Below, one piece after another: positions 1-64,000 of a stretch of DNA of 64,000 bases. The number at the start of each line of letters is the position of its first letter. The stretch's first letter is position 1. The notes beneath the pieces are model-generated. The model ran no database searches, was not told the origin of the DNA, and saw only the letters and a list, made by a program, of their open reading frames with translations. Source of the stretch: Ancylomarina salipaludis. GTDB lineage: Bacteria; Bacteroidota; Bacteroidia; Bacteroidales; Marinifilaceae. Where the stretch lies: assembly GCF_004122035.1 (NCBI RefSeq), contig NZ_SAXA01000010.1, positions 1 through 64,000 on the forward strand, written 5' to 3'. A program made the translations under genes and the position numbers.

Positions 1-602
1 GGTACAATACATGTAGAAGACATTCTTCTTTAAATTATTTATCTCCTTTAGAATATGGAAGGCTATTAAATAATGACAAGAGAGCGGCATGACTTAACTT
101 ATTGTCCACATTTTTGTTGCAAGTCCACGGGGTGGTGCTTTAGTTATCTAAAAAGAAATCACCTTGCCCGAGTGGTTACCCGATTATTTGGCTGAATTGA
201 AACAAAATAGGGGCAATAAAAAAATTGACCCCAAACCCCTGAAGGGGCTTAAAGTAGACTTGGACTTTTAACAAGAGGCGTAATGTTTCCTCTCCTTTAT
301 AAGCAACTCCCTAAGACAAGTTGCGCACCCCTCCTTAACCTAGAATTTGTCTGTATTTAAACTTGACAGATTTGACAGTATGAATCTTAGTTTAGATTTA
401 ATACCTTAGTGAAAATTTTCAATATCTCTATAATACATGATATTTAAAATGAATCATAATATAGTATTGTTATCCCTCCAATAGGTCAGGATAACAACAG
501 CTTTTCAGTAGATATATAAGAAATAACAAGTATATGCTTGTTTTAAACAAGTTGTGCGTCATGTGGTGCAACGATGACAACAAGTTTTAATGAAACGATT
601 GA
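1..602. other. Gene-free left end with one decayed ORF fragment
   Basis: No intact gene is visible here. A 39-codon open stretch at 152-271 on the + strand has no start codon and follows directly on a stop; it reads LPEWLPDYLAELKQNRG in its middle and ends in VDLDF, so it looks like the C-terminal relic of a protein I do not recognise, possibly from a mobile element. The rest is AT-rich. The stretch 291-330 resembles, on the opposite strand, the GTTGCACAACTCCCT start of the two RAYT units further right, but only partly. Confidence 0.3.
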
Positions 603-1220
603 ATGAATAACTTTTACGATAAATATGAGTTTTTTCCTCTGACAATTTTAGATAGTCCACTTGAAACTGTGGAATTAGAGATAAAGGAAATATTGAAGAA
701 TTGGTGGAAAGATTCAAAAATAGAATTTGGGACTGTAGACTTAGGCAAAATAAACCCTCCTCCAATGCTTACTGCTGGAGGTGCACATTTTCCGAAATTT
801 TTGATATGGGAACCTAAAAATAATCCTAATTCGACAGCCTTCTTTGGTAATTATCAAGACGGATTAAATAGTTTGATTCACGTATGGAATCAACGCTTTG
901 GAAAGAGAGCTGTATCGGTTCGACTTTCAAACGATTCAATATGTGATTATCCTCACCACGAGATAAATGTAAAGACTACTGACAATGAAGAAAGAATCGT
1001 TCATACTCATGTGGAATCAAAATGGGAGTTTTTTCAAACTGGACCTGTTCAAGAATTTGAGGATATTGAAAATTATAAAGCAAGGAAAATTAAGGACAGA
1101 TTAAGTAATGACATTGTAAATAAATATTTAACTAAACTTGGATTCGAAATTAGGGAAGAAGATTTTTATAAATCTAACCAAGAAGGTATTTATTTTGAGA
1201 GATTGTCATGGAACAAATAA
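603..1220 (+). CDS. Hypothetical protein, single-gene cassette-like
   Basis: A 205-residue soluble protein without signal peptide or membrane segment. I do not recognise the family. It is acidic and rich in aromatic residues (motifs KFLIWEPKNNPN, SLIHVWNQRFGKRAV, HHEINVKTTDNEE), a style seen in small accessory and immunity-like proteins, but that is only an impression. The first ATG after a stop was taken. Just 11 bases after its stop begins a long imperfect palindrome (1231-1368), so gene plus palindrome form one unit. Base composition is AT-rich like the rest of the accessory region. No function is proposed. Confidence 0.6.
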   Translation: MNNFYDKYEFFPLTILDSPLETVELEIKEILKNWWKDSKIEFGTVDLGKINPPPMLTAGGAHFPKFLIWEPKNNPNSTAFFGNYQDGLNSLIHVWNQRFGKRAVSVRLSNDSICDYPHHEINVKTTDNEERIVHTHVESKWEFFQTGPVQEFEDIENYKARKIKDRLSNDIVNKYLTKLGFEIREEDFYKSNQEGIYFERLSWNK

Positions 1221-1230
1221 AAAACACGAA

Positions 1231-1368
1231 CGCACAACAATGTGTATAGCGCATAAGGGTTTCAGAGATTTTCGAGTGGTATCACCCGCATCAAGTTTGG
1301 GTGGTAACTTGATAAGTTTGAAGCCCGCAATCCCTTACGACACCATACACTCACCGTTAGCTGCAAGT
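1231..1368. repeat. Long palindromic AAC...CGTT repeat, copy E1
   Basis: Begins CGCACAACAATGTGTAT and ends CACCGTTAGCTGCAAGT. The arms pair: GTGTATAGCGCATAAGGG on the left against CCCTTACGACACCATACAC on the right. The middle holds CTTGATAAGTTTGAAGC, shared with the copy at 4804-4932. The right end CCGTTAGCTGCAAGT is identical to that of the copy at 38558-38676. The layout (AAC on the left, CGTT on the right, long imperfect stem) recalls integron attC sites, but no integrase is present in the window. From here to 1614 there is no convincing gene: a 42-codon TTG-started frame (1410-1538) runs into another repeat. Confidence 0.7.
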
Positions 1369-1527
1369 GAAAAGAACGAAACTGCAACATTGAAACCTGA
1401 TAATAAAATTTGAAAAAACTGATAGAAAATATTAGCTCTTTGATTGAAGGTTGGTGCAATCAAAAATTAGTTTTTGCCCGCCCGCTTCTGCCCTTCGGGA
1501 CAGTTGGGGATGCCAACGCACATTGCC

Positions 1528-1578
1528 CACATTTGTAAATCGCACAAGCCAACACACAAACCAAAATTTGCAAAAGAG
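1528..1578. repeat. 50-bp dispersed repeat, copy 1
   Basis: CACATTTG, CACAAGCCAAC and CAAAAGAG occur in the same order and nearly the same spacing at 4721-4770. The two copies flank the three-gene operon 1615-4703 on both sides, as direct repeats. Confidence 0.65.
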
Positions 1579-1614
1579 CGCAATTAACCTTAACTAAATT
1601 AAAACAGATATATT

Positions 1615-2520
1615 ATGGGAGAATATTCAAAACGTATAGGCGAAGTTGGAGAAGCAGTCGTTACTGAGTTTCTTAGCCTTGTTGGATGGGACAATCCAAT
1701 GCAAAATGATGATATTGCAAGTATTGATACCGAGTTTCGTAAACGAACCAATGGAATCGATGGTTACTATCACTACATTAACCCGATGGTCAGTAATACG
1801 ATTGAGAATGTTCTCTATTCTGTGAAATATAGTAAAGACCCATATCCTTTATCAAAAATAACAACTCAATTTAAAGAACGCTACTATGAATTAGCTAAAG
1901 CAATTGAGTCGTTTAAGAAATCTACATTGAAACAGCAAACTATTGAAATGTATGAAGAAATAGAAAACCATTTTGATAGAGGAATACTTTTTTGGTTGAA
2001 TAATTCTAACCAAGGTGAGAATGATTTAATTAGTAGATTAAGTAGAGTTGAAGTAAATTCTGGAGTTGAACATGATGGTATTATTTTAGTAGATAATAAA
2101 AGAGTTGAATTTATTTATGATTCAATCTGTTTCACATTACTTAAATATCGAGATTATGATATTGAGTTCCTATATTTCTCAAATGGTTTAAATAATGATG
2201 AGAGGAATGCACGTAATGGTAAAATAATGCCAGTTCAATATATTAACTCAAGTGTTATTCCTATCAGAGTAAATAGAGGCAGCGAAACAACAGTTTTGCT
2301 ATTTACCATAGATTATTTCAGTAAAGAAGACTTGATGAAATATATGGGTATTGCAAAAAATATAGGCTGTAATTGTCAGGGTGCAACTCTAATTTGTTTT
2401 CCTGATTATATAGAAACAGAACATTTACCAACTGTAAATGTAGTAAAGCGAATTTTTAATGATGATTCCTTTACAGCTAACTTAACTATAGCCAATTATA
2501 ATAACCCTTTGTTGAAATAA
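1615..2520 (+). CDS. PD-(D/E)XK-type nuclease-like protein, resembles GapS4a
   Basis: A 301-residue protein whose N-terminus fits a PD-(D/E)XK-type nuclease core: Glu13 in the helix GEVGEAVVTEF, Asp49 in GIDGYY, then SVKYS with Lys71 about 20 residues later. The acidic residue that usually stands two before the lysine is Ser69, so the site is non-canonical. The opening MGEYSKRIGEVGE and the GID...SVKYSKDPYP pattern resemble, from memory, the GapS4a family of the two-gene GAPS4 anti-phage system; this match is unverified. It is the first gene of a tight operon: the next ATG comes three bases after its stop. Function inferred: DNA-targeting effector of a defence system. Alternative: an orphan restriction-like nuclease. 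Confidence 0.65.
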   Translation: MGEYSKRIGEVGEAVVTEFLSLVGWDNPMQNDDIASIDTEFRKRTNGIDGYYHYINPMVSNTIENVLYSVKYSKDPYPLSKITTQFKERYYELAKAIESFKKSTLKQQTIEMYEEIENHFDRGILFWLNNSNQGENDLISRLSRVEVNSGVEHDGIILVDNKRVEFIYDSICFTLLKYRDYDIEFLYFSNGLNNDERNARNGKIMPVQYINSSVIPIRVNRGSETTVLLFTIDYFSKEDLMKYMGIAKNIGCNCQGATLICFPDYIETEHLPTVNVVKRIFNDDSFTANLTIANYNNPLLK

Positions 2521-2523
2521 ATT

Positions 2524-3657
2524 ATGGAAAAACTAGATGTAAATAAACATATCCCTTTTGGTTTAACTCTTCAAGATGTTTTAAATCATCCATCAATTAC
2601 AGTTTCTAAGTTACGTAGTTTGCTTAGACAAAAAGGTGTTTTTTTAGAAGATTATTCACCTAATAATTCTTATCCTCTACTTTTATCAATGTTACTTTCA
2701 CCTTTTGAATTTGAGTTTATTAAGGAGAATATTAGAGGGAAAGAAAAGACACAAAAAATAACATCCCGTCCTCTAGCATGGCACAACAAGGAGAACCTAA
2801 TTCAAGTTGTTCCTGACAAGATTGATTTAAAAGAAATTCTAAGAGAAGCAGGTTCGCGCCATAAAATAATCTCTCAATCTAATTTTGCACCTGTGGATCA
2901 TAATCCTAATAAGGTTCGCATGCAGTTCAAGTGTAGAACTAATAATTACAACTCTGGTTGGTATCGTACAACGAATGAATATGAAGGTGAAATTGTTATT
3001 GAGAAGGTTCAAGATGATGATAAAACATATTTGCGGATGATTTATACGTCTCCTGAAACTCAGAATATTGCAGATTTAGGAGTAAAATATCTTGCTAAAG
3101 TGTTTAAAGAAAAAAAATATACCAAGCCAAACACAGAAGTTGAACGTATTTTATATAATAGTTTCAATAATGAGGAGCGTATAAGTTTCTTTTTGAGTTT
3201 AACTGACAGCTCTGACATATTTGATTTTCAACGAGCAACTGATTTAGATATTGCTCCAGATAGGTCTAAGGAAATGCCTGCAGAAGTGAATAAGCTCATG
3301 ACAGGAAAGGTAAATATTTTGAGAATAAATGGTGAGAATTTACATGAGCATTATTTGATAAAAGAGAAAGACAATCATCAATATATTGAACTTGCAGGTA
3401 TTGAGGCTGTTTATAATTTTTCTTATCATGCAGCTGAAGGTAATTGTGTTGTATGGTTTGGGTTTGATGGTTATTTTAAAAAGAGGTTAACCAATATTGA
3501 ATTTTCAATTAATATTACAACGGTCAATCTTAAAAGCGAATATAGTAACGTAAGTAAAGATAAGGTTCGGTTATTCTTACTTCAAGAATTTGAGAAATTC
3601 AAAATGGAGAAATACAACTGGCTTAAATATCAAAAAATCAGTAATCAATATATCTAA
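2524..3657 (+). CDS. Unknown middle protein of a putative defence operon
   Basis: A 377-residue soluble protein that I cannot place with certainty. The N-terminal 60 residues look like a small helical domain (LQDVLNHPSITVSKLRSLLR followed by KGVFL), the remainder is mixed alpha/beta with a conserved-looking FKCRTNNYNSGWYRTTNEYE strand pair around residues 138-157. There is no membrane segment, P-loop or obvious nuclease triad. It starts three bases after the nuclease-like gene, and its TAA stop shares its last base with the next ATG (TAATG), so the three genes are almost certainly co-translated. GapS4b would be the natural candidate if the first gene is GapS4a. Confident as a gene, not as to function. 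Confidence 0.75.
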   Translation: MEKLDVNKHIPFGLTLQDVLNHPSITVSKLRSLLRQKGVFLEDYSPNNSYPLLLSMLLSPFEFEFIKENIRGKEKTQKITSRPLAWHNKENLIQVVPDKIDLKEILREAGSRHKIISQSNFAPVDHNPNKVRMQFKCRTNNYNSGWYRTTNEYEGEIVIEKVQDDDKTYLRMIYTSPETQNIADLGVKYLAKVFKEKKYTKPNTEVERILYNSFNNEERISFFLSLTDSSDIFDFQRATDLDIAPDRSKEMPAEVNKLMTGKVNILRINGENLHEHYLIKEKDNHQYIELAGIEAVYNFSYHAAEGNCVVWFGFDGYFKKRLTNIEFSINITTVNLKSEYSNVSKDKVRLFLLQEFEKFKMEKYNWLKYQKISNQYI

Positions 3658-4703
3658 TGACAAACGTAGATTATACAGAAGTAGAAATCAGAAACCTGAT
3701 AACACATCAAATTGGGAATAAGCTTAGAGATGAGAAAATATCTCTTTCTAAAGAAGAAACTAGTACTGATTTTGAAACGAAGAAACTGCTCTTGAAATAT
3801 TTCTTAATTCCATTAAAATCAGACGATGTTTATTGTTTTACTCACCCTGTAAACCTGGAAATGAATGATTTATTTCTTGTAATTAGTAATTTATTTGAAA
3901 ATCAGAATACCTTTTTGACTAGTTCACATGATATTGGTAGATTATTATATGAAGAATCCATGCATCCAAAAATTAAAGAAGGGAAATTAAATATTGTTTA
4001 TTTCTCAAATGTATTTTTAGATGACGAGGTTGTTGATGCAATTGGAATTTATAAGTCAGAAAAGGATATCCCTTTCATAAGAATGAAGGCAGGTCATTCC
4101 AAGTTTGATATTTCGCATGAGTATGGTTTTGACTTAAAAGGGATTGATAAAGGTTGTATTGTTTTTAATTCAAGTAAGGAGAAAGGCTATAAGATACTAT
4201 TGACTGATAACTCAAATAAAACAGTTGAAGCGCAATATTGGAAGGATGACTTCCTCAAAGTAACTTCAATTAGTAATGAGTACAACCAAACTAACAACTT
4301 TCTTGGTTTAACTAAGCAGTTTTTGACAAAGCAATTGACTGATGATGTTGATATCTCAAAATCAGAGCAGATTGATTTACTAAATCGTTCAGTTGAGTAT
4401 TTTAAAACAAATGAATCATTTATCAAAGAGGATTTTGAAGAAACTGTATTAGGGAATAATGACATTATTGAATCATTTAGAAATTTTGATGAAGGATATA
4501 GAGAAAAGCATGATATTCAATTATCGGACAACTTTAATATCTCACCAAAAGCCGTAAAGAAACAGGCTAGAGCATTTAAGCGTGTTTTAAAACTCGATGA
4601 AAACTTCGATATATATATAAAAGGGAATAAAGAGTTGATTGAAAAGGGAATTGACGAAAATGGCAGGAAATATTATAAAATTTACTACAATGAAGAGAAA
4701 TAA
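3657..4703 (+). CDS. Nucleoid-associated protein, NdpA/YejK-like
   Basis: A 348-residue protein with the run of motifs of the Bacteroidota nucleoid-associated (37 kDa NdpA/YejK-like) family: NKLRDEKISLSKEE near the N-terminus, YEESMHPKIKEGKLNIVYF, DKGCIVFN, EAQYWKDDFL, LLNRSVEYFK and, at the C-terminus, FDIYIKGNKELIEKGIDE followed by KYYKIYY. Such proteins bind DNA; a copy is normally a solitary housekeeping gene. Here it is the third gene of an operon with a nuclease-like protein, overlapping the upstream stop by one base, so it is probably a specialised paralogue that loads on or senses DNA for the system. Family call fairly sure; the role in defence is inference. Confidence 0.8.
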   Translation: MTNVDYTEVEIRNLITHQIGNKLRDEKISLSKEETSTDFETKKLLLKYFLIPLKSDDVYCFTHPVNLEMNDLFLVISNLFENQNTFLTSSHDIGRLLYEESMHPKIKEGKLNIVYFSNVFLDDEVVDAIGIYKSEKDIPFIRMKAGHSKFDISHEYGFDLKGIDKGCIVFNSSKEKGYKILLTDNSNKTVEAQYWKDDFLKVTSISNEYNQTNNFLGLTKQFLTKQLTDDVDISKSEQIDLLNRSVEYFKTNESFIKEDFEETVLGNNDIIESFRNFDEGYREKHDIQLSDNFNISPKAVKKQARAFKRVLKLDENFDIYIKGNKELIEKGIDENGRKYYKIYYNEEK

Positions 4704-4720
4704 CCCCCCACACAGTCAAG

Positions 4721-4770
4721 CACATTTGAAATTCACACAAGCCAACTCACTTCCAAAAATTACAAAAGAG
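4721..4770. repeat. 50-bp dispersed repeat, copy 2
   Basis: Second copy of the CACATTTG...CACAAGCCAAC...CAAAAGAG repeat seen at 1528-1578. It starts 17 bases after the operon stop and is followed by palindrome E3. Confidence 0.65.
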
Positions 4771-4803
4771 TATGGCTTTGCCGACGCTGATGAACACAGT
4801 CAG

Positions 4804-4932
4804 CATACAACAATATGTATAAAAAATTGCAGAATAGTGCGTTATTAAAGCTTTGTAGCTCGTCTCAAATTCATGTCGATTTGATAAGTTTGAGCTTCGA
4901 AGTCGGCAACATTTCATACATTTAACGTTAAA
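4804..4932. repeat. Long palindromic AAC...CGTT repeat, copy E3
   Basis: Left arm ACAACAATATGTATAAAAAA then TTGC; right arm GCAACATTTCATACAT then TTAACGTTA. The centre TTTGATAAGTTTGAGC matches the centre of copy E1. Same architecture as E1, with a different arm sequence, which is what is expected of structure-recognised rather than sequence-recognised sites. Confidence 0.6.
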
Positions 4933-4942
4933 ACATATTTTT

Positions 4943-5146
4943 ATGAGTTCATCAATAAAAATCATTTGGATATTCAGTATACTAATTTGGGTAATCATGC
5001 TGATCGTATTAACGATTGCATTGACTGATTTAATTCCTGAAAACCCTTTTAGAGAATATAGAATACTTATAGGAATTGGTTTTATAACAATATCTGGATT
5101 TATTCGAAACGCTTACAAGAACAGAAAAAGGATACTAAATGTTTAG
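4943..5146 (+). CDS. Small membrane protein, unknown
   Basis: A 67-residue protein with two hydrophobic helices (about residues 6-28 and 41-56) and a basic C-terminal tail KNRKRILNV, so probably an inner-membrane protein with the tail in the cytoplasm. It begins 11 bases after the CGTTA end of palindrome E3 and is followed by an intron-like 60-bp repeat. No family recognised. The clean membrane pattern favours a real gene. Confidence 0.5.
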   Translation: MSSSIKIIWIFSILIWVIMLIVLTIALTDLIPENPFREYRILIGIGFITISGFIRNAYKNRKRILNV

Positions 5147-5153
5147 AATTCTA

Positions 5154-5213
5154 AGCTGGTGCGCGATTGCATCGCGTTCCCCATTTGAACGGTGTGACGG
5201 TTTTATAGGAAAG
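5154..5213. repeat. 60-bp repeat starting GTGCG, copy 1 (intron relic?)
   Basis: AGCTGGTGCGCGATTGCATC and CCCCATTTGAAC and TAGGAAAG recur in the same order at 6967-7026. GTGCG at 5159-5163 fits the GTGYG 5' end of group II introns, and the second copy runs on into a group II domain V-like sequence. Here the similarity stops after GGAAAG. The segment can also fold on itself: CGATTGCATCGCGTTCC pairs with GGAAAGTGCAACGCAATCG (ending 5224). Confidence 0.55.
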
Positions 5214-5312
5214 TGCAACGCAATCGGCTACTATTCTTATATATATATCGTTAAGAATAACGCTAAATGACCTGTATTTTTTTAAGCCATCACAATTGTA
5301 ACAGAGTTGAAA

Positions 5313-5807
5313 ATGAAATTTATTTGTCCATTAATTACAGTATCAGATATAAAAAGGTCTCGTGATTTTTACGAGAAACTATTAAATCAAAAGGTAAAAT
5401 ATGATTTTGGAGAGAATGTAACGTTTCATGGTGATTTTGCTATTCATTTGAAATCGCACTTCAAGGAATTAATTGATAATAAAGAAATAAAACAGGGAGG
5501 CCATAACTTTGAATTGTACTTTGAATTTGATGATATTGAAAAATTAGTCAATACACTGAAAGCAGGGGATGTTGTGTTTGTTCATGAACTAAGAGAACAA
5601 GCCTGGAAACAAAAAGTTGTCCGATTCTATGATCCGGATAATCATATCATCGAAGTGGGAGAATCAATGGAGCATCTGGTCTTTAGATTGCAAAAAGAAG
5701 GTTTATCAATAGAACAAATATCAAAATTAACAGGAATGTCTGTTGCTTTGGTTAATGATTTGAGTGAGAACGCAAATAGAGCACAAACGACCAATATAGG
5801 GGGATAG
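5313..5807 (+). CDS. VOC (glyoxalase/bleomycin-resistance) family protein
   Basis: A 164-residue protein. Residues 1-118 form a vicinal-oxygen-chelate fold: CPLITVSDIKRSRDFYEKLL at the start and VVRFYDPDNHIIEVGES at the end, the last carrying the usual His-x-x-x-Glu. The C-terminal 45 residues (EGLSIEQISKLTGMSVALV) look like a helix-turn-helix, which is uncommon for this family and may bind DNA or just dimerise. The upstream TTG at 5307 would add two residues; the ATG at 5313 gives the usual MKFICPL start. Substrate unknown; catalytic or binding protein cannot be told apart. Confidence 0.75.
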   Translation: MKFICPLITVSDIKRSRDFYEKLLNQKVKYDFGENVTFHGDFAIHLKSHFKELIDNKEIKQGGHNFELYFEFDDIEKLVNTLKAGDVVFVHELREQAWKQKVVRFYDPDNHIIEVGESMEHLVFRLQKEGLSIEQISKLTGMSVALVNDLSENANRAQTTNIGG

Positions 5808-5892
5808 CGCATGCTGAGGTAAGGCTTGGCTTGATATAGAAGTGAGTATTTGAACGAGAGGACATAAAAGTTGATTAAAAAACAATAAGACT

Positions 5893-6075
5893 ATGAAAAA
5901 AATGAAAAGTTATGCAATTCTTCCAATTGTGGCTATATTTTTAATAGCAATGTCAGTAAGTGATAAATTTATGTCTTTACCATATTTACTGAAGACTATA
6001 TTCGCCTTGACTCTAATACTTATATCTTTGATTTTTTTGATAATTGATTTAAGAAAAAGAAATAGGACTAACTGA
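5893..6075 (+). CDS. Small membrane protein, unknown
   Basis: A 60-residue protein with a positive start MKKMKSY and two hydrophobic helices (about 7-22 and 31-51) closed by a basic RKRNRTN tail. It lies 85 bases after the VOC gene with no gene between and precedes the first RAYT unit. Similar in plan, though not in sequence, to the 67-residue membrane protein at 4943-5146. No family recognised. Confidence 0.45.
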   Translation: MKKMKSYAILPIVAIFLIAMSVSDKFMSLPYLLKTIFALTLILISLIFLIIDLRKRNRTN

Positions 6076-6139
6076 TTTGCATAGATTTAATTTCAGGATT
6101 TTGAATATAGAATAAAAGCACAGCCATAACAAAAGTAAG

Positions 6140-6964
6140 CGTTGCACAACTCCCTGATATTGCCACAAAAGATAAGCATTTAGAAAATTAGCGTGAATTA
6201 GGGTCTGCCTTGTTTTATATGGAAAAATTTGGAGGAAAATATCGAATAGAATCCAACCGGGCTAAATTTTGGGATTATTCATCACCAGCCGATTATTTTA
6301 TAACGATCTGCGTTTCGGGTCGTGCATGTATACTGGGTGATATCATTGATGGTGAAATGATTTTGTCAGAATATGGTAAAATCGTCGAACGAGAAATACA
6401 AAAAATACCTGAATACCATAAACGTGTCATAATGAATGTCTGGACAGTTATGCCCAATCATATCCATCTGCTTGTTTCCCTGGGCGATTATGCTTTCGAT
6501 AATGGGCTATCAACGATTGATAATGATACCGCCATCGTAAATGATACCGTTAACACCGTAAAGAAAATTCATGAATTTTCTCTGCAGGCATCATCACCCC
6601 TATCAGAACAAGACGGGTGGATCAACCCTAATGATCAACCTGATATCAACAACATAAAACAATACCGTAAAGAACGCAGGAGAATGCTAATCCCTAAAAT
6701 ATTGGGTAAATTCAAACAACAAACATCAAAACAGATTAATTGTCTGCGTCATGTATCGGGCATTAAAAATTGGCAATCCGATTATCATGACCACATCATC
6801 CGCAATGATGAGGAATATCAACGCATCGAGGCCTATATTATCAACAATCCTAAAAATTGGAAGGTCGATAAATTCAAGGGCTAAAATAATTGGATGAATA
6901 AACGGTTAGCTCAAACCTCTTAGAGGCGAATGCTTGCAAAGACTTTAGTCCATTAAGTCAATTC
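6140..6964 (+). mobile_element. RAYT unit, copy 1 (intact)
   Basis: Nearly the same sequence as 9760-10558. The two copies start to match at CGTTGCACAACTCCCT, run through a 5' flank containing TTAGCGTGAATTAGGGTC, the transposase gene, and a 3' flank GAATGCTTGCAAAGACTTTA, and stop matching after CAATTC. The shared borders define a unit of about 0.8 kb. It sits against the 60-bp intron-like repeat on its right. Confidence 0.7.
6219..6884 (+). CDS. REP-associated tyrosine transposase (Y1/IS200-like)
   Basis: A 221-residue single-strand DNA transposase of the RAYT class. The HUH motif is in VMPNHIHLLV (about residues 85-94), the N-terminus has the usual FITICVSGR strand and the C-terminus the typical NWQSDYHDHIIRNDEEYQRI followed by YIINNPKNW. 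RAYTs process REP palindromes and are usually domesticated single-copy genes. The ATG at 6219 was chosen over the TTG at 6210 because the second copy starts at the equivalent ATG. It is longer than copy 2 by a 27-bp in-frame segment lying in a short GATACCGT-type microrepeat. Confidence 0.9.
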   Translation: MEKFGGKYRIESNRAKFWDYSSPADYFITICVSGRACILGDIIDGEMILSEYGKIVEREIQKIPEYHKRVIMNVWTVMPNHIHLLVSLGDYAFDNGLSTIDNDTAIVNDTVNTVKKIHEFSLQASSPLSEQDGWINPNDQPDINNIKQYRKERRRMLIPKILGKFKQQTSKQINCLRHVSGIKNWQSDYHDHIIRNDEEYQRIEAYIINNPKNWKVDKFKG

Positions 6965-6966
6965 CC

Positions 6967-7223
6967 AGCTGGTGCGCGATTGCATCGCATTCCCCATTTG
7001 AACTGTGTAGCGATTTGGTAGGAAAGAAGGCTACAATTTGCCAACTTGAAAGAGGATGAGCATTTATTAGTAGATAAAATTAGAGGAGCCGTATGATGAG
7101 CATTACGAAGTAATCATGAATACCATTTTATAAAATACTCGTGAATAGACTATCACGTACGGTTCTGTGAGAGGCTTAGGGTGAATTGAAAATCGACGAA
7201 GTCATACTCACTTTGCCTACTCG
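6967..7223 (+). mobile_element. Group II intron relic, ORF-less
   Basis: It opens with the second copy of the 60-bp GTGCG repeat (6967-7026). At 7086 GAGCCGTAT begins a domain V-like hairpin whose other strand is ACGTACGGTTC ending at 7165, followed by TGTGAGAGGCTTAGGGTGAA and CCTACTCG (7216-7223), all typical of a bacterial group II intron 3' end. Domain V is normally 34 nt; here it spans 80 nt because about 46 nt replace the apical loop. There is no reverse transcriptase, and the left part is far shorter than a full domain I-III. It is therefore a deleted, presumably inactive intron. The remaining stretch to 7368 holds no gene. Confidence 0.6.
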
Positions 7224-7368
7224 ATGCGCTATCTGTTACCACAAATTATAAAAGCGAGAAAAACATGAAATACATTTATTGTGGATTTAAAAAATACCAC
7301 ATAATCACAAACTTTTGTAACTTGAATGTAATTCACTAAAATTAAATATTAAGAACTTATATAAAGTT

Positions 7369-8472
7369 ATGGAAGCCGCTTTAGTTTTTAATAAGAAGAA
7401 GGATTTTTTGCAAGTTCTTTTGGGTTTTATTTTTGTCAGTTTTTTTTCTAATATTCTCGTCGCCCAAAATAATAAAACATTTACTGTTGGCTCAATCGAA
7501 GCTGATCAAGGAGAAATGGCAAAAGGCAGTTTATCTATTGAAAAAGGAATTGACGAAGGTACCTTTATTCCTATTACAATAATCAACGGAGCAAAATCAG
7601 GACCGGTATTAACACTGGTTGCCGGGATTCACGGTACTGAATATGTTCCTATAATTACTGCCCAAAAATTAGTAAAAGAAATAACACCGGATGAATTATC
7701 GGGAACACTAATTATTGTACATATTGCAAATATACCAGCATTTAGCAGCAGAAGTGATTATTCCAGCCCAATTGATTATAAAAACCTGAACAGGATTTTC
7801 CCTGGGAAAATAGATGGAACCGTTTCAGAACGTATTGCTTTTACTCTTTCAAATGAAATTATGAGTAAAAGTGATTATTATATTGACATGCATGGTGGAG
7901 AGTTTAATGAACGAATAATAGATTATCTTTATTTTTATTATGGTTGTCCTGATGGTGATTTGTGCAAAAAATCATACCAATTGGCTCATGCCATGGGAAA
8001 TAAATACTTGTTTCCTGATAAATATAACTCGGTACCTGATTCCTTACCTTCAGGATATTCAGATTTGGAAGCGTTTCGTCGAGGAGTTGCATCAATTACT
8101 TTAGAATGGGGAGACCAGGGAGCTGTTAAGCCTGAAGAAATAGACAAGGCTCTAAAAGGAATAAAGAATGTAATGAAAACAATAGGGATGCTTGAAGGAA
8201 AACCATTTATTAATGAAAATCCAGTATATCTGATAAATGAAAAATTGGTAAACAGCAATTATGATGGAATTTTATTCACGTTTGTTGATAGAGCCCAATA
8301 TATTACAAAAGGTACATTAATAGGTTACACAACTGACTATTGGGGGAATGTCTTAGAGGAATACCATTCACCAATAAGCGGGATAGTAGTTGTTGTTAAA
8401 ATTTGTCCTTCAATTAACAAAGGAGAAAGTGTTTTTCGTATTGCTGAACCAGTTGATGAATACAAAGAATGA
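7369..8472 (+). CDS. Secreted aspartoacylase/succinylglutamate desuccinylase-like M14 enzyme
   Basis: A 367-residue zinc-dependent deacylase or carboxypeptidase-like protein. An N-terminal signal sequence (hydrophobic from LQVLLGFIFV to LVAQ, cleavage near residue 33) sends it out of the cytoplasm. The zinc site is visible as GIHGTEY (His88, Glu91) and DMHGGEFNE (third His about 174); LEWGDQG follows at the expected place for the catalytic region. The C-terminal 80 residues form the beta-barrel domain found in AstE/AspA proteins. The substrate cannot be read from sequence; N-acyl amino acids or amidated peptides are possible. It is a lone gene closed by palindrome E4, 12 bases after its stop. 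Confidence 0.85.
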   Translation: MEAALVFNKKKDFLQVLLGFIFVSFFSNILVAQNNKTFTVGSIEADQGEMAKGSLSIEKGIDEGTFIPITIINGAKSGPVLTLVAGIHGTEYVPIITAQKLVKEITPDELSGTLIIVHIANIPAFSSRSDYSSPIDYKNLNRIFPGKIDGTVSERIAFTLSNEIMSKSDYYIDMHGGEFNERIIDYLYFYYGCPDGDLCKKSYQLAHAMGNKYLFPDKYNSVPDSLPSGYSDLEAFRRGVASITLEWGDQGAVKPEEIDKALKGIKNVMKTIGMLEGKPFINENPVYLINEKLVNSNYDGILFTFVDRAQYITKGTLIGYTTDYWGNVLEEYHSPISGIVVVVKICPSINKGESVFRIAEPVDEYKE

Positions 8473-8484
8473 ATAAATAACTTG

Positions 8485-8578
8485 TGGTAACAAATTGTAT
8501 ATGGCAGGCGGGGGTTTTAGCGGTCTGACAGGATTTCTGTTGGAAATCTCGCCCGACCACATACAAGTGATCGTTGTA
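8485..8578. repeat. Palindromic AAC...CGTT repeat, copy E4
   Basis: Left arm GTAACAAATTGTATATGG followed by CAGGCGGG; right arm CTCGCCCGACCACATACAAG followed by TGATCGTTG. The arms pair over about 18 bp with bulges. It has the same plan as E1 and E3 with yet another arm sequence, and lies between two same-strand genes. Confidence 0.65.
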
Positions 8579-8622
8579 TACCATATTATTTAAAGATATC
8601 ATATTAACTAAACGTTACAGAG

Positions 8623-9738
8623 ATGAAAACAATATTAACAGGAGCAGCCTTTTTTTTATTGATTATCACATCGTATTGTCAAACAATTGAACAACAATTT
8701 CAGAAAACAATCGATTCGATTTACAATGCGAATCCTGATGTGATCGGCTATATTGTTGCGATTGAAGCACCTGATCGTAATATTTCTTGGACTGGAGCAA
8801 TCGGGTATTCAAGCAAGGATAGTTTACACAAACTCGACCCATACCAACCGGTATTAATTGCCAGCAATATTAAAACTTATGTCGCTGCTACAATTCTAAG
8901 ACTTGTGGAAGAACAAAAGATAGATATTCAACAGCCAATTAAAGAACTGCTTACCCAGAAAACAAGGAAGTTATTCGAGTCGGATGGATATGTATTGGAC
9001 TCCATCAAAGTAGTACACTTGTTATCTCACAAAAGTGGGATTGGTAATTACGGTAATGACGAATACTATAAATTTGTTTCAGAAAATCCAGAACATAGAT
9101 GGACCCGAAATGAGCAATTGGAGCGCACAATTACTGTGAGCGATCCTCTCTGTAAATCTGGAATGAGCTATCATTACTCAGATGTAAACTACTTATTGCT
9201 GACCGAGATAATCGAACGACTAACCGATCAACCATTTTATGCTGCAATGCGAGAATTGCTAATGTATAAGGAATTTGGCCTTGATGATACATGGCTGGTT
9301 ACACTTGAAGATAAGCCGTCCAGTTGTAAACCATTGGCACATCAGTATTTCAGCTCGGCTAGCTGGGATTCTTATAAAATTGATCCTTCTTGGGATTTGT
9401 ATGGTGGAGGTGGAATAGCCTGCACAATGGAAGATATGGCAAAGTTTATATCGAATCTGCATAATCAGAAGATCGTAAAAGATCCCGCAGTTCTGGACTT
9501 GATCTTCACACGAATTGAAACTATGGACAGTACTGGAAACAATTACTGTTTAGGTATACAGGAATATACTGTTGAGGGCACGAAAGGTTTTGGACATGGG
9601 GGTGCCTGGGGTACCTTTAATATTTATTTTCCTGAGTTAAATACTACAATTGCGCTCTGTCCATTAGAAGCGGAAAAACGGAATCTCAATGGTGATGTGA
9701 TCGCAGAAATAATAAATCTATTAACATCCAAAGAATAA
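8623..9738 (+). CDS. Beta-lactamase-fold serine hydrolase (class C-like), exported
   Basis: A 371-residue member of the beta-lactamase/D-alanyl-D-alanine carboxypeptidase superfamily. A signal peptide ends near residue 20 (TSYCQ). The SxxK nucleophile motif is SNIK (Ser81, Lys84), the second motif is YSD in YHYSDVNY, and the KTG position is replaced by HGG in GHGGAWGTFN, as is frequent in the class C-like esterase and peptidase branch. It most likely hydrolyses a peptide or ester in the periplasm rather than giving antibiotic resistance. It sits alone between E4 and the second RAYT unit. Confidence 0.85.
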   Translation: MKTILTGAAFFLLIITSYCQTIEQQFQKTIDSIYNANPDVIGYIVAIEAPDRNISWTGAIGYSSKDSLHKLDPYQPVLIASNIKTYVAATILRLVEEQKIDIQQPIKELLTQKTRKLFESDGYVLDSIKVVHLLSHKSGIGNYGNDEYYKFVSENPEHRWTRNEQLERTITVSDPLCKSGMSYHYSDVNYLLLTEIIERLTDQPFYAAMRELLMYKEFGLDDTWLVTLEDKPSSCKPLAHQYFSSASWDSYKIDPSWDLYGGGGIACTMEDMAKFISNLHNQKIVKDPAVLDLIFTRIETMDSTGNNYCLGIQEYTVEGTKGFGHGGAWGTFNIYFPELNTTIALCPLEAEKRNLNGDVIAEIINLLTSKE

Positions 9739-9759
9739 ACGGCATACTACAATGGTAAT

Positions 9760-10558
9760 CGTTGCACAACTCCCTAATATTGCTACAAAAGAGAATCATT
9801 TAGAAAATTAGCGTGAATTAGGGTCCGCCTTGTTTTAATATGGAAAAATTTGGAGGGAAATATCGAATAGAATCCAATCGGGCTAAATTTTGGGATTATT
9901 CATCACCAGCCGATTATTTTATAACGATCTGCGTTTCGGGTCGTGAATGTATACTGGGTGATATCATTGATGGTGAGATGATTTTGTCTGAATATGGTAA
10001 GATCGTTGAAACGGAAATAAAAAAAATACCAGAATACCATAAACGTGTCATTATGAATGTTTGGACAGTCATGCCCAATCATATCCATCTGCTTGTTTCC
10101 TTGGGCGATTATGCTTTCGATAATGGACTATCAACAATTGATAATGATACCGTAAAGAAAATTCATGAATTTTCTCTGCAGGCCTCACCACAATTACCAC
10201 AACAACGCTGGTGGATCAACCCTAAATATCAACCCAACATCAATGAAATAAAACAATACCGTAAAGAACGCAGGAGAATGCTAATCCCTAAAATATTGGG
10301 CAAATTCAAATAACAAACATCAAAACAGATTAATACTCTGCGGCATGTATCGGGTATTAAAAACTGGCAATCCGATTATCATGACCACATCATCCGCAAT
10401 GATGAAGAATATCAGCGCATCGAGGCCTATATTATCAACAATCCTAAAAATTGGAAGGGCGATAAATTCAAGGGCTAAAACAATTGAATGAATACACAGT
10501 CATCTCAAATCTCTTAGGTGCGAATGCTTGCAAAGACTTTAGTCCATTAAGCCAATTC
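9760..10558 (+). mobile_element. RAYT unit, copy 2 (inactivated)
   Basis: Second copy of the unit described at 6140-6964, with the same borders CGTTGCACAACTCCCT and CAATTC. It starts 21 bases after the beta-lactamase-fold gene. The sequence between gene stop and unit (CGGCATACTACAATGGTAAT) has no long palindrome. Confidence 0.65.
9840..10478 (+). pseudogene. REP-associated transposase, nonsense-mutated copy
   Basis: In frame this copy would encode 212 residues ending, like copy 1, in NPKNW and KFKG. A TAA at 10311-10313 replaces the CAA of copy 1, cutting the protein after 157 residues and removing the whole C-terminal DHIIRNDEEYQRI region. The frame is otherwise open, so the inactivation looks recent. 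Compared with copy 1 it lacks nine codons after NDT and carries a few substitutions. Confidence 0.9.
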
Positions 10559-10704
10559 GTGCGAATTTCGTGAAAAACAACAAATGTCATTTTATGGAAT
10601 TTGATAGCTTTGTGCTTTTAAATCATCTTTAAACAATTTGGCAACTGATATTGAGCTGAGTTGTTGGATGTATCACCTGTCATATCAAGAATGAAGCCAT
10701 AATA

Positions 10705-11565
10705 ATGCAAACACACACACTGAATCTTCAAGATATATTGCCTTTAAGCTGTTCGCGAACGGGTTATTGCTGCTTTGGAAAAATTATTTACATTAATCCG
10801 TGGGAGCTGCTCAGTCTTGCCAACGAGAAGAAAATTACGGCAAGGAAATTCCGCGATCTTTATAGCGATTTTGGAGGAATTCGTTTACGCTTCGACGGCA
10901 AAACAGGCTTCAATAATCAACAGGCTTGTTCTCAATATGTCGATAATTTTGGATGTAGTGTTCATGGGGGGCGTCCACTTGCTTGTCGCTTATATCCACT
11001 GGGTAGGCAGGTACAAAGCGATGACGTTCATTATATGTATCAGGGAGATGAATTTCCTTGTTTGGAGGCATGCTCGGGAGTATTGGAATTAGCTCAGTTT
11101 CGTGTCGGTGAATATCTTAAAGGGCAGATGACCGATAAGTTCGAAAAGGCTCAGGATGGCTATTTGGAACTGATGCAAAATATAGCAGATATCGCATTTG
11201 AATTATTCCTTGATACGGGTTTGGCTGAATCGGGAGACAGGAAAACATTGGCACTGTGGAGAAAGATGGGGAATGAGCTCCCGGAAGTATTGGCAGAGAG
11301 GATAGGACCTGAGTGGGTCGATTGTTTGATGATACCAGATATCTCGGATGATGATCCGCTTGCCTTTGTTGCCAAGCATAATGACTTGATTCTATTAAAG
11401 GCACAAGAAAAATTCGGAGCCTTGACTACAAATCAGGAATTACATGAAGCGTCTGTATTAATGATGGGCCTTGCATTACATCTGGCTCGTGGCTTGGGTG
11501 CAAATCCCAAAGAGCTTGCTGAACTTTGGATAGATACGGCAAAGAGGCATGGTGGACAGGAATAA
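10705..11565 (+). CDS. YkgJ-family cysteine cluster protein
   Basis: A 286-residue protein with the Cys pattern of the YkgJ/UPF0153 zinc- or iron-binding family: CSRTGYCC (Cys16, 22, 23), CSQYVDNFGC (75, 84), RPLACRLYPLG (94), and CLEACSG (about 117-121). The last 150 residues are helical. The reaction is unknown. It stands alone, and the region before it back to the RAYT unit (10559-10704) shows no gene. Here the sequence becomes less AT-rich, marking the return to core genome. Confidence 0.85.
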   Translation: MQTHTLNLQDILPLSCSRTGYCCFGKIIYINPWELLSLANEKKITARKFRDLYSDFGGIRLRFDGKTGFNNQQACSQYVDNFGCSVHGGRPLACRLYPLGRQVQSDDVHYMYQGDEFPCLEACSGVLELAQFRVGEYLKGQMTDKFEKAQDGYLELMQNIADIAFELFLDTGLAESGDRKTLALWRKMGNELPEVLAERIGPEWVDCLMIPDISDDDPLAFVAKHNDLILLKAQEKFGALTTNQELHEASVLMMGLALHLARGLGANPKELAELWIDTAKRHGGQE

Positions 11566-11701
11566 TTTTCCTGTGATCGGGAGCCGATGATTAGAAAAAA
11601 ACAAGGAAACCCACAGATTAAACAGATGACACAAATCTAATTGGTGTCAGTTTGAGAAATTTAATCGCAAGCGCATTGACGACTTGGGGTTTAAACAGAT
11701 T

Positions 11702-11737
11702 CCATCTCATTTTAAAGATAATTTTGAAATGAGATGG
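11702..11737. terminator. Stem-loop between convergent genes
   Basis: CCATCTCATTT and AAATGAGATGG form an 11-bp perfect stem with a 14-base loop, between the YkgJ gene and the J-domain-like gene, which converge. There is no T-run on either side, so termination is plausible but not proven. Confidence 0.4.
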
Positions 11738-11765
11738 GTGTTTGGGATAATCCGTCTGAAAAGTT

Positions 11766-12497
11766 TTAAACCTGTGCTTTCCGGGTACGTTTTCTCAGTT
11801 TAAAAAGCCGATCGGTGTAGTAGGCCTTGAGTTCCTCGGCAAAGAGCATGGGGTTTTCGTAATCTTTTAGCACCCTGTAGGTTTGCCTGTTTTTAGCCTG
11901 TGCCAATTTCTTTTCGAGGGCTTCCTTTTCCAGTTGCAGATAGTGATCTTCTATGGCAGAATTGGTGACCTTACTGTTTATCTTGCTGGTTTGCAATAAG
12001 GCATTCCCCGAGAAAATATGAGAATGGAAGGCTTGTAGCTCTCTTAAGCTGCCCGATTTGTAAATGTCAATCAGTTTGCCCGTTATCTCTGTTGCCAAAT
12101 CAATCTGATCGTCATTTGTCGAGAATTTATCGGGGTGTACATGAAGCATGGCCTCACGGTACAGTCGTTTCTTCTCTTTTTCAATTTCTATCGATTGGCT
12201 TGTTTCTAATTTTTGTTTGGGAATTGTTTTTAAGCCTTGAGGTTCTTTATAATTCTTACCTCGTTTTTTCTGTTCCAGACGTTTTTCTTTTTTCGCCTTC
12301 TGCATTCGTCTGTACAAGTCGCTGAGTTCCTGTTCCTCAATAATCAGATCGATAAGAATGGCACGTAGCTTGGCTTCAAAGGCTAATGTTTCCTGTTCAA
12401 CCCGCATCAATTCCTCACTTAAAGCCTGAATTTCTGCTTTAAGCCTGGCTTGCTCTTGTAGCTTATGTTGACGATCGGGATAATTTTGCTTGTTCAT
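11766..12497 (-). CDS. Coiled-coil protein with J-domain-like motif
   Basis: A 243-residue, highly charged cytoplasmic protein. The N-terminal half is a long coiled coil (LKAEIQALSEELMRVEQETL onward). In the middle, YREAMLHVHPDKFSTNDDQI carries the His-Pro-Asp of a DnaJ J-domain with helices before and after, suggesting it stimulates or recruits Hsp70. It lacks the Gly/Phe and zinc domains of DnaJ. The frame stays open to 12647, but the extra 50 residues look non-coding, so the internal ATG (MNKQNYPDRQHK) was chosen. It is divergent from the LysR gene. Confidence 0.7.
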   Translation of the reverse strand: MNKQNYPDRQHKLQEQARLKAEIQALSEELMRVEQETLAFEAKLRAILIDLIIEEQELSDLYRRMQKAKKEKRLEQKKRGKNYKEPQGLKTIPKQKLETSQSIEIEKEKKRLYREAMLHVHPDKFSTNDDQIDLATEITGKLIDIYKSGSLRELQAFHSHIFSGNALLQTSKINSKVTNSAIEDHYLQLEKEALEKKLAQAKNRQTYRVLKDYENPMLFAEELKAYYTDRLFKLRKRTRKAQV

Positions 12498-12664
12498 GAA
12501 TATTGTTGTAAGGCTGCAAAGTTGAGCAAAATAAATCGAGATACGCATTCGATTAAAGGAAATTAACAAACAAGGCTTTTGTTTCATAGAAGGTATCGAT
12601 TGATTCAACAGATTTTTTAATAAGTTTGAATTGATATTGTGTTTCAATTCTGATGTGAGAAATT

Positions 12665-13552
12665 ATGGATTACAGAGATGAGGTTTTTTTATCGGTTGCA
12701 GAAAACTTAAGTTTTTCGAAGGCTGCAGAAGATTTGTTTATCAGCCAACCCGCTGTAACCAAGCATATCAAAGAGTTGGAAGCCAGGTTGAATATGGCCC
12801 TGTTCGAACGAAGAGGGAATAAGGTGTATCTGACCAAGGCAGGCAAGCTCACCTACAGCTATCTGAATCGAATTAAGCAGGAATACCGCGAGATGGAATT
12901 CGAGTTGGGGAGGCTGAATGATACTTTTAAAGGCACACTGCGCATAGGTGCCAGTTCAACCATTTCGCAATACATTATACCCAGGGTGATTGCTGCATTT
13001 CACAAACGCTATCCAAAAATTGAGCTCTATTTGCTCAATGGCAATTCCTTTGAGATGGAGCAAAAACTGTTTGACAATGAGATTGATTTGGCCCTGGTTG
13101 AGAATGCATCCTCTCAGGCCAGTATTAAATATATCGATTTTTTAGACGATGAGATTGTGGTTGTCACCGGGAGTCAGAGCGTTTATTCGAAACAGAAATT
13201 GATTTCAGTTGCCGATTTTATGACGCTTCCCATTGTCCTTCGCGAGAAGGGGTCCGGAACCCTTGAGGTGATTCAGAAAGCCCTGTCAAAACACCATATT
13301 CATCTGGATAAATTGAATATTCTCATTCATCTGGGAAGTACCGAAGCCATAAAGAATTTTCTGTGCGATTTTGATGGCATTGCCCTGGTTTCGGAAAAAT
13401 CGATTGAAAAAGAATTGCAACTGAAAGAAATAACAAAGCTTAGCCTAAATAGCATCCGTTTGAATAGAAAGTTCAGGATGGCCCTACTGCAAGGCCACGA
13501 GGTTTCATCGACGAAATTATTTATAGAATTCCTTTCGGCTTATAACTTTTAG
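12665..13552 (+). CDS. LysR-family transcriptional regulator (CysB/YeiE type)
   Basis: A 295-residue regulator. The winged helix-turn-helix spans about residues 1-60 (NLSFSKAAEDLFISQPAVTK, then ELEARLNMALFERRG), followed by a two-lobe periplasmic-binding-like effector domain from about residue 90. It lies directly upstream of YeiH- and TauE-type transporters on the same strand, which is the arrangement of YeiE and YeiH in enterobacteria, so it probably senses a sulfur oxyanion such as sulfite and controls those two genes. The effector is inferred from context. Confidence 0.85.
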   Translation: MDYRDEVFLSVAENLSFSKAAEDLFISQPAVTKHIKELEARLNMALFERRGNKVYLTKAGKLTYSYLNRIKQEYREMEFELGRLNDTFKGTLRIGASSTISQYIIPRVIAAFHKRYPKIELYLLNGNSFEMEQKLFDNEIDLALVENASSQASIKYIDFLDDEIVVVTGSQSVYSKQKLISVADFMTLPIVLREKGSGTLEVIQKALSKHHIHLDKLNILIHLGSTEAIKNFLCDFDGIALVSEKSIEKELQLKEITKLSLNSIRLNRKFRMALLQGHEVSSTKLFIEFLSAYNF

Positions 13553-13575
13553 TTATTAGCTATAAGAATTGAGTA

Positions 13576-13607
13576 TTTGCTTTGGTTATAGCTTGGGTGT
13601 AAGTTTG
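13576..13607 (+). promoter_or_regulatory. Bacteroidota-type promoter for the transporter pair
   Basis: TTTG at 13576-13579 and TAAGTTTG at 13600-13607, 20 bases apart, fit the Bacteroidota -33/-7 consensus (TTTG and TAnnTTTG). The ATG of the YeiH-like gene follows 22 bases later. The AT-rich partial dyad TTATTAGCTATAAG just upstream could be the LysR operator. Confidence 0.45.
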
Positions 13608-13629
13608 TCTTAAAATATAGAAGACAAAC

Positions 13630-14559
13630 ATGAAACTAAATCAAAGACATATCAGAACACTTTACGGCATTATCCTTTTTCTCTGTTTTATGCCATTTAT
13701 CTCTCCGGCTATAGCTTTAGGCTTGGGAATTATGCTTTCATTTTTGGGTTTAAAATATGAGAATGCGGCAAAGTATACGGCTTTTTCATTGCAAGCTTCA
13801 ATTGTACTGATGGGTTTTGGGATGAATCTCACTCAAATTATAAACACATCACGACTTGGTTTTGCGGATACTGCCATCTCGGTTGTATTTGTGATGACTT
13901 GTGGTTTAGTATTGGGGAAACTTCTTAAGATTGATTCAAAAATTAGTCTTTTAATTTCTGCCGGAACGGCAATTTGCGGCGGCAGTGCTATTGCTGCTGT
14001 TGCTCCGGTTATTCGGGCTAAAAATGCTCAGATTTCTTTTGCTTTGGTTGTGGTATTTATTCTCAATGCCATTGCCTTGCTCATATTTCCGGGCATTGGA
14101 CACTATTTTAATCTGAGTCAGGAAACCTTTGGTTACTGGGCAGCTATTGCGATTCACGATACCAGTTCGGTAGTTGGTGCAGGTGCCACCTATGGTGCCA
14201 AAGCACTCGAAGTTGCAACCACCGTAAAATTGATAAGAGCTTTATGGATTATTCCTTTATCTCTATTGATTGCTTTCTCGCAAAAGGATAAAATTAAGGG
14301 AAAATTAAAATTCCCATGGTTTATTGCTTTGTTTATAATGAGTATATTTCTAGCCTATTGGCTGCCTGATTTTGCAAAAACCTTCTCTCATTTGCATTGG
14401 TTAGGTCAGCGGGGAATGGTGCTTGCCCTATTTTTGATAGGTTCCAATATTTCATTTTCGGAAGCCAAAAAAGCAGGGGCTAAAAGTTTTGTGCTGGGAA
14501 TTTTACTTTGGTTATTAATAGGATTCGGTTCATTTATTATGCTTACATCTAAATTCTAA
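13630..14559 (+). CDS. yeiH: YeiH-family putative sulfate/sulfite exporter
   Basis: A 309-residue membrane protein of the UPF0324/YeiH family with about nine or ten hydrophobic segments. The family signature is clear in ISAGTAICGGSAIAAVAPVI (about residues 110-129) and in AIHDTSSVVGAGATYG (about 174-189). Family members export sulfite or sulfate. It is the first gene after the LysR regulator, and the TauE-like gene begins five bases after its stop, so the two are one operon. Confidence 0.88.
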   Translation: MKLNQRHIRTLYGIILFLCFMPFISPAIALGLGIMLSFLGLKYENAAKYTAFSLQASIVLMGFGMNLTQIINTSRLGFADTAISVVFVMTCGLVLGKLLKIDSKISLLISAGTAICGGSAIAAVAPVIRAKNAQISFALVVVFILNAIALLIFPGIGHYFNLSQETFGYWAAIAIHDTSSVVGAGATYGAKALEVATTVKLIRALWIIPLSLLIAFSQKDKIKGKLKFPWFIALFIMSIFLAYWLPDFAKTFSHLHWLGQRGMVLALFLIGSNISFSEAKKAGAKSFVLGILLWLLIGFGSFIMLTSKF

Positions 14560-14564
14560 ATGCG

Positions 14565-15281
14565 ATGCTTTATTTTTGGATTATACTGATTGTATCAGTG
14601 GCAAGTTTGGTTAAGGGGATTACGGGTTTTGGTTTTGCTTTGGTGGCTCTGCCGCCATTAATGATTTGGTATTCCCCAAAGGAGTTAATTCCGGTATTAA
14701 TTCTTTGCAGTCTGTTTTCCTCCCTTATTATCGTTTTGCAAAAAAAAGATAGAAAACTCGTGAACAAAGCGTTTCAGGTCCTGATTGTTTATGGTGCTTT
14801 ATTCACGATTTTTGGGGTATTCATGCTCAAGTACATTTCGGAGCACACACTTATAATTGTGATGAGTGTTTTTTTCATTTTGTTATCGATACTGACTTTG
14901 TTAGGTGTCAAATACACCCTCAAATTATCGCGCCTATCGTATAAAATAATGGGGGCATTCCTGGGTTTCTTAACGGGAAGTATATCCGTTAGCGGACCGC
15001 CTCTGGCTCTCTTTCTGCATTCGGCTAATGTAGATAATCAGGAATTCCGCGAAATTTTTTCATGGTTTAGTATTGTAACGGCATGTATTGCTCTTGTGGG
15101 GTATTATTTTGTGGGACTTTTAACAATGACAACTGTTAAAATGACACTTATATTTATTCCGATACTCTATCTGGGCTCGTATTTAGGTAAAAGATTAAAT
15201 TATCGAATTTCACCTGTTTTGTTTAAAAATATGAGTGTGATTATTACGCTGCTTTCGAGCCTGTTTTTAATCTTAAAATGA
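14565..15281 (+). CDS. TauE/SafE-family sulfite exporter-like membrane protein
   Basis: A 238-residue protein with seven or eight membrane helices. The N-terminal SLVKGITGFGFALVALPPLM and the mid-protein GFLTGSISVSGPPLALFLHS are the two halves of the TauE/SafE repeat. Members move sulfite, sulfoacetate or related organosulfonates. An ATG at 14560 is in another frame; the ATG at 14565 gives the standard start. It is co-transcribed with the YeiH-like gene, giving two unrelated anion exporters in one operon. Confidence 0.88.
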   Translation: MLYFWIILIVSVASLVKGITGFGFALVALPPLMIWYSPKELIPVLILCSLFSSLIIVLQKKDRKLVNKAFQVLIVYGALFTIFGVFMLKYISEHTLIIVMSVFFILLSILTLLGVKYTLKLSRLSYKIMGAFLGFLTGSISVSGPPLALFLHSANVDNQEFREIFSWFSIVTACIALVGYYFVGLLTMTTVKMTLIFIPILYLGSYLGKRLNYRISPVLFKNMSVIITLLSSLFLILK

Positions 15282-15354
15282 TTCTTAAATTTTGTGATAA
15301 AATGCGGACTTTCTGTTTAAATTTAGGATCTTATTATAAACAGAAGACGCATAA

Positions 15355-16008
15355 ATGAATCAAGATAAAATAATAGAAAAAACCGTTGAATTTGTAAAGG
15401 CGGTTTTAGCTGATGCTGAGGGCGGACACGATTGGTGGCATATTTACCGGGTGTGGAAATCAACTAAACGAATCGCACAATTCGAACAAGTAGACTTATT
15501 TGTGGTTGAGCTGGGTGCCTTGCTTCACGATATTGCCGACTCGAAGTTTCATGGCGGAGATGAATCAGTCGGTCCTCAAAAGGCACGCGCTTTTTTACAG
15601 TCTTTGCATGTGGATGAGGATGTGATTGTTCATATCGAAAATATCATCTCGAATATCTCATTCAAAGGGGGGAATCAGGAACAACCGTTTAAGTCTGCTG
15701 AGCTGGATGTTGTTCAGGATGCCGATCGTTTGGATGCTTTGGGAGCCATTGGTATTGCACGAACCTTTAATTATGGCGGCCATAAAAACAGGGAGATCTA
15801 CAACCCCGAAATAAAGCCCAATTTAAAAATGACCAAGGAGGAGTATAAAAGAAGTATGGCTCCAACACTAAATCATTTTTACGAAAAATTACTGCTGTTA
15901 AAAGATAGAATGAACACTGAAGCCGGAAGGAGAATGGCCGAACAACGACATGCCTTTATGGAGACCTATTTGGAACAATTTTATCAGGAATGGGAAGGTG
16001 TTTTGTAA
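15355..16008 (+). CDS. HD-domain phosphohydrolase, YedJ/YpgQ-like
   Basis: A 217-residue metal-dependent phosphohydrolase. The HD residues are GHDWWHIYRV (His25, His29), LLHDIAD (His58, Asp59) and QDADRLDALG (Asp around 124). The segment IGIARTFNYGGHKNREIYNP is characteristic of the YedJ/YpgQ group, whose B. subtilis member is a nucleotide pyrophosphohydrolase. It is a cytoplasmic single gene, probably for nucleotide housekeeping. Confidence 0.85.
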   Translation: MNQDKIIEKTVEFVKAVLADAEGGHDWWHIYRVWKSTKRIAQFEQVDLFVVELGALLHDIADSKFHGGDESVGPQKARAFLQSLHVDEDVIVHIENIISNISFKGGNQEQPFKSAELDVVQDADRLDALGAIGIARTFNYGGHKNREIYNPEIKPNLKMTKEEYKRSMAPTLNHFYEKLLLLKDRMNTEAGRRMAEQRHAFMETYLEQFYQEWEGVL

Positions 16009-16074
16009 GTTCCGTTTTTTAGATAAAGCAATTTACCAAAGCTTAATAGTAATAAGTCAGTTGACTGATAACTT

Positions 16075-16608
16075 ATGGAACAGATTAGATTAACAGATAT
16101 AAGTCAGCCCTGGTTTGATAGGGCCTGGGCATTGTATAAGGAGGCTTTTCCTTTGAATGAGAGGCGTCTGCTTAAAAGTCAGACCTCTATAATGTGTCAT
16201 CCCAATTATCATTTTGAAGTGATTTTACAGGATGCTTGTTTTCTGGGGATATTATTTTGGTGGGGATTTGATGATTTAAGATTTATCGAGCACTTTGCCA
16301 TATTACCGGAGTGCAGGCAAAAAGGATATGGCGAGAGACTCTTGGAGGGATTCAAACAAAACGATTCGAGACCTGTAATCCTGGAAGTCGAACGTCCCAC
16401 TGGTGAGATTGAGCAAAGGCGTATCCAGTTTTACGAACGTCTGGGTTTTGTTTTAAACCAGCATTATTACGAACAGCCTGCCTATCAGGAAGAAGGACAG
16501 CCAATGCAACTGCTGCTGATGTCTTACCCTTTGGGGATTTCAGATGAGGATATGGCCCATTTTATTAAGGATTATCACCCGATTATTTATGGACTTAAGT
16601 TGAATTGA
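16075..16608 (+). CDS. GNAT-family N-acetyltransferase
   Basis: A 177-residue acetyltransferase. The acetyl-CoA binding motif is in HFAILPECRQKGYGERLLEG (about residues 65-84; pattern Q/R-x-x-G-x-G). The strand VILEVERPTGE and the helix ending FYERLGF complete the fold. Substrate unknown. It lies 66 bases after the HD hydrolase on the same strand. Confidence 0.8.
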   Translation: MEQIRLTDISQPWFDRAWALYKEAFPLNERRLLKSQTSIMCHPNYHFEVILQDACFLGILFWWGFDDLRFIEHFAILPECRQKGYGERLLEGFKQNDSRPVILEVERPTGEIEQRRIQFYERLGFVLNQHYYEQPAYQEEGQPMQLLLMSYPLGISDEDMAHFIKDYHPIIYGLKLN

Positions 16609-16684
16609 AAGTGAGGCTTAATAATGGTCTTAGTTTATTGTATCTGTCTGTTTTTTTTTGATTGAAAAGGGTTAACTTAAGAAG

Positions 16685-17212
16685 ATGAAAGTCTTATCTC
16701 TTATAATTTGTATCATGATCGTGAATAATTTGATTCTTTTTGATTTTAACAAAGATAGCACACTTGCCAACTGGCATGTTGTGAACGATGGGGTAATGGG
16801 GGGGAACTCCGAAGCTCAATTTGGAATTAACTCAGAAGGGCATGCTGTTTTTTCAGGAGAGGTCTCTCTCGAAAACAATGGTGGTTTTACCTCTGTGCGT
16901 TATCGTTTTACACCAATAGATGTCAGAAGCCATCAAAAAGTAGTCCTGAGAATCAAGGGAGATGGTAAGACCTATCAATTCAGACTTAAATCAAGTTTGA
17001 ATGATGCTCACTCTTATGCCAAACTTTTTACAACAACAGGCAAGTGGCAAACTATCGAAATTCATTTTGCTGATATGCATCCCCGCTTCAGAGGGAGAGT
17101 ATTAAATAGCCCGAATTACCCGGGAGAAAGCCTGTGTGAAATTGCTTTCCTGATAGCCAATAAAAAGGCAGAAACCTTTTGCCTGGAGATAGATGAAATT
17201 AGTTTAAACTGA
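16685..17212 (+). CDS. CIA30-family protein
   Basis: A 175-residue protein matching the CIA30 (complex I intermediate-associated protein 30) jelly-roll fold: WHVVNDGVMGGNSEAQF, then GGFTSVRYRF and LRIKGDGKTYQFRLKSS. Bacterial members are small beta-sandwich proteins of uncertain role, probably carbohydrate-binding like. The hydrophobic first 18 residues may be a weak signal anchor. From its stop to the next gene (160 bases) nothing is visible. Confidence 0.8.
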   Translation: MKVLSLIICIMIVNNLILFDFNKDSTLANWHVVNDGVMGGNSEAQFGINSEGHAVFSGEVSLENNGGFTSVRYRFTPIDVRSHQKVVLRIKGDGKTYQFRLKSSLNDAHSYAKLFTTTGKWQTIEIHFADMHPRFRGRVLNSPNYPGESLCEIAFLIANKKAETFCLEIDEISLN

Positions 17213-17372
17213 TAGCCTTCTCCCCTTTATTTATGGGCTGTTTGCTTGCATTTGTGCAATCATTTTAGCCGTAATCTGTATTATTTTTAAAAGAATCATA
17301 AATTAGAACAGCATAAGATTGGCAAAATTCCTATTTTAGACTTCTTAATTCCCCAATTCTAAAATTTTACTT

Positions 17373-19766
17373 ATGAAGTTGATACGCTATATTGTCTTCC
17401 TTTGCTTTTTATTTTTATCTCTTCAATCCTTTTCTTCAGTTAGGAAAAAAATACTGGTGCTGCATTCTTATCACCAGGGTTTGCGGTGGACTGATAATGT
17501 CAATTCCGGAATTAAGACTGTTTTGGATTCTTTGGGAAATCAGTTTGAACTGGATTATGAATATCTCGATACCAAAAGGAATCCCTCCCTCGAATATCTG
17601 AATAAGATTACCGAACTCTATGATCTGAAACTTTTAAAGGAAAAATACGATGTCATTATTGTTTCAGATAATAATGCTTTATCCTTTGTTAAAGATCATC
17701 GTGAAAAATATTTTCAGAATACCCCCATCATTTTTTGTGGAATTAATCATTTTGCAGATGAAATGATTGCAGGAATGAAGAACATAACAGGTATTGCTGA
17801 AGCTATTGATTTGGAAAGTACTGTCAATTTGGTCTTAAGTACAAGACCAGGCACGAAACATCTTCTTGTTATTAACGATGATAAAACAACAACAGCAAAG
17901 TTGAATAAACTGTTAATGGGCGATCTTGAAGCTAAGTATAAGGCTAGACTTGATTTTATTTATTATGAGAATGAAAGTCTTAACGAACTGGTTAATAAGG
18001 TTGAGCAAGTACAGGGTGATACTTCAATTTTGCTATTGACTTTCAACAAAGATAAAGATGGAAAGTTTGTTAGTTTTCAGGATAATTTAGATCTGATAGT
18101 GCCTCGTAGTAAAGTACCTGTTTATATTGCATGGGCTTTTTTTATATCCGATGGTGTTTTGGGTGGAAAAGTGGTTAGTGGAAAACTCCACGGGCAAATG
18201 GCGGCCCAAATGGTTCTCAAAGTTCTTGCAGGAACACCAGTTGATTCAATCCCGATTTATCGGAAACCACTTGATGAGTATGTGGCAAATTATAATGAAC
18301 TCAAACGGTTTGGAATAAATGAGGCTGTACTTCCTGCTGAGACACATATCGTTAATAAACCTCAATCTTTTTACAGTGATAATAAGGAATGGATTCAGAT
18401 CGTGTTTGGAATTCTCCTTATTGCAACAGCTATAATTCTGGTTCTTGCTCAGGCGATTGTACGAAGAGTTAGGGCAGAAAAAGCTTTGTTGAGAGAGCAG
18501 GGGCGACTGAAGATATCGGTTATGCACGAGCGTTTAATGGCTAAAATTGGACGTTTATTAAATGCTGCTGAGGATTTTAAAAATGTGTTGGATGATGTTT
18601 TAAAACTGATGACGGATGAAATGAATGTAGCACGGGTCAGTCTTTATTCTTTTAACGATTCATCAGATGCCGCTGTGAAAATTAAGAGTCGGTTTTTAAC
18701 TAAGGGGGATGTTATTAAGGATGTTGATCGCTTTCATTTTTCAGAAATCGAACATGCTATTAATCGTGTGAAGATGAATTTGAGCGTTGTTTCGACAGAT
18801 TTATCAAATTTAAATGAAAAAGAACAGGCGTATTACAGAAAAAGAAATATCAAGGCCGTTGTGCTTTTACCTGTTGTGGTTGGGAATGAAGTCTTAGGTT
18901 TGATGGGTTTTTCACAAAATGAGGTTCATAAATGGACGCGTGATGAAATAGGTGTTTTCTTTTCAACGGTGAATATGATAGCGAATGCCTGGGAGCGCAA
19001 TTCATTAATGAATGCCAGACTTGAGGCTGAACAGAAGAATGTTGAAGCCATGAGAATGTTGGAGGAATCGTCTCTTTTGGCTTCAATAGGGGTTTTGTCT
19101 GCGGGAATTACCCATGAAATTAATCAACCCTTAAATGCCATAAAAATATCCGCAGATAGTATTTTGTATTGGCAGAAGAGAAATCCAGGTGAATTGCCTG
19201 AAATGTTTGTTCGGAAAATCAATACAATTTCGGAAGAAACATCGAGGATTGACGCCATTATAAAGCATATGCGAACTTTCTATGATAAACCCAATGTGGT
19301 AAAGGATGAGTTTGTTGATATGGTAGAAGGTGTGAGACGTTCTTTGTCATTGGTGAAACGCCAGGTTTGTGATCATAGCATAAAATTGGTGGATGAATTG
19401 CCCCAAAGGTCTGTGTTGATTACTGCAAATTACGTTCAGTTTGAACAAATTGTTGTGAATTTAATTGTTAATGCGATTCAATCTTTGGATCAGGTTCAGA
19501 AAGAGGATAAAAAAATCAGACTTGTTGTTTATCAGGATGCCAAGCATGGTGTTTTGGAAATTCATGATAATGGGACAGGAATTGATCACTCAATTCGTGA
19601 GAAGATATACGATCCCTTGTTTACAACAAAAGGATCAACTGAAGGAAGTGGCCTGGGTATGGCAATTGTTAAGTTGTTTATTGATCGCTTTCAAGCAGAG
19701 ATATCTGATTATAATAATGACGAAGGAGGGGCTAGTTTTATTTTGCGATTTAAATTAAAAGATTAA
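17373..19766 (+). CDS. Sensor histidine kinase with periplasmic substrate-binding domain
   Basis: A 797-residue membrane sensor. Order: signal peptide (1-22), periplasmic ABC substrate-binding-like domain (about 25-320; KILVLHSYHQGLRWTDNV), membrane helix (about 342-362), GAF domain (about 385-535), HisKA with the phosphoryl His in GITHEINQPLNAIK (about residue 581), and an HATPase domain with DNGTGID and GSGLGMAIVK. It is followed 126 bases on by an NtrC-type response regulator, its evident partner. Given the locus, the binding domain probably senses lactate or a related carboxylate; that is inference. Confidence 0.88.
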   Translation: MKLIRYIVFLCFLFLSLQSFSSVRKKILVLHSYHQGLRWTDNVNSGIKTVLDSLGNQFELDYEYLDTKRNPSLEYLNKITELYDLKLLKEKYDVIIVSDNNALSFVKDHREKYFQNTPIIFCGINHFADEMIAGMKNITGIAEAIDLESTVNLVLSTRPGTKHLLVINDDKTTTAKLNKLLMGDLEAKYKARLDFIYYENESLNELVNKVEQVQGDTSILLLTFNKDKDGKFVSFQDNLDLIVPRSKVPVYIAWAFFISDGVLGGKVVSGKLHGQMAAQMVLKVLAGTPVDSIPIYRKPLDEYVANYNELKRFGINEAVLPAETHIVNKPQSFYSDNKEWIQIVFGILLIATAIILVLAQAIVRRVRAEKALLREQGRLKISVMHERLMAKIGRLLNAAEDFKNVLDDVLKLMTDEMNVARVSLYSFNDSSDAAVKIKSRFLTKGDVIKDVDRFHFSEIEHAINRVKMNLSVVSTDLSNLNEKEQAYYRKRNIKAVVLLPVVVGNEVLGLMGFSQNEVHKWTRDEIGVFFSTVNMIANAWERNSLMNARLEAEQKNVEAMRMLEESSLLASIGVLSAGITHEINQPLNAIKISADSILYWQKRNPGELPEMFVRKINTISEETSRIDAIIKHMRTFYDKPNVVKDEFVDMVEGVRRSLSLVKRQVCDHSIKLVDELPQRSVLITANYVQFEQIVVNLIVNAIQSLDQVQKEDKKIRLVVYQDAKHGVLEIHDNGTGIDHSIREKIYDPLFTTKGSTEGSGLGMAIVKLFIDRFQAEISDYNNDEGGASFILRFKLKD

Positions 19767-19892
19767 AAAGAGATTGGTATTTTAGGCTGAGAATCTGATG
19801 GGAGCAAGTAAACTTGTATATTTGCTTACTCTTAGTCTTGGCATAGAAGTTAGCCGGATAACGGTGTGAAAATGACATGAAATAATAGCCAT

Positions 19893-21338
19893 ATGAATAT
19901 TCTTATTGTTGATGACGATACATCCAGTGGATCTGCAGTCGCAGAATTTATTGACGAGCAGTTGGGTTACAAAACAAAACTTTGCCACAATGGGGAAGAG
20001 GCTTTGCTTGCTTTAAAAGAGGGTGATTTTCAAATGGTCATCTCGGATATGAGGATGCCAGGGATTTCAGGTTTGGATCTTCTGAAAAGAATTAAACAAC
20101 TCCCCAATGGTTCGGCAATCGAAGTGGTGATAATGACGGGTTTTGGTGATCTGGACACCTCGATTGAGGCTTTGCGTAGCAATGCTTATGATTACCTGCT
20201 TAAGCCTGTTAATGTTGAGGAATTAGCGATTCTTATCGAACGTGTTGTTGAGAGCATTCAATTAAAAGCAGAAAAATCCGATTTAAATCAGCATTCCAAT
20301 GCAGCTGTTTCAACCACAAAGAGCGAAGAAAGTGAACGCGTGAAATACTATGAAACCACAATTCGCGATATCACCAGTGTGGGTAAAGTGGGTGTGTTTT
20401 CTGATGCCATGCGTAGTGTGGTGAAAATGGCGGAACAATTTCATGAGGACAGAACAGTTCCTGTTTTGATTGAAGGAGAAACCGGTACTGGGAAAGAAGT
20501 TATGGCGCGTTTGGTTCATTTCGGACAGGAAAGCGATATTCTTCAGCCTTTTATTTCAATCAACTGTTCAGCCATATCACCTACATTGTTCGAAAGTGAA
20601 CTGTTTGGATATGAAACTGGGGCTTTTACCGGCGCTCGAAAAGAAGGAAAGCTCGGGAAATTGGAATTGGCACAAGGCGGAACCCTGTTTTTGGATGAGA
20701 TAGGAGAGATGCCTTTGGATATGCAACCCAAATTGTTGCGTGTGTTACAACAAAAGGAAATGTATCGCGTGGGGGGAAACAAAGCCATTAGTTTGGATGT
20801 GAGGGTGATCTTCGCTACAAATAGAAATCTGAAGCAGATGGTGGCCGAAAAAACATTCCGTAGTGATCTTTATTATCGTTTGAATACAGGCAGATTGTAT
20901 ATTCCACCTTTGAGAGAACGCAAAGAGGCCATTTTATCCTTTTCACAAGTCTTTCTGGATCAGTATTCAAAAAAACGCGGACGTCGATTTCGCTTTATCA
21001 GTAAGGATGCAAAAAAGATGTTACAGGAATACGATTGGCCTGGAAATATCAGAGAGCTTAAGAATTCGATAGAAAGGGCAACCCTACTGTTCAACGATTT
21101 GGAGTTGAAACCTGAACATCTGCGTTTTTTGCAGGCGGATGACAGTGATTTTATAAGTTCTGAACAAGTTTTGGTTCCTGGTAGAATTGTTCTACCTGAT
21201 GATGAGCTGGATATCGAGCAGTTGGAGTTGGAAATTGTCAGGAAAGCCTTAAAAAAGTTTGATAATAATAAGTCTAAGACCGCTGATTATTTGTGTATTA
21301 CAAGAAGTGCGCTTCGGAGCAGAATGAATAAACTTTAG
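19893..21338 (+). CDS. NtrC-family sigma-54-dependent response regulator
   Basis: A 481-residue activator. Receiver domain 1-120 with acidic VDDD and phospho-acceptor Asp52 in VISDMRMPG; AAA+ domain with Walker A GETGTGKE, the sigma-54 contact loop GAFTGA and Walker B GTLFLDEIGEM; a Fis-type helix-turn-helix at the C-terminus (KTADYLCITRSALRSRM). It is the partner of the preceding kinase. The next two gene starts are each preceded by a -24/-12 sequence and a pair of 16-bp dyads, so these are its likely targets. Confidence 0.92.
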   Translation: MNILIVDDDTSSGSAVAEFIDEQLGYKTKLCHNGEEALLALKEGDFQMVISDMRMPGISGLDLLKRIKQLPNGSAIEVVIMTGFGDLDTSIEALRSNAYDYLLKPVNVEELAILIERVVESIQLKAEKSDLNQHSNAAVSTTKSEESERVKYYETTIRDITSVGKVGVFSDAMRSVVKMAEQFHEDRTVPVLIEGETGTGKEVMARLVHFGQESDILQPFISINCSAISPTLFESELFGYETGAFTGARKEGKLGKLELAQGGTLFLDEIGEMPLDMQPKLLRVLQQKEMYRVGGNKAISLDVRVIFATNRNLKQMVAEKTFRSDLYYRLNTGRLYIPPLRERKEAILSFSQVFLDQYSKKRGRRFRFISKDAKKMLQEYDWPGNIRELKNSIERATLLFNDLELKPEHLRFLQADDSDFISSEQVLVPGRIVLPDDELDIEQLELEIVRKALKKFDNNKSKTADYLCITRSALRSRMNKL

Positions 21339-21392
21339 ATAATCTAAAGGTATTCTTTTAATAGCCTTAGGAAAATATCAAAGTATTTGTAT

Positions 21393-21436
21393 AAAAGCCA
21401 ATCTCATATGTTAATATGCATATGGGCTTGGCTTTT
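21393..21436 (+). terminator. Terminator of the activator gene
   Basis: AAAAGCCAATCTCATATG pairs with CATATGGGCTTGGCTTTT with one or two mismatches, 55 bases after the regulator stop. Confidence 0.6.
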
Positions 21437-21440
21437 GTTG

Positions 21441-21505
21441 TGTGCAATTTGGAACACCTGTTCGTTTTCGAAAAAGGGGTTTGATTGATTGTGCAGAATT
21501 GAACA
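21441..21505. promoter_or_regulatory. Pair of activator sites (UAS) upstream of the first LUD gene
   Basis: Two 16-mers, TGTGCAATTTGGAACA (21441-21456) and TGTGCAGAATTGAACA (21490-21505), are imperfect dyads of the form TGTKC-N6-GMACA, 49 bp apart start to start. The second ends 100 bp before the -24 element. The same 16-mer occurs twice at 22378-22425. Enhancer role is inferred from the adjacent sigma-54 activator. Confidence 0.6.
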
Positions 21506-21604
21506 TCTTAGTTTTTGCTTTCATAATCGATTTGTGTTTTGTAAGTATCTTGTAATTAGAGAGTAGTGGTTTGTTGTGTCTGTTTGAGCTTTATATTAGA
21601 TCTT

Positions 21605-21620
21605 TGGCATTTCTTTTGTC
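21605..21620 (+). promoter_or_regulatory. Sigma-54 promoter, weak match
   Basis: TGGCAT, five bases, TTGTC: the -24 GG is present and the -12 GC is GT. The start codon at 21652 lies 32 bases after the last base, a normal distance. Confidence 0.5.
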
Positions 21621-21651
21621 TTCCACTAAACCAAGTCTCACCTAAATTTAA

Positions 21652-22173
21652 ATGGATATGGATGTCATTACGGAAAAACAATTGAAAAAAAATGTTTGCG
21701 GCGATCAAAATGGAAGTCTTTTGGATTTATTTCTGATGAACTCAAAGAGTTTGGGGCACGATTCCTTGAAAGTTGATCGTAACTTGTTTCTTGAAGCGGC
21801 AAGCAAACCCAATGTTGAGTTTGAATTTGTTCGATTAAAGAGTTTTGATCTCAATAAAGCATCTTTAAATAAAGGGGATTCTAAGAATGCGATACTGGAG
21901 GCCGATTTTGGGATTGCTGATTCCGGGAAATTGCTTGTCGATACAGAAGATTCCGATGTTTTAGTAAATTTGCTTTTGGCTGAATCCTTGCATATTATTC
22001 TTCCGTCCAGTAAGATCCGTTATTCGATGACAGAACACGAACTTAAGGCTGGAAGGCCGGTTGTGGATTTGTTTCGGGGTATTGCTAGCCATACTGCCAC
22101 ATCTTATAATAATGAACTGTGTTTCTCTTCAGATAATCTTCAAACCATCGTTTATATCATTGAAGATCTTTAA
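21652..22173 (+). CDS. Small LUD-domain-like protein (LutC-related)
   Basis: A 173-residue protein related to the LUD/LutC fold: the segment AILEADFGIADSGKLLVDTE matches the AxEADYAIAETGS strand-loop of the next LUD gene, and LLAESLHIILPSSKIRYSM matches its LAEKLDVVFPLSKLVDNM. The canonical TGASRTADIE motif is absent, so this copy is divergent and perhaps regulatory or structural. It has its own sigma-54-type promoter and its own terminator (22198-22228), so it is made apart from the downstream operon. Confidence 0.7.
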   Translation: MDMDVITEKQLKKNVCGDQNGSLLDLFLMNSKSLGHDSLKVDRNLFLEAASKPNVEFEFVRLKSFDLNKASLNKGDSKNAILEADFGIADSGKLLVDTEDSDVLVNLLLAESLHIILPSSKIRYSMTEHELKAGRPVVDLFRGIASHTATSYNNELCFSSDNLQTIVYIIEDL

Positions 22174-22197
22174 TTGTCCTAAACAATGATGTATTTC

Positions 22198-22228
22198 AAA
22201 AAACCTCTTATAAAGAGGTTTTTTTTAT
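22198..22228 (+). terminator. Rho-independent terminator
   Basis: AAACCTCTT, short loop, AAGAGG followed by eight T residues, 25 bases after the LUD-like gene. The rest of the 22174-22599 gap carries the UAS pair and promoter listed next; no gene is supported there. Confidence 0.85.
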
Positions 22229-22377
22229 TCTGACAACTGACCTTGGCTACTCAGATGATTTCATTTCGTCTTCTGGTTTTAATAGAAAGAATCTTTATTT
22301 ATCGATTTAGATTTAATGATTTTAAGTTCTTATTTGAGGTTTTAATCTCCCCGATTTCCTGTTCGAAAATAGCCAAC

Positions 22378-22425
22378 TGTTCAGAATGGCACAGTGTCTA
22401 TTTTGTTAGTGTTCAAAATGGAACA
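22378..22425. promoter_or_regulatory. Pair of activator sites (UAS) upstream of the main lactate operon
   Basis: TGTTCAGAATGGCACA (22378-22393) and TGTTCAAAATGGAACA (22410-22425) are 32 bp apart, about three helical turns, on the same face. The second is a TGTTC/GAACA inverted repeat with perfect outer half-sites. It ends 114 bp before the -24 element. Confidence 0.65.
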
Positions 22426-22538
22426 GTAACGAAAACGATTGAAATAGACATTTCTGAAAACCTTTTCGATACTTAAAATACTGTAATACAGCTGTAAAAA
22501 TCTTAGAAAGATTCTATATAACAATTCGGGTGATTTTT

Positions 22539-22554
22539 TGGCACTCCTCTTGGT
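22539..22554 (+). promoter_or_regulatory. Sigma-54 promoter of the main lactate operon
   Basis: TGGCAC, five bases (TCCTC), TTGGT. The -24 half is a perfect consensus; the -12 half keeps TTG. The ATG at 22600 is 46 bases downstream. Confidence 0.7.
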
Positions 22555-22599
22555 TAGGGAAGTCACATCAAAACAAAAAAAAACTAACCCGAATACGAT

Positions 22600-23082
22600 A
22601 TGAAAGTTATGAAATTACTAGAACAGTTTTTGGAAAAATCGACCCTTGTTGGAAATGAAAACCGTTTAGTCACAACTGTAGATTTCCAGAATGATTTTAA
22701 AAGAGAAGATTATGAATATATCCATTTACCTGGCCTGAATATATTTCTTGATAAGCAAGCTGGAGAAGCGGGTATACGCCGGGCATTAATCGAGGCAGAT
22801 TATGCAATTGCTGAAACTGGCTCGGTTGTGATCGATAGTTGTAATGAGAATTTAAGATTGGCAAGCTGTCTGGCTGAAAAATTGGATGTGGTTTTCCCTT
22901 TAAGCAAACTGGTGGACAATATGCATGATGTTGCCGATTTCCTCGAAGAAAGGACATCAGAAAGTGGTGGCTATGTTGCTTTTATTACAGGAGCCAGTCG
23001 AACTGCAGATATTGAAAGAGTTTTGACTGTTGGGGTACACGGTCCCAAGGAAATGACAGTGATTATTTTGAACGATTTATAA
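22600..23082 (+). CDS. LUD-domain protein, LutC-like subunit
   Basis: A 160-residue protein, shorter than typical LutC (about 200-240) but with its core: ALIEADYAIAETGSVVID, LAEKLDVVFPLSKLVD and the diagnostic TGASRTADIERVLTVGVHGP. In the Lut complex this subunit works with LutA and LutB in oxidising L-lactate to pyruvate. The fused LutB-LutA gene starts nine bases after its stop. The sigma-54 promoter at 22539 probably drives both. Confidence 0.85.
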   Translation: MKVMKLLEQFLEKSTLVGNENRLVTTVDFQNDFKREDYEYIHLPGLNIFLDKQAGEAGIRRALIEADYAIAETGSVVIDSCNENLRLASCLAEKLDVVFPLSKLVDNMHDVADFLEERTSESGGYVAFITGASRTADIERVLTVGVHGPKEMTVIILNDL

Positions 23083-23091
23083 GCCGAAGCC

Positions 23092-25239
23092 ATGACAATA
23101 CATACAAAAATAGACGAAAAATTAAACGATAAGGTTTTGTATCAAAATCTTAAGGGATTTGCTACAGCCTATAAGGCATCAAAAGAGAATGCCTATAAAG
23201 GATTGGATTTTGAAGCCTTACGAACCAAAGTTCATGATTTAAAGGATCGTGATTTGAATAAAGTCATGCAACAATTCAATCAGTTTAAAGAAAACGTTGA
23301 GAAGCATGGCTGCAAAGTCTTTCAAGCAAAGACTGGTGACGATGCTTGCAGGTATATTGCCGATGTGATGAAATCTCACGGTGCCAAATACATGGTGAAG
23401 AGTAAATCCATGACCTCTGAGGAAATTCAATTGAATCAGTACTTGGAAAAAGAGGGTTTAAGTCCTATCGAAACCGATTTGGGTGAGTGGATTTTGCAAA
23501 TTGCCAATGAGCATCCGTCCCACATGGTGATGCCAGCCATTCATAAAACCCGTCAGCAGGTTGCTAAGATATTCTCAGATTATACAGGCGAAAAAGTTGA
23601 TCCCGATGACATTAAAGCTATGGTTGAGATAGCGCGCCGATTCCTTAGGGAATATTATTTTAAAGCAGGAGTAGGTATGACAGGTGCAAATGTTGCTGTA
23701 GCCAGTACAGGAACCATTGGTTTGGTAACCAATGAAGGTAACGCACGTTTGTCATCTACAGTGCCTCCTGTGCATATTGTTTTGGTCGGCTACGAAAAGC
23801 TTTGCGATGATTTCGGACAGGCTTTGGATATTGTTCGTGTGTTGCCTAAAAGTGCAACCGGACAGATTATTACCTCTTATACAACATGGATTAAGGGAAG
23901 AACGCCATCACATAAAAACGCGGATGGAATAAAAGAAACGCATTATGTGTTTCTTGACAACGGCCGATTGGCTTTTTTGGAACATCCCAAATTCAAGGAA
24001 GCATTAAAATGTATCCGTTGTGGCAGTTGTGCTAATATTTGTCCTGCTTACGAAATGGTTGGTGGTCATGTTTATGGTGATCGTTATATCGGTTCTATTG
24101 GTTTGATTCTGACTGCGCTTTATCAGGGCGATGCGGCTGCCAAGGATATTCTTAAAATGTGTATTGGCTGCCGGGCTTGTTCTTTCAATTGTCCATCAGG
24201 TATCGATCTTCAAACTTTGATCTCAGATTTGAAACTGGTTGTCGGCAAGAAGTATGGTATCAACCCTGTAAAAAAGAAAGTGTTTAAATCTGTGGTTGCA
24301 AAACCTAAAAGAATGAAGTCGCTTTTAAGTGTGGGAGCCAATTTCCAGTTTCCTTTAACTACAACCAACAAGTTAAATCAGGAAAAAATAATCAAAACGG
24401 TTCCTATGTTGCCTAAGGAAATGGATTTTAGGAAATTTCCGGCTTTGGCTTCCAAAACCTTTAGCAAACGTTTCTTTAAGGACGGTTACGATCAGTTTTC
24501 TTCACAACGTAAAGTTTTCTTTTATCCTGGCTGTGCCATCGAATATTTTTATCCCGAAATGGGTTTGGCAATGGTTAAGTTGCTTCAAAAGAGTGGTATC
24601 CAGGTTGATATTCCTAAAGTGGCAGCCTGTTGTGGTATTCCTGCAATTGCCTCAGGGGATCCTGACAATGCCAGAACAATGATCTTTAATACGCTTGATA
24701 AACTTAATGATGCCAAAGACTATGAAGCTTTGCTGGTTCTTTGTCCAACTTGTGGAGGCGCAATTAAACATGAGTTTTTGGATTTTACGAAAGCAGATCC
24801 TGATCGATACAAAAAGGCTTCTCAATTGGGACAGATGGTGACACCTGTAGGTCAGTTTTTGGAAGATCAGGGAATTCAATTCAAGGTAATAGGAAATAAA
24901 ACGGTGACTTATCATACCCCGTGTCACGATTCCAGATCTCTAAGTTATTCAGCTGAAGCATTTCTTTCGTCTGTACTTGGCGAACAATTTATCCCTCTGA
25001 CTGATAGTAATGTGTGTTGTGGTTTTGGAGGAACTTATTCTCTCGACTTTTCAAGTATTTCAAATGGTATTTTAAATAAGAAAATTGAAAATATCGAAGC
25101 GACCAAAGCTGAGATTCTTGTAACCGATTGCCCGGGTTGTGTCATGCAGATAAATGGTGGTCTGATGCACCAAAAGAAAGCAGTAAAGGTGATGCACCTT
25201 ACCGAATTTATCGAAAATCATTTGGTCGTTGTCGAATAA
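23092..25239 (+). CDS. L-lactate utilisation iron-sulfur protein, LutB-LutA fusion
   Basis: A 715-residue fusion. Residues about 1-290 are the LutB-type LUD domain (TGANVAVASTGTIGLVTNEG), then two 4Fe-4S motifs CIRCGSCANICPAYE (about 304) and CIGCRACSFNCPSGID (about 360), then from about 470 two CCG domains as in LutA/GlpC: FYPGCAIEYFYPEMG with ACCGIPA, and YHTPCHDSRS with CCGFGGTYS. LutA and LutB are normally separate. Together with the LutC-like protein it should form a full L-lactate dehydrogenase complex that passes electrons towards the quinone pool. Reading of the fusion is firm because the frame is continuous. Confidence 0.9.
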   Translation: MTIHTKIDEKLNDKVLYQNLKGFATAYKASKENAYKGLDFEALRTKVHDLKDRDLNKVMQQFNQFKENVEKHGCKVFQAKTGDDACRYIADVMKSHGAKYMVKSKSMTSEEIQLNQYLEKEGLSPIETDLGEWILQIANEHPSHMVMPAIHKTRQQVAKIFSDYTGEKVDPDDIKAMVEIARRFLREYYFKAGVGMTGANVAVASTGTIGLVTNEGNARLSSTVPPVHIVLVGYEKLCDDFGQALDIVRVLPKSATGQIITSYTTWIKGRTPSHKNADGIKETHYVFLDNGRLAFLEHPKFKEALKCIRCGSCANICPAYEMVGGHVYGDRYIGSIGLILTALYQGDAAAKDILKMCIGCRACSFNCPSGIDLQTLISDLKLVVGKKYGINPVKKKVFKSVVAKPKRMKSLLSVGANFQFPLTTTNKLNQEKIIKTVPMLPKEMDFRKFPALASKTFSKRFFKDGYDQFSSQRKVFFYPGCAIEYFYPEMGLAMVKLLQKSGIQVDIPKVAACCGIPAIASGDPDNARTMIFNTLDKLNDAKDYEALLVLCPTCGGAIKHEFLDFTKADPDRYKKASQLGQMVTPVGQFLEDQGIQFKVIGNKTVTYHTPCHDSRSLSYSAEAFLSSVLGEQFIPLTDSNVCCGFGGTYSLDFSSISNGILNKKIENIEATKAEILVTDCPGCVMQINGGLMHQKKAVKVMHLTEFIENHLVVVE

Positions 25240-25261
25240 TTACAAATAAAAAAAATGCCCT

Positions 25262-25450
25262 ATGGAATTTAATGTAAATAAGATTGAAACGAATGAAAAC
25301 CTAAAGAATTTGAGACGCAAACTCGTTGCCTTGGATGGCATTATGCAACCCATGTTTAAACTCAAATACCTTCAAGACGATAATTATTCAACTGTAGATG
25401 TGGATAATCAATCAAATCAAATGGCTATAAATAAAGCCTGTAGTAACTAA
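25262..25450 (+). CDS. Small protein between lactate genes
   Basis: A 62-residue, uncharacterised, soluble protein (NLRRKLVALDGIMQPMFKLK in its middle). It begins 22 bases after the LutB-LutA fusion and ends 21 bases before the lactate permease, on the same strand, so it would be in the operon. No family recognised; it could also be non-coding. Confidence 0.4.
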   Translation: MEFNVNKIETNENLKNLRRKLVALDGIMQPMFKLKYLQDDNYSTVDVDNQSNQMAINKACSN

Positions 25451-25471
25451 CCCATACCTAAATCATAATTT

Positions 25472-27130
25472 ATGAACGCATTATTAGCATTTTCCCCAAT
25501 TCTATTGACAATCATCCTGATGGTTGGTTTCAACTGGGGAGCAAAAAAAGCATTACCCTTAGCCTTATTACTTGCAATAACCATCGCTTTTGGTGTTTGG
25601 AAAATAGACTTGCACCATATTTTAGGATATTCCGTCTTTGGATTTTTAAAGGCATTTGATATCCTTATTATCATATTCGGGGCGATTCTGATTCTAAATA
25701 CAATGAAGATATCAGGTGCCATGGCAGCCATCAATAACGGTTTCAATGGCATTACCACCGATAGGCGCATACAGGCGATTATCATTGGGTTTATGTTTGG
25801 AGCCTTTATCGAAGGGGCTGCAGGCTTTGGTACGCCAGCGGCATTGGCCGGACCGCTTTTGGTCGGTTTAGGTTTTCCTCCTTTGGCAGCCGCTATGGTG
25901 GCATTAATTTACAATTCGGTACCTGTTCCTTTTGGTGCGGTGGGGACTCCCATCAGTGGTGGAGCCATGGTGACCTTAGAACAAAATTTAGCAAGTGCTG
26001 GCGCAAACGTTGAAGGATTCAAGTTGATGTTGACCAAGTGGGTTGCTATCCCCAATGCCATGGTTGGTATTTTTATTCCTTTATTGGGCTTGATCATTTT
26101 GACCCGATTCTTCGGAAAGGAAAAATCGATAAAACCAGCCTTGGCAGCGGCACCTTTTGCTTTGTTTGCCGGTTTGGCTTTTGTTATTCCTTATGTGCTG
26201 ATTGCATCGACTTTGGGGCCTGACTTGCCTTCTCTTTTAGGAGGGTTCATCGGTTTGGGTATTGTTATTTTCGCCGCGAAGAAAGGCTTTCTTGTGCCTA
26301 AAAAGAAATGGGATTTTCCTGCCAAATCTGAATGGGAGTCTTCGTGGATGTCAAATGAGACCATACAGGAACCAAGTCAAACCAAGATGAGTCTTTTTAA
26401 AGCCTGGTTGCCTTATGCAATGATTGCTGTTATTCTGGTTGTGACACGAATTCCATCTTTGGGATTAAAAAGTTTATTGGCATCACAAACCCTGAGCTTA
26501 TCGAATGTATTGGGTATCGAAGGGCTTAATTATGTGTTGAAATGGGCTTATCTGCCAGGCACTGTTCCTTTTATTTTAGTTGCCTTAATTACGAATGTGA
26601 TTTACCGTATGAAGACCAAAGAGGTTGTTAGTTCTTGGAAAACAACATTTAAACAAATCAATGGTGCTGCAATTGCTTTGCTTGCCGGAGTTGCTATGGT
26701 TCAGTTGATGTTAAAGTCGGGAACCAATGGAGCTGGTTTGGAGAGTATGTTGACGGTTATGGCAAATTCGATTGCTGATCTGGCTGGGGGAGCTTATCCT
26801 GTTATTTCGCCTATAGTTGGCATTTTAGGTTCTTTTATGTCGGGGTCAGCAACTGTGTCCAACTTATTGTTTGCATCCTTACAATTCGAAACCGCTTCCA
26901 TCCTGCATATTCCTGAGGTATTGGTTGTGGCTGCACAAACCAGTGGTGCTGCACTTGGAAATATGATTTGTATTAACAATGTGGTTGCCGTTTGTGCTAC
27001 CGTGGGTTGTGTCGGAGCAGAGGGAAGCATCATACGTCGGAATGCAATTCCTGCCTTCATCTATTATCTTCTCATCATGATAATTATAGTGGTTTTTATC
27101 AGTTTGGGTGTTAACCCAATGCCATTGTAA
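25472..27130 (+). CDS. lctP: L-lactate permease, LctP family
   Basis: A 552-residue transporter with about 13-14 hydrophobic helices. Family signatures include [20 protein letters not shown] (about residues 110-129), [34 protein letters not shown] and the closing [14 protein letters not shown] followed by [10 protein letters not shown]. It imports lactate (and probably glycolate) with protons. Between the L-lactate and D-lactate dehydrogenase genes it supplies both enzymes. Confidence 0.95.
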
Positions 27131-27274
27131 ATAAACCAGAGAAATGGAATATTGGTTTCGGTTCAATAATTCGAAGGATAGATTGCCAAACCATTTACCC
27201 GTTTATTGATAAGCCTTATTTCATGAATGATTTAGGCATAATTTAATATTGGACCCATACTAAAACATAAAGAA

Positions 27275-30127
27275 ATGTTGGAAGGAAATTATAAGAAGTT
27301 TTATGATGAAATAAAATCAACGATTGAAGCTTCGCGTTTGTATACAGATGAAATTAGAAATTTAGGCTATGGAACTGATGCCGGTTTTTACCGCTTAATT
27401 CCTCAAATTATTGTACGGGCTAAGAATGAATCTGAAGTTCAAAAAGCATTGCTTTTAGCCAATAAATATGCATTGCCTGTGACGTTTAGGGCAGCAGGGA
27501 CGAGTTTGGCAGGTCAGGCAATTACCGACTCCATACTTATTGTTGCCGGTAAAAACTGGGAAGATTATGAAGTGCTTAAAGATGGCGATGTGATTCGAAT
27601 GCAACCCGGTATTGTTGGGGCACGAGTAAATCAAATTCTGGCTCCTTATGGTCGTAAACTAGGGCCCGATCCGGCTTCTATCAATTCCGCAATGATTGGG
27701 GGAATTGTGATGAACAATGCTTCGGGTATGAATTGTGGCACACATGAGAATTCGTACAAAACAATTCTGTCTGCTCGTTTGATTTTTGCTGACGGAACCG
27801 TGCTTGACACGGGCAGTTATGAAAGCAAAAAGAATTTTATGAAAACGCATGCTTCTTTTATTCAGAAGATTGAAGAAATGCGTGATCGGGTGCGTGCTAA
27901 TCAGACTTTGGCAGATCGAATTCGTCATAAGTACAGCATTAAGAATACCACAGGTTTGAGTATCAATCCGTTTATCGATTATACGGATCCTTTTCAAATT
28001 ATTGTGAATTTGATGGTTGGGTCAGAAGGGACTCTGGCATTTATGTCTGAGTTGACCATGAAGACGGTTGTGAATCCAAAATTCAAAGCCAGTGCCATGA
28101 TTTATTTTCATGATATCGTAAGCGCATGTAAATCGGTATTGAGCATGAAACTTGGACCGGTGCATGGAGCTGAGATGCTTGATAGAGTTGCCTTGCGATC
28201 GGTTGAAAACGCCGATGGTATTCCGCCATTTATTAAAGATTTTCCGGATGGTGTAACGGCAATTCTTGTTGAGACTTTGGCCAGTTCTAAAGCAGAGCTA
28301 TACGCTAATATCAAAGAAATTAAATCGCTTTTAAAGGGATTCGAAACCGTTCGTCCCATCGAATTTACCGATAAGGTCGAAGAATATTCAAAATATTGGA
28401 ATATTCGAAAAGGGGTATTCCCTGCTGTTGGCGGTTTACGCGAAAAAGGAACCACATGTATTATCGAAGATGTTGCCTTTCATCTCAAAGATTTACCGCA
28501 AGCCACTGCAGATTTGCAGGATCTGATTGCCAAGTATGGTTATAAGGATGGGGTGATTTACGGGCATGCTCTTGAAGGGAACTTCCATTTTATATTCAAT
28601 CAGAATTTTGACAAGCCGGAAGAGCTCGAACAATATAAAAGCTTTATGGCTGAGGTTGACCATCTGGTTGTTGATAAATATGATGGTTCGTTGAAGGCAG
28701 AACATGGTACGGGGCGAAATATGGCACCCTTTGTCAAACATGAATGGGGAGAAGAGGCTTATCAATTGATGAAAGAGATCAAACAGCTTTTCGATCCTAA
28801 AAAATTATTAAATCCTGGTGTGATTATCAATGATGATCCTGATTGTTATATTAAGAATTTTAAGACATTAGCACCTGTTCATGAAATTGTTGATACCTGT
28901 ATTGAATGTGGTTTTTGTGAGGTGAATTGTTTAACTGCAGGTTATTCGCTTTCTGCCCGTCAGCGAACTGTGGTGCAACGTGAAATCAGACGATTGGAAA
29001 TGACAGGTGAAGATGCTGGGCGCTTAGAAGCATTGAGAAAAGGCTTTGTTTATTTAGGTGAACAAACCTGTGCCGGTGATGGTTTATGTGCCACATCATG
29101 TCCTGTTGGTATCGATACGGGCAAATATATTAAGTATCTGAGATCGTTAAACGTGGCCGGAGATCGACCACAAAAACAGAGTCAGTGGGTGGCTGACAAC
29201 TTCCATAAATTGGGGCCAGTCATTCGAGGCAGTTTAAATTTTGTAAATGGTGTTCATACTGTTATGGGATCGACTTTATTGGGAGCTGTGGCTGGTGGAT
29301 TCAGAACTCTGAGCGGGAAGACAATTCCACTTTGGACGCCGGCAATGCCTAAGGGGGCTAATGCGCCTAAACCACATCCGGTAAATAAAGAAAATCCGTT
29401 AAAAGTAGTCTATTTCCCTTCTTGTATTGCCCAAACCATGGGACCTGCAAAAGGGGATCCCTACAAACAACCTTTGCACATTGTAACACAAAATTTATTG
29501 GAAAAAGCGGGCTACGAGGTGATTTTTCCTGAGAAGATGAGTTCCTTATGTTGTGGTACACCATGGGAGAGTAAAGGTTTTACCAAACAGGCTGATCAAA
29601 AATCTTCAGAACTCGAAGCCGCTTTGAATAAAGCATCTGAGGGTGGAAAATATCCAATCCTTTGTGATACTTCCCCTTGCTTGTATCGCATGCGTCGGGT
29701 GATGGATGCTAAACTAAAGCTCTACGAACCTGTTGAATTCATCTATGAATTTATAATGGACAAACTAACATTTACAAAAGTGAATGAGGTGGTTGCCATT
29801 CATGCAACCTGTACTACGACTAAAATGGGATTAACCCCTCAATTAAGAGCTGTTGCCGAAGCCTGCGCTCAGCAAGTGGTGATGCCTGGTGAAGTGGGCT
29901 GTTGTGGCTTTGCCGGAGACAGAGGTTTCAATTTCCCTGAGATTAATCAATATGCCCTTCGCAAGTTACGCCCTGTCTTAAACGAAGGAAAGGTGGTTGC
30001 CGGATATTCCAACAGCCGAACTTGTGAAATTGGCCTGAGTCATAACGGCGGTGTTCCGTATCAGTCAATTATCTATTTGGTTGATCGGGTGACTCAAGCG
30101 AAATATTTTAGTGAAGAATTAGTATAA
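27275..30127 (+). CDS. FAD/Fe-S D-lactate dehydrogenase (GlcD-GlcF type fusion)
   Basis: A 950-residue protein. The FAD-binding domain (about 40-220) has VTFRAAGTSLAGQA and GRKLGPDPASINSAMIGGIV; the FAD-oxidase C-terminal domain follows to about 520 with YGHALEGNFHFI and KAEHGTGRNMAPFV. Then come two 4Fe-4S motifs, CIECGFCEVNCLTAG (about 543) and CAGDGLCATSCPVGID, and two CCG domains with YFPSCIAQTMG, LCCGTPW and GCCGFAGDRGF. This arrangement is that of Dld-II/GlcD-type D-2-hydroxyacid dehydrogenases, here most likely for D-lactate given the permease next door. Glycolate is the main alternative substrate. Confidence 0.9.
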   Translation: MLEGNYKKFYDEIKSTIEASRLYTDEIRNLGYGTDAGFYRLIPQIIVRAKNESEVQKALLLANKYALPVTFRAAGTSLAGQAITDSILIVAGKNWEDYEVLKDGDVIRMQPGIVGARVNQILAPYGRKLGPDPASINSAMIGGIVMNNASGMNCGTHENSYKTILSARLIFADGTVLDTGSYESKKNFMKTHASFIQKIEEMRDRVRANQTLADRIRHKYSIKNTTGLSINPFIDYTDPFQIIVNLMVGSEGTLAFMSELTMKTVVNPKFKASAMIYFHDIVSACKSVLSMKLGPVHGAEMLDRVALRSVENADGIPPFIKDFPDGVTAILVETLASSKAELYANIKEIKSLLKGFETVRPIEFTDKVEEYSKYWNIRKGVFPAVGGLREKGTTCIIEDVAFHLKDLPQATADLQDLIAKYGYKDGVIYGHALEGNFHFIFNQNFDKPEELEQYKSFMAEVDHLVVDKYDGSLKAEHGTGRNMAPFVKHEWGEEAYQLMKEIKQLFDPKKLLNPGVIINDDPDCYIKNFKTLAPVHEIVDTCIECGFCEVNCLTAGYSLSARQRTVVQREIRRLEMTGEDAGRLEALRKGFVYLGEQTCAGDGLCATSCPVGIDTGKYIKYLRSLNVAGDRPQKQSQWVADNFHKLGPVIRGSLNFVNGVHTVMGSTLLGAVAGGFRTLSGKTIPLWTPAMPKGANAPKPHPVNKENPLKVVYFPSCIAQTMGPAKGDPYKQPLHIVTQNLLEKAGYEVIFPEKMSSLCCGTPWESKGFTKQADQKSSELEAALNKASEGGKYPILCDTSPCLYRMRRVMDAKLKLYEPVEFIYEFIMDKLTFTKVNEVVAIHATCTTTKMGLTPQLRAVAEACAQQVVMPGEVGCCGFAGDRGFNFPEINQYALRKLRPVLNEGKVVAGYSNSRTCEIGLSHNGGVPYQSIIYLVDRVTQAKYFSEELV

Positions 30128-30170
30128 AAGTGCTTTTGGGACGAAGTCCCGCTTCAAGTTGTCGTGATTA

Positions 30171-30258
30171 TGCATATAAGGCAGCCCCGATATTTTATCG
30201 AAGGATTTTTATTAGACATAGCTTTCAAAAGATCAATTAGGGGCTGTTCTTATATGCA
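30171..30258. repeat. Large imperfect inverted repeat after the D-lactate dehydrogenase gene
   Basis: TGCATATAAGGCAGCCCC (30171-30188) pairs with GGGGCTGTTCTTATATGCA (30240-30258), with a loop of about 50 bases. A smaller GGGACGAAGTCCC hairpin precedes it at 30138. There is no T-run, so it may be an mRNA-stabilising or processing element between dehydrogenase and porin genes rather than a terminator. Confidence 0.5.
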
Positions 30259-30351
30259 TTTATAAACCTGTATCTAACCCTTATAATTTAAACCCCAAAC
30301 ACCGAGGTAAGTTTATCGTGCAAACTGAAGTGTTTTAAATGAAAGATAATA

Positions 30352-31587
30352 ATGAAAAAGATTGTGTTGCTGTTTCTTGCCTTAGCTCCAATTTTGGGCC
30401 TGGCGCAAAAAAAAGAAGAGATAAAAGTGAAATTAAGTGGTTTTGTATCAGCTGAAGCCATAGTGGATACAAGAAAAACAATCAATTCCCGTGAAGGTGA
30501 TGTTTTGTTGTACCCGGCTTCCAAGTTGTCTGATATCAATGGGGCTGACCTTAATGATCGATCTCAATTGTATATGACCAGTATTCATTCCCGTTTGAAT
30601 GTTGGTATTTCGGGTTTCGAAGCTTTTGGGGCACAAGGCTCTGCTTGCATTCAGGGTGATTTTGTTGGAACATCGAATGATAAGGTGGGTTTGTTTCGAT
30701 TACGACATGCTTTTGTAAAATTGAATTGGGAGAAAGATGAGTTATTGGTTGGAAAATATTGGCATCCTATGTTTGTTACGTCTTGTTATCCGAATGTGTT
30801 GCATTGGGGAGGCGGTTTGCCTTTCAATGTTTTAGGAAGAGCCCCTCAGTTTCGATACACTCGAAAGCTAAGTAAAAAAGGCTATGCGATGTTGGCTGTC
30901 TTATCAGAGATGGACTTTAAAAGCACAGGTCCCGAAGGTGCCAATGTGAAGTATGCGCAACAAGCCAGTATCCCCGAATTTTCAGCTCAGTTGAAGTACG
31001 ATTTGGCAAAGGGATTCAGTCTGGGAGCAACGGCTGGTTACAAGTTTTTAAAGCCTATGCTTGTCAACGAAATGGGAGCAAAAACCGATGAACTTTTATC
31101 CAGCTATCAAATGAATGCATGGATGTCTTTAAAGACAGATAAAATTGCCTGGAATTTGCAAACTATTTACGGACAGAATATGTACAATTTTGTAATGATT
31201 GGTGGATATGGTGTAAAGCAGGTGAAAGCGAATGGCGATTATGAATACACCAATATAAAGACCACTTCTGTTTGGTCGGATGTGTACACCACTAAGGGTA
31301 ATGTGCATTATGGTTTGTTTGCAGGTTATACTAAAAATTTAGGCGCAGATGATGATCTGGCTAAAGATACTGATGGTTTTGTAGGCCTGTATAGCCGAGG
31401 TGCAGATATCGATTATGTGTATCAATTCGGACCTCGTGTAGAAATCTATTCGGGTAGCTTTATGATTGGAACACAAGTTTTGTATACGGCTGCGGCCTAT
31501 GGTGAAACACAGGTAAATGGTACAGTTGATCATGCTCATGAAGTCGGAAGTACTCGCTTTCAGCTTCATTTTAAATATACTTTTTAG
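30352..31587 (+). CDS. Outer-membrane porin-like beta-barrel
   Basis: A 411-residue protein with signal peptide (MKKIVLLFLALAPILGLAQ) and a long run of alternating polar/hydrophobic strands ending in the aromatic residue typical of outer-membrane barrels (FQLHFKYTF). HAFVKLNWEKDELLVGKYWH and the strands around it resemble DcaP/OprP-like substrate porins. Being the last gene of the lactate locus, it probably passes lactate or other organic acids across the outer membrane. The link to lactate is contextual. Confidence 0.75.
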   Translation: MKKIVLLFLALAPILGLAQKKEEIKVKLSGFVSAEAIVDTRKTINSREGDVLLYPASKLSDINGADLNDRSQLYMTSIHSRLNVGISGFEAFGAQGSACIQGDFVGTSNDKVGLFRLRHAFVKLNWEKDELLVGKYWHPMFVTSCYPNVLHWGGGLPFNVLGRAPQFRYTRKLSKKGYAMLAVLSEMDFKSTGPEGANVKYAQQASIPEFSAQLKYDLAKGFSLGATAGYKFLKPMLVNEMGAKTDELLSSYQMNAWMSLKTDKIAWNLQTIYGQNMYNFVMIGGYGVKQVKANGDYEYTNIKTTSVWSDVYTTKGNVHYGLFAGYTKNLGADDDLAKDTDGFVGLYSRGADIDYVYQFGPRVEIYSGSFMIGTQVLYTAAAYGETQVNGTVDHAHEVGSTRFQLHFKYTF

Positions 31588-31721
31588 ATAGTGTTATTTT
31601 GGTTTAATTAATTTGTTTCACAAATCCGGATTTCATGTTTTGAAATCCATCTGTTTCACTAGCCCTGGCCTTTGGTTGGGGCTAATTTTTGAATGTGATT
31701 TCGACAGATTGTCGGTATCTA

Positions 31722-31764
31722 AAAAAAAATCCTGCAATAAGCTTGAATCTTATTGCAGGATTTT
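31722..31764. terminator. Bidirectional terminator
   Basis: A-run, ATCCTGCAATAA, loop, TTATTGCAGGAT, T-run. It serves the porin gene on the + strand and the cytochrome c gene on the - strand, which converge here. Confidence 0.9.
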
Positions 31765-31774
31765 GGTTCTGGTC

Positions 31775-32185
31775 TTATTTTTTTAATGTTTTCAAGTAGT
31801 TGACTAATAACCAACGGTCTTCGTCATCTCTGATTTTCTTTTCGTACGAAGGCATTTCATCCCGACCAAAAATGGTTTTATAATAGATTTCACCGTCAGT
31901 TTGATCTTGAAATTCTTTTTGGGTGAAATCAGGTAGTCGGGTTTTTAAGGATTTACTTTTCGTTCCGTTTCCTAAGCCTGTTTTTCCATGACAGGATTTG
32001 CAGTGCATTACGTAGAGTGATTGACCAACTCTGCCTGAGTCTTTGTCTCCTGCAAGGGGATTTTTCATTTTCTTATACTTTGCTGGAACCTCCCAGCTCT
32101 CATTTGTTGAGAATGGTTTAATAAAAGCCATTAAAAACAAAGTTGAGACTCCAATTAGTACGATTACTAAAGTTTTTGTGTTCAT
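31775..32185 (-). CDS. Exported c-type cytochrome
   Basis: A 136-residue mono-haem cytochrome c. The N-terminal hydrophobic segment (residues 5-22) is a signal or anchor; the haem motif is CKSCH (Cys62, Cys65, His66), and MPSYEKKI near residue 113 offers the axial Met. It is the last gene of a four-gene - strand operon with NrfD and Fe-S subunits, so it is the likely electron acceptor or donor of that membrane complex. Confidence 0.88.
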   Translation of the reverse strand: MNTKTLVIVLIGVSTLFLMAFIKPFSTNESWEVPAKYKKMKNPLAGDKDSGRVGQSLYVMHCKSCHGKTGLGNGTKSKSLKTRLPDFTQKEFQDQTDGEIYYKTIFGRDEMPSYEKKIRDDEDRWLLVNYLKTLKK

Positions 32186-32204
32186 AGTGTTTGTTTTTTA
32201 ATGA

Positions 32205-32777
32205 TTATTCCTTTTTAATTAAATACATTTCGTAACAGATGTAGATGATAATTCCCCATACGCCCAATAAGAGGGAGTTGACCAGAAGTAAGAGGCTAAG
32301 GGGGGCATTTGCCCGTGCTGCCCAAAGCGATCTTTTTTCTTCTGTTACATCGTAAATAACGGGTATGCCCCATTTAACTTCTGTATGTATGATGGTATCG
32401 CGAATGGTTTCGGCATCTTCAATTTTTAAGATTAATTTAAGATTTCCCTTTGAATCACCAGGAAGATCCGATGGCATATGAATTTCAACATAGCCATTCT
32501 CATCAGTCGTATTGAATCGGTCTCCCACAGGTAAATAACTAAACAAGCGCTCAACATAGAGCGATATGTCCAACTCTTCAACAGGTTTGAGTGCCGAATC
32601 TCCTTGTTGAAAAACCTGAATAGCGACTCGTTTGTCAGCTTGGTCATCCAAAAATTTAAAATGGATTTCAGCCGATTGTTTTTGTGAAAAAACCGTCTGG
32701 CCAACAAGTAGCAAAAGAAACAGAAAGAAATTTCTGATCAGGCTGTATTGGGGTATTATGGAGATGAAGTTTTTCAT
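32205..32777 (-). CDS. Small membrane subunit, unknown, of the NrfD module
   Basis: A 190-residue protein with an N-terminal signal segment (about 12-30), a beta-rich extracytoplasmic middle (DENGYVEIHMPSDLPGD) and one C-terminal membrane helix (about 160-182) with tail YLIKKE. The N-terminus overlaps the NrfD gene end by four bases. I do not recognise the family; topology suggests a periplasmic domain bridging NrfD and cytochrome c. Confidence 0.7.
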   Translation of the reverse strand: MKNFISIIPQYSLIRNFFLFLLLLVGQTVFSQKQSAEIHFKFLDDQADKRVAIQVFQQGDSALKPVEELDISLYVERLFSYLPVGDRFNTTDENGYVEIHMPSDLPGDSKGNLKLILKIEDAETIRDTIIHTEVKWGIPVIYDVTEEKRSLWAARANAPLSLLLLVNSLLLGVWGIIIYICYEMYLIKKE

Positions 32778-34096
32778 ATTTCATTGGATTGGTCTTCTGA
32801 TTTATCTTGATGATGGATATATTCCTGAATGGGTATAATCGGGAATAGTTTGAGAAGAAGTGAAATAATAAGCAGAACGCCGGCAAACGAAGCAAAAGTA
32901 ATGGCCCATTCTTCCCAGCTGGGATAATAATGCAGATACGATTCATCCACATCCTGAATAGGTAAGTAAGGATGCTGAAGCGAAGGAATAACAATCAGAA
33001 ACCTTTTAAACCAGGCTCCCATAAGTATAAAGAATGAGATGATCATGATATTAAAGGGTTTTCGTCCGCGTTTGAATACCATGAGCAATATGGGCAGCAT
33101 TAATCCGGGAACCTGAACAAGCCAGTACATGGCAGCATAATCCCCACTGAAAAGTTCAGTAATGTGTTCTCCTTCGACCCCAACCATTTTAAAGGCGGGT
33201 CCCAGGTATTCGTTGATATTGAAATACAGGTAAACCAGTGATAATAAGACCAGAATCTTCCCCATTTTATCGAAATGATCATTGGTGATAAAATCTTCAA
33301 GTTTAAAGGATTTACGAATAAAGAACATGGCAACAATAATGACGGCAGCTCCCAGCATAAAGGCACCTGAAACAAAATAGGGGCCAAGGTTGGTACTGTC
33401 CCAACCAGGACGCCAGGTTGTTGCAAATAGCCATGAGGTAATGGTGTGGATGGCAAATGCCACTGGAATCACCATGATTTCGAGTATGGTAGAGGTCTTT
33501 TTCAAACGGTTTAATTGTCCGGGTTTATTCTGCCAGTTGAGGGCCAGAATTCTGTATAAGTTTTGTTTCCACTTTGCAACATGTTTCAAGCGGTCGCGAC
33601 AAAGTGCAATATCAGGAAGCATGGGCAGATATAATAAAAGGACACTGATAACCAGATAAGTCATAATCACCAAAACATCCCATATAATTGGGGATTGTAT
33701 CCTACCATAAATAATAACATTAAAAAAACGATCGGGACGCCCCATATCAACAATGATAATAACGGCTGCACAGATGATTGCAGCGACTGCAATTATTTCT
33801 GATATTCGGGTCAAAGGGTAGGACCATTTGACTTTGGCCAGTTTTAAAATAGAACTCACTAGAGAGCCAATCAGACTGACGGCCACAAAAAAGACAAAAT
33901 TCGAGATGTATATACCCCATGATGTGTAATCCCGCATGGATGTGACTACCAATCCCAGCCTGAGTTGACGATAATAGGCAAAACAACCTATCGAAATGAT
34001 GACCAAAAGGGCAATAATCCATATTTTAAAAGCAGGATTGTGTCGACCCACCGAACTTAATAGCTTGTCAATGACTTGATCATTATGCTTTTTCAT
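32774..34096 (-). CDS. NrfD/PsrC-family membrane quinol oxidoreductase subunit
   Basis: A 440-residue protein with about ten membrane helices, matching NrfD/PsrC/ActC: SWGIYISNFVFFVAVSLIGS, IIVDMGRPDRFFNVI and PWRP-like TTWRPGWDSTN motifs. Such subunits carry a quinone site and pass electrons to or from an Fe-S partner. Directly downstream of the Fe-S gene (19 bases). At 440 residues it is longer than PsrC (about 250) and closer to the ten-helix group that includes HybB and ActC. Confidence 0.9.
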   Translation of the reverse strand: MKKHNDQVIDKLLSSVGRHNPAFKIWIIALLVIISIGCFAYYRQLRLGLVVTSMRDYTSWGIYISNFVFFVAVSLIGSLVSSILKLAKVKWSYPLTRISEIIAVAAIICAAVIIIVDMGRPDRFFNVIIYGRIQSPIIWDVLVIMTYLVISVLLLYLPMLPDIALCRDRLKHVAKWKQNLYRILALNWQNKPGQLNRLKKTSTILEIMVIPVAFAIHTITSWLFATTWRPGWDSTNLGPYFVSGAFMLGAAVIIVAMFFIRKSFKLEDFITNDHFDKMGKILVLLSLVYLYFNINEYLGPAFKMVGVEGEHITELFSGDYAAMYWLVQVPGLMLPILLMVFKRGRKPFNIMIISFFILMGAWFKRFLIVIPSLQHPYLPIQDVDESYLHYYPSWEEWAITFASFAGVLLIISLLLKLFPIIPIQEYIHHQDKSEDQSNEI

Positions 34097-34115
34097 ATTG
34101 CTGTGTTTTCAGATA

Positions 34116-35015
34116 TTAAGCTTCCGTATCTTTAAAAGGAAATAAGCGGTCTACCGGAGGCAGATAATAAACATTGGGTTCGGTACCCAAATCTTCCAAA
34201 TATCGGTAACCCGCCTTTTCACGAAGTAACTTACTCAAGCGGACAGTTTCTTCACCATTGGTAACCGTATCCTCATTGGCATCACCAAAATACAGCACCC
34301 CATTGGGACAAGCCGTGATGCAGTGAGGCAGTTTCTTTTCTCGAATCATATCCGGGCAAAAATCACATTTTTCAACCGTTCCAATTTTACTGGGCGTACT
34401 GGCTTCGGGAGAGTACTTAAGATTTAGCACCTCTTGACTTTGCTTGGGTTTTCCCCAATTAAACACACGTGCCGAATAGGGGCAGGCAGCCATACAAAAT
34501 CGACAACCAATGCATCGCTCGTTGTCAACGAGCACGATATTATCCGAGCGTTTGAAGGTTGCGCCTACCGGACAGACTTTAACACAGGGCGGGTTGTCGC
34601 ACTGGAAACATTTTTTTGGCATCCAATAGGGGGCCGATCTGGGATTATCCTGAATTTTCAGAACTTTAATAAAAGGGCGGTCCGGAGTTAAATTATGGTG
34701 ATGCTCGCAGGCTTTAATACACTCCCTGGCATTTTTACATTTGGCTAAATCAACCACCATCACAAATTTTCTTCCGGGAATCCCTTTTCGGGATTCTTCT
34801 ATTGATGCAGGATGAGGATGTGCCATAGATAAATGGGCCTCATTTACCTCCATCAGTTTGCCATCAGGAGTCATAACTTTAACTTTTTTCCCTTCAGGTT
34901 GTGAGGGAGATGTACAGGATAGAAATTTAAGACCAAGTATTGAACCAACCCCCAGAAGGCCGGTGTATTTAATTAAATTTCGTCGGGTAAAACGGTTTGA
35001 GTCCTGCTTTTTCAT
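34116..35015 (-). CDS. Tat-exported 4Fe-4S ferredoxin-like subunit (HybA/DmsB type)
   Basis: A 299-residue iron-sulfur protein. It begins with a twin-arginine signal (FTRRNLIKYTG) that ends in LSCTS, so it may also be lipidated. Three cluster motifs are canonical: CFQCDNPPCVKVCP, CIGCRFCMAACPYSARVFNW, and CDFCPDMIREKKLPHCITAC. The first (KCKNARECIKACEHHH) has C-x5-C-x3-C spacing, unlike the usual CxxC. With NrfD and a cytochrome c it forms a membrane redox module facing the periplasm. No molybdopterin catalytic subunit is encoded in the window. First gene of the operon. Confidence 0.88.
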   Translation of the reverse strand: MKKQDSNRFTRRNLIKYTGLLGVGSILGLKFLSCTSPSQPEGKKVKVMTPDGKLMEVNEAHLSMAHPHPASIEESRKGIPGRKFVMVVDLAKCKNARECIKACEHHHNLTPDRPFIKVLKIQDNPRSAPYWMPKKCFQCDNPPCVKVCPVGATFKRSDNIVLVDNERCIGCRFCMAACPYSARVFNWGKPKQSQEVLNLKYSPEASTPSKIGTVEKCDFCPDMIREKKLPHCITACPNGVLYFGDANEDTVTNGEETVRLSKLLREKAGYRYLEDLGTEPNVYYLPPVDRLFPFKDTEA

Positions 35016-35233
35016 TTTGCCGAATTAATTAAATTTGAAACGAGTTTTCGAGATATCAGCTGTTTAGCTTCTTATAAATATACAAAATATTTAGTCAAAT
35101 GCCAGTGTCAAATTTTCCAGGAATCATTTAAAAGATGTTTATCATTTTTATTAATTTATGTGATCTTAGATGAGTGGGAGTTGGGAATTTCATTATTTTA
35201 GAGCAATGGAGGCTGATTGGATTTCAGCTTAAA

Positions 35234-35794
35234 ATGAATTTATTTAAAATGGAAGGAAGCATAAGACTCAATACTGAGCGTTTGATTTTACGAGGTCTTA
35301 AGCCGGGTGATACTGAGGCCGTATTTAAATACCGATCGGATGCTATTACCAACCGATATCAGGGGTGGGTTCCCAAAAACCTTGAAGATACCCGTCAATT
35401 TATTTCAAAAGTTGCCTCAGAGATTGACCAGTACAATTCCTGGTTTCAGTTTGGCATTCTTAAAAAAGACAATGGCGAATTGATTGGCGACTTGGGCATT
35501 CACTTTTTCGATGTGGAAAAGTTCCAGGTTGAGATTGGTTGTACTTTGGCTAAAAGTCAGCATGGGAAAGGTTTTGCACGAGAGGCTTTAAGTGCTACTA
35601 TAAGCTATCTGTTTCGGGATTTGAATAAACGCCGAATCATTTGTTCTATTGATCCTCGCAATGTCAACTCAATTAAAATGGTCGAGGCCCTTGGCTTTCG
35701 GAAAGAGGCACATTTTAAGCAGAGCATTCTGATTGATGGGGAATGGTTTGACGATGTGGTTTATGCTCTTTTGAAGGATGAGTGGAATAGGTAA
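35234..35794 (+). CDS. GNAT acetyltransferase, RimJ/RimL type
   Basis: A 186-residue acetyltransferase: LNTERLILRGLKPGDTEAVF at the N-terminus and the CoA-binding TLAKSQHGKGFAREALSATI near residues 99-118, closing with NSIKMVEALGFRKEA. These are marks of the Acetyltransf_3 (RimJ/RimL) group that modifies protein N-termini or small amines. The frame is open to a GTG at 35174, but the ATG at 35234 fits the family start; the ATG at 35249 is also possible. Confidence 0.8.
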   Translation: MNLFKMEGSIRLNTERLILRGLKPGDTEAVFKYRSDAITNRYQGWVPKNLEDTRQFISKVASEIDQYNSWFQFGILKKDNGELIGDLGIHFFDVEKFQVEIGCTLAKSQHGKGFAREALSATISYLFRDLNKRRIICSIDPRNVNSIKMVEALGFRKEAHFKQSILIDGEWFDDVVYALLKDEWNR

Positions 35795-35976
35795 ATCAGC
35801 TTTAACAGGATGCCACACAACTCTATGGCGGTCTTATTGGAATATTCGGCCTATCTTTAAAATAAGGATGCTTGCTTTGTGAGTATTATCCTTAAAATAG
35901 TCGTATTTTTGCAGATTACTGATCGTTTAATTTAAACGATGTGGTATTGATTATTCATATACAGATTATAAGAGCT

Positions 35977-36942
35977 ATGCTTCCAGATAAAAAAGAACAC
36001 GCTAAAATCAAATCAAGATTACACCCTCGTAATAAGAATCGAGAGCGTTACAATTTTAAAGAATTAATAGAGACCTGTCACGATTTAAAATCCTTTGTTG
36101 TTCTGAATAAGTACGACGATCAATCCATTGATTTTGCCGATCCTAAGGCTGTTAAAATGCTGAATAAGGCCTTGTTGATGCACTATTATGGCTTGAGTGA
36201 CTGGGATATTCCTGAGAACTATTTATGTCCACCCATTCCGGGCAGAGCCGATTATATCCATCATATGGCTGATTTACTGTGCAGCAGTAATTATGGTGTG
36301 ATGCCTAAGGGGGATAAAATTACATGCATGGATATTGGAGTGGGAGCCAACTGTATTTATCCTATTGTGGGGCGTACAGAATATGGCTGGTCTTTTATCG
36401 GAACCGATATCGACCCTGTGGCCATTGCCTCGGCGAATAAAATTATCGAACTGAATCCTTCCTTAAAGGGGCATGTAGAATGCCGTCTGCAGCCAAGCTC
36501 TAAGGATTATTTCTATGGCGTATTTACTCGTGAAGAGCGTGTGGATATGACGGTTTGTAATCCGCCATTTCATGCTTCCGCTGAAGATGCACATGCCGCA
36601 TCGAAACGTAAGGTGACGAATTTGAGTGGCAAGCAAGCAGAAGCGGTAAAGTTGAATTTCGGAGGACAAAGCAACGAGTTGTGGTGCGAAGGGGGTGAAG
36701 GTCGTTTCCTGAAGACTATGATATCCGAAAGTAAGAAATTTGGTAAAAGCTGTTTCTGGTTTTCAAGTTTGGTTTCCAAACAATCGAACTTAAAATTGGT
36801 GAATAAAACATTAAAGGCAATGGGTGCTGAAAAGGTTGAGATCATTCCTATGGGACAAGGGAATAAAACCAGCCGTATTGTCGCCTGGACCTTTCTAACT
36901 GCAGAAGAGCAGAAGGAGTGGCGTGAAACCCGCTGGAAGTAA
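35977..36942 (+). CDS. rlmF: 23S rRNA m6A1618 methyltransferase RlmF
   Basis: A 321-residue SAM-dependent methyltransferase. The start KSRLHPRNKNRERYNFKELI and the segment DWDIPENYLCPPIPGRADYI are those of RlmF; the SAM site is DIGVGANCIYPIVG and FIGTDIDPVAI; the catalytic motif is CNPPFH. It methylates one adenine of 23S rRNA. The ATG at 35977 is preferred to the upstream GTG frame at 35941, whose 12 extra residues do not fit. A strong terminator follows. Confidence 0.93.
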   Translation: MLPDKKEHAKIKSRLHPRNKNRERYNFKELIETCHDLKSFVVLNKYDDQSIDFADPKAVKMLNKALLMHYYGLSDWDIPENYLCPPIPGRADYIHHMADLLCSSNYGVMPKGDKITCMDIGVGANCIYPIVGRTEYGWSFIGTDIDPVAIASANKIIELNPSLKGHVECRLQPSSKDYFYGVFTREERVDMTVCNPPFHASAEDAHAASKRKVTNLSGKQAEAVKLNFGGQSNELWCEGGEGRFLKTMISESKKFGKSCFWFSSLVSKQSNLKLVNKTLKAMGAEKVEIIPMGQGNKTSRIVAWTFLTAEEQKEWRETRWK

Positions 36943-36962
36943 ATCCAGACAAAATGGAATTG

Positions 36963-37000
36963 AAAACGAGGAAGACCCAATAGGAGCTTCCTCGTTTTTT
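36963..37000 (+). terminator. Rho-independent terminator after rlmF
   Basis: AAAACGAGGAAG and CTTCCTCGTTTTTT form a 10-11-bp stem with a T-run. Confidence 0.9.
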
Positions 37001-37180
37001 ATTGCAGGCTATACTGAATATAACTGGCCTATATTTAAGCAGACTAATAAGAGCTTATATCTTTTTGGGAAGAGAAGTCTTGTGATCCCGAAGAGACTTG
37101 TTTTTGTAAGGCTGATTCGTTTATTGAAGCATACGACTCATTGAGAATTGAGAGATGGATAGCATAAGTGGTGATTGTTA

Positions 37181-37310
37181 TTTACTATGTAGAGCCTTTC
37201 TATTTTATGCGGGTATGTTATTTTACATGTTTTTTTAATATTGTTTACTTATTATAATTTTTATATTTAATCTTTCTTATTAGCTATTGTTGTTACATAT
37301 ACATTGGGCT
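37181..37310 (+). repeat. Shared leader repeat, copy A
   Basis: About 130 bp beginning TTTACTATGTAGAGCCTTTC and ending TTAGCTATTGTTGTTACATA then CATTGGGCT. The same order of blocks (TATGTAGAG, TTTCTATTTTAT, AATATTGTTTA, CTATTGTT, TTGGGCT) is found at 41574-41705, before another defence-like gene. Similarity continues to within 24 bases of the ATG at 37334. It is likely a promoter/leader or a border of an insertion. The remaining gap 37001-37180 has no gene. Confidence 0.7.
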
Positions 37311-37333
37311 TCATTATAAAAACCAGACAATTC

Positions 37334-38557
37334 ATGATAGAAATAGAAAAATTACAAGACCTTGTTATCAATGAAAGTCAAAGACTTGAAAAGCTAAAGC
37401 TATTTTTAAGTCAACCAAACTATCTAGAAATACTGGGTATTAGTCATAGAGAATTACAGCATTCAAATTTTTTAGCGTGGATGATGAATTCAAGGTCATC
37501 TCATGATATTGGTAATTATTTCTTAAAGAGTTTCATAAATCTTTTGCCCTTTTCACCCGAAGATAAGATTAGAATAAACCTATCAAATCTAGAAGGCACA
37601 AAAATACTTAGAGAATACAATGACATTGATTTACTTATTGTGAATGACAGTTTGAAATTTTCAATATGTATTGAAAACAAGATTAAAGCGGGTAAATCTG
37701 GCGATAATCAACTTCTTAAATATTATGAAATTGTTGAAAATATCTGGAGTGATAAGGAGCACAGAAATTACTATGTGTATTTAACTCCATTTCCGAGAAC
37801 ATTGACAGAAAAAGAACTTGAAATTGAATATATCAATCTGACTTATCAATCAATTCTGGAGATACTTGAAGATACAGTAAAAAGTAAACAACCGTCAGAA
37901 GAAACAGCACCTTTGATTGATAATTATATCAATAACCTGAAGAAGAACATTATGGGAATAAGTAAAGAGGCAAAACTCGCACAAGAAATATATAGAAAGC
38001 ACAAATCTGCAATTGATTTTATTGTGAATAATAAACCAAGCCTATATAGTAAAGAGTTGTTCAGACAAATAAATGAGTTTTTTATTCAACATGAGCAATA
38101 TGAAAATCTAACACCTAAAGACAAAAATATTATTAGAATCTTGCCAGTAAATACAGTGCCATATTTTAATTATAAAACAAATTCATGGGGAGAAACAAAG
38201 AGTTCTTTTGCATTAGAAATATTTTGTGAACAAGAAAAAATATGGATGAAATTCTGTTTCGGAGCTATTAATATAAAAAGTGAAAATGAAAGATTAAGAT
38301 TTCAAAGTATTAAAGATGAAATGTTTTCTTTGATGAAAGAGTTCTCATCAATAAGCAGTAAGATAGTAAGACGTTCAAAATCATCTTCAGGTTATCCATC
38401 TGTTGCAAATTTTGATATAATAAGATTAAATGATAAGGTATTATTAGAAACTGATGATGTGTTTTCAGCCTTTAAGATTAAATTCCAGAAGTTTGAAGAA
38501 AATACGCTAAACAAATGGACAGAAGAAGTGGTAAATAAAATATCGAAAGCCCAATAA
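37334..38557 (+). CDS. PD-(D/E)XK nuclease-superfamily protein
   Basis: A 407-residue protein of the PD-(D/E)XK group often found in defence islands. The opening EILGISHRELQHSNFLAWMM (helix with Glu40) and the catalytic REYNDIDLLIV (Asp99) then SICIENKIKAG (Glu114-x-Lys116) followed by DNQLLKYY make a complete active site. The C-terminal 230 residues are unknown, with strand-rich parts, perhaps a target sensor. The TTG at 37304 would lie inside the shared leader, so the ATG at 37334 was chosen. AT-rich and solitary between core genes: a single-gene insertion. Confidence 0.8.
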   Translation: MIEIEKLQDLVINESQRLEKLKLFLSQPNYLEILGISHRELQHSNFLAWMMNSRSSHDIGNYFLKSFINLLPFSPEDKIRINLSNLEGTKILREYNDIDLLIVNDSLKFSICIENKIKAGKSGDNQLLKYYEIVENIWSDKEHRNYYVYLTPFPRTLTEKELEIEYINLTYQSILEILEDTVKSKQPSEETAPLIDNYINNLKKNIMGISKEAKLAQEIYRKHKSAIDFIVNNKPSLYSKELFRQINEFFIQHEQYENLTPKDKNIIRILPVNTVPYFNYKTNSWGETKSSFALEIFCEQEKIWMKFCFGAINIKSENERLRFQSIKDEMFSLMKEFSSISSKIVRRSKSSSGYPSVANFDIIRLNDKVLLETDDVFSAFKIKFQKFEENTLNKWTEEVVNKISKAQ

Positions 38558-38676
38558 TATGTATAGTGTATTAGGGTTTTATAGGCGTAGTAACCCGCTC
38601 TAAAATTTGCTATAACTTAACAGGTAAGAAGCCCGCAATCCCTTACTAACCATACCGCCATCCGTTAGCTGCAAGT
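38558..38676. repeat. Palindromic repeat ending CCGTTAGCTGCAAGT, copy E2
   Basis: It starts right after the nuclease stop. Left arm TATGTATAGTGTATTAGGG, right arm CCCTTACTAACCATACC; the block GAAGCCCGCAATCCCTTAC and the end CCGTTAGCTGCAAGT are nearly the same as in E1 (1231-1368), 37 kb away. Confidence 0.7.
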
Positions 38677-38723
38677 GGGTACGGTCAAGGAACATCGTTG
38701 ACACCTAAGTGTCAAATGAGATA

Positions 38724-38759
38724 AAAAAAGGATGATCAGTAGTGGTCATCCTTTTTTCT
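38724..38759. terminator. Bidirectional terminator
   Basis: AAAAAAGGATGA and TCATCCTTTTTT form a stem with A/T runs on both sides, between the nuclease gene and the convergent FecR-like gene. Confidence 0.85.
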
Positions 38760-38803
38760 CGCATGTGTTGTCTCGTTCTGAAATAAGTTGTCAGAAAAAC
38801 GAC

Positions 38804-39082
38804 TTATTTCTTGTTTACTGATTTACTTTTGGCTTGATTCAATTTCTTAATGCTATCAGTCATAAGATAATTGATGCCTGTTGAATCAATTTTGATACGA
38901 ACATTTGCTGATTTCGAATTTACAATTGTATCACTACTTGTGTTTAGAACTATTTTACTTCCATCTGAAAGAATTAAGACAGCCTGCCTTCTTCCAGGTT
39001 TAATTTCCTTATCTGCAAGTGCTTGCTTGTTTATGGGGAAGACAAAAATTAAAAAAACAACTGCAAAAACAATTTGTTTCAT
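38804..39082 (-). CDS. Small exported FecR-like fragment protein
   Basis: A 92-residue protein: a signal or anchor helix (about residues 4-23), then KPGRRQAVLILSDGSKIVLN, which is the opening strand pair of the periplasmic FecR domain of Bacteroidota anti-sigma factors, and a Lys/Ser-rich end. A normal FecR-like protein is over 300 residues with a cytoplasmic sigma-binding part; both ends are missing here. It is therefore a stand-alone mini-domain or a decayed gene. The frame stays open to 39169, but the ATG at 39082 gives the clean signal peptide. Confidence 0.45.
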   Translation of the reverse strand: MKQIVFAVVFLIFVFPINKQALADKEIKPGRRQAVLILSDGSKIVLNTSSDTIVNSKSANVRIKIDSTGINYLMTDSIKKLNQAKSKSVNKK

Positions 39083-39550
39083 ATTTATAGGTAAGCATTG
39101 GGCTACTTTCTCACATTTGCCTTTAAACTCAGATGAGTTTTTTATTCCGGCACACTCTCTCTTCTTCATTAATTCTTTCTGCTTATTTACGCTAATTAAG
39201 CGACTCTTTAAATTTACAATACAAAGATACTCGATAGGAATAAAGGGGTGAACAATGATATGTTATTATCTGTTAAAAGATTTTTAAATGTTGTTATCGG
39301 ATGCGATATGTGTTGATTTAAGGGATAATCCTTGTTATTTATTTGTGGTTATAACAGTATCACGCTTGATGGCAGGCTGTCAGAGCACGTTCTATTGTTA
39401 TTAAGAGATAATTGAAAATGATAATCGTTTTTCAGGTTCCTGAATTTGTCGAAGGCGGAGGGTGTATTTTGATTCGTCATTATAATTCCGGATGAAAGCC
39501 AGCATCATTCTGCTTTTTCTTATCTTGTGTGTTCAACACAAAGCACAGCT
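39083..39550. other. Intergenic stretch without recognised gene
   Basis: Divergent region between the FecR-like gene (-) and the glycosyltransferase (+). I saw no coding pattern, RNA gene or strong hairpin in it. It must contain both promoters. Confidence 0.5.
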
Positions 39551-40846
39551 ATGAATATATTACAAATCATACCGGGCTCAGGGGGGAGTTTCTACTGCGG
39601 CAATTGTTTACGCGATGATAAGTTTCATCTTGCCATGAAAAAGCAAGGCCATCAGGTAACCAAATTGCCCATGTATCTGCCTTTGTTTTCCGATGAGCAT
39701 GATCTGAGCGATATTCCTGTTTTTTATGGCGCTATCAGTATTTACCTGAAACAATTGTATCCCATTTTCAGGCATGTACCTGCCTGGGTGGATCGTCTTT
39801 TGAACTCGGGTCCCATGTTAAAACTGGCAGCAAGTATGGCCGGATCGACCAGTGCTAAAGGGCTGGAAGAAATGACCGTTTCGATGTTGATGGGCGAAGA
39901 GGGCAAGCAAAAAGAGGAACTGAACCGGATGGTCAGCTGGATGGCAGAATACCTTCAGCCGGATGTCATTCACTTATCCAATGCGCTTTTGTTGGGCTTA
40001 GCGCCAAAATTAAAAGCGGTTTTTCCTCAGGCAGCACTAATTTGTTCTTTACAGGATGAGGATGTTTGGGTTGATGCCATGAAAGATTCCTTTCGGGATA
40101 AAATTTGGGCTCTGATGAGCAGCAAAGCAGAATATATTGATGGCTTTATTGCGGTTAGCAATTTTTATGCAGGTGTTTCCCTTGAAAAAATGGACATTCC
40201 CAAAGAGAAGGTATTCATTAACCATTTAGGCGTTGATCCGGATGAATACAGGTTTATTGCTGCTGATCAGAAAGAACGAAACATTGGTTATATATCCCAA
40301 ATGTGCGAAGCCAATGGCTTTGATATTATGGTTGATGCCTTTATTCATCTTAAAAAAGATCCGGATTTTGATGATGTGAAACTGATTGTAACCGGAGGCT
40401 CAACAGGTGATGATAAGGCTTTAATCAAACAAGTCCGGAACAAATTAAAGGCAGCAGGTCTGACCCATCAGGTTGAATTTCACGAAGACTTTGATGGTGA
40501 AGGCAGGCACGAATTTTTCTCAAAGCTCAGAATGATTTCGGTTCCCGTTCGAAACGGAGAAGCCTTTGGTTTGTATCTGCTGGAAAGTATGGCTTCGGGT
40601 GTGCCGGTTGTTCAACCCGCTTTGGGGGCATTCCCCGAAATTATTGAAAAATCGAAGGGGGGCCTTATCTATGAGACTAACAGCCCTGAAACACTGGCTG
40701 CTGCTTTAAAAGATTTGTTAAAGAATGATGATCAGTTGCAGGAATTATCTTTTGCTGCCCGAAAAGGGGTCGAGGAGGAGTTTAATATCTATACCCAGAC
40801 AGATAGACTCATTGATATTTACACACAATTTTTCAAAAGGAATTAG
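39551..40846 (+). CDS. Glycosyltransferase, GT4-like
   Basis: A 431-residue GT-B fold glycosyltransferase. The N-terminal loop IIPGSGGSFYCGNCLRDD is typical of a GT4 subgroup acting without known context. The C-terminal domain has KLIVTGGST, FHEDFDGEGRHEFF and the donor-binding GEAFGLYLLESMASGVPVVQ with the E-x7-E pair, followed by GAFPEIIE. The donor is a sugar nucleotide; the acceptor is unknown. The ATG at 39551 was taken over the frame start at 39527, which only adds MCSTQSTA. Confidence 0.85.
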   Translation: MNILQIIPGSGGSFYCGNCLRDDKFHLAMKKQGHQVTKLPMYLPLFSDEHDLSDIPVFYGAISIYLKQLYPIFRHVPAWVDRLLNSGPMLKLAASMAGSTSAKGLEEMTVSMLMGEEGKQKEELNRMVSWMAEYLQPDVIHLSNALLLGLAPKLKAVFPQAALICSLQDEDVWVDAMKDSFRDKIWALMSSKAEYIDGFIAVSNFYAGVSLEKMDIPKEKVFINHLGVDPDEYRFIAADQKERNIGYISQMCEANGFDIMVDAFIHLKKDPDFDDVKLIVTGGSTGDDKALIKQVRNKLKAAGLTHQVEFHEDFDGEGRHEFFSKLRMISVPVRNGEAFGLYLLESMASGVPVVQPALGAFPEIIEKSKGGLIYETNSPETLAAALKDLLKNDDQLQELSFAARKGVEEEFNIYTQTDRLIDIYTQFFKRN

Positions 40847-40919
40847 TTCTTAACCATTAAATTCCCTCTTTTGTTTCATCACGAAGGCCAGGAGGGGACA
40901 CAGATATAGCTTATATTTT

Positions 40920-40953
40920 AAGGAAGCTCCGAATAAGGAACTTCCTTTTTTTT
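40920..40953 (+). terminator. Terminator after the glycosyltransferase
   Basis: AGGAAG, loop, CTTCCT followed by eight T residues. Confidence 0.75.
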
Positions 40954-41050
40954 GCAAGTTATGATTTTGTTTATGGTTTAGTAAGGTCCGTCGATGGATT
41001 GCCACAGATTATAATTCGATTTATGAAGTTGATATAAGGCTTGCAAAGCC

Positions 41051-41413
41051 AGCTATACAGTATTCGGAAGCTGCTATAAAGGATTCGGAAACTGCTACAT
41101 CGAATTCGGAAACAGCTATAAAGGATTCGAGAACTGCTACACGCCATGTTATTACAGCTACATCGAATTCGGAGACAGCAAAATCAAATTCGAAAAGCAT
41201 AAAAAGCAATTCGAAAGCAGCTAAATGCTTTTCAATAAGATGAAAATTCAATTCGAAAGCAGCTAAATGCCTTTCAATAAGATGAAAATTCAATTCGAAA
41301 GCAACGAAATGCCTTTCGAAAAGAAGAAAATCAGATTCATTAACATCAAAATGACTTTCGAAGCATGCAGAATAGAATTCAATGAGAACTAAATGGTTTT
41401 CAATAAATGCTAA
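41051..41413. repeat. Degenerate tandem repeat with 21-bp period
   Basis: About 17 units of 21 bp, for example CTGCTATAAAGGATTCGGAAA, shown here as CTGCTATAAAGG then ATTCGGAAA, and later CAGCTAAATGCC then TTTCAATAA. The left units are alike, the right units drift, and every unit keeps TTC near its end. Read on the + strand the left half gives a seven-residue repeat (TATSNSE, TAIKDSE) without a start codon; on the - strand a 90-residue frame gives AVSEFDV-type heptads. It lies just upstream of the TIR gene region. Probably a relic of a heptad-repeat coding sequence. Confidence 0.75.
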
Positions 41414-41573
41414 ATCGGTAGTGTCTCTAATTTTGTGTAATTGAATTTAATTGATATTAATGTGTTGACATCTATCAGGAAATGCCATATAAGTTCCCGA
41501 AGGATTTATAATCTGTTTAGCAAACGAGACAAAGGTGAGGACGTGGAATTGTTTGATAAACTGAGAGGGTCTA

Positions 41574-41705
41574 TTTATTATGTAGAGTCTTTCTATTTTA
41601 TCGTGTTGTTTAATTATACATCTTGTTGAAATATTGTTTATGATTTGTAATTGTTAAATTTAGTTCTCCTTATTATCTATTGTTCTTACACTGCCGTATT
41701 GGGCT
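41574..41705 (+). repeat. Shared leader repeat, copy B
   Basis: Second copy of the roughly 130-bp sequence at 37181-37310, with TATGTAGAGTCTTTCTATTT at its start and TATCTATTGTT and TTGGGCT at its end. It lies 118 bases before the TIR gene. The two copies precede different defence-like genes but are on the same strand and at the same relative place. Confidence 0.7.
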
Positions 41706-41823
41706 AATAACAACAATAAAACAAGCGAGATAAGAGAAATAACATCAATATTGATGTTGTCATAGGTTGGTTGCAATCTAAAGAGAGTGTGAAACGAAGT
41801 AAGATAATTTAAATAAATATATA

Positions 41824-44148
41824 ATGGCAAAAGCATTTTTATCACATAGTAGCAAAGACAAAGATTTAGTTAGAAGAGTGGCTACTCAGCTTGGTAACAA
41901 GAATTGTGTACTTGATGAAATTTCATTTGACCCAGGAAGAAAAACACTCGAACAAATCTTTAGTGAATTAGATAGCTCAGATGTTTTTGTTTTATTTATA
42001 TCAAGCGATTCACTTGATTCACCTTGGGTGAAGAAGGAAATTAGGAGGTCAAAAGAAAATCTAAAGACAGATTATTTAGATAGGATTATTCCTATTATAA
42101 TTGATGTAAATGTTAAATACTCTGATGAAAGAATACCTAAATGGATATCCAAGCCTTACAACTTAAAATATATCAATAACGAAGTAATTATCTTAAAAAA
42201 GATTCATCAGGCCTTAAAGGAAGTGAACTTCAAGAAAACTAAATTTAATCAAGATATTGAGAATAACTTTGTTGGGCGGAATTCTGAGATGCAAAAATTT
42301 GAGAATGAGATAAATAATCTTGATAATTGGATGCCAACTTATATTGTAGCTTACAATTATTTTGAAGGTATAGGTCGAAGAACATTCTTAAAAAACGCTT
42401 TAAGAAAATACAAACTTACGGAATATCTTGAAACACCTACTGCAATTACTGTTGATGCAAAAGAGAGTATAGAAAATTTTATCTATAAACTTAATACTAT
42501 AAGTAAAAATTCGGAAATTTTAGATTATGATTTTTCGGCAATAGAATTTGAGGAAAAAATTGATATTGCAGTTAACCTCGTTAAGCAATTTATGGAGTTC
42601 AAAGAAATTATCTACATAATTGATGATGGAGGTATTATTTTACCAAACGGCTCAATTGTTAATTGGTTTACTTCTCTTGTTAACTATGATATATTTGATA
42701 ATAACTTAGTTATCTGTTTAATATCTCGCTTTCGTCCCAATGAGTTCAAATTAAAAAGAGAAAAGAAATCACTAGTTTATAGAATTCCTGAGTTGTCTCA
42801 GCCAGAAACTAAAAACTTATTTCTTAGACTTTTAAGAATCTATGGTCTAGAAAATATAAATCGTGAAGATAAAGAATACTTTATTGGTCATTTAAGAGGA
42901 ATTCCTTCTCAAATAATCTACGCTGTAAACTTGATTGAAATTAGTTCTCTTGAAGCAAAAAGGAATATTAGTGAAATTGCAGAATTTTCAGATAATTATA
43001 GTAGTACAATTTTAAATCACCTAAAGGATTCACCTATAGCATATCAATTAGTTGTCTTTATGGCATCAAATGAAATATTTAGTTTGGAATTAATTAATAA
43101 AGTATTTGGTGATAATAATGATACATCAATTGCGCTTCAAAAGTTGTACGATTTATCATTATTTAACTTTGTTTTTGGAGGCTATGAATATCTTAAACTA
43201 AATCCAACTTTGTCTGATTATATCAATAGGTCAAAGATTAAATTAGACAAAAAATATGACAATCAACTAACACAAATTTCAAAGCAATTATTAAATGAAG
43301 ATTTGGATGATATAATTGTTGAAGACTATTCTGAGTTTTTATTGACCCTTCAAAAAATGCTTGAAAACGAGGTTAAAATCCCTAAGAAATACTTCATCCC
43401 TTCATTAATTATTAAAAATATCATCAAAGAGTATGATAAAGGAAATTACGACTATGTAATTAAGATTTGCTTAGAATTATTAGAACAAACCAATTATGAT
43501 GACCAAGTTATTTGGGAAACAAATTATAGATTAACTCAGGCATATGCTAGAACTAGAAATGAAAAATTCTTTGATTACGTTCAATTCTTTAATAATGATG
43601 TAAACAAATTAGATTATTATTTCTTGCTTGGTTTTTATCATAGACATAAAGGAAATAAGAGTAGAGCAATTGATAACTATTTAAAGGCTTTAGAGTATTA
43701 CCCAGAACATTCAAGAACAAAAAGAGAAATAGTAAACCTTTATTTATCAACTGGAAATTATGGAGACGCTTTAAATTTAGCAAAAGAAAACTATGAAAAA
43801 AGAAGAACAAACATATATCATATTCACTCATATTTTATTTGCTTGTTAAGGAGTAAAAAGAAGCCAACAAAATCTGTTGTGGAAACATTAAATGAATTGA
43901 TGGAAGCAGTAAAAAGAAGTTCCGACATTAAATCAGAGGATATGTTTCAGTGTATGAAAGGTGAATACTTGTATTATGTAGAAGATGATTTTGAGCAGGC
44001 AAATGAAATTCTTATAGAAGCTATGAAATTGAATAAAAATAAATCTTACCCAAAGAAATCATTGTTGGCGATTTATAAAGATAAAGGTTTGGAAAGTGCA
44101 TTTGATGAATTACAATCAAGTATAGAAATTGAGGATGATGAAGATTAG
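41824..44148 (+). CDS. TIR-STAND-TPR protein, putative anti-phage NLR-like effector
   Basis: A 774-residue protein. Residues 1-130 are a TIR domain (AFLSHSSKDKDLVRRVA; FISSDSLDSPWVKKEI with the likely NADase Glu72). After FVGRNSEM (149-156) comes a STAND/AAA-type module; its P-loop position reads EGIGRRTFLK (181-190), so the Walker Lys is Arg or absent, while IIYIIDDGG (about 262-270) is a Walker B-like strand. Residues about 420-510 look winged-helix-like, and from about 540 on there are TPR helices (YRLTQAYARTRNEKFFDYVQ, AIDNYLKALEYYPEH). By family logic, the TPR end senses a phage or cell signal and the TIR destroys NAD. AT-rich, solitary insertion. Confidence 0.85.
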   Translation: MAKAFLSHSSKDKDLVRRVATQLGNKNCVLDEISFDPGRKTLEQIFSELDSSDVFVLFISSDSLDSPWVKKEIRRSKENLKTDYLDRIIPIIIDVNVKYSDERIPKWISKPYNLKYINNEVIILKKIHQALKEVNFKKTKFNQDIENNFVGRNSEMQKFENEINNLDNWMPTYIVAYNYFEGIGRRTFLKNALRKYKLTEYLETPTAITVDAKESIENFIYKLNTISKNSEILDYDFSAIEFEEKIDIAVNLVKQFMEFKEIIYIIDDGGIILPNGSIVNWFTSLVNYDIFDNNLVICLISRFRPNEFKLKREKKSLVYRIPELSQPETKNLFLRLLRIYGLENINREDKEYFIGHLRGIPSQIIYAVNLIEISSLEAKRNISEIAEFSDNYSSTILNHLKDSPIAYQLVVFMASNEIFSLELINKVFGDNNDTSIALQKLYDLSLFNFVFGGYEYLKLNPTLSDYINRSKIKLDKKYDNQLTQISKQLLNEDLDDIIVEDYSEFLLTLQKMLENEVKIPKKYFIPSLIIKNIIKEYDKGNYDYVIKICLELLEQTNYDDQVIWETNYRLTQAYARTRNEKFFDYVQFFNNDVNKLDYYFLLGFYHRHKGNKSRAIDNYLKALEYYPEHSRTKREIVNLYLSTGNYGDALNLAKENYEKRRTNIYHIHSYFICLLRSKKKPTKSVVETLNELMEAVKRSSDIKSEDMFQCMKGEYLYYVEDDFEQANEILIEAMKLNKNKSYPKKSLLAIYKDKGLESAFDELQSSIEIEDDED

Positions 44149-44315
44149 TTGAAATAAAAACTGTACTCATACAATTTACCGTTAAAAGTTAAATAAAGGA
44201 ATCATTTAAGAAAACAAAAGCCCGGAAGCATTAGCTTTGAGAATCGATATGTGTTAGCGTCGCAATTAATCGCGTCTGTGCAGATGTGAATATATTGGGG
44301 GGATGAAAAATAAAT

Positions 44316-44350
44316 AAAGTAGCATTTAATAAAATGCTACTTTTGTTTTT
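44316..44350 (+). terminator. Terminator before the TIM-barrel gene
   Basis: AAAGTAGCATTT, loop, AAATGCTACTTTTG and T-run, 170 bases after the TIR gene. The intervening 44149-44315 has only CATACAATTTACCGTTAAAAG, which resembles the right end of the CGTT palindromes without its left arm. Confidence 0.8.
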
Positions 44351-44383
44351 CAAACACAAAACAACAAACGATTAAGAAGAAAG

Positions 44384-45061
44384 ATGAGTATCGATTTTAT
44401 ATTTATGTTGACCAAGGATGATCAGACCGTATCTGATGCAAGAAAGTATGTGAAGGAGATTGCAGCAGCAGGAGTCAAGCATATTGGTTTTAAAGATATT
44501 GGTTTGCCCACTAGCGAATTAAAGAACCTTGCAGATGATTTGAGAAGGGAAGGCGTTGAGGTATATTTGGAGGTGGTGAGTTTGGATGCTGAGAGCGAAA
44601 TGAGATCGGCCAAAGTTGCCATGGATCTGAACGTCGACTACTTGTTGGGGGGAACCCGACCGGAACTCATTGCTTCTCTGGTTAAAGATCACCCACTAAA
44701 ATATTACCCTTTTGTAGGCAAAATAGAAGATCACCCAAGTATTCTTAAGGGCACAATTCCTGAGATTGCAGCTCATGCCGCAACAATTACAGCGATTGAT
44801 GGTGTAGATGGCTTGGATTTGCTGGCTTACCGATTTACTGGTGAAGATATTCCTTTACTGATTCAGGAGGTTTGCAAAAGCTCATCGAAACCTGTTATAG
44901 TTGCGGGCAGTATCGACAGTCAGGAAAGAATAGAGGTGGTTAAAACGACCGGAGCCTCAGCATTTACCGTTGGGACAGCAGCATTCGAAATGGAATTCCC
45001 ATCGGTGAAACCCGGAATTTCGGGCCAGGTTGAAAGCATTCTGGAAATGACCAGACTGTAA
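44384..45061 (+). CDS. TIM-barrel protein, phosphate-binding type, unknown substrate
   Basis: A 225-residue single-domain (beta/alpha)8 barrel. Strands are readable as IDFIFMLTKD, HIGFKDIGLP, VEVYLEVVSL, DYLLGGTRPEL and, near the C-terminus, PVIVAGSIDS followed by GASAFTVGTAAFE, the classic phosphate-binding loop of HisA/HisF/NanE-like barrels. It probably isomerises or cleaves a sugar-phosphate-like compound, but the substrate cannot be named. Alone on its strand, with terminators on both sides. Confidence 0.7.
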   Translation: MSIDFIFMLTKDDQTVSDARKYVKEIAAAGVKHIGFKDIGLPTSELKNLADDLRREGVEVYLEVVSLDAESEMRSAKVAMDLNVDYLLGGTRPELIASLVKDHPLKYYPFVGKIEDHPSILKGTIPEIAAHAATITAIDGVDGLDLLAYRFTGEDIPLLIQEVCKSSSKPVIVAGSIDSQERIEVVKTTGASAFTVGTAAFEMEFPSVKPGISGQVESILEMTRL

Positions 45062-45064
45062 TAT

Positions 45065-45100
45065 AAAAAAGAGGATCATCTGTCGTGATGGTTCTCTTTT
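45065..45100 (+). terminator. Terminator after the TIM-barrel gene
   Basis: AAAAGAGGATCATC, loop, GATGGTTCTCTTTT: stem with one mismatch, then a short T-run. Confidence 0.65.
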
Positions 45101-45181
45101 CTCATTGTCAGAAATTTTTGGATCTGCGTATATTGTTTAACTTTAGTCATTAAAAATTTAAGCTTATACACTATTTAGCTG

Positions 45182-45826
45182 ATGAAAAAGTCCGGAAATA
45201 AAACGTACTCCCCACTCGAAGAAAAGATAAATATTTATTCGCATGCTTTCGGATTTGTACTGTCTTGCATAGGTTTTGTTGCCCTAATCAGATCCGCTTA
45301 TCTGCATGGTGAAACGAAACATCTGCTTAGCTTTGGTATTTTTGGAATGAGTATGATGATTCTTTTTGCCGCATCAACACTTTACCATCGGGCGGTAGAT
45401 CCCGTTAAAAGAGCAGGTTTGAGAATCTTCGACCATGCTTCTATTTATGTTCTGATTGCGGGAACTTATACCCCCTTTTGTTTGGTGACCTTACCCGAGG
45501 GAACAGGGCTCATTGTTTTTGCAGCCGTTTGGCTGTTTGCTTTACTGGGCATTAGTATCAAGCTTTTTTTTACAGGGCGATTTTCTTTGATCTCCACCCT
45601 GATGTATTTATTTATGGGCTGGATGGTTGTTTTCATATATCAACCACTTGTCGAAAATCTTGCCGAAGCTGGTTTGTACTGGCTTTTTGCCGGAGGTTTA
45701 GCCTATACAATTGGCGCCATTCTTTATAGCATAAAGCGAATTCCATTAAATCATGCCTGTTTTCATATTTTGGTGCTGATCGGATGTTTTTGTCACTATA
45801 TGAGCATCTATTTGTATGTGATTTAA
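45182..45826 (+). CDS. Hemolysin III / PAQR-family membrane protein
   Basis: A 214-residue protein with seven membrane helices. Signature: EEKINIYSHAFGFVLSCIGF at the start, FAASTLYHRAVDP and FDHASIYVLIAGTYTPFCLV in the middle, and NHACFHILVLIGCFCHYMSI at the end, giving the Ser, Asp and His residues of the PAQR metal site. Bacterial members (YqfA, HlyIII) affect membrane fluidity or lipid energy state; hemolytic activity is not implied. Confidence 0.92.
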   Translation: MKKSGNKTYSPLEEKINIYSHAFGFVLSCIGFVALIRSAYLHGETKHLLSFGIFGMSMMILFAASTLYHRAVDPVKRAGLRIFDHASIYVLIAGTYTPFCLVTLPEGTGLIVFAAVWLFALLGISIKLFFTGRFSLISTLMYLFMGWMVVFIYQPLVENLAEAGLYWLFAGGLAYTIGAILYSIKRIPLNHACFHILVLIGCFCHYMSIYLYVI

Positions 45827-45850
45827 TTCTGCAGGAATTTTTCGAAAAGA

Positions 45851-45889
45851 ATAAGGCCCCTCTTTTTTGTGAAAAGGAGGGGCCTTATA
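45851..45889. terminator. Bidirectional terminator
   Basis: ATAAGGCCCCTC and GAGGGGCCTTAT form a perfect 12-bp stem between the convergent hemolysin III and MscS genes. Confidence 0.92.
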
Positions 45890-45939
45890 CATAGCGGAAT
45901 TTAAAAGCTTAGGAATATCAGTTCCTAAATCAAAGAATT

Positions 45940-46803
45940 CTAATTGTTTTGTTTGATATAAACGGTTCGGTGTGGGAAAGGGATTTCAACACCTTCCCGG
46001 TCAAATCGTTCTTTAATCGATTTAAACAGGTCACATTTCATTGTAAAAGCATTGCCCGAGGTTTCAGCCCAAATATAGGCTCTAAGAACCACGCTTGATT
46101 CGGCAAGTTGAATGACACGTACACAAACGGGATGTAGGTTATCTTTTATTTCTTCTTCAGTTCGATTATCCATGAAATTGGGGTGTGCCAAAGCTTCTTC
46201 CTGCATGATACGGCTAGCCAAATCGATGGACGATGCATAACTAATTCCAATTTCAAGAAATGAGCAAATCCTCGGGTCAGATATCGTGGAGTTTAAGATG
46301 GTTTCAGAACTGATAACTGAGTTGGGGATAATCACACGCCTGTTTTCAGGATTGCGGATAACCGTATGACGCAGGGTAATATCTTCGACATTTCCAAAGT
46401 TTAAATCACCTATCTTGATATAATCACCCACTCTAAAGGGTTTAAAAATAACGATGAAGATCCCGCTGATGATGTTCGAGAAGGCCTGTTGAGAGGCAAA
46501 ACCCAAAATCGCCGCCAGTATACCGGCACTGGCCAGTAAACTGACACCTAAACTTTTCAGTTCAGGAATGGAATAGAAAATGATAATGACAACGGTGATA
46601 AAAATTAGGAAACTCACCGCATTCTTCAGAAAATTATAATTGGTTGGATCTACGTTTAGTTTGTCGGCCGATCGCTTCAGCACACGGGTCATAAAGAATC
46701 GAATCAGTTTTGATACGATGAATCCGGTTACCGCAACAAATATTACAAACAGGAGCTTATAACCGAGCCCAAGATCTTTTAGAATAGTTTCCAGCATTTC
46801 CAT
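45940..46803 (-). CDS. MscS-family mechanosensitive channel
   Basis: A 287-residue channel with three N-terminal membrane helices; the pore helix is LLASAGILAAILGFASQQAF (about residues 89-108), followed by the beta domain (FRVGDYIKIGDLNFGNVEDI, VIIPNSVISSETILN) and the cytosolic alpha/beta end (DREGVEIPFPHRTVY). It releases solutes on hypo-osmotic shock. Divergent from corA. Confidence 0.92.
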   Translation of the reverse strand: MEMLETILKDLGLGYKLLFVIFVAVTGFIVSKLIRFFMTRVLKRSADKLNVDPTNYNFLKNAVSFLIFITVVIIIFYSIPELKSLGVSLLASAGILAAILGFASQQAFSNIISGIFIVIFKPFRVGDYIKIGDLNFGNVEDITLRHTVIRNPENRRVIIPNSVISSETILNSTISDPRICSFLEIGISYASSIDLASRIMQEEALAHPNFMDNRTEEEIKDNLHPVCVRVIQLAESSVVLRAYIWAETSGNAFTMKCDLFKSIKERFDREGVEIPFPHRTVYIKQNN

Positions 46804-46872
46804 TTTTCTAAACGAATATTGATTAAATTTAAAATAGTTATATTAAAGGTAATATTATTCATATCTGTACAG

Positions 46873-47946
46873 ATGATACCACATAAAAAAATGAAAAAAA
46901 ATTCCTCTAAAAAAGGGATGCCACCCGGTTCTTTAGTTCATGTTGGACAACAAAATCTAAGTCAGGCTTCAATACAGGAAATCCGATTTAATGCCGATGA
47001 GTTTCACCTTAAGGAATATAAAAGTAATTTGGAAACGGTAAAATTCAATAGAAAACATTCTGATTGTGTGACATGGATCAATTTAAAAGGCGTTGATGTG
47101 CCTGCCTTGGAAAATATAGGCCTTCAGTTTAATATCCACAATTTGGTACTCGAAGATATTTTAAATACTTTTTTGAGACCCAAGTTTGAGGTTTTGGAAG
47201 ATTATTGTTATCTCTCACTTAAAATGGTTTTAAATGAGAAAGATTCTCTGGCATATGCTTCTGTTCCCGTCCATTTTGTTTTGGGGGATAAGTTTGTCCT
47301 TTCATTTATCGATTCTGAAGATCCAATTTTTGATTCCGTGATATCCCGACTTCAAAATCAAAGCCGAAAGATAAGATCAAAAGGGGCCGATTATTTAATG
47401 TTTGCGCTTGCTGATCTGGTTGTTGACTGCTATTTTGAATTAATAGAAACGGGGAACGATATCATCGAAAGCCTTGAGGATTATGTGGTTCAGAATTCGG
47501 GAATTGATATTCCCGGTAAGATTAGAGAATACAGACGGGTTTTACTCAGAGCGCGCCGAAGTATTCTTCCTCTAAAAGAAGTTTACGATCAAATTATAAG
47601 TGGGGAACTGGATCTGATTGATAAGGAGAATCTTAAATATTACAGAGATACCGAAGATCATGTGATGTTTGTGCTCGATCAGTTGGATTTCCTGAGAGAT
47701 AATTTATATGCTATTAATGATTCTTATCAGTCGATGCAGGATAATCAGCTGAATAAGATCATGAAGTTGTTGACCTTAGTGGCAACCATATTTATCCCCC
47801 TAACTTTTTTAGCAGGTATTTACGGGATGAACTTTTCCAATATGCCGGAGCTGAATTACCGATATGGTTACTTTTACCTCCTGTTTATTATGCTTGTAAT
47901 GGCAATAGGAATGGGCATTTGGTTTAAGAAAAAGAAATGGATGTAG
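46873..47946 (+). CDS. corA: CorA magnesium/cobalt transporter
   Basis: A 357-residue channel-type transporter. The long acidic N-terminal domain (SDCVTWINLKGVDVPALENI) is followed by the stalk helix and two C-terminal membrane helices with the YGMNF selectivity loop and the MPELNYRYGYF loop. It takes up Mg2+ (or Co2+). The frame is open back to a TTG at 46819, but the ATG at 46873 (MIPHKKMKKNSS) gives the usual basic lead of this group. Confidence 0.92.
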   Translation: MIPHKKMKKNSSKKGMPPGSLVHVGQQNLSQASIQEIRFNADEFHLKEYKSNLETVKFNRKHSDCVTWINLKGVDVPALENIGLQFNIHNLVLEDILNTFLRPKFEVLEDYCYLSLKMVLNEKDSLAYASVPVHFVLGDKFVLSFIDSEDPIFDSVISRLQNQSRKIRSKGADYLMFALADLVVDCYFELIETGNDIIESLEDYVVQNSGIDIPGKIREYRRVLLRARRSILPLKEVYDQIISGELDLIDKENLKYYRDTEDHVMFVLDQLDFLRDNLYAINDSYQSMQDNQLNKIMKLLTLVATIFIPLTFLAGIYGMNFSNMPELNYRYGYFYLLFIMLVMAIGMGIWFKKKKWM

Positions 47947-48218
47947 GCGAATTAAAATACGTGTTGCTAAATTACAAGATGATTAATTATTCCCGGATAT
48001 AAAACAAAGGTTCAATTTTGTTTTATATTATCTCCTTTTGATGAAGGCCCCTTTCAAATAATAAAAAAAAACGTCTGTCTTGAAAGAGGCTTGATGCTGA
48101 TAGGAGAATACACAATAAGTATAATTTTTTTTTTAATATACTTATTCATAATATAGATTAAAAAGCATCTCTAGTTTTAGTTGGTTTTTAATACTTAATT
48201 TTTGATTTACTTTTTAGA

Positions 48219-48932
48219 TTATAGATATAGAATGTCGATATTTTCATCCAGATCTTTAAAAAATTGATCTTTTTTACCCTTAGAGATAGGTATTGTTTCA
48301 TTATTTATTTTAATCATATTTCCTTCGATGCACGATATGTTATCAATATTGATGATATAAGATTTGTGAACCCTAAGGAATTTATCTTTGGGAAGATGTT
48401 CACTTAATTTGAATAATGATGTGAGGCTTGTATATTTATTATTTTTAGTAAAGATTTGTGTATATCTCTGCATACCTTGAATGTAAAGGATTTCATTGAG
48501 TGAAATATTAATAATTTTACCATCTACCTTAATGAATAATTTTCCTGCGTTAGTTTTATTTTCAGATGTTGAGATATTATATAGTGTGGCTTTATTCAAT
48601 GCTTGTATAAAGCGGTTAAATTCAATGGGTTTGGTGAGATAATCGATTGCGTTTAACTCAAAGGCCTCCAATGCAGATTGTTCGCAAGCAGTTGTAAAAA
48701 TAATTTTATAATTTCTGCGTAATGATTTGACAAAATCGGTGCCTTTCATTCCTGGCATATCGATATCAACAAAAATAATATCCACACTATTTTCGTATAG
48801 AAAAGAGTAGGCCTCTATTGCATTTGGAAAGGCTCCGGCACAGCTAAGAAATGGAATTTTTTCAACGTATGATAGCAACAAATCAATTGCTAGTTGCTCA
48901 TCTTCAACAATTATACAAGTTTGATTTTTCAT
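48219..48932 (-). CDS. LytTR-family response regulator
   Basis: A 237-residue regulator: receiver domain with acidic VEDEQLAI and phospho-acceptor Asp in IIFVDIDMPGMKG (about residue 57), then a LytTR DNA-binding domain (ILYIQGMQRYTQIFTKN, FLRVHKSYIINIDNI). It pairs with the kinase gene just upstream, whose TAA overlaps this ATG by one base. The downstream target is unknown; the nearest + strand cluster starting at 50621 is a candidate. Confidence 0.92.
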   Translation of the reverse strand: MKNQTCIIVEDEQLAIDLLLSYVEKIPFLSCAGAFPNAIEAYSFLYENSVDIIFVDIDMPGMKGTDFVKSLRRNYKIIFTTACEQSALEAFELNAIDYLTKPIEFNRFIQALNKATLYNISTSENKTNAGKLFIKVDGKIINISLNEILYIQGMQRYTQIFTKNNKYTSLTSLFKLSEHLPKDKFLRVHKSYIINIDNISCIEGNMIKINNETIPISKGKKDQFFKDLDENIDILYL

Positions 48933-49951
48933 TACTTAGTTTTATTATAGATTTTTAGAACGATAGAATAAATATTGTCATTTATATTCTCTATTAGTTT
49001 ATATCTGCCAGGATATAAGAGTTCTAACCGGCGTTTAGTGTTCTCGTTACCAATACCCGAAACAGAATGATTGGGTAAATTATAGATGGTATTTTCTACT
49101 TGAAATTCCAGATTTTTCGATTCATCTACAAAGCAGTTTATTGATATACTTGCTTCAGTGTTGTGAAATATATTTGAGTGTTTAAAAGCATTTTCTACAA
49201 AATTAATAAGCAGCATAGGTGTGATGAAATAATCATTAATGTAGCCATCGCTATATACGTCAATATCAGTAGATTTAGGTTTTTTAAGTAGTTGGAAGTA
49301 AACAAAATTCTCGATGAAATCAATCTCTTTATCAAGTGATATTTTAGACAGACGTGAATTATAAATATACGAGCGCATCATGTCTGAAAGACGAGAAATC
49401 ATTACCGTTATATTCTCATCCTTTTTTATCGCCATACTGTAGATATTGTTGAGATTGTTAAAGAAAAAATGTGGATCTATCTGACTTTTTAAGTAGTTAA
49501 GTTCAGTTGTTATTTTTTCATTCTTTAATTGATATTCTCTTTCCAGACTATTTTGTAAATCATAATATGATCTTGCAAAAACTGCAATCACCGAATAATA
49601 TAGTATAGATGGAATATTGTATGAATAGTTTTTTAAATATCCTCTCGTATTCCATTCAAACATATCCTTGATATAGAGTTGATAGCCTAGCATTATAGAA
49701 AAACAGAAGAATGATATAACCGCAAGTAAGAGTATATATATAGCAAATTTTTTCCAGCTAAGAAATTGACTAACAAGTAAAAAATAGTTTAAATAGAATA
49801 TTGCTAGTGAAAATAGATTTTCACTTATGAACTGATTGAAGTTATTGGCTAATACGATTCCATCCACAAATAAATAGGGGGGTAGAATTAAGATACACCA
49901 AAGTATAAAATGGAGTAGTATTATTTGATATTTCTGTTTCCCTATTATCAT
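48932..49951 (-). CDS. LytS-type sensor histidine kinase
   Basis: A 339-residue kinase with four hydrophobic segments in the first 130 residues (LLHFILWCILILPPYLFVDG onward), and a His_kinase domain with the phosphoryl motif KSQIDPHFFFNNLNNIYSMA, followed by an ATPase part with LINFVENAFKHSN. No periplasmic sensor domain is present; signal is unknown. It is co-transcribed with the LytTR regulator. Confidence 0.92.
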   Translation of the reverse strand: MIIGKQKYQIILLHFILWCILILPPYLFVDGIVLANNFNQFISENLFSLAIFYLNYFLLVSQFLSWKKFAIYILLLAVISFFCFSIMLGYQLYIKDMFEWNTRGYLKNYSYNIPSILYYSVIAVFARSYYDLQNSLEREYQLKNEKITTELNYLKSQIDPHFFFNNLNNIYSMAIKKDENITVMISRLSDMMRSYIYNSRLSKISLDKEIDFIENFVYFQLLKKPKSTDIDVYSDGYINDYFITPMLLINFVENAFKHSNIFHNTEASISINCFVDESKNLEFQVENTIYNLPNHSVSGIGNENTKRRLELLYPGRYKLIENINDNIYSIVLKIYNKTK

Positions 49952-50620
49952 ATTAGTTTGTGAGTATTACGATACTTGAGGCCTCTAAAGTAGGAAAATA
50001 AGTTTAATAACTTGATTAATGTTTTATCACTTGATAAATGCAGTAGGGCTTTGGTTTATCTCATTTTAGCGAAAGTGTAATGCTTGCAAGTTGTTGGGAT
50101 ACAGTTTTGTTTTTTTGTATGACTGTTTTTGTAGTTAACAATCATATGCTTCAAGTCTTATTTCTGTGTTGAATGTTTTTGAGCATGTTTCATTTCTATT
50201 TGATCCCAGGCTGATGGCTTTCCTGTCAATTTTGATTCTGATTATATTTTAACTGGGGTAGGTAGCTCTTCCTTTTTTTTAAAAAAAGCTTTTTAGATAC
50301 GAATTATTTTACGGGACGTAATTCTTGAAAAAGACTTACTGATTGCTGCAAGGGCTCATTAATGCCCGAGTAAAGGCAAGCAGTTAGATTCCTGTCTTCA
50401 GTATATAAAGCCCCCTTAACGGTTCGCAAACGATTCTAAATAATTGACATCATATAGTAAATTTTGAGGAATGATAGTGAAAGACAACAATTCGAAAAAT
50501 CGATTATGCGTGAAAAGATGGCAATCGATACATATAATGAGCCGTTGAGATAAAAATATTTTTTATCCCGAAGGGCTGGGATATATTCGACCTAAATACT
50601 AACCCATAAATAGAAAAACT
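49952..50620. other. Long upstream region between LytS and the LRR lipoprotein
   Basis: No gene is supported in 669 bases. It holds the divergent promoters of the kinase operon and of the surface cluster. Close to the 50621 start there is a hairpin, TATCCCG then AAGGGCTGGGATA (about 50565-50583), in the likely leader. A GGGCTCATTAATGCCC hairpin lies near 50352. I saw no riboswitch pattern I could name. Confidence 0.4.
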
Positions 50621-52792
50621 ATGAAAATTAATCGACTAATTGTGTTTTTTTCGTTTCTCTTTTTACTTGGATCTTTGGCATCTTGTGAAAAGGATGATCT
50701 CGAGGGTAAAATTAAAGAGAGCGAAGATATGACAACTATCTATTTTATGACACAAGATAGTAAGAATTTAGATGTTGTTATTAAAACGAATCAGAAGGAA
50801 CAGGAAATTTACTGGTTCGAAGCAGGTAAAAAGCAAACCGTGATCATACCTGATGATGGGGTTCTTAATCTTCCATCGAATACCGAATTAAGAGTGTTAA
50901 ATAATATTGTTGATGAATTGAGTTGTACTACACCATCTCTTATTGGGTTTGATGTAGATAGCTTGGTTAGCTTGAAAGTCCTGGATCTTTCTAATAGTGG
51001 GATAACAGAAATGAAGGTGAGTAAATCTGTAAATTTACAGAGCTTGAATTGTTCAAGTACTCCAATTATTTCACTTGATCTGACAAGTAATACTAATTTG
51101 AAAGAATTGGATTGTTCACATACAAGTGTGGCAACACTGGATATTTCAGAAAATATTGCGCTGACAAAGCTTAATATTAGCGAGACCAATATCACAACAT
51201 TAGATATGTCTAAAAATGTTGGGTTAATCGATTTTATCAGTCAGAATGCAGCTTTTGAAGAACTTACTTTTACTGAGAATATTAAGCTTGAAAATATTGA
51301 CATTGAAAATAGTGCAGCATTAACAATGTTAGATTTATCGGGACTTGAGAATATCAAGACTCTGGCCTGTGCTAATCTTGAAAAAATTGAAAAGATTCTT
51401 TATGCTGCGACTGATATTTCAACTGTACCTGCTATAATAAAAGATAATAGTGTTATACAGGAATATTGTGCTATTGATGGTAAATGTAGATTGTCATTAA
51501 ACTCTGTTTCCAACTACTATTTTGAGGATGGTGAATGGAAGAACGTAAGAGATATTCCTGCCTCGATGAATATAACCAATCTACGTAGCTATGGTAGACC
51601 TATAACCCTTATCTCTTTGGTGGATAATATTGTTATTGACAATGAGGGGGTAGAGACGAAGCTACCTGCCGATGAAGAGGTGGAATTATACATTCCTGGT
51701 AAGGGCTATATTGTTGTCGATAATGCAAAAGTGTTGCAGAAAATACAGTATACATGGAATGATGTAGAGGAGCTAGATGTAACGAATTGTTATGCATTGG
51801 AACATTTAGACTGTGGAGATACTAAAATTAAAAAAATAGATCTTACTAACTGTACGAAACTAAAATACTTTTCTGCCTCTTTGTGTTATGGCTTAACAGA
51901 ACTTGATCTTACTCAATGTCCTGAGTTAACTGTAGCGAATTGTGGACAAACTTCAATTTCGACTATTAACCTATCCAATAATACAAAACTGGAAGAATTC
52001 TCTTGTCAAAATACGCAAATTGAGACCTTAGATTTGTCAGCTAATATAAATTTAAAGCAATTGAGATTTGGTCGTTCAAAAATTACGGCTATTGATTGTT
52101 CTATGCTGATAAATTTGGAATTCTTACATGCTGATAAGATTGGCTTAACAAATTTGGATCTGACTAATTGTACTAAGTTGAAAGAACTGTACTGCCTTGA
52201 GACAGACGTTAACAGTTTAGATTTATCTAAATGTGTTGATTTGGAAAAATTATATTGTGATAATAATGATTTACTAGCAACAATTAACGTTTCAGGTTGC
52301 AGTTCTTTATTAGAAATAAGCTGTTCTAATACAAAGCTTAGCAGTCTTAATTTAGCGGATGTTACTGCATTGGAGTCTCTTAGTTTTAGCGATACTCCAA
52401 ATCTAAAGAGTCTTGATTTATCGACTAATGTTAACTTAACACATCTTGATGGATCATCTAGTTCATTAACTAGTCTGGACTTGTCTAGCTGTCCTTTAAT
52501 TACATATTTGTCAATATCTTATTCTGAGATGGAAGAGCTGAATTTATCAAATTGTAATTCAAGCTTATACCTTTCTTGTTATAGTATGCCAAATATTTCC
52601 AAGATAATTTACAATGCAGCATCAATTGACGAAGTGTCTTCTAAGGTACTTGATAAAGGAAGTATTCAGGATTACTGTTTTGAAGATCAGACATGTCGTT
52701 TGTACATAAACGATACCGATAAGTTCTATTTTAAATACACAGGAAAACATCCTGATTATGGGTATGATATAGGAGAATGGTTTAAAGAGTAA
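50621..52792 (+). CDS. Leucine-rich-repeat surface lipoprotein
   Basis: A 723-residue lipoprotein (signal to LGSLASCEKDD, lipidated Cys about 22). Most of it is Bacteroidota-type leucine-rich repeats of about 21 residues (L-x-x-L-D-L-S-x-C-x-x-L). There are two repeat blocks, each closed by a similar cap: DNSVIQEYCAIDGKCRLSLN near 280 and KGSIQDYCFEDQTCRLYIN near 690. So the gene looks like an internal duplication. Such proteins bind proteins or glycans on the cell surface. It heads the cluster. Confidence 0.85.
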   Translation: MKINRLIVFFSFLFLLGSLASCEKDDLEGKIKESEDMTTIYFMTQDSKNLDVVIKTNQKEQEIYWFEAGKKQTVIIPDDGVLNLPSNTELRVLNNIVDELSCTTPSLIGFDVDSLVSLKVLDLSNSGITEMKVSKSVNLQSLNCSSTPIISLDLTSNTNLKELDCSHTSVATLDISENIALTKLNISETNITTLDMSKNVGLIDFISQNAAFEELTFTENIKLENIDIENSAALTMLDLSGLENIKTLACANLEKIEKILYAATDISTVPAIIKDNSVIQEYCAIDGKCRLSLNSVSNYYFEDGEWKNVRDIPASMNITNLRSYGRPITLISLVDNIVIDNEGVETKLPADEEVELYIPGKGYIVVDNAKVLQKIQYTWNDVEELDVTNCYALEHLDCGDTKIKKIDLTNCTKLKYFSASLCYGLTELDLTQCPELTVANCGQTSISTINLSNNTKLEEFSCQNTQIETLDLSANINLKQLRFGRSKITAIDCSMLINLEFLHADKIGLTNLDLTNCTKLKELYCLETDVNSLDLSKCVDLEKLYCDNNDLLATINVSGCSSLLEISCSNTKLSSLNLADVTALESLSFSDTPNLKSLDLSTNVNLTHLDGSSSSLTSLDLSSCPLITYLSISYSEMEELNLSNCNSSLYLSCYSMPNISKIIYNAASIDEVSSKVLDKGSIQDYCFEDQTCRLYINDTDKFYFKYTGKHPDYGYDIGEWFKE

Positions 52793-52826
52793 TAAATCAT
52801 AAAAATAAATAAGAATAATATGTTAT

Positions 52827-52918
52827 ACACTTCGTTAGGTTTTCAATTCGTGGTAAGTATCATGTTTTGAATTATAAATGAGGGATTATCAACGGTAGAG
52901 ATAAGCCTAACGAAGTGT
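52827..52918. repeat. Inverted repeat between LRR and Ig-like lipoprotein genes
   Basis: ACACTTCGTTAGG (52827-52839) and CCTAACGAAGTGT (52906-52918) are a perfect 13-bp inverted repeat with a 66-base loop. The wide loop argues against simple termination; it could be a protein site, an insertion scar or an mRNA fold. Confidence 0.55.
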
Positions 52919-52940
52919 TGGTATTTTTAAAAGTATAGAT

Positions 52941-53756
52941 ATGCAAATGAGAATTTTTAGAGTTGTAGTACTAGCCTTGTTGGTGAGTTTTTTTTCGTCA
53001 TGTGAGAAAGAGGGAGGTGCAGAAAGACTGATGGCTGAAGAGTTGACTCTATCAGATACGGCTGTTAAGTTGGAAAAGATTGGTGAGACGTATCAATTGT
53101 ATGCCATTGTTAAACCGGAAAATGCCGATAACAAAAGTGTGAAATGGAGTTCTGATGCACGTGATATCATGTCAGTTTCAAGTAGCGGATTAGTAACCGT
53201 AAAAGCTATGGGGTCAGCCACGATAACAGCAACTCTTATTTCTAATCCCGACATTTCAGCTTCTTGCGAACTTTCCTTAATAGCTGATGAGTTAGTGGGT
53301 ATATGGAAATCTAAGGGGGCTGATGAGATGATAATCCAATTTAATGGACTGGCAAATCCGGAAGAGGGACGATTTACTTATGATGAGTTTATTACCTATT
53401 GCGAAGAGGGCTTGGCTGCTGCAACAACCGAGGAAGAAAAAGCTGATTTTACTGCAAATATTGCTTATGCTGAGCAATGTAAATTAATTTATGGTATAGG
53501 ATACTCGTTGGAGATAAAGGAACAAAATGAGCTTAAAGTAATTTTGGGAAAAGAGGGCGTATACTGTACCGATTGTTCATGGAAGTCTATGGAATTGAAT
53601 AAATACTATATCGATTTTACAGAGAACTGGAATTCTAAAAGAGTGCGAAACAGTATTTTAACACTTAGTGAAGATAAAAATAAGGCTGTTCTTGATTTAT
53701 CGCCTGATCCTGCTGTAAGCCACACCTGGTATATCTCTTTAGAGAGAGTTGAGTAA
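52941..53756 (+). CDS. Ig-like (BIG2) plus GxW-domain lipoprotein, paralogue 1
   Basis: A 271-residue lipoprotein (signal to FFSSCEK). Residues about 35-115 form a BIG2-type Ig fold with SVKWSSDARDIMSVSSSGLV and GSATITATL; then a second domain begins with ELVGIWKSKGADEMIIQFNG, the GxW start common to lipocalin-like domains. The next two genes have the same two-domain plan, so it is a paralogue trio. Ligand unknown. Confidence 0.75.
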   Translation: MQMRIFRVVVLALLVSFFSSCEKEGGAERLMAEELTLSDTAVKLEKIGETYQLYAIVKPENADNKSVKWSSDARDIMSVSSSGLVTVKAMGSATITATLISNPDISASCELSLIADELVGIWKSKGADEMIIQFNGLANPEEGRFTYDEFITYCEEGLAAATTEEEKADFTANIAYAEQCKLIYGIGYSLEIKEQNELKVILGKEGVYCTDCSWKSMELNKYYIDFTENWNSKRVRNSILTLSEDKNKAVLDLSPDPAVSHTWYISLERVE

Positions 53757-53797
53757 AAAACAATCTTGAATATATTACAATCCAAACATATATTATA

Positions 53798-54607
53798 ATG
53801 AAAGCTTTAAAGATAAATTTAATATTTGGTGCCTTAATTGGCCTATTCTTTTTTACCTCTTGTGATAAGGAGGATGCGGATAATACTATAGCTAGTATTA
53901 AGATTTTTGAAGAAATGACGGTTGAGTTGGGGTCTCAAATGAAGTTGGAGGCTGTTGTGTCTGGAAGTTCTGAAACACAGGAACTAGGTTGGTTATCTTA
54001 TAATCCTGATTTTGTATCTATTGATAGTGACGGGAATATTGAAGCATTAAAATCGGGAATAGCTACAATAAAGGTTTATCTTCTTGATAAGCCGGAGGTG
54101 TTTAAGAAGTGTGCCATTATTGTAAATCCCGATCGTTTTCTTGGTAAGTGGACAACTGTAAATGATGTAGAAGTCGTATTAAACAATTTTGAAGGGCAGA
54201 GTGAGGTCACCTATTCTGCTTCAGATATTGTTAAATTACTTAATGATACTATTGTTTCGACAAGTGATTACGATAAGCGATCAGTTTATGTAGACCTGGT
54301 TAGGTTTATTATGTATACTAATTCTATTTTTGAAAAAGATTTTTCGTTTACGGTAGGGGAAGATTCTGATTTGGAAATTGAAGTTGTAAGAGGTGTTTAT
54401 GAGGTAGAAGTAAGCGACCAATCCTGGTCAAGATCAAAAGAACCCTCTACTTATGAAGTGAACTATGTAGAGCATCATGATGAAGGCACTCAAATAGCCA
54501 GAGAAACATTAGTTACTCTTTCAGATGATATGAATTCTGCAGTTATGAGTTTGTTTCCTTTTACTGAAGGGTTTGATATTAGGGTTAAACTTGATAGGGT
54601 AGAGTAA
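53798..54607 (+). CDS. Ig-like plus GxW-domain lipoprotein, paralogue 2
   Basis: A 269-residue lipoprotein (FFFTSCDKED). Ig-like part with ELGWLSYNPDFVSIDSDGNI and SGIATIKVYL, then FLGKWTTVNDVEVVLNNFEG. Ends in RVKLDRVE, very like the end of paralogue 1 (WYISLERVE). 41 bases separate it from the preceding gene. Confidence 0.75.
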   Translation: MKALKINLIFGALIGLFFFTSCDKEDADNTIASIKIFEEMTVELGSQMKLEAVVSGSSETQELGWLSYNPDFVSIDSDGNIEALKSGIATIKVYLLDKPEVFKKCAIIVNPDRFLGKWTTVNDVEVVLNNFEGQSEVTYSASDIVKLLNDTIVSTSDYDKRSVYVDLVRFIMYTNSIFEKDFSFTVGEDSDLEIEVVRGVYEVEVSDQSWSRSKEPSTYEVNYVEHHDEGTQIARETLVTLSDDMNSAVMSLFPFTEGFDIRVKLDRVE

Positions 54608-54743
54608 TTAAATAATAAGTATTGAAGAAGTTACGAAACAACCATGATATAATAATTATTAGTCCGATACTTCGGGTTAGACGGGTAGAGATCTTATTTA
54701 ATTCATGGTTAGTTTCATCTGACAAATAAGAAAATATAAACAG

Positions 54744-55514
54744 ATGAAAAATAGATTTATAAAATTGAAAGCTTTGTTGATATGTTCACTTATGCTTGTG
54801 TCACTTTTTTCTTGTACGAATAAAGAGGACGAGAACATAATCAGAACTGTAGTAGTGACCGAAACGTTTAAGACCATTAAGGCAGGAGAGTCTTTTGAGA
54901 TTAGTCTTACCAAAGAATCTGCGGCTCAAAATTTAAGTTACAGAAGTTATAATCTTGAGGTGGCTACAGTTGATGATAAAGGGGTGGTTACTGGTTTAAA
55001 CGCTGGTTTTGCAATAATTGGTATTGAGAATGAAAGCGGCGCGGAGGCGACTATTGAATTAACGGTAGAAAAAGCAGATTTTATTGTTCCTGCCGAGATC
55101 GTTGGACAATGGACAGGCGTGAAAATAGAACTTATCAATAAGGTATCGGGAGATATTTATGATGAGGAGACCATTCTGAGCATGCTAAATAGCGAATTGA
55201 CTGATGCAGAGAAGGAAAGTTGGTTTAATTCTGTTAGAACCCAATATTCATATACCATGAATGATGACAATTCAATTGTTATGACACTTTCTATGGACGA
55301 TGGAAGTAATAAGGATGTATATGGAGAGCTTTCAGAAGACGAAAAATACAAAAATACATATCATGCAACTTTTGATGTCGCTGCTAGTGGAATAAGCGGC
55401 ATTGAAGTTTTAATGAATCAGCCAATTGTTTATAATGGCGAGTATGTGGCAATTGAGACGTCCTTCGGTCCTGATTTTGATCTTGTGACCTATTACAATA
55501 TAGAGAGGGAATAA
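54744..55514 (+). CDS. Ig-like plus GxW-domain lipoprotein, paralogue 3
   Basis: A 256-residue lipoprotein (VSLFSCTNKED). Ig-like part with LSYRSYNLEVATVDDKGVVT and AGFAIIGIENESG, then EIVGQWTGVKIELINKVSGD. Its C-terminus YYNIERE matches the other two paralogues only loosely. Completes the trio. Confidence 0.75.
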   Translation: MKNRFIKLKALLICSLMLVSLFSCTNKEDENIIRTVVVTETFKTIKAGESFEISLTKESAAQNLSYRSYNLEVATVDDKGVVTGLNAGFAIIGIENESGAEATIELTVEKADFIVPAEIVGQWTGVKIELINKVSGDIYDEETILSMLNSELTDAEKESWFNSVRTQYSYTMNDDNSIVMTLSMDDGSNKDVYGELSEDEKYKNTYHATFDVAASGISGIEVLMNQPIVYNGEYVAIETSFGPDFDLVTYYNIERE

Positions 55515-55539
55515 TTTTTCATAAGCATTTTATGCTGAA

Positions 55540-55590
55540 ATAGAACTAATATGCTGGTAAAGTGTTTCGCTTATTGCATATTAGTTCTAT
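55540..55590. repeat. Perfect 15-bp stem-loop before the peptidase gene
   Basis: ATAGAACTAATATGC (55540-55554) and GCATATTAGTTCTAT (55576-55590), loop 21 bases, 62 bases before the peptidase ATG. It may be a terminator-like or regulatory fold for the lipoprotein trio. Confidence 0.6.
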
Positions 55591-55651
55591 TCGTAATATT
55601 TCTCTTTTAATAAGAAAGACGACCTAACCTTAATTATAAAATTCATAATAC

Positions 55652-57337
55652 ATGAAAAAAATATTAATATGTCTTGTTGGTGTATTCATCCTATTGAAGG
55701 TTAATGCGCAGCTTAAAGACAACACAGGTTTGCCTGAAAAAAGATTTGGATTGATAGAAATTACTGCAGAAAATAGAGCAGAGGCTCTTGAAGCATTGAG
55801 CCGGATTCCCAAACTGTCTATTTCGCCTTCTTTAAAAACAGCGAAGTCAGGAGAAACTGCTGTCACTTTTGTTGATAATTCAGATACGAAATTCTTTCCA
55901 CCGATAGTTAGTCAAATAAGTAACTCATGTGGTCCGGCATCAAATGTCCACTACATTTATACTTACGAGCTAAATCTTTTGCACGACAGAGATGGTAAGT
56001 TACCGGAAAATATTGCCAATTATATGTATATCTGGAACTTCATGAATGGAGGTATAGAGAGGGGAACATATGCCTGGGATGTTTATGCAACAATTGAAGC
56101 CAATGGTGTTGTACCAGAGTCGGTTTATGTAACCGAAAGCACTACGGAATGGGCATCTGGTTTCGATGTCTACAAAACAGGTATGTCTAATAGAGTTGGT
56201 ACACTAAGTAGACTTGATCCAACTGTACCGGGTGATTTAGAATTAATGAAGCAATATCTTATCGATCACGGGAATGGTTCTGCTCATGGTGGATTGATCC
56301 AATTTTCTGCATTTGCTGATCCTTTGGCTGCAACCCCATATGATGAAGTAACCGATACCGGATTAAAAGCAATTATTCCTGAATTTGGTACCAGTGGAAT
56401 GCATTCTATGGCTATTGTCGGATTTGATGATTCTGTTTGGTGGGATTATAACAAAGATGGTCAGAAGGACGATTATGAAATGGGTGCCTTTATTGTTGCG
56501 AATTCCTGGGGGACTTCCTGGGGAGATCAAGGAAAATTTTATGCTCCCTATCACACATTTACCACTTTAGAACAAGGTGAGGGAGGCACAGGAAATATGG
56601 GGAAGGAATGTTTAATGATTGCTGCTGAAGAGCGGGATGTTAAAGTTGCAATTTGCTTGGGTCTTGAGCATGATTCAAGAAATGATGTGAGCGTTAAGGT
56701 AGGCATAGCAGCTGATAAGGATGCAAAATATGCCACTACCAGCAGATATTTTAAATGGATGAGAAACGCTGGTGGAGATCATTATATGAGAGGTAAGTAT
56801 GGACCTTCCAATAAAATTATTGAAGTAGGTATTGATGTGACAGATTTATTGGATGAAGTTGAGGGCACTGAATCTCCTGCATTCTTTGTTGATATAAATG
56901 ATAAAGATGCCGGGGCTAAATCGGGTGATGGTGAAATTCTCTACTGTACTTTAGTCGATTATCGGACTACACCTGCTAAAGAATATATAGGAGTTGTTGA
57001 TGCTAAGACATTGGAACCAGGTGAGTTCGTGAAAATTAAAATAAATACGACTCCTATTGCTGCTTTAAATGATAATGCGGGAACGGATTTTATGGGTTTT
57101 TCAACTCTTGTTGGTAAGCGGTGTGTGTCTGTCGTTCTGAATTCAAAGAAAGAAAGTCAGATTACAGCGGAATTATTAGATGAAGTAGGAAGTGTAGTCA
57201 CAATTATGTTTGAAGATACGACAACGGTTGGAACAAACGTGAAGATTTGGGAAGCGAAAAATATTCCTGTTGGGAAATATACAGTTAGAGTGGTTGCAGA
57301 TAATCAGATTATGTGTAAAACAATAGAACTTAAGTAA
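55652..57337 (+). CDS. Secreted papain-like cysteine peptidase (C1A)
   Basis: A 561-residue exported peptidase (signal to LLKVNAQ). The papain triad is visible: Cys93 in QISNSCGPASN, His about 251 in GMHSMAIVGFDDS, and Asn about 284 in VANSWGTSWGDQG. The last 75 residues (from RCVSVVLNSKKESQITAELL to KYTVRVVADN) look like a divergent type IX sorting domain or a small Ig-like fold. It probably degrades proteins outside the cell or processes neighbouring surface proteins. Confidence 0.85.
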   Translation: MKKILICLVGVFILLKVNAQLKDNTGLPEKRFGLIEITAENRAEALEALSRIPKLSISPSLKTAKSGETAVTFVDNSDTKFFPPIVSQISNSCGPASNVHYIYTYELNLLHDRDGKLPENIANYMYIWNFMNGGIERGTYAWDVYATIEANGVVPESVYVTESTTEWASGFDVYKTGMSNRVGTLSRLDPTVPGDLELMKQYLIDHGNGSAHGGLIQFSAFADPLAATPYDEVTDTGLKAIIPEFGTSGMHSMAIVGFDDSVWWDYNKDGQKDDYEMGAFIVANSWGTSWGDQGKFYAPYHTFTTLEQGEGGTGNMGKECLMIAAEERDVKVAICLGLEHDSRNDVSVKVGIAADKDAKYATTSRYFKWMRNAGGDHYMRGKYGPSNKIIEVGIDVTDLLDEVEGTESPAFFVDINDKDAGAKSGDGEILYCTLVDYRTTPAKEYIGVVDAKTLEPGEFVKIKINTTPIAALNDNAGTDFMGFSTLVGKRCVSVVLNSKKESQITAELLDEVGSVVTIMFEDTTTVGTNVKIWEAKNIPVGKYTVRVVADNQIMCKTIELK

Positions 57338-57439
57338 GCTGAAATAAGCATGTAAATTTTATGAATAAGTTCCACGATGTGGAATGATTAAAATTTACTT
57401 GCGGCTTCCATATGACAATTGAAAGAAAATTATAGACAT

Positions 57440-57838
57440 ATGAAACATATATTATTAATACTGCTTGTAGCAACAATTGCATTTGTTTCTTGTAGTAAAG
57501 ATGAAGGATTTTTAGGAAGAACCGTTAAGGTGGATGGGGGCGATTATATTATGAATATGCCCACCTTAACCATCGATTATGCTACTTCAAAGCTTGAATT
57601 TACGAAATATTTTAAAGATGTAAAATTGGATGAAAAAGAAGATTGTATTGTAATTACAGCTTCTAATCCATTTAGTCAGAGCGCCTTATTTGAATCGATT
57701 ATTTGTACTTATCATCTTTCAGATGGTAAATATGAATCACTTAATTTGGCTGTTGATTATTCCATTGAGAGTTTAAATGAACAATCAGTTAAAGATGTTC
57801 AGCAAATTCTTAGAGAGCAAACAACAATATTGCTATAG
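57440..57838 (+). CDS. Small lipoprotein, unknown
   Basis: A 132-residue lipoprotein with signal to TIAFVSCSKDEG. The rest is beta-rich (GDYIMNMPTLTIDYATSKLE). The frame opens at a TTG at 57419, but the ATG at 57440 gives the clean signal. No family recognised. Confidence 0.6.
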   Translation: MKHILLILLVATIAFVSCSKDEGFLGRTVKVDGGDYIMNMPTLTIDYATSKLEFTKYFKDVKLDEKEDCIVITASNPFSQSALFESIICTYHLSDGKYESLNLAVDYSIESLNEQSVKDVQQILREQTTILL

Positions 57839-57914
57839 AATTTAGCTAAAGCATAAACTCTGACAGATAACATATGATACAGTCTGTCAATCATTGCTTG
57901 CAAAAGGTAATATT

Positions 57915-57968
57915 CTTGAGCCTTGTCATGTTTAAAATGAAAAACAATAGACTTTGACAAAGCTCAAG
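57915..57968. repeat. Imperfect 14-bp stem-loop in the gap after the small lipoprotein
   Basis: CTTGAGCCTTGTCA (57915-57928) and TGACAAAGCTCAAG (57955-57968), one mismatch, loop 26 bases, no T-run. The rest of 57839-58101 shows no gene. Confidence 0.5.
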
Positions 57969-58101
57969 ATCATCTTAGAAGGTTGCTTAATCGGGAGACT
58001 ACTCTCGGTCTGCATAATTTGGGTTTTGATCAATTTTCTTCAGTGTGCTTATTGTGTTCTCTTTTACCCTCAGAAGAATTGTTATCTAAATAATATAATT
58101 T

Positions 58102-58593
58102 ATGACGAAATTCTACCGTATTAAAAAATCGATTGATCGTATATTTATTATAAAGATTCCTTTGGTCTTATTTGCTTTAATGTCAATTTTCGGTTTTTCC
58201 AATCTGAATAATGATAAGATAGATGTAATATCTCCAGACATTAAATTATTAAGTCCTAAAATGTACACTGAGGTGTTGCCTGGAAGTAAGTTTTTTGTTA
58301 GAGCAGACTTGAAGGATAATCAAAAATTGGATTCCTATAAAATACGGATTGAAAAGGGAGGCTCTTCAGATGAAGAGTATGAGAAAGCCTTTTCTGTTTA
58401 CTACAACCAAGATGCTTCAGGTAATCAATTGCCAAAAATTAATGGGGAGCAATTTGTGCAGTTTGAATTCGATGTCGAGGTTAAATCGAATGCTATTGTT
58501 GGAGATTATATTTTTTCTCTTGCGGTTAAGGATAAAGCTGGAAATCATCATGAAATTAAACGCTATTTTAATGTGTGTCGACCCCGATTGTAA
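58102..58593 (+). CDS. DUF4625-like exported protein
   Basis: A 163-residue protein with a membrane-targeting segment (about residues 18-33), followed by one Ig-like domain: SPDIKLLSPKMYTEVLPGSK, DLKDNQKLDSYKIRIEKG and DYIFSLAVKDKAGNHHEI. The end gene of the window (63213-63665) has the same order of motifs and is a paralogue. Family resembles DUF4625 of Bacteroidota surface proteins. Role unknown. Confidence 0.65.
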   Translation: MTKFYRIKKSIDRIFIIKIPLVLFALMSIFGFSNLNNDKIDVISPDIKLLSPKMYTEVLPGSKFFVRADLKDNQKLDSYKIRIEKGGSSDEEYEKAFSVYYNQDASGNQLPKINGEQFVQFEFDVEVKSNAIVGDYIFSLAVKDKAGNHHEIKRYFNVCRPRL

Positions 58594-58748
58594 GCCTGAA
58601 AGCTGTTGATTTCGAATAATAGGGAGAGTCCGTATGGATAGTTAATGAGAGTATGCTCTCGTTCTATTTATCACCAGTTTAAAGAGATGTAAATTAGTGT
58701 TTTAAGAATATTATATAAAAATACAGCTAACCATAAATCCTAAAGTTG

Positions 58749-59183
58749 ATGAATTTCAAAGACTTACTATTTACCATGTGCCTTCTCCTTCTTATGAGTG
58801 GATGCGGGCCCAATAAACAACTTGCTCAGGTGGCAACATCAAGCTCAAAGCAAATGTACCAACTAATTGCACATAAAAAGTATGGTGAAAATGCTGAGTG
58901 CTTTCTAAACCCGAATCTGAGCTATGTACTTTGCCAAAAGCGGAATCCCGATACTCAGCTCATTCCGAATCAACTGATCGAATTTTTCGTTTACGATATT
59001 CAGAAACAGAAAATAATTTATGAGGATAAAATTGCTAATGCCGAAATTACCTGGCACAATAACACCCAGCTATTGATCACCAATCAGAGGGGATACATTA
59101 CTGGCCCTACAGATACAGGAAAATGGACCTATTTATTCGATTTACTTACGAAGAAAAAAATTACCCCTGGAAAGACCCAATAA
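58749..59183 (+). CDS. Small lipoprotein, unknown
   Basis: A 144-residue lipoprotein (signal to LLMSGCGPN). The remainder reads as beta-strands (LNPNLSYVLCQKRNPDTQLI, WTYLFDLLTKKKIT). No family recognised. The TTG at 58746 lies just before the chosen ATG. Confidence 0.6.
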   Translation: MNFKDLLFTMCLLLLMSGCGPNKQLAQVATSSSKQMYQLIAHKKYGENAECFLNPNLSYVLCQKRNPDTQLIPNQLIEFFVYDIQKQKIIYEDKIANAEITWHNNTQLLITNQRGYITGPTDTGKWTYLFDLLTKKKITPGKTQ

Positions 59184-59212
59184 GATTACTTAAACCATAA
59201 GCTAACTAATAA

Positions 59213-59300
59213 ACTTAACCATCCTGAAGATGGACGGGACGCCTAAGATTCCGATGCCTGTTCAATGGCCGAATAATCTTCGGAAAGGTCCCAATGTCAT
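59213..59300 (+). other. Possible structured leader RNA of the big propeller gene
   Basis: This stretch is richer in G and C than its surroundings and folds: GGGAC (59235) with GTCCC (59288), and AAGATTCCGATGCC with GGCCGAATAATCTT inside. It could be a leader or a terminator-like fold. No known riboswitch pattern could be named. Confidence 0.3.
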
Positions 59301-59320
59301 CTTTAGAAAATTATCAATCT

Positions 59321-62300
59321 ATGAAAAAAAAATACCTCTTGGGTACTGTAGGAATTCTGGCCCTTTCGGCGATTCTAATCGGTAACTACACTCAACCTGC
59401 GGGAAAGGAATTTTGCTTCGGTAATTTCACCCCGAAAGAGTTTTGGCAGAAGCAGTTTCAGGAAAAGAAAGTCAAAAGAATGGTTGGCTATAGTAAAGCC
59501 AATAAGCCGGATATGTACGGCAAGTATTTTAAGGATATCACCACAAAAATAGGAGAGAGCGAATCGGGCTACAAGATGAACTACAAAACTCTGGAGCTTG
59601 AAAACGCGCGAAACAATGGTTCAAAATTAAAAAGCACTAAAGCGGCCTTGAACTTCATTCAGCGAGGCCCGGCCAACATCGGAGGACGTACCCGAGCCAT
59701 TATTGTAGATCCGGATGATCCCAATAAAAACACTTGGATTGCCGGTAGTGCTACAGGAGGTATCTGGAGAACTACAGATGGAGCTGAAAACTGGACTCAT
59801 CTATCGGACGATCTTACCAATCTATCAGTGAACGCTTTGGTTATGGCTAATTCAGATCATAGTATTATTTATGCAGGTACAGGAGAAAGTTTTCCCGGAG
59901 GTGCCGGAAATATGGGTAATGGTATCTGGAAATCGGTTGATAGAGGAGCTAACTGGACCCAACTAGTTAACACGGCTACGGATGAAAAATTTAGTTATAC
60001 CAACCGACTTTGGGTGAATCCTGTAAATGCAGATATTGTTATTGCTGCTACAGAATACGGCATATTCAAATCAAAAGATGGAGGTGAAAATTGGAATCAG
60101 GTATATGAAAGTGATCCGTTGCTATATGGTGTTGACGATCTTGCCGCTCATCCAGAGGAAGAAAATATCATTTACGCGGGAGAAGGTAGAAAAGGTATTC
60201 TTCGCACCACAGATGGAGGAGATACTTGGGAGTTATTTTCCAGAGGTTTGGCTATCGGTACCCGTTACGAGATAGCTGTGTCTCCTGTTAATAAAGACAT
60301 TGTTTACACCAGTATCAATATTTCGGAAGCAGAATCCACTGTTTTTGTTTCCTGGGATAAGGCAACGAACTGGTATCGATATAAGGATGAAGACTCAATT
60401 GAGATTAACGAGAACTTATTAGGGGGGCAGGGTAACTACAATAACACTATAGTGGCACATCCGTTTATTGATAGTGTTGTATTTGTTGGAGGTGTTAATA
60501 TGTGGAAACTTGCTATTAATCATACAACCACTAAAATTGCCCCGGCCATTAAAGCAGCCTATACTGTTAATACTGATTTTCTATCTTTCGTAAATTTTGA
60601 AGGCAGTCACTTGGGAGGAGGTTTAAACTCCGAAGGAGGAACTAACCTTTTAGACTCAGACTGGACTTCAATTGAAATTCGTTTTGGAGAAGGAATCTCG
60701 CAAATGGCACATCGTTTTATCGTTCCCGATCAAGCCACTTCAGGGGTTGCAAACTCAAGTTACACTTACGCTGATTACAAAGAGGTGCCCTTCCAGGTTT
60801 GGGATATTACAAACAACAAACAGTTAATGGTTTCATTCCGTGACCAGGAAAGAGATGGTTCTTATAATCTCTATACCAGAAAAGGGGAAGGGAAAGAATA
60901 TGGTGATTTAGGGAGAGAGTATATCTTCATCAATGCCGTGGAGTACAATGCAGACACCCCAGATAATAATATTGCGAAAGCAGGTGGCCACATGTATAAA
61001 TCGATGTATATGATCTGGCCCGAATTGAAAGAGGGGGCGATCTGGGAGGCCGAAAACTTGCCAGAATCTAAAATCATTGTGGAATACGGAGCCATTGAGT
61101 TAGCAGGTGGAGAGACCATCAGTGTTGCAGATGCTTATGGAAACGTGGGTGGAGCAAATAGTTATCAACAAGCTTTCGCCAGAGGTGAAACTAAGATTGA
61201 AGGTTTGCATCCCGACCATCACAACATCACCATTATACCAGGAGAAGATAATAATTTCAGAATTATTAACGGAAATGACGGGGGAATTGGTGTTTCAGAG
61301 GATAATGGTGTAACATTTAAACAGAAACCCAACAACTATATTACGACACAATTTTATGGCGTAGCTAAAAATCCTGAAGCTAATGAATATATGGGGGGGA
61401 TGCAGGATAACGGAACATGGCAGTCAGCTGCAGATGAAGATGCCTCCTCCAGCTCCAATTACTATTTCCGTTTGGGTGGAGATGGTTTCGAATGCCTTTG
61501 GCATAGTAAAGATCCTAAAAAGCTTTTGGGAAGTATCTACTATAATTCCATCTACAAATCTTTAGACGGTGGGAATAACTGGTCAGCCATTAGTGGGATC
61601 TCTTATCAGGATGGTCCCTTCATTACCAGGTTGTCCGCTTCCAAGTGGCATCCTGATGTTGTATTTGCTATTGCCAAAGCCGGTGTTTACAAATCCACCG
61701 ATTTCGGGGCCAATTGGAAACTTAAAAGAATTAATTCCTATTGGGCAGGAGCCACGAGTAAACACAATGTTGAGGTGTCTTTAGCAGATCCGAACATTGT
61801 TTGGGCCGGAGCTGCTATGGTGAAAGATGGTGAATATAAAATTCATGTATCTAAGGATGAGGGAGAAACTTTTACAGCAGTGAATGAATATGAAGAAAAA
61901 GACATGAGAGCCTACATCAGTGGAATTGCAACCCATCCTTCGGAACCTTCCACAGCCTATTTGCTTTTTGCTGTTAGTAAATCACCCAAAATTCTTAGAA
62001 CTACCGATTTGGGGCAAAGCTGGGAGGACATTTCCGGATTTGGAACGGGGGAGAAAAGCTCCAATGGCTTTCCCGATGTAGTGACCCACTCTTTGTTAGT
62101 AATGCCTCATGCTCCTAATATCATTTGGGCAGGTACCGAAATAGGTTTGTTTGAATCTACTGACAACGGAGCCAATTGGCATGCTGTAATCAGCAATATG
62201 CCTCCTGTTTCTATCTACGATATGCATATTGTTGGTAAGCAAGTTATATTTGCAACGCACGGTAGAGGTGTTTGGAGTGTGGACGTTCCTGAAATAGACA

Positions 62301-63079
62301 AGGTTCCTGAGATCTCGGAATACAAAGAGGTCGATAATAAAGTCATCAAGCTTGATATGGATGTTAAAGTAAACTACGATCAACTGGATGTTTACCTTAA
62401 CGGAGAATTGAATCAGGTGATTTCATCTCCAGATTTAGGTGCTCTTAATATTTTATTTGATGTGGAGGAATTCGGGGTTTACAGTTCTTATGTGGTTGGT
62501 CACATCGGACAGGAAACTTTTAAATCTAACGTGCAAGAGCTTGAAGTCAAGGACAAAACTCCAGTTATTTCAAGCTTTGAAGTTCTGGATGATTATAAAA
62601 TGAATATCCAAATGGATGTAACAGTTCCCTATGATAAGCTTGAGGTCTATCTGGATAATAACCTTTATGAGACCGTTAATCATTCAACTTTGGGTACAAT
62701 TAATATTAAGGTAGACGTGGATGAGGCAAGAGTCTACGAGACTTATGCCATTGGCTATATATTTGATACGTCTTTTCAGTCAGATAGCAAATTTGCAGAA
62801 ATGATTCCAACTGGTGTGGAGACAATCCATAATGAGGTGGATGATTTCAAGATCTATCCAAACCCTTGCCGTGGGGAATTTAGACTGCAACTCAATAGTT
62901 CCAAACAAGCATATACTCTTGAAATCTTCAATTTGATGGGTCGAAAGGTATATGTCAAAAAGGATGAGAATCTTGGGACCAACAGTATTTTTATTAATTC
63001 TTTACAAAACGGTGTTTATATCGTTCGCATTACTTCTGGTAATGAGACTTTTAGTTCTAAACTTCGAGTGCTGAAATAA
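59321..63079 (+). CDS. Large sortilin-like beta-propeller protein with type IX sorting tail
   Basis: A 1252-residue secreted protein. Signal peptide (KKKYLLGTVGILALSAILI), then many BNR/sortilin-type blades: GGIWRTTDGAENWTHL, GIWKSVDRGANWTQL, GIFKSKDGGENWNQV, GILRTTDGGDTWELF and others up to about residue 1000, with a roughly 200-residue insert that has SHLGGGLNSEGGTN and FRDQERDGSYNLY. Two Ig-like repeats follow (ISEYKEVDNKVIKLDMDVKV and ISSFEVLDDYKMNIQMDVTV), and a type IX C-terminal domain (FKIYPNPCRGEFRLQL, GVYIVRITSG) that marks export through the Por system. It may bind or cleave glycans or act as a surface scaffold. Confidence 0.88.
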   Translation: MKKKYLLGTVGILALSAILIGNYTQPAGKEFCFGNFTPKEFWQKQFQEKKVKRMVGYSKANKPDMYGKYFKDITTKIGESESGYKMNYKTLELENARNNGSKLKSTKAALNFIQRGPANIGGRTRAIIVDPDDPNKNTWIAGSATGGIWRTTDGAENWTHLSDDLTNLSVNALVMANSDHSIIYAGTGESFPGGAGNMGNGIWKSVDRGANWTQLVNTATDEKFSYTNRLWVNPVNADIVIAATEYGIFKSKDGGENWNQVYESDPLLYGVDDLAAHPEEENIIYAGEGRKGILRTTDGGDTWELFSRGLAIGTRYEIAVSPVNKDIVYTSINISEAESTVFVSWDKATNWYRYKDEDSIEINENLLGGQGNYNNTIVAHPFIDSVVFVGGVNMWKLAINHTTTKIAPAIKAAYTVNTDFLSFVNFEGSHLGGGLNSEGGTNLLDSDWTSIEIRFGEGISQMAHRFIVPDQATSGVANSSYTYADYKEVPFQVWDITNNKQLMVSFRDQERDGSYNLYTRKGEGKEYGDLGREYIFINAVEYNADTPDNNIAKAGGHMYKSMYMIWPELKEGAIWEAENLPESKIIVEYGAIELAGGETISVADAYGNVGGANSYQQAFARGETKIEGLHPDHHNITIIPGEDNNFRIINGNDGGIGVSEDNGVTFKQKPNNYITTQFYGVAKNPEANEYMGGMQDNGTWQSAADEDASSSSNYYFRLGGDGFECLWHSKDPKKLLGSIYYNSIYKSLDGGNNWSAISGISYQDGPFITRLSASKWHPDVVFAIAKAGVYKSTDFGANWKLKRINSYWAGATSKHNVEVSLADPNIVWAGAAMVKDGEYKIHVSKDEGETFTAVNEYEEKDMRAYISGIATHPSEPSTAYLLFAVSKSPKILRTTDLGQSWEDISGFGTGEKSSNGFPDVVTHSLLVMPHAPNIIWAGTEIGLFESTDNGANWHAVISNMPPVSIYDMHIVGKQVIFATHGRGVWSVDVPEIDKVPEISEYKEVDNKVIKLDMDVKVNYDQLDVYLNGELNQVISSPDLGALNILFDVEEFGVYSSYVVGHIGQETFKSNVQELEVKDKTPVISSFEVLDDYKMNIQMDVTVPYDKLEVYLDNNLYETVNHSTLGTINIKVDVDEARVYETYAIGYIFDTSFQSDSKFAEMIPTGVETIHNEVDDFKIYPNPCRGEFRLQLNSSKQAYTLEIFNLMGRKVYVKKDENLGTNSIFINSLQNGVYIVRITSGNETFSSKLRVLK

Positions 63080-63212
63080 TATCGATTATCGTATTTTAAA
63101 GAAATGAATTAGAATATTGATATAAGAGCTTGGCTTCGCAATTCAATTGTGTATTGATCAGTTTTATTCGATGGAAGAGAATACAATACATTTTACCGTA
63201 AATTAAAAAGAT

Positions 63213-63665
63213 ATGGAAATATTAAAATATATCATAGTTATAATCTTCGCTATAGTTTTTATAGGCTGTGAAGATGATGAGAAAAATATTGATGAAATCA
63301 AACCAAATATTATTTTGTATAGTCCCACTCGTGCTGCGACAGTTACTGTAGGGAGTGTTTTGAATGTAAGAGCATTAATTTCAGATAATAAAGAATTGAA
63401 GGACTATGTTGTGGAAATTAACTATGGAGGTGTAAAATCAACTAAAAATATAGAAGAATTTTATTTTAGCTCTTTTATCGACACTGATGCTTACGGAAAT
63501 GCTTTACCTGAACTGGTAAAGGGAGCTATTTCTTATAATTTAAATTTTGATATTGCCGTGGGGTACAATACCTATCTAGGCGATTATAATTTAACATTGA
63601 CTGTAATTGATCAATCTGGCAACTTGATGGAAGAAGTGGTTCAGTTTAGTATTGTTCGACCTTAA
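63213..63665 (+). CDS. DUF4625-like lipoprotein
   Basis: A 150-residue lipoprotein (AIVFIGCEDDE). Motifs KPNIILYSPTRAATVTVGS, LISDNKELKDYVVEINYGG and DYNLTLTVIDQSGNLMEEV parallel those of the gene at 58102-58593. The pair flanks the big propeller gene and the small lipoprotein between them. Confidence 0.7.
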   Translation: MEILKYIIVIIFAIVFIGCEDDEKNIDEIKPNIILYSPTRAATVTVGSVLNVRALISDNKELKDYVVEINYGGVKSTKNIEEFYFSSFIDTDAYGNALPELVKGAISYNLNFDIAVGYNTYLGDYNLTLTVIDQSGNLMEEVVQFSIVRP

Positions 63666-63701
63666 GCAGTGCTAAAAGATTTATGGCATTCAACTGGTTT
63701 T

Positions 63702-63733
63702 AACCACCTCCTTAATTAGGAGGTGGTTTTTTA
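63702..63733 (+). terminator. Rho-independent terminator at the end of the cluster
   Basis: AACCACCTCCT, loop, AGGAGGTGGTT and T-run, 36 bases after the last gene. From here to 64000 no gene is visible. Confidence 0.9.
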
Positions 63734-64000
63734 TTGTCGAATAACATTGGCTTTCTATGTTGGGTTTAGATATGAAACGGTGATATTTCTCCAGATTATC
63801 TACTTCTCATCTAAGTTACACTCCCCGAATTAAACTGTCTCGTTTGATAAGAGAATAGGGAGTGAAAGATGCCTGACAGAGTAATTCTCGAAACTCTGGT
63901 GAATTTATTTTGGATATCAGTTGTGTTTTGTTGTAAAGGGTTAAAATTTCATGAATTTCTACTGATTTAGGAGACATTTTAAGATCTAATATTATTTTTT

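What the first reader, a model, noticed from the sequence alone, without database searches (positions are those of the whole stretch)
1615..4703. Three-gene operon: nuclease-like, unknown and nucleoid-associated protein
Gene 1 has a PD-(D/E)XK-like core (Glu13, Asp49, Lys71 in SVKYS) resembling GapS4a. Gene 2 is an unknown 377-residue protein three bases later. Gene 3, overlapping by one base (TAATG), is an NdpA/YejK-like nucleoid-associated protein. A nucleoid-associated protein co-translated with a nuclease-like protein would go beyond a two-gene GAPS4 and may be a distinct anti-phage or anti-plasmid system. The operon sits in an accessory, repeat-flanked region. Gene function as a set is inference.
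Basis: partly seen in the sequence, partly recalled or inferred. Interest (0 to 1): 0.8.

Follow-up and report, generated by a model that had tools for sequence, protein, structure and literature searches.

The report
GAPS4 defence operon with NA37 protein
Two genes of a known bacterial anti-phage system, GAPS4, overlap a third gene for a YejK-type DNA-binding protein, and the same trio recurs in many members of one bacterial phylum, which suggests that this common but poorly understood protein can work in immunity.

Summary
The operon is real. Gene 1 (1615-2520) is GapS4a and gene 2 (2524-3657) GapS4b, both over NCBIfam cut-offs, so gene 2 is not unknown. Gene 3 (3657-4703) is NA37/YejK. This is GAPS4 with a third component.

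Of 33 GapS4 loci found, NA37 directly follows GapS4b in 13 (10 distinct sequences, window included, all Bacteroidota), is absent in 17, and cannot be judged in 3 at contig ends. Presence clusters on the GapS4 tree (2 changes; shuffled mean 7.6). On the fullest tree the NA37 genes are not one clade and lie beside solo copies, so recruitment was probably repeated. Close pairs show purifying selection on all three genes. Three fused relatives lack GapS4a's lysine 71; two of them carry NA37, the third ends at a contig edge. NA37 also ends one Lamassu-like operon and stands beside RelA/SpoT genes in three phyla.

Best guess, inferred: NA37 is the DNA-reading trigger or targeting subunit of GapS4ab. 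One paper reports a validated YejK-domain defence system; I found no held GAPS4 paper. New variant.

The parts
1615..2520 (+). gapS4a: GapS4a family protein, 301 aa, PD-(D/E)XK-like core E13, D49, S69-x-K71
   Evidence: NCBIfam NF047933, E 8.3e-99, 330.6 bits over cut-off 270; E13, D49, K71 conserved in 24 of 24 unfused rows
2524..3657 (+). gapS4b: GapS4b family protein, 377 aa
   Evidence: NCBIfam NF047934, E 7.4e-115, 383.5 bits over cut-off 300; AlphaFold2 model pLDDT 79.8, no PDB match at E <= 0.001
3657..4703 (+). third gene: NA37/YejK-type nucleoid-associated protein, 348 aa, start overlaps the gapS4b stop by one base
   Evidence: Pfam PF04245, E 4.7e-25, 89.1 bits over cut-off 24.6; AlphaFold2 model pLDDT 86.4; the one PDB match at E <= 0.001 is E. 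coli YejK 9be2, E 2.4e-10
1528..1568 (+). left copy of a 41-nt direct repeat upstream of gapS4a
   Evidence: family D3; 80% identical to 4721-4761
4721..4761 (+). right copy of the 41-nt direct repeat, after the NA37 gene
   Evidence: family D3
1229..1358 (+). intergenic repeat of about 130 nt with AAC and GTT near its ends (attC-like in outline only)
   Evidence: copies at 85-86% on contigs C22 and C18, 73% at 38533-38677; single-strand folding no better than shuffles

Best explanation
A GAPS4 anti-phage system with a third NA37/YejK subunit whose gene overlaps gapS4b. Shown here: the identity of the three genes, their recurrent order in Bacteroidota, purifying selection on all three in close pairs, and NA37 in two of the three fused relatives whose GapS4a core is altered. 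Inferred: GapS4a is the nuclease and GapS4b its scaffold or regulator; NA37 binds DNA (and, like E. coli YejK, possibly type II topoisomerases) and acts as the DNA-reading trigger or targeting factor, directing or releasing GapS4ab on DNA whose topology or packing differs from the host nucleoid, such as replicating phage or plasmid DNA.
For: GapS4a and GapS4b over curated cut-offs; NA37 by Pfam and fold. NA37 follows GapS4b in 13 loci (10 distinct, window included), -4 to +25 nt apart. Its presence clusters on the GapS4 tree: 2 changes, shuffled mean 7.6, 0 of 500 shuffles as low. dN/dS for the closest pair (L065/L066): GapS4a 0.008, GapS4b 0.038, NA37 0.081. Two fused forms have an N-terminus like PADLOC's CBASS endonuclease effector (E 2.9e-14 and 1.1e-16; the third, L110, is 69% identical to L053) and all three lack K71, yet L053 and L110 are followed by NA37, so NA37 does not depend on the GapS4a active site. 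In a Klebsiella plasmid and an E. coli chromosome NA37 sits in a three-gene run with a DUF4231 protein (probably membrane-bound) and RelA/SpoT, with no nuclease among the three. YejK is cited as binding DNA and Topo IV (PMC8934667, passages) and as acting on gyrase and Topo IV (PMC9927451, passages). Chosen neighbours of the trio in 4 of the 10 sequences match known defence components: retron III-A RT and PRTase (L053), CBASS cyclase and E1-E2 (L069), PD-Lambda-3_B (L062), TmtA (L065).
Against: No functional assay. 17 of 30 determinable GapS4 loci have no NA37, so it cannot be essential to GAPS4 in general. The window's NA37 and GapS4ab have different histories (AU p 0.008), which argues against tight co-evolution at an interface. 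Solo NA37 genes at 60-62% identity exist in the same order in genomes with no GapS4b match listed (G740, G802). In Marinifilum fragile NA37 is intact while gapS4a and gapS4b look broken (sequencing errors not excluded), which fits a separate or protective role at least as well. The upstream neighbour at 603-1220 in the window matches no defence model. In L140 the NA37-RelA/SpoT run does stand behind a restriction gene. No complex was modelled.
Confidence: 0.45

Rival explanations
1. NA37 is the protective subunit: it coats or marks host DNA, or holds GapS4ab inactive, so that the nuclease spares the chromosome.
For: Nuclease, partner and DNA-binding protein in overlapping or nearly overlapping genes. 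In Marinifilum fragile NA37 stays intact although gapS4a and gapS4b look broken. NA37 is a nucleoid protein by family name.
Against: 17 GapS4ab loci do without it. NA37 also stands with DUF4231 and RelA/SpoT genes, a set with no recognised nuclease. The own genome has another NA37 at 36% identity.
Confidence: 0.2
2. NA37 is a decoy or guard: phages carry NA37 or attack host NA37/topoisomerase functions, and the operon copy senses that interference and releases GapS4ab.
For: 23 phage records encode NA37 relatives (27-31% identity in the 20 rows listed), among them Polaribacter and Tenacibaculum phages. Operon NA37s lie close to solo copies. NA37 has the highest dN of the three genes in 3 of 3 pairs among L062, L065 and L066.
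Against: Phage NA37s are distant from the operon NA37s: branch of 1.5. No link between those phages and GAPS4 hosts was looked for or seen.
Confidence: 0.15
3. NA37 is a regulator of the operon or of its mobile element (an anti-silencer), not part of the immune machine.
For: NdpA2 on ICE PAPI-1 relieves MvaT repression of transfer genes (PMC8565334, passages). The L062 and L065 loci lie among conjugation-like genes (by eye).
Against: In L053, L109 and L110 no conjugation genes are in view (by eye, stretches of 8.5-16 kb), and NA37 directly follows gapS4b in 13 of 13.
Confidence: 0.1
4. NA37 is a passenger gene carried along by chance.
For: NA37 is common: 75 of 395 genomes of the phylum sample (E <= 1e-10) and 144 of 393 of the order sample (E <= 1e-60).
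Against: The same order within 25 nt in 10 distinct sequences; probably more than one recruitment; dN/dS well below 1. Upstream of 104 other NA37 genes (44, 60) I saw, mostly by eye, a recognisable defence operon in two.
Confidence: 0.08

Closest known systems
GAPS4 (GapS4a + GapS4b; NCBIfam NF047933, NF047934)
   Same: Both core proteins, their order, the PD-(D/E)XK-like residues, a gap of a few bases
   Different: A third gene, NA37, overlaps gapS4b; the enterobacterial (L008, L009, L074) and Flavobacterium-type (L071-L073, L075-L078) GAPS4 loci examined lack it
YejK / NdpA / NA37 nucleoid-associated proteins (PF04245)
   Same: Near full-length Pfam match and best fold match to E. coli YejK; columns conserved among 35 NA37 proteins are kept
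   Different: Encoded in a defence operon rather than alone; the own genome has a separate NA37 at 36% identity
YejK-domain defence system of DefensePredictor (PMC13092281)
   Same: A YejK domain in a transcription unit validated against phage in E. coli (passage; section 5)
   Different: The text seen does not say which genes stand beside it; that it is the DUF4231-NA37-RelA/SpoT run is a guess
Lamassu (LmuA/LmuB/LmuC)
   Same: One locus (L139) has NA37 as last gene after LmuC- and LmuB-like genes
   Different: Three other LmuB loci have no NA37 in the 3.3-4.9 kb held; the LmuA there matches only the C-terminal part of the profile
CBASS endonuclease effector (Cap4-like; the name Cap4 is recalled)
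   Same: The first 98 residues of two fused GapS4 proteins match PADLOC's 'Effector, Endonuclease' model
   Different: The match covers the first fifth of that model only; the rest of the protein is GapS4a- and GapS4b-like

Membership tests
GAPS4 | GapS4a over the family cut-off | tested here: met
   330.6 bits, cut-off 270
GAPS4 | GapS4b over the family cut-off | tested here: met
   383.5 bits, cut-off 300
GAPS4 | The two genes adjacent, same strand | tested here: met
   3 nt apart
GAPS4 | PD-(D/E)XK-like catalytic residues intact | tested here: met
   E13, D49, K71 present; conserved in 24 of 24 unfused rows; catalysis itself not tested
GAPS4 | Protects against phage | not testable with these tools
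   no assay; anti-phage activity of GAPS4 is recalled and implied by the NCBIfam name; no paper on it was found in the library
NA37/YejK | Pfam PF04245 over its gathering score | tested here: met
   89.1 bits, cut-off 24.6, residues 15-335
NA37/YejK | YejK fold | tested here: met
   9be2, E 2.4e-10, probability 1.00; TM only 0.47-0.49 and rmsd 10.7, so the domains are placed differently
NA37/YejK | Binds DNA and topoisomerase | not testable with these tools
   reported for E. coli YejK in citing passages
GAPS4-specific NA37 clade | All GAPS4-linked NA37 form one clade | tested here: not met
   54-row tree: 4 changes, at least 3 forced by well-supported branches; on the earlier 40-row tree one clade was not rejected (p-AU 0.3)
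PADLOC-DB 2023 systems | Match to any defence model | tested here: not met
   genes 1 and 2: none at E <= 1; gene 3 only weak RmrA (E 0.007)

The most novel reading that the evidence does not exclude
NA37/YejK is a transferable DNA-state sensor module of bacterial immunity, used by mechanistically unrelated systems: the GapS4ab nuclease (probably recruited more than once), its relatives headed by a CBASS-type endonuclease domain, a Lamassu, and an alarmone-type cassette of NA37 with RelA/SpoT seen in Bacteroidota, Enterobacterales and Actinomycetota (with a DUF4231 protein in the Enterobacterales). Housekeeping YejK may read the same DNA state.
Probability: 0.3. Interest if true: 0.82.

Novelty: new variant of a known kind. 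Interest (0 to 1): 0.62.

Why it matters
YejK/NA37 is widespread, but what it does is poorly known. Finding it as a recurrent last gene of a nuclease defence operon, still present where the nuclease part has changed, and beside a quite different gene set elsewhere, gives a direct way to test its role: remove it and ask whether the immune system still fires. It also extends GAPS4 from two genes to a three-gene form that the family models used here would annotate as GAPS4 plus an unrelated 'nucleoid-associated protein'.

Tried and rejected
Tried without result: PADLOC models for genes 1 and 2; PDB sequence searches with NA37 and GapS4b (only weak matches, E 0.035 or worse) and GapS4a (none); fold search of GapS4b (nothing at E <= 0.001, weak matches only); GAPS4-type NA37 in viral contigs (0 of 498 matched stretches); GapS4b in phages (none).

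Considered and rejected: (1) That GAPS4-linked NA37 is one exclusive clade. The 38-row tree suggested it, and the only 4 genomes with two NA37 copies were GAPS4-NA37 carriers. The order-wide sample broke it: solo copies at 60-62% identity, nested placement, and genomes with two copies and no GapS4b match listed (G541, G553, G640, G713, G716). (2) An integron cassette. The flanking repeats have AAC and GTT near their ends, but folding is no better than shuffles (z 0.24, 0.22, 1.05, -0.75), no integrase passes the TIGR02249 cut-off, and that family rings in 14 of 14 controls, over the cut-off in none. (3) Weak GapS4b matches in long proteins (G699, G768, G827, G074; E 2.6e-4 to 7e-4): tblastn found no GapS4 at the two I fetched (G827, G074), so all four are left out of every count. 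(4) NA37 as a regular part of Lamassu: 1 of 4 LmuB loci, the other three seen over 3.3-4.9 kb only.

Rows dropped before counts: L001-L005, L007, L013-L021, L104, L105, L118, L119 (pieces or repeats of other loci); same contigs fetched twice (L010 = L070, L049 = L066, L050 = L062, L051 = L076, L052 = L080). Identical copies L063, L064 and L068 count as loci but not as distinct sequences. L061, L012 and L084 are left out of the NA37 proportion because the contig ends there. L070, L011 and L061 were not in the GapS4 trees (broken or cut). The 54-row NA37 tree left out the plasmid and phage rows L086-L088. The census of other NA37 genes looked upstream only (>= 80 aa within 150 nt; >= 100 aa within 60 nt) and was judged mostly by eye, so partners downstream, such as RelA/SpoT in L206, would be missed.
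Full report
What is there. Three + strand ORFs lie at 1615-2520, 2524-3657 and 3657-4703. NCBIfam names the first GapS4a (E 8.3e-99, 330.6 bits, cut-off 270) and the second GapS4b (E 7.4e-115, 383.5 bits, cut-off 300). The third is NA37 (Pfam PF04245, E 4.7e-25). PADLOC's 2023 models do not recognise genes 1 and 2. The genome (G000, 4.15 Mb, 55 contigs; window = C2:1-64000) holds one more NA37, at 36% identity, on another contig. It is in the same family as G038, whose contig C14 equals that of Marinifilum fragile JCM 15579 in length and ORFs, so the host is probably a Marinifilaceae relative (inference).

Survey of GapS4 loci. I looked for GapS4b with the family model in 144, 395 and 393 genomes (overlapping sets), for GapS4a in GTDB species contigs (20 loci, one peptide pattern) and viral contigs (5 loci), and for GapS4b in plasmids (2 records) and phages (none). 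After removal of pieces, duplicates and four weak matches there are 33 loci. NA37 directly follows GapS4b in 13: window, L062, L063, L064, L068, L065, L066, L067, L069, L070, L053, L109, L110. L062, L063, L064 and L068 share 14,903 bases at 100.0% identity, so these are 10 distinct sequences. Gaps run from -4 to +25 nt. NA37 is absent from the held stretch of 17 loci, tested with 54 NA37 queries (L008, L009, L011, L071-L083, L085). L061, L084 and L012 are cut by contig ends; the 139 nt after the fused gene of L012 hold no NA37 start. Among the 13 loci found by GapS4b rather than GapS4a, 7 have NA37, 5 lack it and 1 (L012) is cut. The NA37-positive loci are all from Bacteroidota; the loci without it include Flavobacterium, Aequorivita, Enterobacterales, plasmids, viral contigs and L011 of the window's own order. 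These counts are a sample, not a census.

Trees. On the concatenated GapS4a+b tree of 27 rows (25 with a known NA37 state), NA37 presence needs 2 changes (shuffled mean 7.6; 0 of 500 as low), and a single clade is not rejected (p-AU 0.265). On the NA37 side, 38 rows suggested one GAPS4-linked group (93/88), and 40 rows did not reject it (p-AU 0.3). When the closest solo NA37 genes of the order were added (54 rows) the 10 GAPS4-linked rows needed 4 changes, at least 3 of them forced by well-supported branches: a canonical set of seven with two solo genes (L113, L114) lying within it at weak support (86/36; the seven as one clade not rejected, p-AU 0.36), L109 beside a solo gene (99/94), and the fused pair. 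NA37 was therefore probably recruited to GAPS4 more than once, or solo copies escaped from it; the data do not decide which.

Partner exchange. The window's GapS4ab groups with the Flavobacterium/conjugative-element type (100/100; 70-75% identity), while its NA37 groups with those of Marinifilum and Maribellus (66% and 64%), whose GapS4ab are only 43-55% identical to the window's in the aligned pieces. Holding the window's NA37 with the Flavobacterium type is rejected (p-AU 0.008). In these few rows NA37 follows host taxonomy more than GapS4ab does; this is suggestive only.

Selection. For the closest pair, L065/L066, dN/dS is 0.008 (GapS4a), 0.038 (GapS4b) and 0.081 (NA37); the pairs L062/L065 and L062/L066 give 0.023-0.050, with synonymous sites already near saturation (dS 1.6-1.9). 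More distant pairs are saturated and not interpretable. NA37 is constrained, though less than its partners.

Altered nuclease part. Three proteins of 895-902 aa join an N-terminal domain to GapS4a- and GapS4b-like parts (L053, L110, L012). The first 98 residues of L053 and L012 match PADLOC's CBASS endonuclease effector (E 2.9e-14 and 1.1e-16); L110 is 69% identical to L053 over its length. Pfam gave no match for L053 and L012 and only a weak DUF7570 for the N-terminus of L053. In the GapS4a part K71 and E13 are missing in 3 of 3 and D49 in 2 of 3 (the alignment there is loose). Two of the three are followed by NA37 with a 4-nt overlap. So NA37 goes with the GapS4 scaffold, not with its active site.

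Neighbourhoods. I scanned chosen neighbours of four of the NA37-positive sequences with PADLOC: a retron III-A RT and PRTase (L053), a CBASS cyclase and E1-E2 protein (L069), PD-Lambda-3_B (L062) and a TmtA-like protein (L065). L109 stands behind Eco57I-type restriction genes. L062 and L065 lie among conjugation-like genes (by eye). The window's own upstream ORF at 603-1220 has no match over a cut-off. In Marinifilum fragile gapS4a and gapS4b look broken but NA37 is intact.

NA37 elsewhere. I looked upstream of 104 non-GAPS4 NA37 genes (44, 60), mostly by eye. In one search, 15 of 60 had a codirectional ORF of at least 100 aa within 60 nt, none of them recognisable to me as a defence gene. Two of the 44 adjoin a recognised defence operon: L139 with LmuC- and LmuB-like genes and a short LmuA C-terminal match, and L140 with a type IIG restriction gene, a second NA37 and a RelA/SpoT protein. 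The second NA37 of L140 led to two plasmids: in Klebsiella pneumoniae NZ_CP092398 a DUF4231 protein, NA37 and RelA/SpoT, in Streptomyces NZ_CP130719 NA37 and RelA/SpoT. The Klebsiella run led to E. coli chromosomes: 3 of 5,426 genomes match, two (NZ_CP091662, NZ_AP022295) over 77-78% of the query with DUF4231, NA37 and GTP pyrophosphokinase annotated, one over 15% (NZ_CP091662 viewed). That DUF4231 proteins are membrane-bound rests on weak matches to 8xMP (E 3.4e-4) and to a 2TM effector (E 0.0019) for the Klebsiella one. 23 phage records carry NA37, among them phages of Polaribacter and Tenacibaculum.

Structure. The NA37 model (pLDDT 86.4) has one PDB match at E <= 0.001, E. coli YejK 9be2 (E 2.4e-10, TM 0.47-0.49, rmsd 10.7). 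The GapS4b model (pLDDT 79.8) has none.

Mechanism. Shown: identity, order, recurrence, constraint. Inferred: GapS4a cuts DNA; GapS4b is scaffold or regulator; NA37 reads DNA. The argument for a trigger rather than a shield is that NA37 also stands with a probable membrane protein and a RelA/SpoT enzyme, where no nuclease needs restraining, and that it is found with GapS4 proteins whose nuclease core has changed. YejK is cited as binding DNA and interacting with Topo IV (PMC8934667, passages) and with gyrase and Topo IV (PMC9927451, passages); the original paper was not held.

What is in print. PMC13092281 (abstract and opening, sections 5, 7 and figure legends, one passage) reports a YejK nucleoid-associated domain among domains newly validated in defence; the text seen does not name its partners. 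Only one held paper has both 'GAPS4' and 'phage', unrelated by its title and abstract start; the listings (20 of 137; 30 of 52; 15 of 331) showed no GAPS4 defence paper either. Preprints and most subscription papers are not held. That GAPS4 was first described among gamma-mobile-trio elements and acts against phage is recalled, not seen.

Verdict. A GAPS4 core with a recurrent third component that I found in no paper: a new variant of a known kind, with a wider lead that NA37 serves several immune systems.

Noticed in passing
L140:2939-6018; L206:3527-6090; L205:4998-7182; L207:4854-7374: NA37 beside a RelA/SpoT protein in Bacteroidota, Enterobacterales and Actinomycetota, with a DUF4231 protein in Klebsiella and E. 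coli; looks like a separate defence system.
   Followed up: partly
L053:7594-10281, L110:4497-7187, L012:150-2858: Single proteins of about 900 aa joining a CBASS-endonuclease-like domain to a GapS4a part lacking lysine 71 and to GapS4b.
   Followed up: partly
L139:99-3822: Lamassu-like operon whose LmuA is only a 127-aa C-terminal piece, ending in NA37.
   Followed up: partly
L062, L063, L064, L068 (1-14903): The same 14,903 bases (100.0% identity) of a conjugative-type element carrying GAPS4-NA37 in four species records: very recent transfer or cross-contamination.
   Followed up: no
window 1229-1358, 38533-38677; own genome C22:3606-3738, C18:4-127: Intergenic repeat family of about 130 nt with AAC and GTT near its ends, attC-like in outline; folding not better than shuffles.
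   Followed up: partly
window 5147-5213 and 6960-7026: 67-nt direct repeat, 87% identical, in two other stretches near the operon.
   Followed up: no
window 7084-7225: Rfam match to a group II catalytic intron (43.7 bits, gathering 40).
   Followed up: no
L045, L126, L038 (NA37 loci): A small hydrophobic ORF of 151-180 aa, possibly a membrane protein, ends -4 to +11 nt from NA37; the Pfam test of two of them used incomplete strings and says nothing.
   Followed up: no
L087:2983-4011, L088:2989-4038: Phages of Tenacibaculum and Polaribacter encode NA37 relatives at 29-31% identity.
   Followed up: no
window 603-1220: 205-aa ORF upstream of the operon without a family match over cut-off in Pfam, PADLOC or NCBIfam.
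   Followed up: no
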